From: an uncultured Spartobacteria bacterium
GTDB taxonomy: Bacteria > Verrucomicrobiota > Verrucomicrobiia > Chthoniobacterales > UBA6821
Reading direction: 5' to 3'
Assembly (NCBI GenBank): GCA_903847935.1
Contig: CAINEX010000001.1
Span: forward strand, 1-35,446
Length of the DNA: 35,446 nt
Under the pieces are notes generated by a model that saw only the letters and a list, made by a program, of their open reading frames with translations, was not told the DNA's origin and did not search any database. Position 1 is the first letter of the stretch; each line of letters opens with the position of its first letter. Shown here in pieces: positions 1 to 35,446 of this stretch. The position numbers and the translations under genes were made by a program.

Positions 1-1127
1 ATATTACGGAAGGTGATGTTTTGGTACATCGGGGTCAATTCCGTCACATCGTTGGAGGGATAGGTCGCCGCATCCGTGGAGGTAAGATTTTTCAAATCCC
101 TGAATTTCTTATCTTTTGCATGGTAGGATCCGTAAATCAGAATCGGCGTACCCACATTCGTCATGCGCAAATTATTATAGATCAGGTCGTGGACAAGACC
201 TCCGCGATCTCGGTCAGATTTAATGCGGATGCCATATTCGGTATTGTTGAACGTGCAATCTGTGACCGTGATATTGGACACCCAACCCTGGGTGTAGCTT
301 CCAATGGAAAGTCCGTGCCCCGTACCGTAGGTGCAATTGGTGATCAGCACGTTCCCCGTGTGGCCGCCGCATGTAAAATTGTCGTCCCCCACACTCACGT
401 TGCAGTCCCGGATAAGAATATTATTCCCGCTGACATCGCAGGCATCGGTATTATGGCTGGGAGTGATCGGGTCCGTGGATGAGGGTGCCTTGATTGTAAC
501 GCCACGTACGGTCACATTATCCGATCGGACAGCGATATGAAACATCGGTGAGTTTTGCAGATGTACCCCTTCGATCAGCACCCGATCGCATTTACTGAGT
601 TTGATCATGATGGGGCGTTTGATTGTTTTGTCGGTTTTCGCGAAGGGCCACCAATCTGCCCCCTGACCATCAATCGTTCCGCTTCCGCTAATTGCCACAT
701 CATGCAGATTTTCACCACTGATAAAATTAAACGCACCATTGGAGAGAGGTGGGTATTGCTTCATTGGTAACATTTTGACGATCGCTCCTTCTTTGAGCCG
801 CAGGTTGACCTGACTCGCAAGCACGACCGGACCGGAGAGATAAGTGCCTGCTGGAATCTCGACAATACCTCCACCCGCACGAGCGGCCGCATTGATGGAT
901 TCCTGGATTGCCTTTGTCTCAACTCTCACCCCATTGCCGATCGCGCCATAGTCTTTGACGTTGAAAACCTTGGTCGGAATAATTGGCTGCGTGGGATTCA
1001 CGACTGCAAAGGCGACTTGAAGCGATGAAGCATACAGCAGGATCTGGAGTAACCCCGATTTTTTCAAATCCCGAATAAATCGACCAAATGGACTGCAAAG
1101 CATCAGTTCGTAGGGGTAGGGGTTCAT
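1..1127 (-). CDS. GH28 polygalacturonase-family secreted glycoside hydrolase (3' end outside the window)
   Basis: The frame runs open from an ATG at 1127 through the left edge (375 complete codons, no stop), so the C-terminus is missing. Residues 1-41 form an unusually long signal peptide: basic and polar head, hydrophobic stretch around 25-40, cleavage probably after AFA. Residues 55-115 are the family's N-terminal signature (VKDYGAIGNG, GGGIVEIPAGTYLSG). The GH28 active-site blocks follow in order: NTD at 226-228, GDD at 247-249, GHG at 270-272 and RIK at 301-303, on a right-handed beta-helix. The family hydrolyses alpha-1,4-galacturonosyl or related links in pectin or rhamnogalacturonan; the exact substrate is not readable. 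It should act in the periplasm or outside and complements the uronate operon at 1964-11688. An in-frame GTG lies only ten bases away in another frame; the ATG is the one that gives the signal peptide. Confidence 0.9.
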   Translation of the reverse strand, partial: MNPYPYELMLCSPFGRFIRDLKKSGLLQILLYASSLQVAFAVVNPTQPIIPTKVFNVKDYGAIGNGVRVETKAIQESINAAARAGGGIVEIPAGTYLSGPVVLASQVNLRLKEGAIVKMLPMKQYPPLSNGAFNFISGENLHDVAISGSGTIDGQGADWWPFAKTDKTIKRPIMIKLSKCDRVLIEGVHLQNSPMFHIAVRSDNVTVRGVTIKAPSSTDPITPSHNTDACDVSGNNILIRDCNVSVGDDNFTCGGHTGNVLITNCTYGTGHGLSIGSYTQGWVSNITVTDCTFNNTEYGIRIKSDRDRGGLVHDLIYNNLRMTNVGTPILIYGSYHAKDKKFRDLKNLTSTDAATYPSNDVTELTPMYQNITFRN

Positions 1128-1267
1128 TTTGGAACACTTTCTTGATACCTTAAGAAGGCTTTTTTAAGCAACTTTCCCCAAACCTAACTTTCGAACCTGT
1201 GATTTGGGTTCGATAAAAACTAAGAAACAGGTTGCGAACACTTCCATCGTCTCCACTATTATATCTG

Positions 1268-1984
1268 ATGAGAATGCTGAAACAGAATACACTCAGGTTG
1301 GGAGTACTCTCTTCTGCTTGTCTCTCGTTACTTATGATTTTCACGGTTCGTGCGGCCACCCTTGTGGACTTCTCGACAAGTTTTGGTTCCTTTGAGGTAC
1401 AACTTTACGATGACCAAACCCCCGCGACGGTGGCCAACTTCCTCGCGTATGTGGAGAACAACCTCTACGACAACACGATCATCCATCGGAGCATTCCGGG
1501 ATTCATTATTCAAGGCGGGGCCTACTCCCTTTCAGGGAGTCAATTGACTCCCGTGCCCACTTACGCTCCCATTCAGAACGAAGCGGGGATTTCCAACGTG
1601 CGAGGAACCATTGCCATGGCCAAGGTAAGCGGCGATCCCAACAGCGCCACGAGTCAGTGGTTCTTCAACTTGAGTGATAACTCCGCCAATCTTGATGCTC
1701 AGGATGGAGGCTTCACAGTCTTCGGCCAGGTTATAGGAGACGGAATGTCCGTTGTAGACGCTATGGCCGGGGTGCCAACTTATGACGCCTCACAGTATCT
1801 CGGAGGGGATTTCACCGATCTGCCGCTCCTGAACCCCGCCCTCACGCCCGATAATCTGGTAATGATTAATAGTATCGTGGTGGTGCCTGAACCTTCACCC
1901 TACGCACTCTTTTCTATCGGGCTTGCAGGAATGATGCTCATGCCAGCAGGACGCAGAAAAGCGTCACTCACTTCTTTGACCTGA
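1268..1984 (+). CDS. Secreted cyclophilin-type peptidyl-prolyl isomerase with PEP-CTERM sorting signal
   Basis: The protein starts with a signal peptide (hydrophobic segment LGVLSSACLSLLMIF, cleavage near VRAA). A cyclophilin domain follows: the strand that cyclophilins start with (FGSFEVQLYDDQTPATVANFL), the active-site stretch IIHRSIPGFIIQGG with the catalytic Arg, and SQWFFNL plus FTVFGQVI. The C-terminus is a PEP-CTERM tripartite signal: VVPEPSP, a hydrophobic helix, then a basic RR cluster. PEP-CTERM proteins are processed by exosortase and delivered to the envelope or exopolysaccharide. The role would be folding of exported proteins. The ATG at 1268 is chosen because it gives a normal signal peptide; the frame also extends to a TTG at 1232, and 1274 is another ATG. 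A TATTAT hexamer at 1257-1262 sits so close that a leaderless message is possible. The 3' end overlaps the convergent MFS gene by 21 bases. Confidence 0.87.
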   Translation: MRMLKQNTLRLGVLSSACLSLLMIFTVRAATLVDFSTSFGSFEVQLYDDQTPATVANFLAYVENNLYDNTIIHRSIPGFIIQGGAYSLSGSQLTPVPTYAPIQNEAGISNVRGTIAMAKVSGDPNSATSQWFFNLSDNSANLDAQDGGFTVFGQVIGDGMSVVDAMAGVPTYDASQYLGGDFTDLPLLNPALTPDNLVMINSIVVVPEPSPYALFSIGLAGMMLMPAGRRKASLTSLT

Positions 1985-3271
1985 ATCCTCCAAACTTCTG
2001 ATCCTGCCTCCCAACCAGCAGAGGAGAATTATCCCAATGGGCACGAGAGCAACACCCATGAGGAAAACAGGCACATAGCTGGTTCGGCTCAACAAGGGAA
2101 CCAGCCAGGTACTGAAGAGAAGGACTCCCAGCACGGCGCTCATGCCACTGATGCCCGCTACAGTCCCGACTGATTTCCCAGAGTAGAAGTCGCTCGGAAG
2201 AGTCTGGATGTTGTTGATCATGACCTGAAAGCCACAGAGGACCAATGCCATGGCCAGTACGGCGATCCAGGGCTTGCCGGCAAAAGCCGCCAAAATAAAC
2301 CCGGGAAGCGTCATCCCCCCGCCAATGACGATGGCCTGCTTACGGGCCCGATCAACGCTCCATCCCAGACTCATCTTGTGACCCGAATACCATCCCCCAA
2401 ACAGACTTCCAATCACCGCCCCGAGATAAGGCACCCAGGCGAACATCCCGATCTGCTTCACGTCGAAGCCAAAGCGCTCCGCTAGGTAAATGGGAAGCCA
2501 GTTCACGAAAAGCCACCAGATGGGGTCGATGAAGAATCGAGAGAGGAGGATAGCCCAGGTCTGCGGATAAGAGAGGGCCTGACGCCAGTTCAGACCGGGT
2601 GAGGACGTGTCGTTCGGAATATACCCTTCACTCGATGATCCCCCCGCAGATGCGCCTTCGAGGATAAGAGCCCGCTCCTCCGGGGAAATCCAAGGGTGAC
2701 TCCGGGGACCCGAGCGTGCCAAACACCACCATGGGATAATCCAGAGGAGTCCCATGGCACCGATGACGGCAAACGTGGCTCTCCAGCCAAGCCATAAATA
2801 GAGCAGGGCAATCGCCGGCGCGGATACGACTGCACCCAAAGATGCCCCGGCATTGAAGATCCCCTGCGCGAGCGCCCTCTCGTGGCGGGGGAACCACTCG
2901 GCAACGGCCTTGGTCGCTCCGGGCCAGTTGCCTGCTTCGCTGAAGCCGAGTAATCCCCTTGCCATAAGAAGCCCCGACATACTGCGAACCAAGCCGTGAA
3001 GAGCGGCGGCCGTGGACCAGACCGCGATGGTACAAACAAAGCCGATCCGTGTTCCCACCCGGTCAAAGAATCGCCCCGAGAATGCCTGGCCGAAGGCATA
3101 GGCGACCATGAAAACGGAAATGATGGTTGCATAGGCCTCCTTGGAGAGATGCGTCTCCCTCGACATCGCGGGCCACATCACCGCAAGAGAGGACCGGTCG
3201 ATGTAGTTGATGACGGTAGCTACCCCGATCAGCGAGATAATCAACCATCTCAGGCGAGTGCGAAGAAGCAT
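1964..3271 (-). CDS. MFS transporter, hexuronate (ExuT/ACS) type
   Basis: This 435-residue protein has the usual 12 hydrophobic helices of the anion:cation symporter branch of the major facilitator superfamily. Visible family marks are the first-helix NYIDRSSLAVMWP motif, the loop 2-3 motif FFDRVGTRIGF, and GFSEAGNWPGATKAVAEWFP at 109-128, which hexuronate and glucarate transporters share. It should import a monouronate or oligouronide across the inner membrane with protons. It is the last gene of the minus-strand uronate operon, 57 bases after the KdgF-like cupin gene, and is paralogous to the transporter at 9281-10927. Both share the YPQTWA stretch (236-240 region here), but this one lacks the extra central segment. 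The substrate (unsaturated uronate, galacturonate or KDG) is inferred from the neighbours. Confidence 0.88.
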   Translation of the reverse strand: MLLRTRLRWLIISLIGVATVINYIDRSSLAVMWPAMSRETHLSKEAYATIISVFMVAYAFGQAFSGRFFDRVGTRIGFVCTIAVWSTAAALHGLVRSMSGLLMARGLLGFSEAGNWPGATKAVAEWFPRHERALAQGIFNAGASLGAVVSAPAIALLYLWLGWRATFAVIGAMGLLWIIPWWCLARSGPRSHPWISPEERALILEGASAGGSSSEGYIPNDTSSPGLNWRQALSYPQTWAILLSRFFIDPIWWLFVNWLPIYLAERFGFDVKQIGMFAWVPYLGAVIGSLFGGWYSGHKMSLGWSVDRARKQAIVIGGGMTLPGFILAAFAGKPWIAVLAMALVLCGFQVMINNIQTLPSDFYSGKSVGTVAGISGMSAVLGVLLFSTWLVPLLSRTSYVPVFLMGVALVPIGIILLCWLGGRIRSLEDSGQRSE

Positions 3272-3328
3272 GGGAGGAAGCGTTTCGGGGGCGATCAGAG
3301 GGCTTTTCGGGGACTCAATACCCCGCGA

Positions 3329-3700
3329 TCAAACTCGTGTCCCTACATCTTGGTGCTTGGACAGGAAATCCCGCCGCATGGGTGAGAAGAGATCGATCAC
3401 CACCGAGTCCTCCAGGGCCACCGAGCCATGCTCCACTCCCGGGGGAATGTAGTAGAAATCCCCCGCCCCGAGCACCCGGGACTCTTCGCCGATCTGCACC
3501 TGAACGGATCCTGATCGGACAAAAGCCGCTTGCACATGAGGATGCGCATGCAGAGCACCCACAGCCCCCTTCTTGAATTCCAGGTAGACTGCCATGAGCT
3601 GATCTCCATAGGCCATGATCTTGCGACGCACGCCACCACCGAGATCCTCCCAAGCTATCTCCTCAAACCGGATATAAAGCTGCTCTTTGTGAACGAACAT
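3329..3700 (-). CDS. kdgF: KdgF-like cupin (unsaturated uronate ring-opening)
   Basis: A single-domain cupin of 123 residues. The metal-binding cupin motif 1 is HAHPHVQ (His51, His53, Gln57) and motif 2 contains GDFYYIPPGVEHG with His91. The tail DLFSPMRRDFL resembles the KdgF C-terminus, where an FSP-R-DF motif closes the active site. KdgF converts 4,5-unsaturated galacturonate or the equivalent alginate-derived monouronate to the open-chain 5-keto form, in the cytoplasm. The ATG at 3700 fits the family length; an upstream extension to 3760 would overlap the PL17 gene and is not needed. It lies 10 bases after the PL17 lyase gene, which produces exactly this kind of unsaturated monomer. The function is an inference from motif plus context, and other small sugar-binding cupins are possible. 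Confidence 0.8.
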   Translation of the reverse strand: MFVHKEQLYIRFEEIAWEDLGGGVRRKIMAYGDQLMAVYLEFKKGAVGALHAHPHVQAAFVRSGSVQVQIGEESRVLGAGDFYYIPPGVEHGSVALEDSVVIDLFSPMRRDFLSKHQDVGTRV

Positions 3701-3710
3701 CGGCGGGGAG

Positions 3711-5945
3711 CTATTCTTTGACAATCTTCGCGGGCCCAACCCAGGAGAATGTCTTCTCATCCGCCTTCACCAAGTGCTTGGCAGAGGGGTCGGGCGAATC
3801 GTTGGCGATCAGAAGAGTCCATCGGATCCCCCTCTCACCGGTGATCCGGACCACGGTCCCCTCACCCGTGGAGGCAAGCACCATTACGCTCCGAATAACG
3901 GGGAAACTCCCGGAGGTGCTTTCCTTGGCACCGTCAAAGGAGCCGTGGGGTTCGATAGCGGAGGCGAAGACATGGTTGGTGGCTTTCTGGCGGAGGATAA
4001 TCGCCGGTTCATGACGCAGGTTGAAGTTCGGATCATTCGCACCGATCCTCGTGAAGAAGACTTGCGTCGAGGGATCCGCCGCAGAGGTGATGGTGTAGTA
4101 GCGGTTCCCATCGAGCCATGTGAAGCTGAGCGATCCGGCCTTCTCCGTGCTCTCCGTGATTGCTCCCTCGGACTCCACCCAAAGGTGCTGGTAGCCGTTG
4201 CCCTCACCAAGGGGATGCTGCTCGGTCAGGTGAGGAGTCCGTGTGAGATTGCTCTCCATAAACTGCCCCATGAAATGGAAGGGGTAATCGTACAGATGCT
4301 CCTTCTCCGAAGAGAGGCGGAAGACATCAAGGATGACGGGGTGATCGAGTGCCTTGTCCCTGACCATCGCCACAGTCCGCCTCATGGCAACTCCGGGCAC
4401 CGCCGTGGTATCCGTGGCGCTCATGACCTGGAAGTCGGGGTCCGGAGTCTGGAAAAACCCCTTGGCGGAATGGAGGCTCTTGGCGGTGTTGTAATTGCCG
4501 CTGTAGTGAGAAGATTCATCCACAACGACCGTATTGTGGGCGATCGTCTGCTTGGCGTAAGTTTCATTCTCAGGGAGGTAGCGCCCCCCAAATTTCTGTT
4601 CCACGTTCACGAACCGGACGGATCCGTAATCAGTGAGAATTTCTCTGCCCTGATCGTAATATTCGAGCGCCAGCTTGTCATAATGACCATGGCCCATACC
4701 GAGCGATGTGTACTTCATCACGGCAACCGAGAGATCTTTGCCCAATCCAGATCGAAGGATTCCGATACCTCCCCCGCTGCCTTCAGGGCCATCGGAATAC
4801 TCCACACTCGCATAAGGAAATGGAGGCGGATTGGGAGTTGCGGCGAGGGCCAGAGCGACAACCTGTCCGGCAAGATCAAGGGAGACCCTTCCTTCCGCGA
4901 GCACGATGGAGAGCAGGGAGGGATCGTGTCCGTAGCGGGTGTAGGCTTCGTTTACTGGTAAGATGACAGAACCGCTTCGGTAGTTCATCTCTTTCATGGA
5001 GTCATTCAGGGGGAAAAAGTTCCCCTCGGAATCGGTCTGCTGAAGAAGAGCAAAGAGCGATTTCCTAAGGATCTCTCCATGCCGCTCGAACACCTTCAGT
5101 TCCGGTTGATTATTCTGAATTACCTCGGCAAAGATGAAAAACGGCATGAGGGCGTAGCGCGCGTAATAGGGGCCCTCGCAATAATATCCGTCCGGCGAGA
5201 AAAGCTCCTCCATCTGTCGGAAGAACCCAGCGGAACCATCCATCTTGGTTCCGTACAGGGCCTTCTTCACGATGGACTGGTCTCCCATGACGTAACCGGC
5301 CATCCCGACGGCGGAGACAAACCACGTGGCATGATTGTGCATGATATTGAATTCTTTCCCGTGAATCTCGCTGATGAATTGCACCATGGGACGGAAGATG
5401 TTGGTTTCAAATCGCGTCCGTTCCTCAGGGGACAGTGTCTCATAGATGCAGTCGTAAGCCTGGCTCACATCGACAAGCCAGTTTGCCTCATTGAGCGGTT
5501 GCCAGAAGAGTCGTCCGGGATTGTTCTCCTTGGATGCCGGATGGACTCCCAACGTCGGATAAAGTTTCGCATAGCTCTCCAGACGCGCCTTCACGAAGGC
5601 GGCGTACCGGGTATCCCCCGTAACCTGATAGAGAAATCCGGCATTCCTCATCTCGGACTCGTTGCGGGCATGACGTTGCTGCGTCGGTCCGGAGGCATCC
5701 TTCGGAACCGGAACATCCGGAGAATCATTAAGAATCTTGTCGAGGGAGGCCTTGGTCTCCGCCAAGGAGGCATCAAAGAGAGGTGCCTTGCCGAGGTTGG
5801 CTCGTATCAAGGCAACTCCATCGGGGGTAAGCATCAGGCGGGGATGCTGCGCCGGTGCCAGAGAAGTCGGATCCCCCATGGCAAGCGGGGGAAAGGTCGC
5901 AAGTGATGCAAGCCCAAGGGCCAGCGCAAACAGGTTCTTGATCAT
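3711..5945 (-). CDS. PL17 exo-acting oligoalginate lyase (heparinase II/III fold)
   Basis: This 744-residue secreted protein begins with a signal peptide (MIKNLFALALGLASLATFPP, cleavage near AMG). Residues about 40-350 form the alpha-toroid alginate lyase domain and about 380-744 the heparinase II/III-like beta-sandwich. The PL17 catalytic signatures are present: the NH pair in MHNHATWF (Asn204, His205), GYYCEGPYYARYAL (Tyr260/261), GMGHGHYDKL (His419, His421), RYLPEN (Tyr456) and TIAHNTVVV (His470). PL17 enzymes remove unsaturated monouronate (DEH) from the ends of alginate oligomers by beta-elimination. The length matches the family. The downstream KdgF-like cupin and the upstream SDR are the enzymes expected to use its product. 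No endo-acting alginate lyase (PL5, PL6, PL7) is seen in the window, so oligomers must come from elsewhere. Residue correspondence to Alg17C is from memory. Confidence 0.9.
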   Translation of the reverse strand: MIKNLFALALGLASLATFPPLAMGDPTSLAPAQHPRLMLTPDGVALIRANLGKAPLFDASLAETKASLDKILNDSPDVPVPKDASGPTQQRHARNESEMRNAGFLYQVTGDTRYAAFVKARLESYAKLYPTLGVHPASKENNPGRLFWQPLNEANWLVDVSQAYDCIYETLSPEERTRFETNIFRPMVQFISEIHGKEFNIMHNHATWFVSAVGMAGYVMGDQSIVKKALYGTKMDGSAGFFRQMEELFSPDGYYCEGPYYARYALMPFFIFAEVIQNNQPELKVFERHGEILRKSLFALLQQTDSEGNFFPLNDSMKEMNYRSGSVILPVNEAYTRYGHDPSLLSIVLAEGRVSLDLAGQVVALALAATPNPPPFPYASVEYSDGPEGSGGGIGILRSGLGKDLSVAVMKYTSLGMGHGHYDKLALEYYDQGREILTDYGSVRFVNVEQKFGGRYLPENETYAKQTIAHNTVVVDESSHYSGNYNTAKSLHSAKGFFQTPDPDFQVMSATDTTAVPGVAMRRTVAMVRDKALDHPVILDVFRLSSEKEHLYDYPFHFMGQFMESNLTRTPHLTEQHPLGEGNGYQHLWVESEGAITESTEKAGSLSFTWLDGNRYYTITSAADPSTQVFFTRIGANDPNFNLRHEPAIILRQKATNHVFASAIEPHGSFDGAKESTSGSFPVIRSVMVLASTGEGTVVRITGERGIRWTLLIANDSPDPSAKHLVKADEKTFSWVGPAKIVKE

Positions 5946-5977
5946 TGTTCCGGGGGGGGCGGAATATCGTTGCCGGA

Positions 5978-6745
5978 TTACGAGAAAAAGATGCCTCCGT
6001 TGATTTCGACCGACTCACCATTGATGAACGATGATCTGGGCGAGGCAAGGAATGCCGTCAACTCCGCAACTTCCTCGGAAGTTCCTTCACGACCGACCGG
6101 CGTCATGGAGGCAACGCGTTCGCGCACCTCGGGCTTAGTGAACGTGTCATGAAATTTGGTTGCGATCATGCCTGGCGAGACCGAGTTGACGCGGATCCGT
6201 CGGGAAGCCAGCTCCTTGGCAAGGGCTCGGGAGTAGTTGGCCACACCGGCCTTCGCCGCCGCATAGGCGCTGGCCCCCGGTCCCCCTCCGTCACGTCCGG
6301 CCTGGGAGGAGAAGTTGACGATCACGCCGCCATCGGGCATCAGCGGCAAGACCGCCTTGGTAACGAGGAAGACACTCTTGAGATTCAGATCGATGACGGA
6401 ATCCCAATGCGATTCATCCATGTCCAGAATGGTTTTGCGGGCGATCAGGCCACCCGCAACATTCACCAGGATATCGATCCGACCTCCGAATTCCGCAGAG
6501 ACCTGATCCACAACCCGGGCGATGTCTGAAGCGATCACAACGTTTCCCTGCACCGCGATGGCCTTCCCCCCCTTGTCCGTGATCTGGCGGACTGTCTCCT
6601 CGGCCTCCTCAAGGTTGGAGCGGTAATTCACTGCGACGATGGCGCCGAGTTCAGCGAGCCGTACTGAGACGGCCCGACCGATATCACGGGCACCTCCTGT
6701 AACAAGGGCGATTTTTCCGGAGAGTTCGTTACTGGTGGCATTCAT
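5978..6745 (-). CDS. Short-chain dehydrogenase/reductase, probable DEH (uronate) reductase
   Basis: A complete 255-residue classical SDR. The nucleotide-binding motif is TGGARDIG (16-23), the structural motif NVAGG (95-99), catalytic Asn121, Ser147 and the YAAAK motif (Tyr161, Lys165). The C-terminal family signature (ASPRSSFINGESVEINGG) is intact. The Tyr-Arg after the second strand (NYRSN) would suit NADP binding. FabG-like SDRs in alginate and pectin operons reduce the open-chain 4-deoxy-5-hexoseulose uronate to 2-keto-3-deoxygluconate (A1-R, KduD type). Position between the PL17 lyase (32 bases) and the GH gene (24 bases) supports this role. The aspartate in TGGARDIG replaces the more usual glycine or small residue before IG, but this occurs in other members. 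The enzyme is cytoplasmic, with no signal peptide. Confidence 0.85.
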   Translation of the reverse strand: MNATSNELSGKIALVTGGARDIGRAVSVRLAELGAIVAVNYRSNLEEAEETVRQITDKGGKAIAVQGNVVIASDIARVVDQVSAEFGGRIDILVNVAGGLIARKTILDMDESHWDSVIDLNLKSVFLVTKAVLPLMPDGGVIVNFSSQAGRDGGGPGASAYAAAKAGVANYSRALAKELASRRIRVNSVSPGMIATKFHDTFTKPEVRERVASMTPVGREGTSEEVAELTAFLASPRSSFINGESVEINGGIFFS

Positions 6746-6769
6746 GTGGTCGGGATGAGTTATGCAGGG

Positions 6770-8212
6770 TTACTTGTTTGCTTTCTTTCCGTCAAAGTAG
6801 TCCATCAGGGCGAAGACCCGCTCGTTGACCGGCTTCATCATGTCGAGGAGGGTCAGGTAGGGTTGGTAGTCCATGTTCACGATCCCTTTGTTGGAGTCGA
6901 GGTTTGAGGGATCCTCCTTGGCCGAACGGGGATCGTTGTCGGCATAACGGAACCAGTGCCATCCCACGCAGTTCTTGGAACGGAGGAGAGCCAGGGTGAA
7001 GTTCTGGTAGAAAAGTCCCCTCTCCTTCTGGGTGTGAACCAGGAATCCGGCGCCGCTTTTGTTACCTAATCCCGAGTCCATTCCCTTGGCATAGTATTCG
7101 GTGATCAGGATCGGGCGTCCCGACTCACGCGCCCAGGTGGCGATCACGTCCTCCTGGGGGGTCCAGGTGTTGTACCAGTTCACCGAGACCACGTCGCAAT
7201 AGGGGCCGCAGGCGCGGAAGACCTCTGGCACGGGCCGGTCCTCCCCCCAGAATCGGGATCCCAGGAAGAGGTGGTTCGGGTCGTGACGTTTGATCGCGGC
7301 AGAGACAACTCGATAGTATCGGTCGAGAACCACCTTGGTGAAGTCTTTCTCGTCCTGAGGCGTCACCTGAGCCGCCGTGGCATTCTTGCCATGGCGCTCC
7401 CTGAGCCATGCCGTGGCTGCATCATGACCTGAGTCTCCCTCGGGGAGTTGCAGGTAATTGACAAGCTTCCCCATCACGAAGGTGAGTTCGTTGTCGCTAA
7501 AGTAGCCAAGGAGGTAGGGGTCGCCAGCATACGGTTCGATCTTTTCCTTCGCATAGCTGTCACAAAAGGCCTCAAACTTCGGGTGAAAGACGGGGACGCA
7601 ATCGTTCTGGAACTTCATGTGACCCGTTCCCATCCTTGCCCCAAGCTCGTTCTTTGCAAACGTCGCCATGAAACTCAAGATGACGGTGTAGACGGGTCGG
7701 TTCGGTGTCTTGGAAAGCAGCGCATCATCGGACCAACCGCCCGTTCCGTTGAACGAGTATTTCCTTAACAGGGCCATGGTCTCCTTGGCCCAGTTATCCA
7801 GATTCCCAAACTTTGCCTGAAGAGCCTGCTTTGCCGCCTCGCCCTGATTGGGCCTCACACCCGCAACCGCGGTGTCGTAAAACTCATGCCCCTCCGGATC
7901 GATGAACATCCAACGATCGCCTGGTTTTTCAACTCGAAAATACCCGGTTGCTTTGTGAGTGCGGCCCAAGAGGCCGCCGTAATGATCGAATCCTGCATCC
8001 GCAGGCAACGCCGCTGCTCCGGGCCACTGATCGAGAGCGAGCGTTGCACGGGGCTTATACTCTATCTCCTTCTCCCCCACAGCCTGAATGATGATTTCCT
8101 TGTCGGGCAGGGGTCTGGCACTTGGGGATTTGGCGCTACTTGGGGCTTCTTGGCCGAACACATTGGCAGCAAGGGCAATTAAAGAAGCAATCAGGAAGGG
8201 GTTCTGTTTCAT
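6770..8212 (-). CDS. Secreted clan GH-A glycoside hydrolase, beta-agarase (GH50)-like
   Basis: A 480-residue protein with signal peptide (MKQNPFLIASLIALAANVFG, cleavage before QEAP). After a 60-residue linker, residues 88-115 read ATGYFRVEKPGDRWMFIDPEGHEF, the entry strand typical of agarase-like (beta/alpha)8 hydrolases. The two expected carboxylates are visible: Glu242 in GYFSDNELTF (acid/base) and Glu372 in PILITEYY (nucleophile), with VSVNWYNTW between them and WHWFRYADND at 418-427 near the end of the barrel. The layout most resembles GH50, though assignment to a numbered family cannot be made by eye. It may remove neutral or non-uronate residues from the target polysaccharide. ATG 8212 is chosen over a TTG at 8245 because it starts the signal peptide. 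It lies between the SDR and esterase genes in the operon. Confidence 0.8.
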   Translation of the reverse strand: MKQNPFLIASLIALAANVFGQEAPSSAKSPSARPLPDKEIIIQAVGEKEIEYKPRATLALDQWPGAAALPADAGFDHYGGLLGRTHKATGYFRVEKPGDRWMFIDPEGHEFYDTAVAGVRPNQGEAAKQALQAKFGNLDNWAKETMALLRKYSFNGTGGWSDDALLSKTPNRPVYTVILSFMATFAKNELGARMGTGHMKFQNDCVPVFHPKFEAFCDSYAKEKIEPYAGDPYLLGYFSDNELTFVMGKLVNYLQLPEGDSGHDAATAWLRERHGKNATAAQVTPQDEKDFTKVVLDRYYRVVSAAIKRHDPNHLFLGSRFWGEDRPVPEVFRACGPYCDVVSVNWYNTWTPQEDVIATWARESGRPILITEYYAKGMDSGLGNKSGAGFLVHTQKERGLFYQNFTLALLRSKNCVGWHWFRYADNDPRSAKEDPSNLDSNKGIVNMDYQPYLTLLDMMKPVNERVFALMDYFDGKKANK

Positions 8213-8245
8213 CGGTTTCTGACGTGGCGATACCAGAGGGCGCAA

Positions 8246-9271
8246 CTACGAAATGCCGAGATGCTTCTTGAGGAAGGTGATGACCTCGGGTCCGATGTCA
8301 CGCTCAAGGGGCTTCTTGGCCTTCGTCGCGGCATATTTGAAGGAGAACGTGTGCCCGGCCTTGTCGAGATAGATGATTTCTGTCACTGCTCCGGCCTTTG
8401 TAAGCGCCTCGAAGAGGCTCTGGGATTGGTCTCGGTCAACGGTAGTGTCCTTTCTTCCCTGAAGGATCATGGTCGGGGGAACATCCTTGCGAACATAAGT
8501 GATGGGTGACGCCTTCTTCCAATCACTCTCGGTCTCCCCGAAAATCTTCTTCACCTGGGGTTCGACTTCACGGAGTTGTTGTGGGTTTCCTTCCTTGTCT
8601 GTCTTTTTCCGGTTGCCGATATCGGTGACCCCGTACATATCAATCACGGCGGAAACATTGTCCGTGAAGCCGGGATAAGGCGAGGTTGGAGCCAGAGAAG
8701 CATCACCGGAGGTGTAACCGACCATGAGTGCCAGATGCCCTCCAGCCGAACCTCCAAGGACAGCGATCTTATTCTGATCGATTCCAAGCTCCTTGGCATG
8801 GGCCCTGAGATATCGGATGCCGTTCTTGCAGTCTTGGAGATTGAGGGGATATTTGCCCTCTGACTTCATGGCGTAGTTGATGCTGGCAGCAATGAATCCG
8901 TTTTCGGCAAGCGTGGACCCGATCTCGATCTCTCTGGCCTGACGCTTGTCCCCACCGGTCCAGCCACCACCATGAATCAACAGAACTGCAGGGGAGAGCG
9001 TTCCGGCAGGACGATTTTTGGGAAGATAGAGATCCATTTTTTCCTTTCTGCCTTCGGGCAGATAGGAAACGTCGCCGCGGGTCTCCACACCGGCGGGAGG
9101 ATTCAGAAACTCGTTGACCTCAGAAGTCGACGTATCGGAGGCAGCTGAAACTGCTGATGGATCTGGAGACTGGCCGGACATCGAGGGCGCCGGACTCTGT
9201 GACCATGCAGAGAGAACTGACAGGAACAGGATCATCGTAAGCGCGAGGGGAGATTTCATAGGTGAATGCAT
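8246..9271 (-). CDS. Secreted alpha/beta-hydrolase, probable carbohydrate esterase
   Basis: A 341-residue exported protein: signal peptide to about residue 25 (LTMILFLSVLSAWS), then a Ser/Pro/Ala-rich linker to about 55, then an alpha/beta-hydrolase domain of the BD-FAE/acetyl-esterase type. The oxyanion-hole motif is LLIHGGGW (97-104), the nucleophile elbow GGSAGG (Ser175), the acid is Asp275 in LQGRKDTTVD, and the base is His307 in KAGHTFSF. The expected role is removal of acetyl or feruloyl esters from the polysaccharide before lyase or hydrolase attack. An alternative ATG at 9259 removes only four residues. The start lies 9 bases after the stop of the MFS gene at 9281-10927, so translation is probably coupled. 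Confidence 0.85.
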   Translation of the reverse strand: MHSPMKSPLALTMILFLSVLSAWSQSPAPSMSGQSPDPSAVSAASDTSTSEVNEFLNPPAGVETRGDVSYLPEGRKEKMDLYLPKNRPAGTLSPAVLLIHGGGWTGGDKRQAREIEIGSTLAENGFIAASINYAMKSEGKYPLNLQDCKNGIRYLRAHAKELGIDQNKIAVLGGSAGGHLALMVGYTSGDASLAPTSPYPGFTDNVSAVIDMYGVTDIGNRKKTDKEGNPQQLREVEPQVKKIFGETESDWKKASPITYVRKDVPPTMILQGRKDTTVDRDQSQSLFEALTKAGAVTEIIYLDKAGHTFSFKYAATKAKKPLERDIGPEVITFLKKHLGIS

Positions 9272-9280
9272 TTTAGGGGA

Positions 9281-10927
9281 TTACAGATCGGTGATGGGTT
9301 GATGTCGTGGCACTAGAATCTTCATGATGCTCCATGCCGTGAGGTAACTCAGGGCACAGATGACAAACATGATGAAGTAGGCGTGCTGGGGATTGTCCTT
9401 GAACGTGTCGGTCAGGGTTCCCGAGAGCTTGAGGATAATCACCCCGCCCAACCCTCCCGCCATAGCTCCAATACCGGTCACTGATCCAACCGATTTTTTT
9501 GGAAACATATCCGAGACAGTCGTGAAGAGGTTGGCCGACCAGGCCTGATGGGCAGCGGCACCGATGCAGATGATTGCCACAGCAAACGTCGAGGCAAGTT
9601 GGCCAAAGTGGCCCACGTTGGCAAAATACTGAGTGGTCAAAACGCTCAACGGGCAAAGGGCGATCAGAAACATCGCCGTCATGCGGGCCTGATAGGTCGG
9701 CATACCACGCTTCATCAGCGTGAGTGGGATGCTACCACCATAGATGCTGCCGACGATCGCCACTCCGTAGACAATGAACGTCGGGATCATCACTTCATGC
9801 TTGGTCATGCCGAACTGCTTCTTGAGGTAATCCGGAAGCCAAAAAAGATAGAACCACCAGATGCCGTCAGTCATGAATTTTCCAAAGAAGAAAGCCCATG
9901 TCTGAGGATAGCCGAGAACTCCGGTTTTGGGGGCATCGCCAGCGACTCCCGATCCCATGGATCCCTCCCGGATCGCAATCATATCATGCCAGCGGCGGGT
10001 CAGCGCGGAGAGACTTGCTAGAAGGGCTATGGAACCCGTTGTTCCATAGAGAGCTATGGCCGTCGTGTGATCCAGGCTGGGGAACATCGTTGAGATGAAG
10101 TAGATGAACAATCCCAAGAAAAGGATCATGACATGCAGCCCGATACACCCGGCGAGCGACATCCGGCCAGAGAACGAAAAGAGGGTCGGGGAGAGTTTCT
10201 TCCCCAATCGGTCATCTTGCACAACCTGCTCCTTGGTTTCCTCCTGATCAGCGTTGATGAAATCATACTCGGCCTTCGAAAGACGCTTCTCCTTTGCGGG
10301 CGGGTTGTAGAGCCAAAACCAGAAGATCAGCCAGAAGAAGCCGACCGCACCGGTGAGAATGAAAGCCATCTTCCAGCCATGCTCATCACCGAAATGAATC
10401 AGGCACCAGGGAACAAAGAGCGCGGCAATCATGGCGCCCACATTGGATCCTGAGTTGAAGATCCCGGTGGCAAGAGCCCGCTCGCTCTTGGGGAACCACT
10501 CGGCCACGGTCTTGATCGAGGCCGGGAAGTTTCCTGCTTCGCCTATTCCGAAGAGACTTCTGACGATCATGTGCGCCGCGGTCAGGCTTCCCACAAAGGC
10601 ATTGGCAATCCCGAAGAGCGACCAGACCGTCAGGGAAAGAGCGAGCCCGATCTTGGTGCCGATCTTATCGATAATCACACCGGCGAGAATCGTCATCGTG
10701 GCGTAAAATGCGGTAAAGACCGCGGTCACGTTCGCATAATCGGAATTTGTCCATCCGAAACCACCCGCGGCCGTGGGCGAACAGAAAAATTCCTTCAGAT
10801 AGCTGATGACCTGTCGATCAAGGTAATTGAACGTCGTGGAGAAGAAGAGAAGGCCGCAAATGATCCAGCGGTAACGGGTCATGCCCGCAGGGCGTTGCAA
10901 TATGGGTTCCTGGGTGGGCATGGGCAT
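9281..10927 (-). CDS. MFS transporter, hexuronate type, with two extra central membrane segments
   Basis: A 548-residue transporter about 110 residues longer than its paralogue at 1964-3271. The first helix carries FNYLDRQVISYL and helices 4-5 carry SLFGIGEAGNFPASIKTVAEWFP, both typical of ACS-family hexuronate symporters. The central cytoplasmic loop (about 208-340) is expanded and holds two additional hydrophobic stretches (about 257-280 and 292-309) before the shared GYPQTWAFFFGKF motif, so 14 helices are possible. It is the second gene of the uronate operon, 26 bases after the SGNH esterase gene. Import of oligo- or monouronate is the likely role. The basic and acidic loop KEKRLSKAEYDFINADQEET lies in the cytoplasm. 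Substrate is inferred from context only. Confidence 0.87.
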   Translation of the reverse strand: MPMPTQEPILQRPAGMTRYRWIICGLLFFSTTFNYLDRQVISYLKEFFCSPTAAGGFGWTNSDYANVTAVFTAFYATMTILAGVIIDKIGTKIGLALSLTVWSLFGIANAFVGSLTAAHMIVRSLFGIGEAGNFPASIKTVAEWFPKSERALATGIFNSGSNVGAMIAALFVPWCLIHFGDEHGWKMAFILTGAVGFFWLIFWFWLYNPPAKEKRLSKAEYDFINADQEETKEQVVQDDRLGKKLSPTLFSFSGRMSLAGCIGLHVMILFLGLFIYFISTMFPSLDHTTAIALYGTTGSIALLASLSALTRRWHDMIAIREGSMGSGVAGDAPKTGVLGYPQTWAFFFGKFMTDGIWWFYLFWLPDYLKKQFGMTKHEVMIPTFIVYGVAIVGSIYGGSIPLTLMKRGMPTYQARMTAMFLIALCPLSVLTTQYFANVGHFGQLASTFAVAIICIGAAAHQAWSANLFTTVSDMFPKKSVGSVTGIGAMAGGLGGVIILKLSGTLTDTFKDNPQHAYFIMFVICALSYLTAWSIMKILVPRHQPITDL

Positions 10928-10953
10928 AATTTGGTCAGGGATTTATCAGCTGA

Positions 10954-11688
10954 TCACTGATTCTGTGAGGCGACCTTCCATTCCCTTTCCATCACGGGAC
11001 GCATTACCGAGATCATTCCCTTGTAACCCTCGGGGGTCATGTGAAGTTTATCGGCCACATAGCACTCCATGCGCGCCTCGCCTGAGGGAGTTTCCAAGGG
11101 GGGATTCACATCCACGTAGGAGACTCCGGGAGTTGAGGAAGCGATGGCCACAAGCCCCTTGTTTACCTCATCCACCACGGCGAGATATCCAGCCTGACGC
11201 TTCTGGGGAGCCTTGATAACCGAGACCAAGACGATCCGTGCCTTCGGCAGGGCGACCTGTGTGCGTGAGATCCATTCCTTGGTCTGCTGAAGAATTTTTT
11301 CGGGAGGCAACTTGCCGTTAATGTCATTACTCCCGCAATACCAGACCACTAGGCCGGGTTTGGATGACGGGACGATCTGGTCGAAAAAGTAGATTTGATC
11401 GGCCGTGCGGGATCCTCCGAATGCCCTGTTCGTGATGGGAAGGGGGGCAAAATCGTTGGTACAGGTATCCCATTTCCGGAAAATACTGCTTCCCACCATC
11501 AGGATCCCTCCGGGGGGAGGAGTTGGAGACTGTGCGAACTTGAGCACCTCAGTGGTATATTTATGAGGGGTTGCCGAGGGAGCAGGTGTCGGGGAGGCAC
11601 CGACTGCCTGCCCAGCGTCTGAGGCAGATAATGATGACAGCAGTAATACCATCACAAGGGCAACGAAACCTCGGGCTGTTCTGTTCAT
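10954..11688 (-). CDS. Secreted SGNH/GDSL hydrolase, probable carbohydrate esterase
   Basis: First gene of the minus-strand uronate operon, 244 residues. A signal peptide (FVALVMVLLLSSLSAS) is followed by a short Pro/Ala/Ser linker and an SGNH-fold domain. Block I reads GGILMVGSSIFRKW with the nucleophile serine in GSS (Ser68), where most relatives have GDS. Block II is AFGGS, block III GSNDING (Asn121) and block V DKLHMTPEG (Asp213, His216). Such enzymes deacetylate polysaccharides or oligosaccharides. ATG 11688 is preferred to the TTG two codons upstream. Together with the alpha/beta esterase at 8246-9271 it gives the operon two esterases of unrelated folds, suggesting an esterified substrate. 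Confidence 0.85.
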   Translation of the reverse strand: MNRTARGFVALVMVLLLSSLSASDAGQAVGASPTPAPSATPHKYTTEVLKFAQSPTPPPGGILMVGSSIFRKWDTCTNDFAPLPITNRAFGGSRTADQIYFFDQIVPSSKPGLVVWYCGSNDINGKLPPEKILQQTKEWISRTQVALPKARIVLVSVIKAPQKRQAGYLAVVDEVNKGLVAIASSTPGVSYVDVNPPLETPSGEARMECYVADKLHMTPEGYKGMISVMRPVMEREWKVASQNQ

Positions 11689-11706
11689 GTTCAAGCGGGG
11701 GGATAT

Positions 11707-11720
11707 GTGCTAAATAGCAC
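11707..11720. promoter_or_regulatory. Perfect 14-bp palindrome, candidate operator of the uronate operon
   Basis: GTGCTAAATAGCAC is a perfect inverted repeat (6-bp arms, AA centre) between the predicted promoter and the ATG at 11688. It lies downstream of the predicted start point, a position where a repressor would block transcription. A LacI- or GntR-type regulator is plausible, but no regulator gene is present in the operon. Confidence 0.4.
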
Positions 11721-11745
11721 GGGGTAGAAAAACGAATAGGTTAGG

Positions 11746-11774
11746 ATTAAAAAATAAAAAAACGCGTCTGACAA
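11746..11774 (-). promoter_or_regulatory. Sigma70-like promoter of the uronate operon
   Basis: On the minus strand a -35 box TTGTCA (11769-11774) is followed, after exactly 17 bases rich in T, by a -10 box TTTAAT (11746-11751). Each box is one base off consensus. Transcription would start near 11739, giving a leader of about 50 bases before the SGNH esterase ATG. Confidence 0.5.
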
Positions 11775-11857
11775 AACTTCTTTCACTTGAGTGAGGGAAG
11801 CCATCGCGCAACATGAATAAGCTTTGAACGAGCGACTCATTCGCGGAATCTAAAATC

Positions 11858-12457
11858 ATGGTCGAAACGTCCGGTTATCCCTTAAAAATCACCTTGATGC
11901 TGGTTTTTCTTTCCACACTCTTCGGATCCTGCAAGAGGGAGGCTTATGAATCCCCGGCCTATCGAATCGAAAAAACGCAGGGTGATTTTGAAATCCGCCG
12001 GTATCCCGAAAGTACCCTCGCCACCACCTCCATGAAACAACGTGGCGCGGATGGCTCCTTCATGCGCCTCTTCCGTTTCATCTCAGGACGCAACGAGCAA
12101 TCGGAAAAAATCTCCATGACCGTCCCCGTACTCATGAGTGGGGTGGAATCGGGAACGATGAGCTTTGTTGTTCCCAAGAAGATCGCCCTCAAGGGGGTCC
12201 CGCGCCCCGCTGATCCTTCCGTCAGGATCACCACCATGCCGGAGGGAGATTATGCCACGTACCGGTTCTCCGGACGGGCGGGCACTCTTCAAAACGAGGC
12301 TGCTGCCAAAAAATTATCCCTCTGGATCAGTGAACGGCATCTTGTCACGGAAGGCGCTCCGATGTTTGCCTCCTACAATCCTCCATGGACCCCGGGATTC
12401 ATGAGGCGCAACGAGGTGCTGATCAGAATCAATGGGTGCAATCCAGCAATCCCCTGA
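11858..12457 (+). CDS. SOUL-family heme-binding protein, probable lipoprotein
   Basis: A 199-residue protein with an N-terminal hydrophobic segment (ITLMLVFLSTLFGSC) ending in a cysteine, consistent with a lipoprotein or plain signal peptide; the lipobox LFGSC is imperfect. The rest is a SOUL domain: YRIEKTQGDFEIRRYPE, the ISGRNEQSEKISMTVPV loop, FVVPKK, the region around MPEGDYATYRFSG, and YNPPWTPGFMRRNEVLI near the end. SOUL proteins bind heme or other hydrophobic ligands; the role in bacteria is not settled. It is divergent from the uronate operon and 7 bases upstream of the methyltransferase gene, so the two may be co-transcribed. Confidence 0.88.
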   Translation: MVETSGYPLKITLMLVFLSTLFGSCKREAYESPAYRIEKTQGDFEIRRYPESTLATTSMKQRGADGSFMRLFRFISGRNEQSEKISMTVPVLMSGVESGTMSFVVPKKIALKGVPRPADPSVRITTMPEGDYATYRFSGRAGTLQNEAAAKKLSLWISERHLVTEGAPMFASYNPPWTPGFMRRNEVLIRINGCNPAIP

Positions 12458-12464
12458 TCCCGGC

Positions 12465-13016
12465 ATGCATCTCTGGCTTGCTCCCCATGATGCCAGAGTT
12501 CGCGCCCTGCGGGCGAAGGGAGAACTGGAGTATGGGCATGCACGCACACCCTTCGGTGAATGCGCGATCCTGAAATCAAGGGAATATCTGCTGGCCCTCT
12601 ATTTCGGGGAACATTCGCAGCCACTGATTGCCTCCTTCAAAGCAAAGTGGCCGACATCAATCCTGCGTCATGCATCGGAGGCAGATGAAATGATTCCGCG
12701 TCTCTTCGATCAATCTCCCGCTATTCCCCTGATGGCAATCGGAACGCCTTTTCAACTCACTATTTGGGAATGCCTCTGCCGCATCAGTGCTGGCACCACA
12801 GCAACCTACAGCGAAGTGGCCGCAGCAATCGGGCGACCATCGGCAGCCCGGGCCGTCGGGAGAGCTGTCGGTGCTAATGAGATATCCCTCCTTATTCCCT
12901 GTCACCGGGTTGTCTCACGAGGCAAATTAAACGGCTACCGTTGGGGCTTGGAGAGAAAAAGGGCCCTTCTGGCTTGGGAACTATCGCGTCGCGATCCGCT
13001 GCGGATGCCATTTTGA
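12465..13016 (+). CDS. ogt: Methylated-DNA--[protein]-cysteine S-methyltransferase
   Basis: A 183-residue suicide repair protein that transfers the methyl group from O6-methylguanine to its own cysteine. The N-terminal ribonuclease-H-like part covers about 1-90 and the DNA-binding part 91-175. The latter has FQLTIWECLCRISAGTTATY, the arginine finger in SAARAVGRAVGAN, and the active site IPCHRVV (Cys146) followed by GKLNGYRWGLERKRALL. The ATG at 12465 follows the SOUL stop by 7 bases. A further in-frame ATG at 12432 would overlap the SOUL gene by 26 bases and adds a Gln/Pro-rich stretch not typical of the family. It converges on the pseudouridine synthase with an 11-base gap. Confidence 0.93.
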   Translation: MHLWLAPHDARVRALRAKGELEYGHARTPFGECAILKSREYLLALYFGEHSQPLIASFKAKWPTSILRHASEADEMIPRLFDQSPAIPLMAIGTPFQLTIWECLCRISAGTTATYSEVAAAIGRPSAARAVGRAVGANEISLLIPCHRVVSRGKLNGYRWGLERKRALLAWELSRRDPLRMPF

Positions 13017-13027
13017 GCAACCTGCCA

Positions 13028-13801
13028 TCAGGCATTTCCCTCAAGCCCATCGAGAAACCGGAGGAGATCACCGGGCAGATCTGAGTTCCACGAGTGCTGG
13101 ACCTTATCAAGGGTGACACTCAGGGAGCAGGAGTGCAGGGCGTGACGCGGCAACCAGAGCCTCTTTGCGAGCGACTCTGACCAACCCGTCTCGATGAATT
13201 CCAGATAGCACCCCTCCGAGGGGCCGTAGATTTTATCGCCCACGACGGGATATCCGGAATGGGCAAGATGCACCCGTATCTGGTGGGTGCGCCCCGTGTG
13301 CGGGATGCAATGGACCAGTGCGATGGGTCCGTGCTTCGGATGCATGATCCGATTCTTGACTCGGAAGTCCGTATGGGCCGGCACCCCCATGGAATGACCC
13401 CCCCGCTTCAGCCAGATCCGGGAATCCTCGACCTCTCCCAATCGTAAGATCGGCTTCCTGACGCTCCACTCTTCCGACTCCGGCCACCCCACGGTGAGGG
13501 CAAGGTACTGCTTGGCAATCTCCCCACGGGCCATCGCCATCGAACAATCGCGGGCCGCCCGCGAATTTTTTGCAACAAGGACGATGCCACTCGTCTCCCG
13601 GTCGAGACGATTGATGAGCGAGACCTGACCGCCACTTGCAATCTCGTAGGCAAGAAGCTCCCTGAGGCGGTCCCAAAGAGTCATCGGACCTCCGGGCTTG
13701 CTCGGGTGAATCAGAAGAAAGGGGGGTTTATCGATTGCGATGAGATCGGCTGTTTCGCCCAGAATTCTGAAAGGGAGTTGGATGGGGGCTTGAACAACCA
13801 T
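13028..13801 (-). CDS. RluA-family RNA pseudouridine synthase
   Basis: A 257-residue single-domain enzyme that isomerises uridine in rRNA or tRNA. Motif I is IAIDKPPFLLIHPS, the catalytic motif is NRLDRETSGIVLVAKN with Asp67, and the C-terminal signature HTGRTHQIRVHLAHSGYPVVGDKIYG is intact. There is no N-terminal S4 domain, as in RluA, RluC-short and TruC-type members; the target nucleotide cannot be told. ATG 13801 is preferred; an ATG at 13828 would lengthen it by nine residues and overlap the divergent ABC gene. The two genes' alternative starts share the CATG at 13799-13802. Confidence 0.9.
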   Translation of the reverse strand: MVVQAPIQLPFRILGETADLIAIDKPPFLLIHPSKPGGPMTLWDRLRELLAYEIASGGQVSLINRLDRETSGIVLVAKNSRAARDCSMAMARGEIAKQYLALTVGWPESEEWSVRKPILRLGEVEDSRIWLKRGGHSMGVPAHTDFRVKNRIMHPKHGPIALVHCIPHTGRTHQIRVHLAHSGYPVVGDKIYGPSEGCYLEFIETGWSESLAKRLWLPRHALHSCSLSVTLDKVQHSWNSDLPGDLLRFLDGLEGNA

Positions 13802-13826
13802 GAGCGTCCATTCATTTGTGAACGTC

Positions 13827-14504
13827 ATGATTCATCTCGTCAAAGCCTCACGATCCTATGGCTCCCCTCCGGTTGCTGCCCTGGATTCGATATCACTCGA
13901 TATCGGTCCCGGGGAATTTGTTGCCATCACGGGACAGAGCGGATCTGGAAAAAGCACCCTGCTGAACCTGCTTGGAGGCCTGGACCACCCCTCAAGCGGG
14001 GAGGTGGTCGTCGATGGCATCCATCTTGAGAGTGCCGATGATCATGACCTGACCCGATTCCGACGCACAAAGCTCGGCATGGTTTTCCAGTTCTTCAACC
14101 TCCTTCCTGCAATGACCCTGGTGGAAAATGTGGAAATGCCACTGTTGCTGCGTGGGGAGCATGGGAAGGGTGTCAGGAAGGAGGCGCTTGCCATGCTCAA
14201 TCAGGTCGGCATGGAGCATCGCGCGGAACACTTCCCTCATCAACTCAGCGGCGGCGAGATGCAGCGGGGAGCCATTGCACGGGCGCTGATTCACTCTCCT
14301 TCCCTTCTTCTGGCCGATGAACCGACCGGTAACCTAGATAGTACGAATGCCTCCCAGGTGCTGGAGGTTATCGCAAAGATTGCTTCCCGCCGGACCACCA
14401 CGGTTATTATGGTAACCCACAGCGATGCGGTGGCGGCCCTAGCCGACAGGCGCATTCAAATCAAGGACGGCATCATTGCCTACGATTCAACCAGAACTCA
14501 CTGA
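13827..14504 (+). CDS. ABC transporter ATP-binding protein, LolD/MacB-type
   Basis: A 225-residue stand-alone nucleotide-binding domain. Walker A is GQSGSGKS (36-43), the Q-loop is FQFFN, the signature [15 protein letters not shown] starts at 140, Walker B is [12 protein letters not shown] from 160, and the switch His198 lies in VTHSD. The GEMQR signature and EPTGNLD place it with the LolD, FtsE and MacB group, which drives lipoprotein release or export of envelope substrates. No permease gene is adjacent, so its partner is encoded elsewhere. ATG 13827 gives the usual short N-terminus; an ATG at 13800 adds nine residues. It is 16 bases before lpxC-fabZ and may share its message, consistent with a job in the outer membrane. 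Confidence 0.88.
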
Positions 14505-14520
14505 CCCCTAAGATTTTTCC

Positions 14521-15825
14521 ATGGAACACCAGCGCACCCTTGCCAAGTCCGCCAGCCTGAGTGGCGGCACGCTCCACAACGGAGGCCACGTCACCCTGAC
14601 CATTCATCCCGCACCCGTCGGACACGGCTACAAGTTCCGCCGCAATGACTTGCCCGATGAACCGGTGGTGGATGCCATGGTGGATCATGTGAAGACGGTC
14701 GAGCGCGCCACGACCCTGGTGCAGGGCAATGCGAAGATTCAGACTGTCGAGCACGTCCTATCCGCCCTGGCAGGCCTGGGCGTCGATAACGCCCTCATCG
14801 AGATGGATGCCAACGAGCCACCCATCGGCGACGGTAGCGCAGCCCCCTATGTGGCCCTTATTCAGGAAGCCGGGATCGTCGAGCAGGAAGCCGCCCGATC
14901 CCCCCTGGAACTGGGTGAGCCGATTCATTTGGAGACGAACGGCGGTTCGATCATGACGGTTTTTCCCCATTCCGGTCTCAGAATCTCCTGCACGCAGGTC
15001 GGCCCGGATGGACGCTTCACGCAATACCTCTCGCTCGAGATCAACCCCGAGGTCTACGCGCGTGAGATCGCGCCCGCCCGGACATTCGTCCACTACGAGG
15101 ATGTCAAGCACCTGATGGAGAAGGGGCTCATCAAAGGGGGCAGTCTCGAAAATGCCCTCGTGATCCGTGGTGAATCCGTCCTGAGCAAAGAACCCCTCCG
15201 ATTCCAGGATGAGTTTGTGCGTCATAAGATCCTGGATATCATTGGGGACCTTGCGCTGACAGGTCGTCCGATGCGCGGTCACATTGTCGCCGTGCGGCCG
15301 GGTCATGGTCCGAACACGGAGCTTGCCCGAGCCATCGTGAAACATCATCGGGATCTCGTTGCCATGGCTCCCAGTCCCGTGACCTCTTCCCTCCCCGTCA
15401 TGGATACCAAGGAGGTGATGAGGGTCCTTCCTCACCGCTACCCGTTCCTAATGGTCGATAGGATTGTCGAGTTTGATGGTGATACGAAAGCCGTGGGGGT
15501 TAAGAGCGTCTCGATCAACGAACCCTACTTCCAAGGTCATTTCCCCGGTCATCCCGTCATGCCGGGCGTCCTCCAACTTGAGGCAATGGCCCAAGTGGCC
15601 TCCATCACCATGATGCGCAGGGAGGACAATGCCGGCAAAATCGGTTATTTCATGAGTGCTGACGAGGTCAAGTTCCGTAAACCGGTTTTACCCGGTGACA
15701 CCCTCTTCATTCATGTTGAAATGCTAAAAGCCCGGAAAAACCTCGGGAAAGCATCCTGCAAATGCGTGGTCAACGGGGATATCGTTTCCGAGGGCGTCCT
15801 GCTCTTTGGAATCGTAAACAAGTAA
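14521..15825 (+). CDS. lpxC/fabZ: Bifunctional LpxC-FabZ: UDP-3-O-acyl-GlcNAc deacetylase / 3-hydroxyacyl-ACP dehydratase
   Basis: A 434-residue fusion. Residues 1-285 are LpxC, the zinc deacetylase committing to lipid A: TLHNGG near the start, Glu77-His78 in TVEHVLSAL, His235 and Asp239 in RHKILDIIGDL, and the base His261 in PGHGPN. Residues 295-434 are a hot-dog-fold FabZ: HRYPFLMVDRI, then GHFPGHPVMPGVLQLEAMAQ (positions 339-358) with His340 and Glu354. FabZ dehydrates 3-hydroxyacyl-ACP, the same pool used by LpxA, so the fusion balances lipid A against phospholipid synthesis. The order LpxC-FabZ is known from Bacteroidota and related phyla. All catalytic residues are present in both halves. 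lpxA follows after 10 bases. Confidence 0.97.
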   Translation: MEHQRTLAKSASLSGGTLHNGGHVTLTIHPAPVGHGYKFRRNDLPDEPVVDAMVDHVKTVERATTLVQGNAKIQTVEHVLSALAGLGVDNALIEMDANEPPIGDGSAAPYVALIQEAGIVEQEAARSPLELGEPIHLETNGGSIMTVFPHSGLRISCTQVGPDGRFTQYLSLEINPEVYAREIAPARTFVHYEDVKHLMEKGLIKGGSLENALVIRGESVLSKEPLRFQDEFVRHKILDIIGDLALTGRPMRGHIVAVRPGHGPNTELARAIVKHHRDLVAMAPSPVTSSLPVMDTKEVMRVLPHRYPFLMVDRIVEFDGDTKAVGVKSVSINEPYFQGHFPGHPVMPGVLQLEAMAQVASITMMRREDNAGKIGYFMSADEVKFRKPVLPGDTLFIHVEMLKARKNLGKASCKCVVNGDIVSEGVLLFGIVNK

Positions 15826-15835
15826 TCTCACCCCA

Positions 15836-16609
15836 ATGTTCGGAATCCATCCCACCGCGATCATTGACCCTACGGCACAGATCGCCCCATCAACTACGGT
15901 GGGCCCCTACTCAATCGTGGGTCCCGGTGTGATCCTCGGGGAGGGATGCATCCTCCACAACCATGTCACCATCGCCGGCCCCACCACGATCGGTGACGGC
16001 AATGAGTTTTATCCCTACAGCTCCATCGGACAGCGCTCACAGGATCTGAAATACAAGGCCGAGCCGACCCATCTCAGGATTGGCAACCAAAACTGCTTCC
16101 GCGAATTCGTGACTGTCCATCGCGCAACCGATCAGGGGGGAACCACAACCATCGGCAGCCATGGTAATTTCCTGGCCTACTCACACATCGCGCATGACTG
16201 CACCGTGGGGGATCACGTGATCTTCTCCAACAATGGCACCCTTGCGGGTCATGTCTCGGTGGGGGATCACGCGGTGATCGGGGGACTCAGCGGCGTCCAC
16301 CAGTTCTGCCGGATCGGGGCTCATGCGATCATCGGGGGATGCACCAAGATCGTGCAGGATGTCCCCCCTTTCATGATTGCTGATGGCAATCCCGCCGAAG
16401 TACGGGGCATCAATATGGTCGGTTTGGAGAGGAGGGGATTTTCAGCCGAAACGCTCCGCGAGATCAGGGAGGCTTACAAGGTCATTTACCGGAGTAACCT
16501 CAACACATCGCAGGGCCTTGAGTCCCTCAAGGCCAACTTTTCTGGTTCGGAATCAGTCCGTCATCTGGCTGATTTCATCGCTTCAAGCGAGCGCGGAATC
16601 GTCCGTTGA
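15836..16609 (+). CDS. lpxA: Acyl-ACP--UDP-N-acetylglucosamine O-acyltransferase
   Basis: A 257-residue enzyme of the usual LpxA length. The N-terminal two thirds is a left-handed beta-helix of hexapeptide repeats (IHPTAIIDPTAQIAPSTTVG and on). Family motifs are GQRSQDLKYK, FREFVTVHRAT, the catalytic His in SHIAHDCTVGDH, and GGLSGVHQFCRIG. The C-terminal part (REIREAYKVIYRSN) forms the helical acyl-carrier-binding domain. It catalyses the first step of lipid A synthesis in the cytoplasm, moving a 3-hydroxyacyl chain to UDP-GlcNAc, directly before LpxC. Confidence 0.97.
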   Translation: MFGIHPTAIIDPTAQIAPSTTVGPYSIVGPGVILGEGCILHNHVTIAGPTTIGDGNEFYPYSSIGQRSQDLKYKAEPTHLRIGNQNCFREFVTVHRATDQGGTTTIGSHGNFLAYSHIAHDCTVGDHVIFSNNGTLAGHVSVGDHAVIGGLSGVHQFCRIGAHAIIGGCTKIVQDVPPFMIADGNPAEVRGINMVGLERRGFSAETLREIREAYKVIYRSNLNTSQGLESLKANFSGSESVRHLADFIASSERGIVR

Positions 16610-16645
16610 TCCGGAAGGAGCCGTTTCAAGCAAGCCCCTGAATTG

Positions 16646-17446
16646 ATGAACTCTCCAACTCTGACAGCCTCCGAACAGCACTTGTCTAACGCTCTCAGGC
16701 CATCGCTCAATGCCGTGGAATCACACCCTGTCTTTGGGACCGTTCAAAACGAGGCGCAGTTACGAACCTTCATGGAATTTCATGTTTTCCCAGTCTGGGA
16801 TTTCATGTCGTTGCTTAAGTTCCTGCAGGCGGAGCTGGCTCCCTCCACATGGCCTTGGATGCCCCGTCCTCTGGCTCATGGGGATTTGGTGCGACTGATC
16901 AACGACATTGTGACAGGGGAGGAGTCCGACAAGCTACCTAAGTCCCACCGCAGCAGATCGACCCATGCAAGCCACTTCGAACTCTACCTCTTGGCGATGC
17001 GTGAGGTGGGTGCCGATACGACGCCGATCAACGCGTTCCTTGAGATGGTGATGAGTCACGGTCTCGAAGCGGCTCTGGACGCGCCGATGATCCCGGAGCC
17101 CTCGCGTGCCTTCATGAAGGATACCTTCGCCTTGCTGAAGCAGGGCGATGCTCACCGAGTCGCCGCCTCCTTTTCCTTTGGCCGTGAGAATGTCATCCCC
17201 GGCATGTTCAACTCACTGCTGGAAAAACTAGGCATTGGCGAAGATCGCGCCCCGATTTTCCACTACTACTTGAAACGCCACGCCGAACTCGATGGCGATG
17301 AGCACGGTCCGTCAGCACTCCGACTGGTGGCCACGCTTTGCGGTGACGATCCGGCCAAAATTGACGAGGCGGTTGAATCGGCCAAGGCATCTCTTGCTAG
17401 CCGGGCCCGTCTCTGGGACAGCGTTCAGACAACGCTGTCTGCGTAA
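16646..17446 (+). CDS. DUF3050 family protein (heme-oxygenase-like fold, possible diiron enzyme)
   Basis: A 266-residue soluble helical protein that reads as a full-length DUF3050 member: HPVFGTVQNEAQLRTFMEFH, VFPVWDFMSLLKFLQ, WMPRPLAHGDLVRLINDIVTGEE, then HFELYLLAMREVGAD. Potential metal ligands sit in the pattern expected for heme-oxygenase-like oxidases: His46, the acidic pair in VTGEE, His110/Glu112, and the run HYYLKRHAELDGDEHGP with His232, Asp236, Glu239 and His240. The family's reaction is not known to me. ATG 16646 is used; the codon just upstream is a TTG. It is 36 bases after lpxA and 9 bases before the DUF2256 gene, so it could belong either to the lipid A operon or to the photolyase group. 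Confidence 0.8.
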   Translation: MNSPTLTASEQHLSNALRPSLNAVESHPVFGTVQNEAQLRTFMEFHVFPVWDFMSLLKFLQAELAPSTWPWMPRPLAHGDLVRLINDIVTGEESDKLPKSHRSRSTHASHFELYLLAMREVGADTTPINAFLEMVMSHGLEAALDAPMIPEPSRAFMKDTFALLKQGDAHRVAASFSFGRENVIPGMFNSLLEKLGIGEDRAPIFHYYLKRHAELDGDEHGPSALRLVATLCGDDPAKIDEAVESAKASLASRARLWDSVQTTLSA

Positions 17447-17455
17447 CCCCGCGCC

Positions 17456-17629
17456 ATGCGCCGCGATAGAAAAGCGGTTCGCAAGAGCGATCTTCCCGAG
17501 AAGATCTGCCTGCATTGTGGCCGTCCCTTTCTTTGGAGGAAGAAATGGGAGAGGGATTGGGATTCCGTGACCTGCTGTAGTCAGGCCTGCAAGGTGCAGT
17601 TGAAGCGCACCCGCCGGAGCGGATCATGA
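17456..17629 (+). CDS. DUF2256 small zinc-ribbon-like protein
   Basis: A 57-residue ORF from ATG 17456 to TGA 17629. Four or five cysteines form a CxxC...C(C)xxxC pattern: Cys18 and Cys21 in KICLHCGRPF, then Cys40, Cys41 and Cys45 in TCCSQAC, with the WRKKWERDWD stretch between. That is the DUF2256 consensus (CxxCgrPFxWRKKW...CSxxC). The protein is very basic at both ends. It likely binds zinc and perhaps nucleic acid; no activity is established. Its stop overlaps the photolyase start in ATGA, so the two are translationally coupled. From memory, DUF2256 is commonly found beside cryptochrome/photolyase genes, which matches here. Confidence 0.85.
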   Translation: MRRDRKAVRKSDLPEKICLHCGRPFLWRKKWERDWDSVTCCSQACKVQLKRTRRSGS

Positions 17630-19116
17630 GAGGTCGTGAGCGGATTACACTTGTCTGGCTGAAGAGGGATCTGCGTCTGCACGATCACGGACCTCTTGTG
17701 GAGGCTTCCCGAAAATGTGCCGACGGGGAAAGAGCCATCGCGGTCTACGTGAAGGAGACCGATTACTGGGCTACGGATAAAGCCTCAGAGGAGCAATGGG
17801 AGTTTGTTGCAGAATGCCTGCTTCATCTATCGGGCGATTTGGAAAAGATAGGGTGCCGACTGCTGATCACGGAGGCATCCTCCGCCGAGATCACACTCAA
17901 GGCTCTCTTCGCCCATTACGAGGTGACGGAACTTCTCTGTCATCAAGAGACGGGAAACCATTGGACGTTTGAGAGGGACAAAAAAGTTTTCCGGCTTTGC
18001 CTCGAGCACGGCATCAAGGTGAGGGAGTTTCTTCAAAACGCGGTCATCAGAGGCAAAAACCGTCCGCCCGAAAAAGCAGTTCACCAGCAGTTCTGGCGAG
18101 GGTGGCTCTCTCAAAAACAGTCCGAAAATCCAACCTTCTGGCGTGATCCTGTGACGGTTCCGCCTCGTTGTGCGGAACCGAAGTTGATCACCTCCTCGTC
18201 TAGTCTTCGCCAGCGTGGTGGCGAAAAACTGGCTCTGGAACTGATGGAGGGTTTCTTTTCCCGGCGCTGCATGCTTCATGGCGGCTACAGAATCGAGATG
18301 GGAAGCCCCCTCCATGGGGACGAGACCTGCTCGCGTCTCTCACCCCATTTCAGCTGGGGAAGTCTTTCCACCAGACATGCCGCCCACACGGCCATGCGCC
18401 GGGGTGCTTCGTTGGTCCGTGGAAGCATCATTCATCGCAACAGCTTCCACAGGAGGCTGCGCTGGAGGGATCATTTTCTTCAAAAATTCGAATCCCTCTC
18501 CTGGATGGAATTCCGGTGCATCAATCCCGCGTCCGAAACGCTCCGTGGCTGGAACGAGAAATGGTATGAGAGATGGTCCCTTGGCATGACAGGATACCCC
18601 TTCATCGATGCCTGCATGAGATCGCTCAATGCAACGAATTGGCTGAATTTCAGAGCCCGGGCAATGCTTGTTTCTTTCGCTTCGTATGCGCTCAACCTCG
18701 ATTGGCGGCGCTTTGCACCCCATCTCGCCCGGACCTTCCTCGATTATGAGCCCGGGATTCACTACAGCCAGCTTCAGATGCAATCGGGAACAACCTTCGG
18801 CTCGATTCCAAGGATCTACAACCCGATCAAGCAATCCGTGGAGAAAGATCCGGATGGGGAATTCATCCGCCGTTGGGTTCCGGAGCTCCGCAACCTCTCA
18901 AAAGAATTGATCCATTTGCCCAGCGATATCTCCAGACACGGCTACCCTGCTGCAGTCATCTCACCCCCATCACTCTGGAGAGTGATGCGATCGAATGGCC
19001 CTAAATCTGCTTTGCCCCGCCATGCACCCAAAACAGGAAGATCACCAGCTAGCATCCCACGTAGCCAGCGCAGGAAAACGAATCTGGATCAACTGGATCT
19101 TTTTCTTCCCGGTTGA
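17626..19116 (+). CDS. Cryptochrome/photolyase family protein (FAD-binding)
   Basis: A 496-residue full-length member. Residues 7-135 are the alpha/beta antenna-type domain, opening with TLVWLKRDLRLHDHGPL. The FAD-binding helical domain covers about 230-430: LSPHFSWGSLSTR, the substrate-side helix RNSFHRRLRWRDHF, MTGYPFIDACMRSL, NWLNFRARAMLVSFASY, LDWR, then FLDYEPGIHYSQLQMQSG and RIYNPIKQSVEKDPDGEFIRRWVPEL. These are the FAD-cradling motifs of the superfamily. After 430 there is a basic tail to 496 with no recognised domain. Whether it repairs cyclobutane dimers, (6-4) products or acts as a light sensor cannot be decided by eye. It overlaps the DUF2256 gene by 4 bases and precedes the ADP-ribosylglycohydrolase-like gene by 33. 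Confidence 0.9.
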   Translation: MRGRERITLVWLKRDLRLHDHGPLVEASRKCADGERAIAVYVKETDYWATDKASEEQWEFVAECLLHLSGDLEKIGCRLLITEASSAEITLKALFAHYEVTELLCHQETGNHWTFERDKKVFRLCLEHGIKVREFLQNAVIRGKNRPPEKAVHQQFWRGWLSQKQSENPTFWRDPVTVPPRCAEPKLITSSSSLRQRGGEKLALELMEGFFSRRCMLHGGYRIEMGSPLHGDETCSRLSPHFSWGSLSTRHAAHTAMRRGASLVRGSIIHRNSFHRRLRWRDHFLQKFESLSWMEFRCINPASETLRGWNEKWYERWSLGMTGYPFIDACMRSLNATNWLNFRARAMLVSFASYALNLDWRRFAPHLARTFLDYEPGIHYSQLQMQSGTTFGSIPRIYNPIKQSVEKDPDGEFIRRWVPELRNLSKELIHLPSDISRHGYPAAVISPPSLWRVMRSNGPKSALPRHAPKTGRSPASIPRSQRRKTNLDQLDLFLPG

Positions 19117-19149
19117 TTCCGTTGGAAAGCGGACTCACAATTTCTTGGA

Positions 19150-20118
19150 ATGAGCGACCGTATACCATGGATTCAAGCCTACCATGGATCCCTCGCAGCA
19201 GATGCCCTGGCAATGCCTGTCCACTGGTACTACGACACGGCGGCTCTGCATCGGGACTACGGGACCGTGGATCGCTTCATGGAGCCTAGAAATCCCCATT
19301 CCGGAAGCATTCTCTGGCGCTCCGAATACCATGCGCTCAATGAGAAGGGGGATATCCTCCGTGATCAGGCCCAATACTGGTGCAAGCATGGGATCCATTA
19401 TCACCAGTTCCTCAAGGCAGGAGAAAACACACTGAATTACCGTCTTGCCGCGGAGCTATTTGCCTTTGTGAGGGAAAATGGCGGTTACGATCCCGATGCC
19501 TGGCTTGAGCGCTATATTGCCCGGATGCTCGAACCGGGATGGCATCGTGACACTTACGTGGAGGAGTATCACCGCGCTTTCTTCTCTCGCTATTCTCAGG
19601 GTAAAAAGCCCAGGAAGTGCGGGATCAGTGACGAGCACATCGGGGGACTCGCCACCGTGCCGGCCCTCTGCGCGGCAGTTTGCTCCTTGGAACCGGTCAC
19701 AGGGCTTTCGGATTTAAGGATGATCGTGAAGGAGCATGTCGGCCTCACCCATGCCCATGCGAATGTTCTCCGTGCCGCCGACACGTTGGTACGACTTCTA
19801 TGGAGAGTGGCGGAGGGGATGGAGGTCCATGAGGCGATCCGCTTGGAGGCGGGTGACTGGATCTCGGGGAAAAAATCCGACTCCTGGCTTCATCAAGCTG
19901 ACGAACAGGTCATTGGCACCCGTTTCAGTCCTGCCTGTTACATAGCTGATGCAATGCCCGCATCGCTCTACCTCGTCTGGAAGTACCATCGCGACTTCTC
20001 AGCAGGAATCATTGCCAACTCCATGGTTGGGGGAGACAATTGTCACCGCGGTGCAGTTGTCGGAGGCATTCTAGGAGCTGCCTGTGGTGTGCCGGAGCGG
20101 TTTCAGGTCACGGTATAA
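19150..20118 (+). CDS. ADP-ribosylglycohydrolase family protein, J1-crystallin-like
   Basis: A 322-residue all-helical protein of the ADP-ribosylglycohydrolase superfamily. The N-terminal helix GSLAADALAMPVHWYYD corresponds to the GxxxGDALG region and the end VGGDNCHRGAVVGGILGAACG to the GGDTDT metal site. Here the site reads GGDNCHRG (294-301): Asp296 is kept but the following Asp-Thr-Asp series is Asn-Cys-His. That variant is the one I associate with J1-crystallin-like members rather than DraG or ARH enzymes. GLTHAHANVLRAADTLVR at 184-215 is the second metal-side segment. Hydrolysis of ADP-ribose links would be the family role, but activity with the altered site is uncertain. It sits between two photolyase-like genes with gaps of 33 and 18 bases. 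Confidence 0.82.
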   Translation: MSDRIPWIQAYHGSLAADALAMPVHWYYDTAALHRDYGTVDRFMEPRNPHSGSILWRSEYHALNEKGDILRDQAQYWCKHGIHYHQFLKAGENTLNYRLAAELFAFVRENGGYDPDAWLERYIARMLEPGWHRDTYVEEYHRAFFSRYSQGKKPRKCGISDEHIGGLATVPALCAAVCSLEPVTGLSDLRMIVKEHVGLTHAHANVLRAADTLVRLLWRVAEGMEVHEAIRLEAGDWISGKKSDSWLHQADEQVIGTRFSPACYIADAMPASLYLVWKYHRDFSAGIIANSMVGGDNCHRGAVVGGILGAACGVPERFQVTV

Positions 20119-20136
20119 TTGGGAACTATTTGTTTC

Positions 20137-21357
20137 ATGAATCCAACGCGTGGAGAGGGACTGCAGACGCTGGAGCGATTTTTACCTCGTGCTGGAACGA
20201 GCTATGCGCAGGGTCGCAATTTTGTTCCAGGAGTCGTTTCAGGCCTTTCCCCTTACCTTCGTCACCGGTTGATCACGGAGGCCGAGGTGGTCGCCGCTGT
20301 TCTTCAACAGCATTCTCCAAACGAGGCAGAAAAGTTTATCCAGGAAATCTGCTGGCGAACCTATTGGAAAGGATGGCTGGAATTGAGACCCCAGGTCTGG
20401 CTTGAGTATCTCCATGATCTTCAAACCCTTCGTGCGGGGATGAAATCGGAACCTGCAATGCATCATCTGGTTCAAAAAGCCGAAAACGGCATGACTGGGA
20501 TAGGTTGTCTCGATGCTTGGGTTAGCGAACTCCGTCAGACGGGATACCTTCACAACCATGTCCGGATGTGGTTTGCCAGCATCTGGGTTCACACTCTGCG
20601 ACTGCCTTGGCAACTCGGTGCAGACTTCTTCATGCGATACCTTTTGGATGGAGACCCTGCGTCGAATACCCTCTCATGGCGCTGGGTCTGCGGATTACAG
20701 ACTCAGGGAAAGGTCTACCTGGCGACAGCCGAAAATATCGAGCGCTTCACGGACGGGTGTCATGCACCGCATGGACTTCTGGCCCGGGAGGCTCCCCCGA
20801 TCAAGGGGCCTGTCACCCTTCACCCTCCGCTCCCGCTCGCTCGTCCGGATCACCATATTCAAGGGGAAAAAACAGCACTGCTTGTCACGGAGGAGGATCT
20901 GCTACCGGAGGATTGGGACATTCCACCACGCGATATCACGACAATCTTTCTTGTAAATACGGCTGATGCTTATCCCGGAATCGGAGAGCTTCCCGTTGCA
21001 TGGAAACAAAAGTCACTCGAGGGAACTGCCGAGCGATTGGCCGCCGAGTTTCAATGCCCGGTCCTTAGCCTGGAGGGTGGGATTGAATCAATAGCTTCAA
21101 GATTGCACGGTCTCCTGCGTGATCACGGTGCTCAATCCCTCAGCATCATGAGTCCTCCCGTTGGTCCGACGCATGGCGTGATCGTCCCGATGCTCTCTGA
21201 ACTGGCAGGGGAGAGGTTTCATCTGAGAAGACTGCGGCGTTCTTGGGATCAGGCATTCTGGCCGCACGCGACTCATGGATTTTTCAAATTGAAGGAGCGG
21301 ATACCCTCCGTCCTGAAGCAACTCTCATCAATCACATCTTCCATGTCCGATCGGTGA
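20137..21357 (+). CDS. Photolyase-related FAD-binding protein with C-terminal alpha/beta domain
   Basis: A 406-residue protein beginning directly with the helical FAD-binding domain of photolyases (about 1-215): RNFVPGVVSGLSPYLRHRLI, EICWRTYWKGWLELRP, GIGCLDAWVSELRQTGYLHNH then VRMWFASIW, DGDPASNTLSWRWVCGLQTQGK and TAENIERF. The usual N-terminal antenna domain is absent. Residues about 245-395 instead form a predicted alpha/beta unit with strands TALLVTEEDL, ITTIFLVNT, CPVLSLEGG and SLSIMSPPVGP, ending WPHATHGFFKLKERIP. This looks like the two photolyase domains in reversed order. ATG 20137 is chosen over an in-frame TTG at 20119. No frameshift joins it to the preceding genes. A light-dependent flavoenzyme is the reasonable guess; repair or signalling is unknown. 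Confidence 0.83.
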   Translation: MNPTRGEGLQTLERFLPRAGTSYAQGRNFVPGVVSGLSPYLRHRLITEAEVVAAVLQQHSPNEAEKFIQEICWRTYWKGWLELRPQVWLEYLHDLQTLRAGMKSEPAMHHLVQKAENGMTGIGCLDAWVSELRQTGYLHNHVRMWFASIWVHTLRLPWQLGADFFMRYLLDGDPASNTLSWRWVCGLQTQGKVYLATAENIERFTDGCHAPHGLLAREAPPIKGPVTLHPPLPLARPDHHIQGEKTALLVTEEDLLPEDWDIPPRDITTIFLVNTADAYPGIGELPVAWKQKSLEGTAERLAAEFQCPVLSLEGGIESIASRLHGLLRDHGAQSLSIMSPPVGPTHGVIVPMLSELAGERFHLRRLRRSWDQAFWPHATHGFFKLKERIPSVLKQLSSITSSMSDR

Positions 21358-21375
21358 GATTCCCAAGCAGTCACA

Positions 21376-21624
21376 TCACTCCAACACCTCGGGATGGGAG
21401 GGCTTCAGACGTCGTTCGAGAAGCTTCCGGTGTTTCGTCACCCGACCATTCACTCGCTTTCGCCACATTGTAAAACTTGATGGTTTCAATTCGCGGCGCA
21501 TGATGTCGATCACCTCTTGTTCTCGAAGGCCAGTGCGGTGCTTAATCTCCTCGAAACTGGTTCGATCCTCCCACGCGAGTCGAATCACAAGCGAGATCTG
21601 GTCTGTATGGCATTTTGCTTTCAT
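21376..21624 (-). CDS. DUF2805 / TIGR03643 family small protein
   Basis: An 82-residue basic protein. The central stretch LVIRLAWEDRTSFEEIKHRTGL, then REQEVIDIMRRELKPSSFTMW and RKRVNGRVTKHRK, matches what I know as DUF2805/TIGR03643. The predicted form is helix-turn-helix followed by a basic tail, so nucleic-acid binding is plausible. It starts inside the stop of the AlkB-like gene (shared bases 21621-21624, ATGA), showing coupling, and its 3' end faces the photolyase-like gene at 20137 across an 18-base gap. Function is unknown; like DUF2256 I recall the family near photolyase genes. Confidence 0.82.
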   Translation of the reverse strand: MKAKCHTDQISLVIRLAWEDRTSFEEIKHRTGLREQEVIDIMRRELKPSSFTMWRKRVNGRVTKHRKLLERRLKPSHPEVLE

Positions 21625-22307
21625 GGGATTTGATCGGCGGCTTCCAAGCCCAGAAACATCCGGAAAGTCAGGTTGATCCGGGGTGTGGTGATTTTCTTGG
21701 TCTTGGGCATGGTATGGGACCAGTGATGTTGGGTCTCCCCTCTCATCAGCAACAAGCTGCCGTTTTCAAGAAGTTTGGAGACGACCTCCTTGGATTCCCG
21801 ATGCTTGAGTTTGAAGATCCGCTCGGCACCAAAGCTCACGGAGGCAATCACGGGATTGCGACCCAATGTTTTCTCGTCATCGCTATGCCATCCCATCCCT
21901 TCCGAGCCGTCATGGTAGAGGTTGAGTAGGCAGGAGTTGAACCGATAGGCGCACTGATGTTCCACACGCTGCTTGATGAGCAATAGCGCAGGACTCCAGG
22001 AAGAAGCCGTCTTGCTCGTGCCTGAGTAGGAATAGGAAAAACCACCATCCCCGAGCCAGGCAACCTTGCGGGAAAGGACTCTTTTCTGACCAAAGAGAAT
22101 CACCTCGTCATGCTGCCATGGAGTTGTGGTCAGCAACTCCTGGAAAAGCTCCTCCGACTCATCACGACTAAAGAGCTTAGGCATGTACTCGACCAACCCG
22201 TCTCGGTTCAGAAGAGGTACCCCATTCTTGTTGAATAGGAATGTCTGGCACTCGCTCAAGACCAATTCGGGGGGTGATTCCAAAATCGGGGCTTTCCGAC
22301 ATGGCAA
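21621..22307 (-). CDS. AlkB-like 2-oxoglutarate/Fe(II) dioxygenase
   Basis: A protein of about 228 residues of the ALKBH2/3-like AlkB group, which reverse N-alkyl lesions such as 1-methyladenine and 3-methylcytosine by oxidation. Iron ligands are His141 and Asp143 in GWHSDDE and His198 in HHWSHTMPK; 2-oxoglutarate contacts are the arginines in PRINLTFR (Arg210, Arg216). RFNSCLLNLYHDGSEGMGWH and NPVIASVSFGAERIFKLKHR are typical core strands. The start is uncertain: no ATG exists between the in-frame stop upstream and codon 42, and the TTG at 22307 gives the full family N-terminus. It is the upstream member of a pair with the DUF2805 gene. Confidence 0.9.
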   Translation of the reverse strand: MPCRKAPILESPPELVLSECQTFLFNKNGVPLLNRDGLVEYMPKLFSRDESEELFQELLTTTPWQHDEVILFGQKRVLSRKVAWLGDGGFSYSYSGTSKTASSWSPALLLIKQRVEHQCAYRFNSCLLNLYHDGSEGMGWHSDDEKTLGRNPVIASVSFGAERIFKLKHRESKEVVSKLLENGSLLLMRGETQHHWSHTMPKTKKITTPRINLTFRMFLGLEAADQIP

Positions 22308-22374
22308 TGCAGCGATGTTCCGATGGCGTTACCGAACCAACGGGTCACAAAGAACAGGAGACGGGGAATCTGGT

Positions 22375-23382
22375 TCATAAAAGGTGATCTAAGTTGGAGA
22401 GGCGATCCTGAAGAGGGGAGATGGGATGGAAGACCGCAGTTTTGGCGACTGGAAGGGAGATATCGGTGGCATTGAGTCGTTCAATCTTGGTCAAGAGGTT
22501 GCGCACCTCTTTAGGATTTGCCAGCGAAGCTAGGCAGGAATCGGCTTGCCGCATCCAACGCCTGTTCAGTGTGGGCAACACAAAAAGCGCCAGAAAGCTC
22601 CAAGTAGTCATGACAGCAACTCCATCAAGGCCCGCCTGCACGGAGTTCTTAACTGGCATGTAACGAGTCAGTAAGATTCCCAGAAGGATCCAAACCTCTA
22701 CGATGACCAGGATCATGATCCAAGTTCCGGAACGCCTGTACCATTCTTCTCGTGCCGTCATGAGAGCTGCTTCGCGGGGAGTCAACCATTGAGCAACCGT
22801 CGTTGAAAGTGATAGCCGGCCCCGAGGGGTGATATATCCATTGACGGTCTCAGCATCTCCCTGATCGAACCATCGAACAGGCCGCATCTTGATCTTCAAG
22901 GCCTTCAATTCCAATTTCAGACTCGTCTCAAAGAACTCCTCGGTAGAACCCGCAATTGAGTGACTCCCTGCAGGAATACTCAAAAATATGATTAGGATCA
23001 TGATTCCGGATACCAACAGCAGCAAGGCCGTCCATGACTGGGAAAGTTGATGAAAGGCAGCAAACAATAGCATCCCTGACCACAACCCCAGCAAGGTCAC
23101 AACACGTGCCTTGATCCAATCCATCAACCAACTTGAGCTTGAGCATTCCAAGCGTCCTGCCGCTCGCTCAACAGCATCCCCTATGAGAAAATCGAAAGGG
23201 AAATTCGCCATCGTGACTAGTGTCGCGATGGCGAATAGAAGAACAATGGTCGTCCTCGAACCTTCCCAAGAACTGGCCCACCAAGCAGAGCTGATGGCCA
23301 ACCCCCATATCAGGGCAAGATTGGTTCCTATGGAGGTGATTCCGGCCCAAAGACGAACGCACTGATATTGAGAAGGATCCAT
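22375..23382 (-). CDS. Membrane protein resembling an M48 peptidase with a degenerate active site
   Basis: A 335-residue protein with hydrophobic segments at about 12-36, 43-62, 92-112, 117-137, 219-240 and 255-272. Between segments 4 and 5 the stretch DAETVNGYITPRGRLSLS, then TTVAQWLTPREAALMTAREE, resembles the M48 core (NAyv...G.ivlsd.Ll..l...El.avlaHElgH), but the HExxH position reads REEWY (211-215). Near the C-terminus, FHPISPLQDRLSNL resembles the tHPp..dRi..L segment of M48 enzymes. So it may be an inactive relative acting as a chaperone or regulator. The likeness is from pattern reading only, so an unrelated multi-pass protein remains possible. It lies 67 bases upstream of the AlkB-like gene on the same strand. 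Confidence 0.6.
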   Translation of the reverse strand: MDPSQYQCVRLWAGITSIGTNLALIWGLAISSAWWASSWEGSRTTIVLLFAIATLVTMANFPFDFLIGDAVERAAGRLECSSSSWLMDWIKARVVTLLGLWSGMLLFAAFHQLSQSWTALLLLVSGIMILIIFLSIPAGSHSIAGSTEEFFETSLKLELKALKIKMRPVRWFDQGDAETVNGYITPRGRLSLSTTVAQWLTPREAALMTAREEWYRRSGTWIMILVIVEVWILLGILLTRYMPVKNSVQAGLDGVAVMTTWSFLALFVLPTLNRRWMRQADSCLASLANPKEVRNLLTKIERLNATDISLPVAKTAVFHPISPLQDRLSNLDHLL

Positions 23383-23401
23383 CCTTGGATTTTATAAAAT
23401 A

Positions 23402-23430
23402 GAAAGGTCGGGTCAATGACCCGACCTTTC
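23402..23430 (-). terminator. Rho-independent terminator, possibly bidirectional
   Basis: GAAAGGTCGGGTC and GACCCGACCTTTC form a perfect 13-bp stem with a 3-base loop. Read on the minus strand it is followed by TATTTTAT, and on the plus strand by TTTT. It ends the small membrane protein gene at 23467-23673 and isolates it from the M48-like gene that starts 20 bases further on. Confidence 0.85.
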
Positions 23431-23466
23431 TTTTAATCGTTGGCTCCTGGGGGGGAGCAAGGAAGA

Positions 23467-23673
23467 CTACTTTCTTTCCTCAACGTATCGCGCAATGCGA
23501 TTGGAGAGGATCAGGAAGGTCGGGGCCCAAAGGCCGACGAAAATCCCGAAGAGTTCGCCATGAGTGCGTGTTTCAAAGCTGACATCCTTGCCACCGGCAT
23601 AATACCAGATGGCGATGGAGCCCAGAACTGACGCGAGACCCAGAACGAAACAGAGGTTGCTTAATGCTTTCAT
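23467..23673 (-). CDS. Small two-helix membrane protein, unknown function
   Basis: A 68-residue protein with two hydrophobic helices (about 5-26 and 42-58) joined by a short polar loop (GGKDVSFETRTHGE) and ending in a charged tail RIARYVEERK. An AAGG-like element seven bases before the ATG could serve as ribosome binding site. I do not recognise the family. It has its own terminator immediately downstream, so it is a single-gene unit, divergent from the aminopeptidase gene across 210 bases. Confidence 0.7.
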   Translation of the reverse strand: MKALSNLCFVLGLASVLGSIAIWYYAGGKDVSFETRTHGELFGIFVGLWAPTFLILSNRIARYVEERK

Positions 23674-23883
23674 AGAGTGCCTTCATGAACCTCTTTAGAC
23701 AAAAGAACAAGGGTTATTCGCCAATCGGTAAGCATGGATTGCTGATGACCCTTGGGTAACGGGTATGTTTCACCGAAAATATTCAGGAGGGGTTCTGTAA
23801 AGAAATCCCTTTCCTTGGATGACGTATCGGATAATTTCGATCCTAGTTAACACCCTTAACTAAAACCATCATACCCATATCCC

Positions 23884-25047
23884 ATGGCTCTACCCATTGC
23901 CCAACAGATCGCTGCACGCTCCTTTCCTCCCTTTAGTTTGGAACGTCTTTTAAAAACAACGTTCGCACCCAAGGCAGGCCAACGGCTCTGTATCCTGATC
24001 GACTTGGAAAATCCCTCCGAAATCAAAGACTTCGCTTTCCTCAGGAATCCTGCACTCACCATTCAGAAGCATGCCGTGGAGTCTTTCCTTAAGCCCCTCA
24101 ACTCCGAGATCCTGCCCAAGATGGGACTTAAGGGTGGAGAAATCTACGCCTACAAGCTGACCGGGGGGAGCAACCTTGATCTGCCGGACGAGGCCTTTGA
24201 TCCTTCAGGCAAACAGGTCAGCCTCTCAAAGGATGTTTATCCCAACTATGATATCATCCTCTGCATCTCGACCTACTCGGCAACAGCACCGCTGACCGCT
24301 TTTGCCAAGCAGTATGGATTCCGGGGGGCAACGCTCCACGGGGTGAATGAAGTCATCCTCTCGAGCGGCTTGGCCGTCGACTACGACGAGGTGAGCGTCG
24401 AGGCAGAAAAGCTGCGCCTCGGGGTCACCAAAGCCGACTGGGTGGAGATCGAGTTCGGCTGCGAGGGGAAAAACTATACCCTTCGCCTTCTTCTCAACGG
24501 ACAGGAGGCTCAAAAGAGTCACGGACTTTGCCGGGGTGACGAGCCTGATGTCGCGAATCTTCCGGCTGGAGAGGTCTACTTTGTGCCGGAGGGGGCGGAG
24601 GGTGAATTCCCCTTCAAATACGAGGATGGCACTCTGGGCAAGATGAGTGTCACTGGCGGACGCATCGTGAAAGCCGAACTGATCAGGGGGAGTGCCGCCA
24701 CGATCGCCGAACATAACGCCAAACTGCTCTCCGACCCGGTCACGGGTGAACTTGGTGAACTTGGCCTCGGGACACAGCTCCTCCCCGTCAGTGGACGCGA
24801 TATCCAGGACGAGAAGGTGCGCGGAACCATTCATGTGGCCACCGGTCGCAGCGACCATCTCGGAGGTCACTTGGTTCCCTCCATGTTTGCCGAGAAGAGC
24901 CACGCCACGCACGACGATATCCTTTTTGCTCCGCACAAAACACCGGAGATCTTGGTCAAACAGGTCCGGATGAAGCGTGGTGTCCAGCAGGAGATCCTGA
25001 TCGAGAACTACGAGCCCTCCGAGTACACGAACAGCCTGGTGGCTTAA
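23884..25047 (+). CDS. M29-type (thermophilic) metallo-aminopeptidase
   Basis: A 387-residue cytoplasmic protein with the ordered metal-binding motifs of the M29 family: NLPAGEVYFVPEG (Glu230), GELGLGTQ (Glu292), DEKVRGTIHVATG (His317) and SHATHDDILF (His343, Asp345). These bind two metal ions that activate water to remove N-terminal residues from peptides. The N-terminal part (20-170) is more diverged than in typical M29 enzymes. There is no signal peptide. The gene stands alone with a strong terminator 42 bases after its stop. The upstream 210 bases show no clear promoter hexamers to me. Confidence 0.83.
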   Translation: MALPIAQQIAARSFPPFSLERLLKTTFAPKAGQRLCILIDLENPSEIKDFAFLRNPALTIQKHAVESFLKPLNSEILPKMGLKGGEIYAYKLTGGSNLDLPDEAFDPSGKQVSLSKDVYPNYDIILCISTYSATAPLTAFAKQYGFRGATLHGVNEVILSSGLAVDYDEVSVEAEKLRLGVTKADWVEIEFGCEGKNYTLRLLLNGQEAQKSHGLCRGDEPDVANLPAGEVYFVPEGAEGEFPFKYEDGTLGKMSVTGGRIVKAELIRGSAATIAEHNAKLLSDPVTGELGELGLGTQLLPVSGRDIQDEKVRGTIHVATGRSDHLGGHLVPSMFAEKSHATHDDILFAPHKTPEILVKQVRMKRGVQQEILIENYEPSEYTNSLVA

Positions 25048-25089
25048 CGAACGCATCGCGGTTAGGTCCGCGGCAGAAATATCATTTAT

Positions 25090-25121
25090 GGGCTCTTTCT
25101 TTGGGAAAGAGCCCTTTTTTT
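25090..25121 (+). terminator. Rho-independent terminator of the aminopeptidase gene
   Basis: GGGCTCTTTC and GAAAGAGCCC form a perfect 10-bp stem around a 5-base loop, followed by seven T residues on the plus strand. It sits between the M29 peptidase stop (25047) and the next gene. Confidence 0.92.
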
Positions 25122-25151
25122 CTGAAACGTTTGAGCGTACAGATTGATTCC

Positions 25152-26060
25152 ATGAGTCCAACGGCAAAAATCCTCTTAGTGACTCCCATCGCCCTGATGT
25201 TTATTGCATCACCTGTCACACAGGCCGTGGTCAATGTTCCGTATCCTTCCGGAACACCTTATTACAACACGACGGACGCGATCACCACCTCCGACTCAGG
25301 ATGGTCCTCGGGATGGGGGACCGGAAACACAAACGATGGTTGGGCCTACGTCGGGCAGGTTAATGGAGCCAGTGGTGTCTATTTAGGTAATGGGTGGGTA
25401 CTGACAGCCGCTCACGTTGGAGCAGGTAATTTTACGCTGGCAGGCAATACTTATGATACCACAGGGTTTGTATACACGGACTTTGCAACAACAATTAACA
25501 ACATTAAATATAATGCTGATCTTTCACTTTTTCAAGTCAGCACGGTAGCGAACAATGGCTTTACACTCAATCTTCCAAACTTGATCCTTGCATCAAACTC
25601 ACCGACTTATTTCAACACCTACACTCAATCTAACAATCTTTCCCAAAGCCAGATTGTAATGATCGGTTATGGCGGAGGGCTCGGAGAATCTTGGGGAGTG
25701 AACAATGCTACCGCTATCAACCAAGGAGTTGAGGTGGTTTCTTTCGATACAATAGATTTTTCAACCCTCTACGGGAGTACAAATTCTGGTAGTGTCAGCA
25801 TCACCAACACTGCAGTGTTGGTAGGTGGAGACTCTGGTGGAGGAGACTTCATGAGTGTTGGCAATAAATGGCAACTTGCTGGAATTAACGAGGCTGTAGA
25901 TACTAGCAATAATTCTTCCTACATGGTTCAATTGAATGTTTATTCAGCCACGATCAAATCGGTTATGGCATCAGTCCCAGAGCCATTCGATGTAAACCTG
26001 ATAGCCCTAGGCGGCTTCTTGATATTAGTTACCACCATCAAAAGACGCAGCACCACCTGA
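25152..26060 (+). CDS. PEP-CTERM trypsin-like serine protease
   Basis: A 302-residue exported protein. The signal peptide is the hydrophobic stretch ILLVTPIALMFIASPVTQA. The chymotrypsin-fold triad is visible: His in GNGWVLTAAHVG, Asp in YNADLSLFQV, and Ser in LVGGDSGGGDF. The C-terminus is a PEP-CTERM signal: SVPEP, a hydrophobic helix (LIALGGFLILVTTI) and KRR. It should be cleaved by an exosortase and held in the envelope or exopolysaccharide. Asn, Ser and Thr content is high and the middle of the gene is more AT-rich than its neighbours, so transfer is possible. ATG 25152 follows the terminator; an in-frame ATG at 25101 lies inside that hairpin and is rejected. The stop is inside an 11-bp tandem repeat. 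Confidence 0.88.
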   Translation: MSPTAKILLVTPIALMFIASPVTQAVVNVPYPSGTPYYNTTDAITTSDSGWSSGWGTGNTNDGWAYVGQVNGASGVYLGNGWVLTAAHVGAGNFTLAGNTYDTTGFVYTDFATTINNIKYNADLSLFQVSTVANNGFTLNLPNLILASNSPTYFNTYTQSNNLSQSQIVMIGYGGGLGESWGVNNATAINQGVEVVSFDTIDFSTLYGSTNSGSVSITNTAVLVGGDSGGGDFMSVGNKWQLAGINEAVDTSNNSSYMVQLNVYSATIKSVMASVPEPFDVNLIALGGFLILVTTIKRRSTT

Positions 26061-26112
26061 TCACCACCTGATCACCACCTGATCACCACCTGATCACCAC
26101 CTGATCACCACC
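26051..26112. repeat. 11-bp tandem repeat (CACCACCTGAT), about 5.6 copies
   Basis: Five exact copies of CACCACCTGAT (26051-26105) and a partial sixth. Each junction creates the palindrome TGATCA. The repeat spans the stop of the protease gene (26058-26060) and the stop of the convergent dapL gene (26105-26107), so it supplies both stop codons and repeats stops on both strands. Confidence 0.95.
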
Positions 26113-27364
26113 GCATCGCCTTGATGCGCGTGGCCGCCTCAATGGCCTTCTCACGGCTATTGAAGGCCGAGATGCGGAAGTATCCCTCGCCGGCACGGCC
26201 GAAGCCACTGCCGGGAGTGACGACGATGTTCGCCTCTTGCAGCACCCGGTCGAAGATCTGCCAACTTGTCAGTCCTTCCGGTCCCCCCTGCACAGCTGGA
26301 GGCCCTTTGACCCAGATGTAGGGTGCATTCTCACCCCCATAGACCTTCAACCCGCAGGAGGCCGCAGCCTCGCGGAGAATCTTTGCATTGCCCATGTAGT
26401 GCTCGACCAGTGAAGCCACCTCAGCCTTCCCCTGATCAGTGTAAAGGGCCGCCGCACCTTGCTGGGTGACATAGCTGACCCCGTTGAATTTGGTCGTGAA
26501 GCGGCGGTGCCAGAGCGGATGAATCGGGCGACGCACCCCATCGGCGGAGAGAGCGGTGACGGTCTTGGGAACCACCGTGAAGGCACAGCGCGTTCCGGTG
26601 AAGCCGCCGTTCTTGGAGAAACTGCGGAACTCAATGGCACACTCGCGTGCCCCGGGAATTTCATAGATCGAACGGGGCACCGAGGGATCGCTGATATACG
26701 CCTCGTAGGCGGCATCATAGAGAAGGATCGATCCATGCTTCCGGGCATAGGCAACCCAGGCCTCAAGTTGCACCCTGCTAGCCACCGCGCCTGTGGGGTT
26801 GTTGGGGAAGCAAAGATAGACAATATCCGCTTTCTCCTCGGGGAGCGCGGGGACGAAGCCGTTCTCCTCATTACACTCAAGGTAGAGAATGCCTTCGTAG
26901 GAACCGTCTTCATTGGCATCACCCGTATGACCGGCCATGACATTCGTGTCGACATAGACCGGGTAGACCGGATCCATCACGGCGATCGTGTTGTCGTCAC
27001 CAAGGATGTCGAGGATTGCTCCGCCGTCGCATTTTGAGCCATCCGAGACGAAGATCTCGTCATCGGCGACATCGAGCCCCCGATTGCGGTAGTCATTCGT
27101 CGCGATTGCGGTGCGAAGAAACTCATATCCCTGCTCGGGACCGTAGCCATGGAATCCCTCACGCGTTCCCATCTCATTGATGGCGGCATGCATCGCCTCC
27201 CGTACCGCGAGGGGAAGGGGCTCCGTCACATCACCGATGCCGCAGCGGATCATCCGCGCGGAGGCTTCGGGATTTGCCTCGTTGAAGGCCTTCACCCGCC
27301 GCGCGATCTCGGGGAAAAGATATCCGGCCTTGAGTTTGAGATAATTGGAGTTGAGCGTCGCCAT
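26105..27364 (-). CDS. dapL: LL-diaminopimelate aminotransferase
   Basis: A 419-residue class I/II PLP aminotransferase making LL-diaminopimelate directly from tetrahydrodipicolinate for lysine and peptidoglycan. The N-terminus [19 protein letters not shown] is the DapL signature. [48 protein letters not shown] and the PLP lysine in [13 protein letters not shown] (Lys251) are all present, and RISAFN near the end holds the substrate-carboxylate arginine. ATG 27364 matches the family start; one further ATG is at 27376. This route is known in Chlamydiae, Verrucomicrobia, plants and some other bacteria, and replaces DapD/C/E. Its last codons are encoded beside the tandem repeat. Confidence 0.96.
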
Positions 27365-27435
27365 AGTGGGTCCCATGAAAGGGAAAATTCCGCGCCGTTT
27401 CCAGCGCTAGGTTCATGATTTTTGATCGCTGGGAC

Positions 27436-28536
27436 TTACCGGTCGACGCGGGCTCCGCCACCGGCCGCCAACTTCTTTACTTCGGCAAGCGAGGCCATCG
27501 ACGTATCACCGGGCGTGGTCATTGCCAGCGCCCCGTGGGCGGCACCCAGATTCACGGCATCCTGCGGGTCACCACTGGTGAGGAATCCATAGATCAGCCC
27601 CGAGGCAAAGCTGTCACCTCCCCCGACACGATCCATGATCTCAAGGTCAGGATAGTGGGTCGACTCGTAAAACTTACCGCCTGCCCAGCAGATGGCTCCC
27701 CAGTCATTGATTGTGGCGCTCTTGACGCCGCGCATCGTGGTCGCGACCACCTTGAAGTTGGGATAGGCCTTCACCGCCTCCGCGATCATCGCCTTGAAGC
27801 TGTCGAGTTCGAGATTCGTTAGGTTGTGATCCGTGCCCTTGACCTCCAGTCCCAGGCAGGCGGTGAAGTCCTCCTCGTTACCGATCATCACGTCGACGTT
27901 GCGGGCGATGCGGCGGTTGACCTCCCTGGCCTTCTCCATCCCACCGATCCCTTTCCAGAGCGAGGGCCGGTAGTTCAAGTCATACGAGACGATGACACCA
28001 TGGCGGTGGGCGGCCTCCGTGGCCTCAATCACGACATCCGCCGTGCTCTCACTGAGAGCGGCGAAGATGCCTCCGGTATGAAACCAGCGGGCACCGAGCG
28101 TGCCGAAAATATGATCCCAGTCGAAGTCGCCTCTCTTGATCTGCGAGGCGGCCGTGTTGCCACGGTCTGAGATGCCCACTGCACCACGCACCCCGAAACC
28201 TCGCTCCGTGAAGTTCAATCCATTGCGGACCGAACGTCCGATCCCGTCGTATGGAACCCACTTCAACATCGAGGCATCGACGCCACCCTGCAGGATGAGA
28301 TCCTCGACAAGCCTTCCAGCATCATTGTCGGCAAAAGCGCTCAGGAGGGCCGTTTGGAGACCAAAACAACGGCGCAGTCCCCGGGCCACGTTGTATTCAC
28401 CCCCTCCCTCCCAGGCACGGAAGCTGCGGGCCGTCTTGATCCTCCCCTCGCCCGGGCAGAGCCGGAGCATCACCTCTCCGAGTGAGATTTCATCGAATCG
28501 GCATTTGTCAGCGGGTCGGAGAATCAGGATGGGCAT
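27436..28536 (-). CDS. kdgK: PfkB-family sugar kinase, probable 2-keto-3-deoxygluconate kinase
   Basis: A 366-residue ribokinase-fold enzyme. The N-terminal segment ISLGEVMLRLCPGEGRIKTARSF and the glycine motif WEGGGEYNVARGL resemble KDG kinases. The C-terminal PfkB signature is VGGGDSFASGLIYG, with catalytic Asp308; the more usual form is GAGD. It phosphorylates KDG to KDPG with ATP in the cytoplasm. That product step joins the uronate operon at 1964-11688 to the Entner-Doudoroff route; a KDPG aldolase is not in the window. ATG 28536 is used; the frame continues to a start at 28611 that adds a His-rich stretch unlike the family. It lies downstream of the glycosyltransferase gene and 71 bases before dapL. 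Confidence 0.85.
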   Translation of the reverse strand: MPILILRPADKCRFDEISLGEVMLRLCPGEGRIKTARSFRAWEGGGEYNVARGLRRCFGLQTALLSAFADNDAGRLVEDLILQGGVDASMLKWVPYDGIGRSVRNGLNFTERGFGVRGAVGISDRGNTAASQIKRGDFDWDHIFGTLGARWFHTGGIFAALSESTADVVIEATEAAHRHGVIVSYDLNYRPSLWKGIGGMEKAREVNRRIARNVDVMIGNEEDFTACLGLEVKGTDHNLTNLELDSFKAMIAEAVKAYPNFKVVATTMRGVKSATINDWGAICWAGGKFYESTHYPDLEIMDRVGGGDSFASGLIYGFLTSGDPQDAVNLGAAHGALAMTTPGDTSMASLAEVKKLAAGGGARVDR

Positions 28537-28621
28537 GATGGATTTGGGGTATGATGAATCATGGATCAGGTGGTGGTGGTTGACAATTCCAAGTGAGAGA
28601 TTTGAAATCACGCGTCTTCGC

Positions 28622-29878
28622 CTAGCCCAGCGAGCTACGCGTGGCTCCGGAGTAGATGCGCCCCTTCCATCGCACTCCCTTGATCCTGCAGAGCCTCCAG
28701 CTGTTCATCGCTATCAGGAGGGACAGCAGCATGGCAAAGGGATGCGCTGCAAATCCCAGCCATGAAGTACGGAAACGCAGGGTTAGCAGGAAACGCATCG
28801 CCATGATCAGCATTACACCCGTCAGGGAGACGACTCCGAACCCACGGCCACACCCATCGGTGAGAACGAGTGCCATGGCCAATGCAGGAAAGGGGAGCAG
28901 AAAGAGCAGGCTGACCATGAAACCAAAAAAGAGAAATCCCCCGCTCGACTCCTCAAAGACGGGACGAAGGTTCTTGGAAAACCCTTCCCAAACTTCCTCA
29001 AATCCGGAGTACATCCTGCACTTCAGGATCCCGATCCCATCGGCATTAATCAGGCGCATCCCATCGCCGGTCCGTGAGGCGACCCGGCGACCGAATGCAA
29101 TGTCTTCGACGAGATGATCCTTGAGGGCCTCATGACCCCCGAGATCATGGTAGGCATCCCTCCGGAAGAGCAGGAACTGCCCGTTGGCGGCACCCATGGA
29201 GGCCAGACGGGAACGTGAGAGGCCCCATCGCGCGGCACGCTCTGGTCGCGCCTGAAGGAGTGAGAGCAAAGGAAAGGGCTGGAATGCCATGAAGAGAAGG
29301 TAGCCCAGAGGGATGACCAGCTTCTCGGACCAGGTGCCGGTGATCTGATCCGGCCAGATCGAGAGTAGGTCGGCCCGCGTAGCGCTGGAGTGTGCGAGAG
29401 CCGCCTGCAAACATCCGGACCCGTGAATGGTATCGGCATCGGTGAAAAGCAGATGGGAGCTCTCCGGATCCGCAGCCAGACCAAGCTGATGGCAGGCCCA
29501 GTTCTTGCCGACCCAGCCCTCGGGTAACTCTTCTCCAAGGAGCAGTCTCAGGCGACTACCCGGCTCCTCCCTGAAGCCAAGCTCGCGGGCAATGCGCGCG
29601 GTCCCGTCAGTCGATCTGTCATCCAGCAGGATGATTTCCCGTGCTGGGGGCTCCTGCGCCATCAGGGAGACGAGGCACTCCCTGATCCGTCGCTCTTCGT
29701 TCCTGGCCGGCACGAGCACGGAGAGATCCAACCGCTTTCCTTCTCCGGAAGTTGGCGGTGGACCGACCCTCCTGAGCAAGCGCATGTTGAGGAGACAGTT
29801 CAGCAGGCAAAGCCACAATAGCGGAACGATGAGCCACTCGAGAAATGTCCCGATCAGGCTAACGAAGTTCCCGGGCAC
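28622..29878 (-). CDS. Membrane-associated GT2-family glycosyltransferase
   Basis: A 418-residue protein with an N-terminal helix (about 13-32), a GT-A domain (about 50-300) and three or four C-terminal hydrophobic segments (about 300-390). The nucleotide-sugar motifs are SVLVPARNEERRI, LLDDRSTDGT, the metal-binding FTDADT, and the acceptor-side VEDIAFGRRV. The overall form, including WVGKNWACHQL and MGAANGQFLLFRRDAY, is like CrtQ or HpnB-type enzymes that glycosylate carotenoid or hopanoid lipids, but no such biosynthetic genes are nearby. The start is a GTG at 29878, which is needed to include the first helix; the first ATG, at 29785, would remove it. Confidence 0.84.
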   Translation of the reverse strand: MPGNFVSLIGTFLEWLIVPLLWLCLLNCLLNMRLLRRVGPPPTSGEGKRLDLSVLVPARNEERRIRECLVSLMAQEPPAREIILLDDRSTDGTARIARELGFREEPGSRLRLLLGEELPEGWVGKNWACHQLGLAADPESSHLLFTDADTIHGSGCLQAALAHSSATRADLLSIWPDQITGTWSEKLVIPLGYLLFMAFQPFPLLSLLQARPERAARWGLSRSRLASMGAANGQFLLFRRDAYHDLGGHEALKDHLVEDIAFGRRVASRTGDGMRLINADGIGILKCRMYSGFEEVWEGFSKNLRPVFEESSGGFLFFGFMVSLLFLLPFPALAMALVLTDGCGRGFGVVSLTGVMLIMAMRFLLTLRFRTSWLGFAAHPFAMLLSLLIAMNSWRLCRIKGVRWKGRIYSGATRSSLG

Positions 29879-29939
29879 GATGGGAAGGCTTCCTTGGGGA
29901 ATGGATATCGGAAGCTAGCGCAACAGTCTCCCGTCAGGC

Positions 29940-30773
29940 CTAGCTCTCCTCAGCCGAGACCTTCTTTTTCCGGTGATGAGGCGTGGCGGAAGGCGAAGGA
30001 CTTGGAGAAGCCGTGGACGTGGCATCAGTCGGCGGGAGGACTGGGATCGTGGGCTCGACCCTCACCTGCTCAAGACGACGCAGGTAGGCGGAATGCATTG
30101 TGTCTATCCAGTCGGAGAGGGATGAATCGATTTTCTTCATCCGCTTGGCCAGGAGATCGTAGTAGCGACGCAGAGCCTGGCGCTTTCCCTCGTCGGTCTT
30201 GGCCTTCTCGCTCTTTTCAAGCAGGGAGGCCACATCCTCATCCTTATCCGCTTTGACTTTCACGGTGTAGTAGCGGGCCTTCTGTTCCTGACGCTGCTTC
30301 TCCTCGTTGCCTGCCGAATTGACCGGCGAGGGCTGCTCTGGCTCCATCGGAGGGGGGATGAGCGAGTTTGGGTCGCTGGCGGGAGGATTCTGCCCCGGCG
30401 ATCCCATTCCGGAATCAGGTGCCGGAGCCGAAGGGTCATTTGTTGCTGGCGCACTCTGTGGATTGGGGTCATTGGGGGCAACATTCGTCGCCGTGGGATC
30501 TGTCACGGGAGTATTGGTGGCGGCGACTTGCTCGGGCGTTGCGCTGCCCTGCCCCTCGGGAGCAAAGAGTGATGGCGCCGGCGTGGCGGCCGGGGCCGAA
30601 CTATCCTGAATCTGCAGCGGGGCATTCGTCACGGCGGCATTGGTCGCCGCATCGGGATTCGGTGGCGTATTCGGGGTAACGGCGTTCGATGCAGTCTGGT
30701 CCTCGGCGTGCGTGACGGAGAGAAAAAGTCCGAAGAAGATGGTCGGCAGGCAGGAAAGGAATCGGAATTTCAT
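29940..30773 (-). CDS. Secreted Pro/Ala/Asn/Thr-rich protein with a charged helical domain
   Basis: A 277-residue protein of unknown function. A signal peptide (FLSCLPTIFFGLFLSVTHA) leads into about 120 residues of low-complexity sequence rich in Pro, Ala, Thr and Asn with no cysteine. Residues about 145-245 are highly charged and helical (EEKQRQEQKARYYTVKVKADKDEDV, then SLLEKSEKAKTDEGKRQALRR), perhaps a coiled coil. The end is a Ser/Pro stretch and a basic HHRKKK tail. ATG 30773 is the start that gives the signal peptide; the frame continues open to 31124 across the divergent pabB gene and that part is a shadow. A periplasmic linker or cell-envelope protein is likely. Confidence 0.75.
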   Translation of the reverse strand: MKFRFLSCLPTIFFGLFLSVTHAEDQTASNAVTPNTPPNPDAATNAAVTNAPLQIQDSSAPAATPAPSLFAPEGQGSATPEQVAATNTPVTDPTATNVAPNDPNPQSAPATNDPSAPAPDSGMGSPGQNPPASDPNSLIPPPMEPEQPSPVNSAGNEEKQRQEQKARYYTVKVKADKDEDVASLLEKSEKAKTDEGKRQALRRYYDLLAKRMKKIDSSLSDWIDTMHSAYLRRLEQVRVEPTIPVLPPTDATSTASPSPSPSATPHHRKKKVSAEES

Positions 30774-30876
30774 GGTTTGGTAGGGCAAAACGTCATGGTT
30801 TTCATAGACCAGACTCTTGCCAAGGAAACAAAAATGGGCGGTGATGGCAAGCGGTGCCCGCCAGCACTCGATTTTC

Positions 30877-32112
30877 ATGAATTCCGATCCCAGTACCATC
30901 GCCGGCAAATTTCCCAAGGAGCCCGCACCCTTGGAAGTGGCTGCAAACCTCTGCCACCGCAACGGATTTGCATGGCTGGACTCCTCCATCGAGGAGCAGG
31001 GAGGACTTTCAATCCTGGCATGCGAACCCGATCTGATCCTTGAGGGATCGGCCTTTGATCTGCCTCTGCTCGAGGTGGAACTGAACAAACGCGCCAAGAG
31101 TGGAGGGTGTGAGGATCTTACCAAGGGAGCCGCGATCGGTTCCTTCCGCTTTGATGGATCGTTCCGTTTTGCCTTTTATGACTCCCTGCTGATTTATGAC
31201 GGGGAGGAGTGGACTCAGCCACTGCATCACGTTTTGGCTGAAGCCAAGACCATGGAGCCACGTTCCTCATCCACGCGGGAGCAGCGGGTTGACTTCTACC
31301 CGGAGATCGACCCGGAAGACTACCACCAGATGGTTCGCAAGGCTCAGGAGTATATTGCGGCGGGCGACATCTATCAGGTCTGCCTCGCCCATCGCTTCTT
31401 GGCCCCGTTCACCGGTGATCCGTGGCCCCTCTACTTGGCCCTCCGGGAGGCCTCCCCTGCGCCGCACTCTGCCTATCTCCACCTTGGAGACGAGACCATC
31501 CTCTCCAGTTCACCGGAATGTTTCCTCAAGATCAGCGGCAGGCGGATCTCGACGCGCCCGATCAAGGGGACGCGTCCCAGACGGCAGGAGATCAACGAGG
31601 ATGAGAGGGAGTCGAGTGAACTGCTCTCTTCACCGAAAGAGATCGCCGAACTGATCATGATCACCGATCTGGAGAGGAACGATCTTGGAAGTGTCTGCGA
31701 ATTTGGAAGCGTGAAGACCCCTCACCTTCTGGAACTCGAGCGCTACGCCCAGGTGTTCCACCTTGTCTCGACCGTGGAAGGGACCCTTAGGAAAGAGGTC
31801 TCGCATGTCGCCGCGGTGGCGGCCTGTTTTCCGGGAGGATCGATCTCTGGCGCCCCAAAAAAGAGGGCCTTGGAAATTATCCACGAACTGGAACCGACCC
31901 CACGCGGACTCTTCACCGGGGCGATCGGCTACTTCGGTTATAATGGGGAGAGTCAGTTTAACATCGCCATCCGCACCATGGTCATCAAGGGCAACCGGGC
32001 CGAGTTCCATGTCGGAGCAGGGATCACCGCCGACTCTGTGCCGGAAAAGGAATGGGAGGAAACCCTCCACAAGGCGTCAGGGATTTTGAAAGCGGCTAAA
32101 ATCGGTCTCTAG
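30877..32112 (+). CDS. pabB: Aminodeoxychorismate synthase component I-like (chorismate-utilising)
   Basis: A 411-residue chorismate-binding enzyme. The N-terminal 140 residues are a TrpE/PabB N-domain; the C-terminal catalytic domain starts near DPEDYHQMVRKAQEYI. Motifs are GDIYQVCLAHR, ILSSSPECFLKI, RPIKGTRPR (the PIKGT lysine is the mark of PabB, where TrpE has PIAGT), ITDLERNDLG, FPGGSISGAPKKRALEII, and FTGAIGYFGYNGESQFNIAIR. It would make 4-amino-4-deoxychorismate for folate together with a glutamine amidotransferase not seen here. ATG 30877 is chosen since the upstream codons would overlap the promoter side of the divergent gene. It is 103 bases from the divergent secreted protein gene. 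Confidence 0.9.
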   Translation: MNSDPSTIAGKFPKEPAPLEVAANLCHRNGFAWLDSSIEEQGGLSILACEPDLILEGSAFDLPLLEVELNKRAKSGGCEDLTKGAAIGSFRFDGSFRFAFYDSLLIYDGEEWTQPLHHVLAEAKTMEPRSSSTREQRVDFYPEIDPEDYHQMVRKAQEYIAAGDIYQVCLAHRFLAPFTGDPWPLYLALREASPAPHSAYLHLGDETILSSSPECFLKISGRRISTRPIKGTRPRRQEINEDERESSELLSSPKEIAELIMITDLERNDLGSVCEFGSVKTPHLLELERYAQVFHLVSTVEGTLRKEVSHVAAVAACFPGGSISGAPKKRALEIIHELEPTPRGLFTGAIGYFGYNGESQFNIAIRTMVIKGNRAEFHVGAGITADSVPEKEWEETLHKASGILKAAKIGL

Positions 32113-32171
32113 TTTCTCCTGTTGCTTTGGAATCTCTACTAAATTTCCTGAAATTCCACCCTTACAAGGAA

Positions 32172-32197
32172 AACGGCCCGGATGAATCCGGGCCGTT
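32172..32197. terminator. GC-rich hairpin between convergent genes
   Basis: AACGGCCCGGA and TCCGGGCCGTT form an 11-bp perfect stem with a TGAA loop, and CAAGGAA/TTCCTTG beyond it can extend the stem past a two-base bulge. It lies between pabB (ends 32112) and the convergent RRM gene (ends 32231). No long T-run follows on either strand, so it may be a bidirectional terminator or a 3' stabilising hairpin. Confidence 0.6.
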
Positions 32198-32230
32198 CCT
32201 TGAAGAAAGTCTGCTGAAGACTTGGGGGAC

Positions 32231-32665
32231 TTAGCGGTAGTCCTGACGAGGACCACGATCCTCGTATCCGCCGCGGTCACGGCCTCCGCCGCCACCACCA
32301 TATCCACCGCCACCACCACGGTAGCCGCCGCCTCCGCCGCCTCCACCACGGTAGCCGCCGCCTCCGCCGCCTCCACCACCACGGTAGCCGCCGCCTCCGC
32401 CGCCTCCACCGCGAGGACGATCCTCCATCGGACGGGCTTCGTTGACAGTGAGATTGCGGCCGCCCATGTCGGCGCCGCTGAGAGCCGTGATCGCCGCACG
32501 ACCTTCGTCGTCGGTGCTCATGGTGATAAATCCGAATCCGCGTGAACGGCCGGTGGTGCGGTCCATCATGACGATAGCGTCCGTGACAGTGCCGTGTGCG
32601 CCGAAAACCTCGCGGAGGTCGGCGTCTGTTGCTGAGAAGGGAAGATTCCCGATATATAACTTCAT
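32231..32665 (-). CDS. Glycine-rich RRM RNA-binding protein
   Basis: A 144-residue protein. Residues 1-78 are a single RNA recognition motif with RNP2 LYIGNLPF (3-10) and RNP1 RGFGFITM (42-49). Residues 85-144 are almost pure glycine with Tyr-Arg spacers (YRGGGGG repeats) and end RDRGGYEDRGPRQDYR, an RGG-like tail. The architecture is that of the cold-inducible glycine-rich RNA-binding proteins of cyanobacteria and plants, which act as RNA chaperones. ATG 32665 begins exactly at the RRM. The glycine region is encoded by three identical 30-bp units. A single gene with its own leader of up to 290 bases, suggesting independent regulation, perhaps by temperature. Confidence 0.92.
   Translation of the reverse strand: MKLYIGNLPFSATDADLREVFGAHGTVTDAIVMMDRTTGRSRGFGFITMSTDDEGRAAITALSGADMGGRNLTVNEARPMEDRPRGGGGGGGGYRGGGGGGGGGYRGGGGGGGGYRGGGGGYGGGGGGRDRGGYEDRGPRQDYR
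32315..32407. repeat. Three identical 30-bp units in the RRM gene
   Basis: Three perfect copies of a 30-bp unit beginning ACCACGGTAGCC occur at 32315-32344, 32345-32374 and 32378-32407, with a 3-base ACC insertion before the third. They code for the YRGGGGGGGG blocks of the glycine-rich tail. Exact DNA identity suggests recent slippage or unequal recombination. Confidence 0.9.
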
Positions 32666-32864
32666 ACTGCTTTGTGTTGGTTGGTTCCTGTTACGCTGAC
32701 GGCTGCTTCTTGGAATGCACCAGCCTCTCACCTGAGTGGACTTGGAGCAGCCCTCCCGACCTGCGGGGAACCTGCATTGCCTGAATCGCTATCATCGAAC
32801 TTCGACTTCAACCTATGAGGGGGGTTTCATGTTTTGGCAACAGAAATTCGTCATTAAGGCTTAC

Positions 32865-32893
32865 TTGTCACAATCGGGATAACTTGCAAAAAT
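32865..32893 (+). promoter_or_regulatory. Possible promoter of the lipoprotein-tyrA-aroA unit
   Basis: TTGTCA (32865-32870) and AAAAAT (32888-32893) are separated by 17 bases, in the only AT-rich part of the 292-base gap between the divergent RRM and lipoprotein genes. The -10 box is weak (4 of 6). Nothing else definite is seen in the gap. Confidence 0.3.
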
Positions 32894-32957
32894 AGCGATC
32901 AGGTCTGAAAAACATTGATGTTACGAAGTAAATCAGCAATCACCTAATGACTTCAAA

Positions 32958-33407
32958 ATGATGAAACAACTCCATGGTTTTCCATTGCTCCTGACTCTTC
33001 TGCTGGTGGTCGGATGTGCAGACACCGAGACAGCTCCCAGAAAGAAAAACTACCCGATGGTCGGTGCGCCGAGCAATGACTCGCAGTTCACCACGAATAG
33101 CACGTTGGACACCAATGGCACGAACGCGATGCTGACCGACACAAACGGCAATCTCATCGCGGTTGACACGAATGCGGTCACCAACACGACGGCCCTCAGT
33201 CCCTCCAATCCGTTCCCCACGCCCACGCCCACGCCCGTACCCGTGGCTCCGCCCAGGGACCTTCCCTACGGCACTCCGGTTCCGGGCAAGCCGGGGTTCG
33301 TGACAAGTCCGCACTCACCCACGGCGGGTTATGTTGATGTCCGGGGATTCCCTCCCGGTTCGGAGGTCAAGGATCCCTACTCCGGAAAGATCTTTCTGGT
33401 CCCCTGA
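32958..33407 (+). CDS. Small lipoprotein, unknown function
   Basis: A 149-residue protein with a clear lipoprotein signal: MMKQ, a hydrophobic run [11 protein letters not shown] and the lipobox VVGC at about residue 20. The mature part has an Asn/Thr-rich stretch (about 40-80), a Pro/Thr hinge ([15 protein letters not shown]) and a C-terminal region that ends [20 protein letters not shown], which looks like a short beta module. The next ATG, one codon on, is an equal start. The family is not recognised. It precedes tyrA by about 10 bases, an odd partner for aromatic amino acid synthesis; co-transcription is likely. Confidence 0.78.
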
Positions 33408-33417
33408 CCGGCCTGTT

Positions 33418-34317
33418 TTGAGCTCTTCCCCGGCTACCGATGGTCAACCGGCCGTCAGGCATGTTGCGATCTTTGGACCCGGCTTGATAGGTGCCTCGGT
33501 GGCCATGGCTCTCAGGAGCCGATGCCCGAATGTAAAGATTTCCGTCTGGGGGCGAAGCGAGGAACGTTTGAAGGAGGTGCTGTCGCGCGGGTTGGCCGAC
33601 TCCGCCTCGACGGATCCAGTGGCCGCAGCCCATGGGGCCGGTCTTGTCATTCTCTGCACGCCGGTCGGTTCCATGACCGAGATCGGCGCATTGCTGGCCG
33701 GCAAACTCTCCCCCGGGGCCATCGTGACCGATGCGGGCAGCGTCAAACTCTGCGTTACTGAAAAACTGGCTCCCTTGTTCGGAGGAAGATTCGTCGGAGG
33801 ACACCCCATGGCCGGGAGCGAGCGTTCCGGTTTGGCTGCCGCAAGGTCCGATCTCTTCAACGGGGCTCCCTGCATCCTCACCCCCCTCCCCACAACGGAT
33901 CCCTTCGCCCTGCAAGCGGTCGGGGCATTCTGGACCTCGCTAGGCGCCGCCATCACGACCATGACACCCGGGGAGCACGACCGACTCGTGGCCCGCATGA
34001 GCCACCTTCCTCACGCGTTGGCCTTTGCCTTGGTTAACCTTGCAAAACAGAGCCTGCCGGAGGATTCGCTGAAGCTTGCCGGCGGAAGTTTCCGCGGCGC
34101 CACACGCGTTGCATCGAGCAGTCCCAAGCTCTGGTCAGGTATCCTTATAGAGAATAGGCGGGAGACAGCCTCGGCACTGCGCGAAATGTCGGGGCTCCTT
34201 GATTCAATTGCCGAGAGCCTGGATCAGGAACAGTCCGACTCGCTTCTCGATTTTTTGACCCGGGCAAAAGAGTATCGGGATTCCCTGCCCTTACCCGCAC
34301 ACGACGAACTCTCATGA
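33418..34317 (+). CDS. tyrA: Prephenate dehydrogenase (TyrA family)
   Basis: A protein of about 299 residues that oxidises and decarboxylates prephenate (or arogenate) toward tyrosine. The Rossmann motif is HVAIFGPGLIGASVA; later motifs are CTPVGSM, TDAGSVK and FVGGHPMAGSERSG with the catalytic His. The C-terminal helical dimerisation domain starts near DRLVARMSHLPHALAFAL and includes GGSFRGATRVASS. There is no ATG near the domain start; TTG 33418, 10 bases after the lipoprotein stop, is my choice. ATGs at 33331 and 33337 are in frame but would overlap the lipoprotein gene by about 75 bases and add a basic stretch not typical of the family. It overlaps aroA by 4 bases (ATGA). Confidence 0.9.
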   Translation: MSSSPATDGQPAVRHVAIFGPGLIGASVAMALRSRCPNVKISVWGRSEERLKEVLSRGLADSASTDPVAAAHGAGLVILCTPVGSMTEIGALLAGKLSPGAIVTDAGSVKLCVTEKLAPLFGGRFVGGHPMAGSERSGLAAARSDLFNGAPCILTPLPTTDPFALQAVGAFWTSLGAAITTMTPGEHDRLVARMSHLPHALAFALVNLAKQSLPEDSLKLAGGSFRGATRVASSSPKLWSGILIENRRETASALREMSGLLDSIAESLDQEQSDSLLDFLTRAKEYRDSLPLPAHDELS

Positions 34318-35446
34318 AAACTTTTTCCGTTCACTCCTGCGGCCCGATCCAGGCCGAGATTCTGATTCCGGGCGACAAGAGCATGTCGCACCGCAGCGCC
34401 ATGTTCGCCTCGCTCGCGCAGGGATGCAGCACGATCACCGGATTCCTTGAAGCCGAGGATTGTCTCTCGACGATCAGCGCGATGCGTAGCCTTGGAGCCC
34501 GGATTGAGCGCACCGGCACCGGCGCCTTCGTCGTGGAGGGAACCAGTGGGCAGCTCTCGCAACCTGTCGGGGATGTCGACTGCGGGAACTCCGGCACCAC
34601 GATGCGCCTGCTCTCGGGAATCCTCGCCTCCCAACCGATCCGCGCCCGAATGATCGGGGATGCCTCCCTCTCCAAGCGCCCGATGGGTCGCGTCATCAAG
34701 CCACTGACCGAGATGGGAGCTCGCTTTGCCTCCGAGGGAGGCGACGGAAAACCGCCTCTGGTGGTCGAGGGAGGAAAACTCTCACCTCTTTCCTACGAGA
34801 TGCCGGTCGCAAGCGCCCAAGTAAAGAGCGCCATCCTGCTTGCTGGACTCTACGCAGACGGAGAGACGAGCGTGATCGAACCGGCAGCCTGCCGAGATCA
34901 TACGGAGCGGATGCTTCAGGAGTTCGGAGTGCAACTGGAACTCGGGGAGGCGGACTCTCAGGGACGTCGCCGCATCGCCCTGAAAGGTCCTCAGAAACTC
35001 AAGTCCCGCGATTTCGCCGTCCCGGGAGACATCTCGAGCGCAGCCTTTTGGCTGGTGGCAGCATCCGCGAAGCAGGGATCGGATGTCACGATGCCTGGAG
35101 TGGGACTCAACCCCACGCGAACTGGCATTATCTCCGTTCTTCAGCGCATGGGAGCGAACATCACGGCCCATCCCGCAGATCCGAAAGCAGCGGAACCCCT
35201 CGGCACGATCCGAGTGGTCGGCAGCCAACTCCACGGCACCATGATCGAGGGAGCCGAGATTCCGAACGTAATCGATGAACTTCCCATCCTGGCAGTCGCC
35301 GGTGCCCTTGCACATGGAACGACCATCATCCGCGATGCCAAGGAACTAAGGGTCAAGGAGACTGATCGCATCGCAGCCGTGGCAGGCAATCTGCGCGCCA
35401 TGGGGGCGAATGTCACCGAGACGGAGGACGGCATGGTGATCGAGGG
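34314..35446 (+). CDS. aroA: 3-phosphoshikimate 1-carboxyvinyltransferase (EPSP synthase), 3' end outside window
   Basis: The first 377 codons of EPSP synthase, open to the right edge; about 50-60 residues are missing. It joins PEP to shikimate-3-phosphate on the way to chorismate. Motifs are IPGDKSMSHRSAMFASL (phosphate-binding Lys and Arg), the NSGTTMRLLSG signature, DASLSKRPMGRVIKPL, PVASAQVKSAILLAGL, VPGDISSAAFWLVAA, and the second signature KELRVKETDRIAAVAGNL. Its start codon lies in the tyrA stop (ATGA), so the two are coupled. Chorismate made here also feeds the divergent-side pabB product route. Confidence 0.97.
   Translation, partial: MKTFSVHSCGPIQAEILIPGDKSMSHRSAMFASLAQGCSTITGFLEAEDCLSTISAMRSLGARIERTGTGAFVVEGTSGQLSQPVGDVDCGNSGTTMRLLSGILASQPIRARMIGDASLSKRPMGRVIKPLTEMGARFASEGGDGKPPLVVEGGKLSPLSYEMPVASAQVKSAILLAGLYADGETSVIEPAACRDHTERMLQEFGVQLELGEADSQGRRRIALKGPQKLKSRDFAVPGDISSAAFWLVAASAKQGSDVTMPGVGLNPTRTGIISVLQRMGANITAHPADPKAAEPLGTIRVVGSQLHGTMIEGAEIPNVIDELPILAVAGALAHGTTIIRDAKELRVKETDRIAAVAGNLRAMGANVTETEDGMVIE

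Follow-up and report, generated by a model that had tools for sequence, protein, structure and literature searches.

A gene run encoding two photolyase-like proteins

The stretch of DNA analysed here, referred to as the window, comprises 35,446 nucleotides from an uncultured Spartobacteria bacterium and contains a run of three genes on the forward strand: a gene for a DASH-like photolyase/cryptochrome (17626..19116), a gene for an ADP-ribosylglycohydrolase (19150..20118; PF03747, E 3e-37) and a gene whose product comprises 406 amino acids from the first ATG (20137..21357) and which very probably codes for a photolyase of the NewPHL class. These genes are separated by gaps of 33 and 18 bases, the latter counted up to the ATG of the NewPHL gene, and no promoter or terminator signals above chance were detected around the run. 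An alternative in-frame TTG start at position 20119 would extend the NewPHL protein by six amino acids, and the corresponding open reading frame (20119..21357, +) has zero internal stops. The product of the DASH-like gene has the normal domain order, with an antenna domain (PF00875) at residues 8-165 and a FAD domain at residues 274-436; it is nearest to DASH models, but scores far below their cut-off (148.6 vs. 317 bits). Upstream of the NewPHL gene, the same strand also carries genes for a DUF3050 protein weakly similar to haem-oxygenase-like proteins (16643-17446, +) and for a SOUL haem-binding protein (11858-12457, +). A TIGR03643 protein and an AlkB-like 2OG-Fe(II) oxygenase are encoded convergently with the NewPHL gene (21376-22307, -), and a TIGR03643 gene adjoins the NewPHL gene at another locus (L124) as well.

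The initial annotation had proposed that the 406-residue protein starts with the helical FAD-binding domain and ends with an alpha/beta domain, which is the reverse of the order in photolyases and cryptochromes, and this observation holds. FAD_binding_7 is the sole Pfam domain above the curated cut-off; it covers residues 67-194 (E 1e-23) and corresponds to profile positions 1-126 of 203. A sequence search of the PDB matches residues 7-195 to the FAD lobe of class I/III photolyases, with 4u63 as the top match (E 6e-18); searches of this type did not reveal any solved structure of a NewPHL. Pfam did not detect the antenna domain PF00875 in the protein, whose layout departs from the canonical one of an N-terminal PF00875 domain followed by the FAD domain. 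Based on Pfam, PDB alignments and conservation, the N-terminal catalytic FAD-binding lobe can be assigned to residues 1-194 (20137..20718, +). It is followed by a linker of residues ~195-245 (20719..20871, +), delimited by the predicted secondary structure and the weak conservation at residues 211-245, and by the C-terminal five-stranded alpha/beta 'Z-domain' (residues 246-406; 20872..21354, +), which resembles an antenna domain according to AlphaFold2, Foldseek and hhalign.

The C-terminal domain and its probable kinship with the photolyase antenna domain

The full-length protein was modelled with AlphaFold2 using 65 relatives (mean pLDDT 95.1, pTM 0.92). In this model, residues 1-204 are helical, and residues 246-377 form an alpha/beta domain with five strands (246-250, 267-273, 309-312, 334-338 and 362-366) and helices after strands two, three, four and five. 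A GP-containing loop had been suggested to follow the fourth strand; indeed, G343 is invariant and P341 and P344 are nearly invariant among the 65 relatives, and all three residues are located directly after strand 334-338. A Foldseek search with the full-length model retrieved photolyases or cryptochromes in all 50 of the 50 matches listed. These alignments cover no more than ~210-250 columns, about what a match to just the FAD lobe would give, and the C-terminal domain was therefore modelled separately. It kept its fold (pLDDT 93.0).

A structural search with this part of the protein had been named as a check in the initial annotation. In a Foldseek search of the PDB with the C-terminal domain alone, the top hit is the (6-4) photolyase PhrB (6dd6, E 6.9e-4, probability 1.00, TM 0.56 by query length), and a further PhrB structure, 4dja, ranks second. 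Generic alpha/beta folds follow with E values of 4e-3 and above, and plant, algal and animal cryptochromes are found among the lower ranks; in the viral library BFVD, photolyases occupy ranks 2 and 28. Furthermore, a profile comparison with hhalign aligned 76 C-terminal domains to 48 antenna domains over 99 columns with their elements in the same order (probability 86%, P 5e-6). Reversed-profile controls (P about 0.3) and a FAD-domain control (P 0.44) were not significant, and the top score of 50 column-shuffled profiles was 22.2, compared to 42.9 for the real comparison. An initial run against 18 antenna domains, most of them close to one another, had given a weak result (P 0.014); it improved to P 1.2e-4 with 28 antenna domains and to P 5e-6 with 48 antenna domains and 11 more C-terminal domains, thus profile depth mattered.

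These results speak for a remote relationship between the C-terminal domain and the photolyase antenna domain, which we consider rather likely, and they support the idea that the protein arose by permutation. The circular permutation put forward in the initial annotation is favoured at the level of domains, as judged from Foldseek and the profile comparison, but it does not hold as a clean permutation: since the last ~75 positions of the FAD_binding_7 profile are also absent from the protein, the arrangement is better described as an inversion of the domain order accompanied by loss. Alternatively, as the initial annotation had also considered, an unrelated Rossmann-like domain, convergent with the antenna domain, might have been fused to the FAD lobe, a scenario that would be compatible with the NewPHL identity and to which we assign a clearly smaller, though appreciable, likelihood. 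Pfam gives no antenna domain, and sub-threshold PF00875 matches occur in just three of the 65 C-terminal domains (best E 0.0038), while five of the 65 weakly match BLH_phosphatase (best E 7e-5), a match that was absent from ten relatives scanned individually; in addition, OMP decarboxylase and universal stress proteins come close behind photolyase in Foldseek E value. Convergence would, however, have to account for photolyases at rank one in the PDB and rank two in BFVD, and for an element-by-element profile match that the reversed, shuffled and FAD-domain controls do not reproduce. Kinship with the antenna domain is therefore the reading adopted below.

Relatives and gene neighbourhood

A genome scan yielded 588 stretches encoding relatives, the best 80 loci of which are 43-74% identical to the window protein and nearly all full-length; length and inverted architecture are kept in nearly all of these 80 loci, which belong to Alphaproteobacteria, Gammaproteobacteria, Actinomycetota, Acidobacteriota and Verrucomicrobiota. 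Full-length relatives are present in the Roseobacter group (Tateyamaria, Donghicola and Ruegeria TM1040) and in Sphingomonadales. Within the phylum of the window, a strong relative was found in 14 of 289 sampled genomes, its own genome not counted, and the distribution is thus patchy. A quickly computed tree places the window protein together with sequences from two Spartobacteria/Chthoniobacterales genomes and from one genome labelled Proteobacteria; two Hyphomicrobium sequences adjoin this group, and most other verrucomicrobial sequences lie apart. This grouping suggests that the NewPHL gene may have been transferred horizontally.

Two side observations concern variants of the architecture. 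At locus L118:6760-7921 (genome G108), the NewPHL FAD lobe and the C-terminal domain are encoded in separate frames, which recalls the phr4/phr5 split of marine Synechococcus. Relatives of 361-365 amino acids at loci L097, L098 and L100 possess an N-terminal FAD lobe and a differing C-terminal part; a DASH-like photolyase gene adjoins each of them, and they may represent another inverted subgroup.

The neighbours of the NewPHL gene in the window recur elsewhere. A homolog of the DASH-like gene is located directly downstream of the NewPHL gene in 11 proteobacterial loci (offsets of 1157-1193 bases), and an ADP-ribosylglycohydrolase gene adjoins the NewPHL gene at loci L118 and L123, both from distantly related Verrucomicrobiota. 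A literature search retrieved no relevant published link between photolyases and ADP-ribosylglycohydrolases in operons. The recurring associations suggest a shared UV response, and the repeated pairing of a DASH-like photolyase with NewPHL suggests a division of labour between the two.

Catalytic residues, proposed function and relation to known photolyase classes

Ten residues, namely E70, W73, N140, R143, M144, D171, D173, N177, W181 and W183, are invariant in all 65 relatives, and W158 is kept in 64 of them. Based on the alignment from the PDB sequence search, we take their equivalents in Escherichia coli photolyase to be E274, W277, N341, R344, M345, D372, D374, N378, W382 and W384, with W158 corresponding to W359. 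Judged by the roles of these E. coli residues, E70, W73, N140, M144, W183, N177, R143, D171 and D173 presumably serve in contacting and splitting of cyclobutane pyrimidine dimers (CPDs) and in FAD binding, whereas W181 and W158 are presumably the electron-transfer tryptophans closest to FAD. A conserved tryptophan at the position of E. coli W306 is missing among the 65 relatives and thus, at the sequence level, a tryptophan dyad (W181 and W158) remains in place of the triad. The family alignment likewise contains no conserved set of Fe-S cysteines; the window protein has five cysteines, and the residues seen most often at these sites across the family are L, C (38%), A, R and C (29%).

From these features, we infer that the protein would act as a CPD photolyase. 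The N-terminal helical lobe would bind FAD, and blue or UV-A light would excite the reduced cofactor. A CPD positioned between W73 and W183 would receive an electron from it, assisted by E70 and N140; the dimer would then split and the electron return. Photoreduction of FAD could proceed via the short tryptophan dyad W181-W158. By analogy with characterised NewPHLs, for which this substrate has been reported, a preference for CPDs in single-stranded DNA is probable. The C-terminal domain, which probably lacks an antenna chromophore, may pack on the catalytic lobe and complete or cover the cofactor site; in NewPHL, this domain is reported to seal the FAD site from solvent.

Three other readings of the protein were weighed against a NewPHL with CPD-photolyase function. 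The partial match to the FAD profile (positions 1-126 of 203) could point to a truncated photolyase or to a frameshift that separated the lobe from an upstream antenna domain, a possibility already raised in the initial annotation. However, the same partial match, ending at profile position ~123-143 of 203, was found in ten out of ten relatives examined, many relatives share the full-length architecture, and no antenna-like frame is present upstream of the gene, where the intact and unrelated ADP-ribosylglycohydrolase gene extends to its stop at 20118. A missed frameshift or lost antenna was rejected on account of this intact gene and of the inverted architecture conserved across phyla, and an artefact has next to no probability. 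It is also improbable that the protein is a cryptochrome-like photoreceptor, in which light perceived by the FAD lobe would be relayed as a signal by the C-terminal domain, without any repair. Signalling roles are described for some photolyase relatives, for instance R. sphaeroides CryB (PMC9178010), and an ADP-ribosylglycohydrolase is encoded next door, but a receptor would not need the residues for CPD contact and splitting that are invariant in the 65 relatives, and the characterised members are repair enzymes. Still less probable is membership in the picocyanobacterial Phr4/Phr5/Phr6 group. Its members in marine Synechococcus and Cyanobium, Phr4/Phr5 and Phr6, share the reversed FAD/photolyase order and are proposed (6-4) photolyases; however, they possess four Fe-S cysteines (PMC9426592), and this assignment was rejected since the family of the window protein has no conserved four-cysteine set.

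An inverted class of photolyases is already published. The NewPHL class was reported in 2020 (Emmerich et al., NAR 48:12845), and it is described in PMC9426592 as CPD photolyases for single-stranded DNA with an N-terminal FAD domain and a C-terminal Z-domain; the same paper identifies Phr7 of picocyanobacteria (Prochlorococcus) as a NewPHL without Fe-S cysteines. PMC13274461 equates NewPHL with SPL and speaks of an 'inverted domain topology', and the NewPHL of Dinoroseobacter shibae has a tryptophan dyad only (PMC8948257). The present analysis adds that verrucomicrobial genomes carry this class, if only patchily, and provides computed evidence that its C-terminal domain and the antenna domain are remotely related. 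This kinship bears on the proposal, cited in PMC9649867, that the family descends from short photolyases without an antenna domain (SPLs). It is tempting to speculate, although we regard the combination as a long shot, that the Z-domain derives from an antenna domain that has moved and degenerated, that NewPHLs descend from a permuted two-lobed photolyase and do not themselves represent antenna-less ancestors of the family, and that the verrucomicrobial genes form a module in which the NewPHL and the DASH-like photolyase act together with an ADP-ribosylglycohydrolase that frees damaged DNA or repair proteins of ADP-ribose.

The window protein was assigned to its class by architecture, residues and its relatives in Roseobacteraceae and Sphingomonadales, set against published features of NewPHLs; characterised members of the class are A8LJA9 of D. 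shibae and M7YZC8 of M. mesophilicum. Like class I/III CPD photolyases (1dnp, 1owl and 4u63), it has a homologous FAD lobe with the same CPD-contact residues; in those enzymes, however, an N-terminal antenna precedes a complete FAD domain, whereas the window protein is inverted and shortened at the end of the FAD profile. With Phr4/Phr5 and Phr6 it shares the reversed domain order, but not the four Fe-S cysteines. With NewPHL it shares the N-terminal FAD lobe, the separate C-terminal Z-domain without an N-terminal antenna, the tryptophan dyad and the lack of Fe-S cysteines, and it has Roseobacter-group and sphingomonad relatives at about 42-48% identity. Unlike the NewPHLs described, it comes from a host of the Verrucomicrobiota, and its gene lies beside those for a DASH-like photolyase and an ADP-ribosylglycohydrolase. 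Taken together, the protein fits NewPHL on every sequence feature tested and is very probably a well-formed further member of this class.
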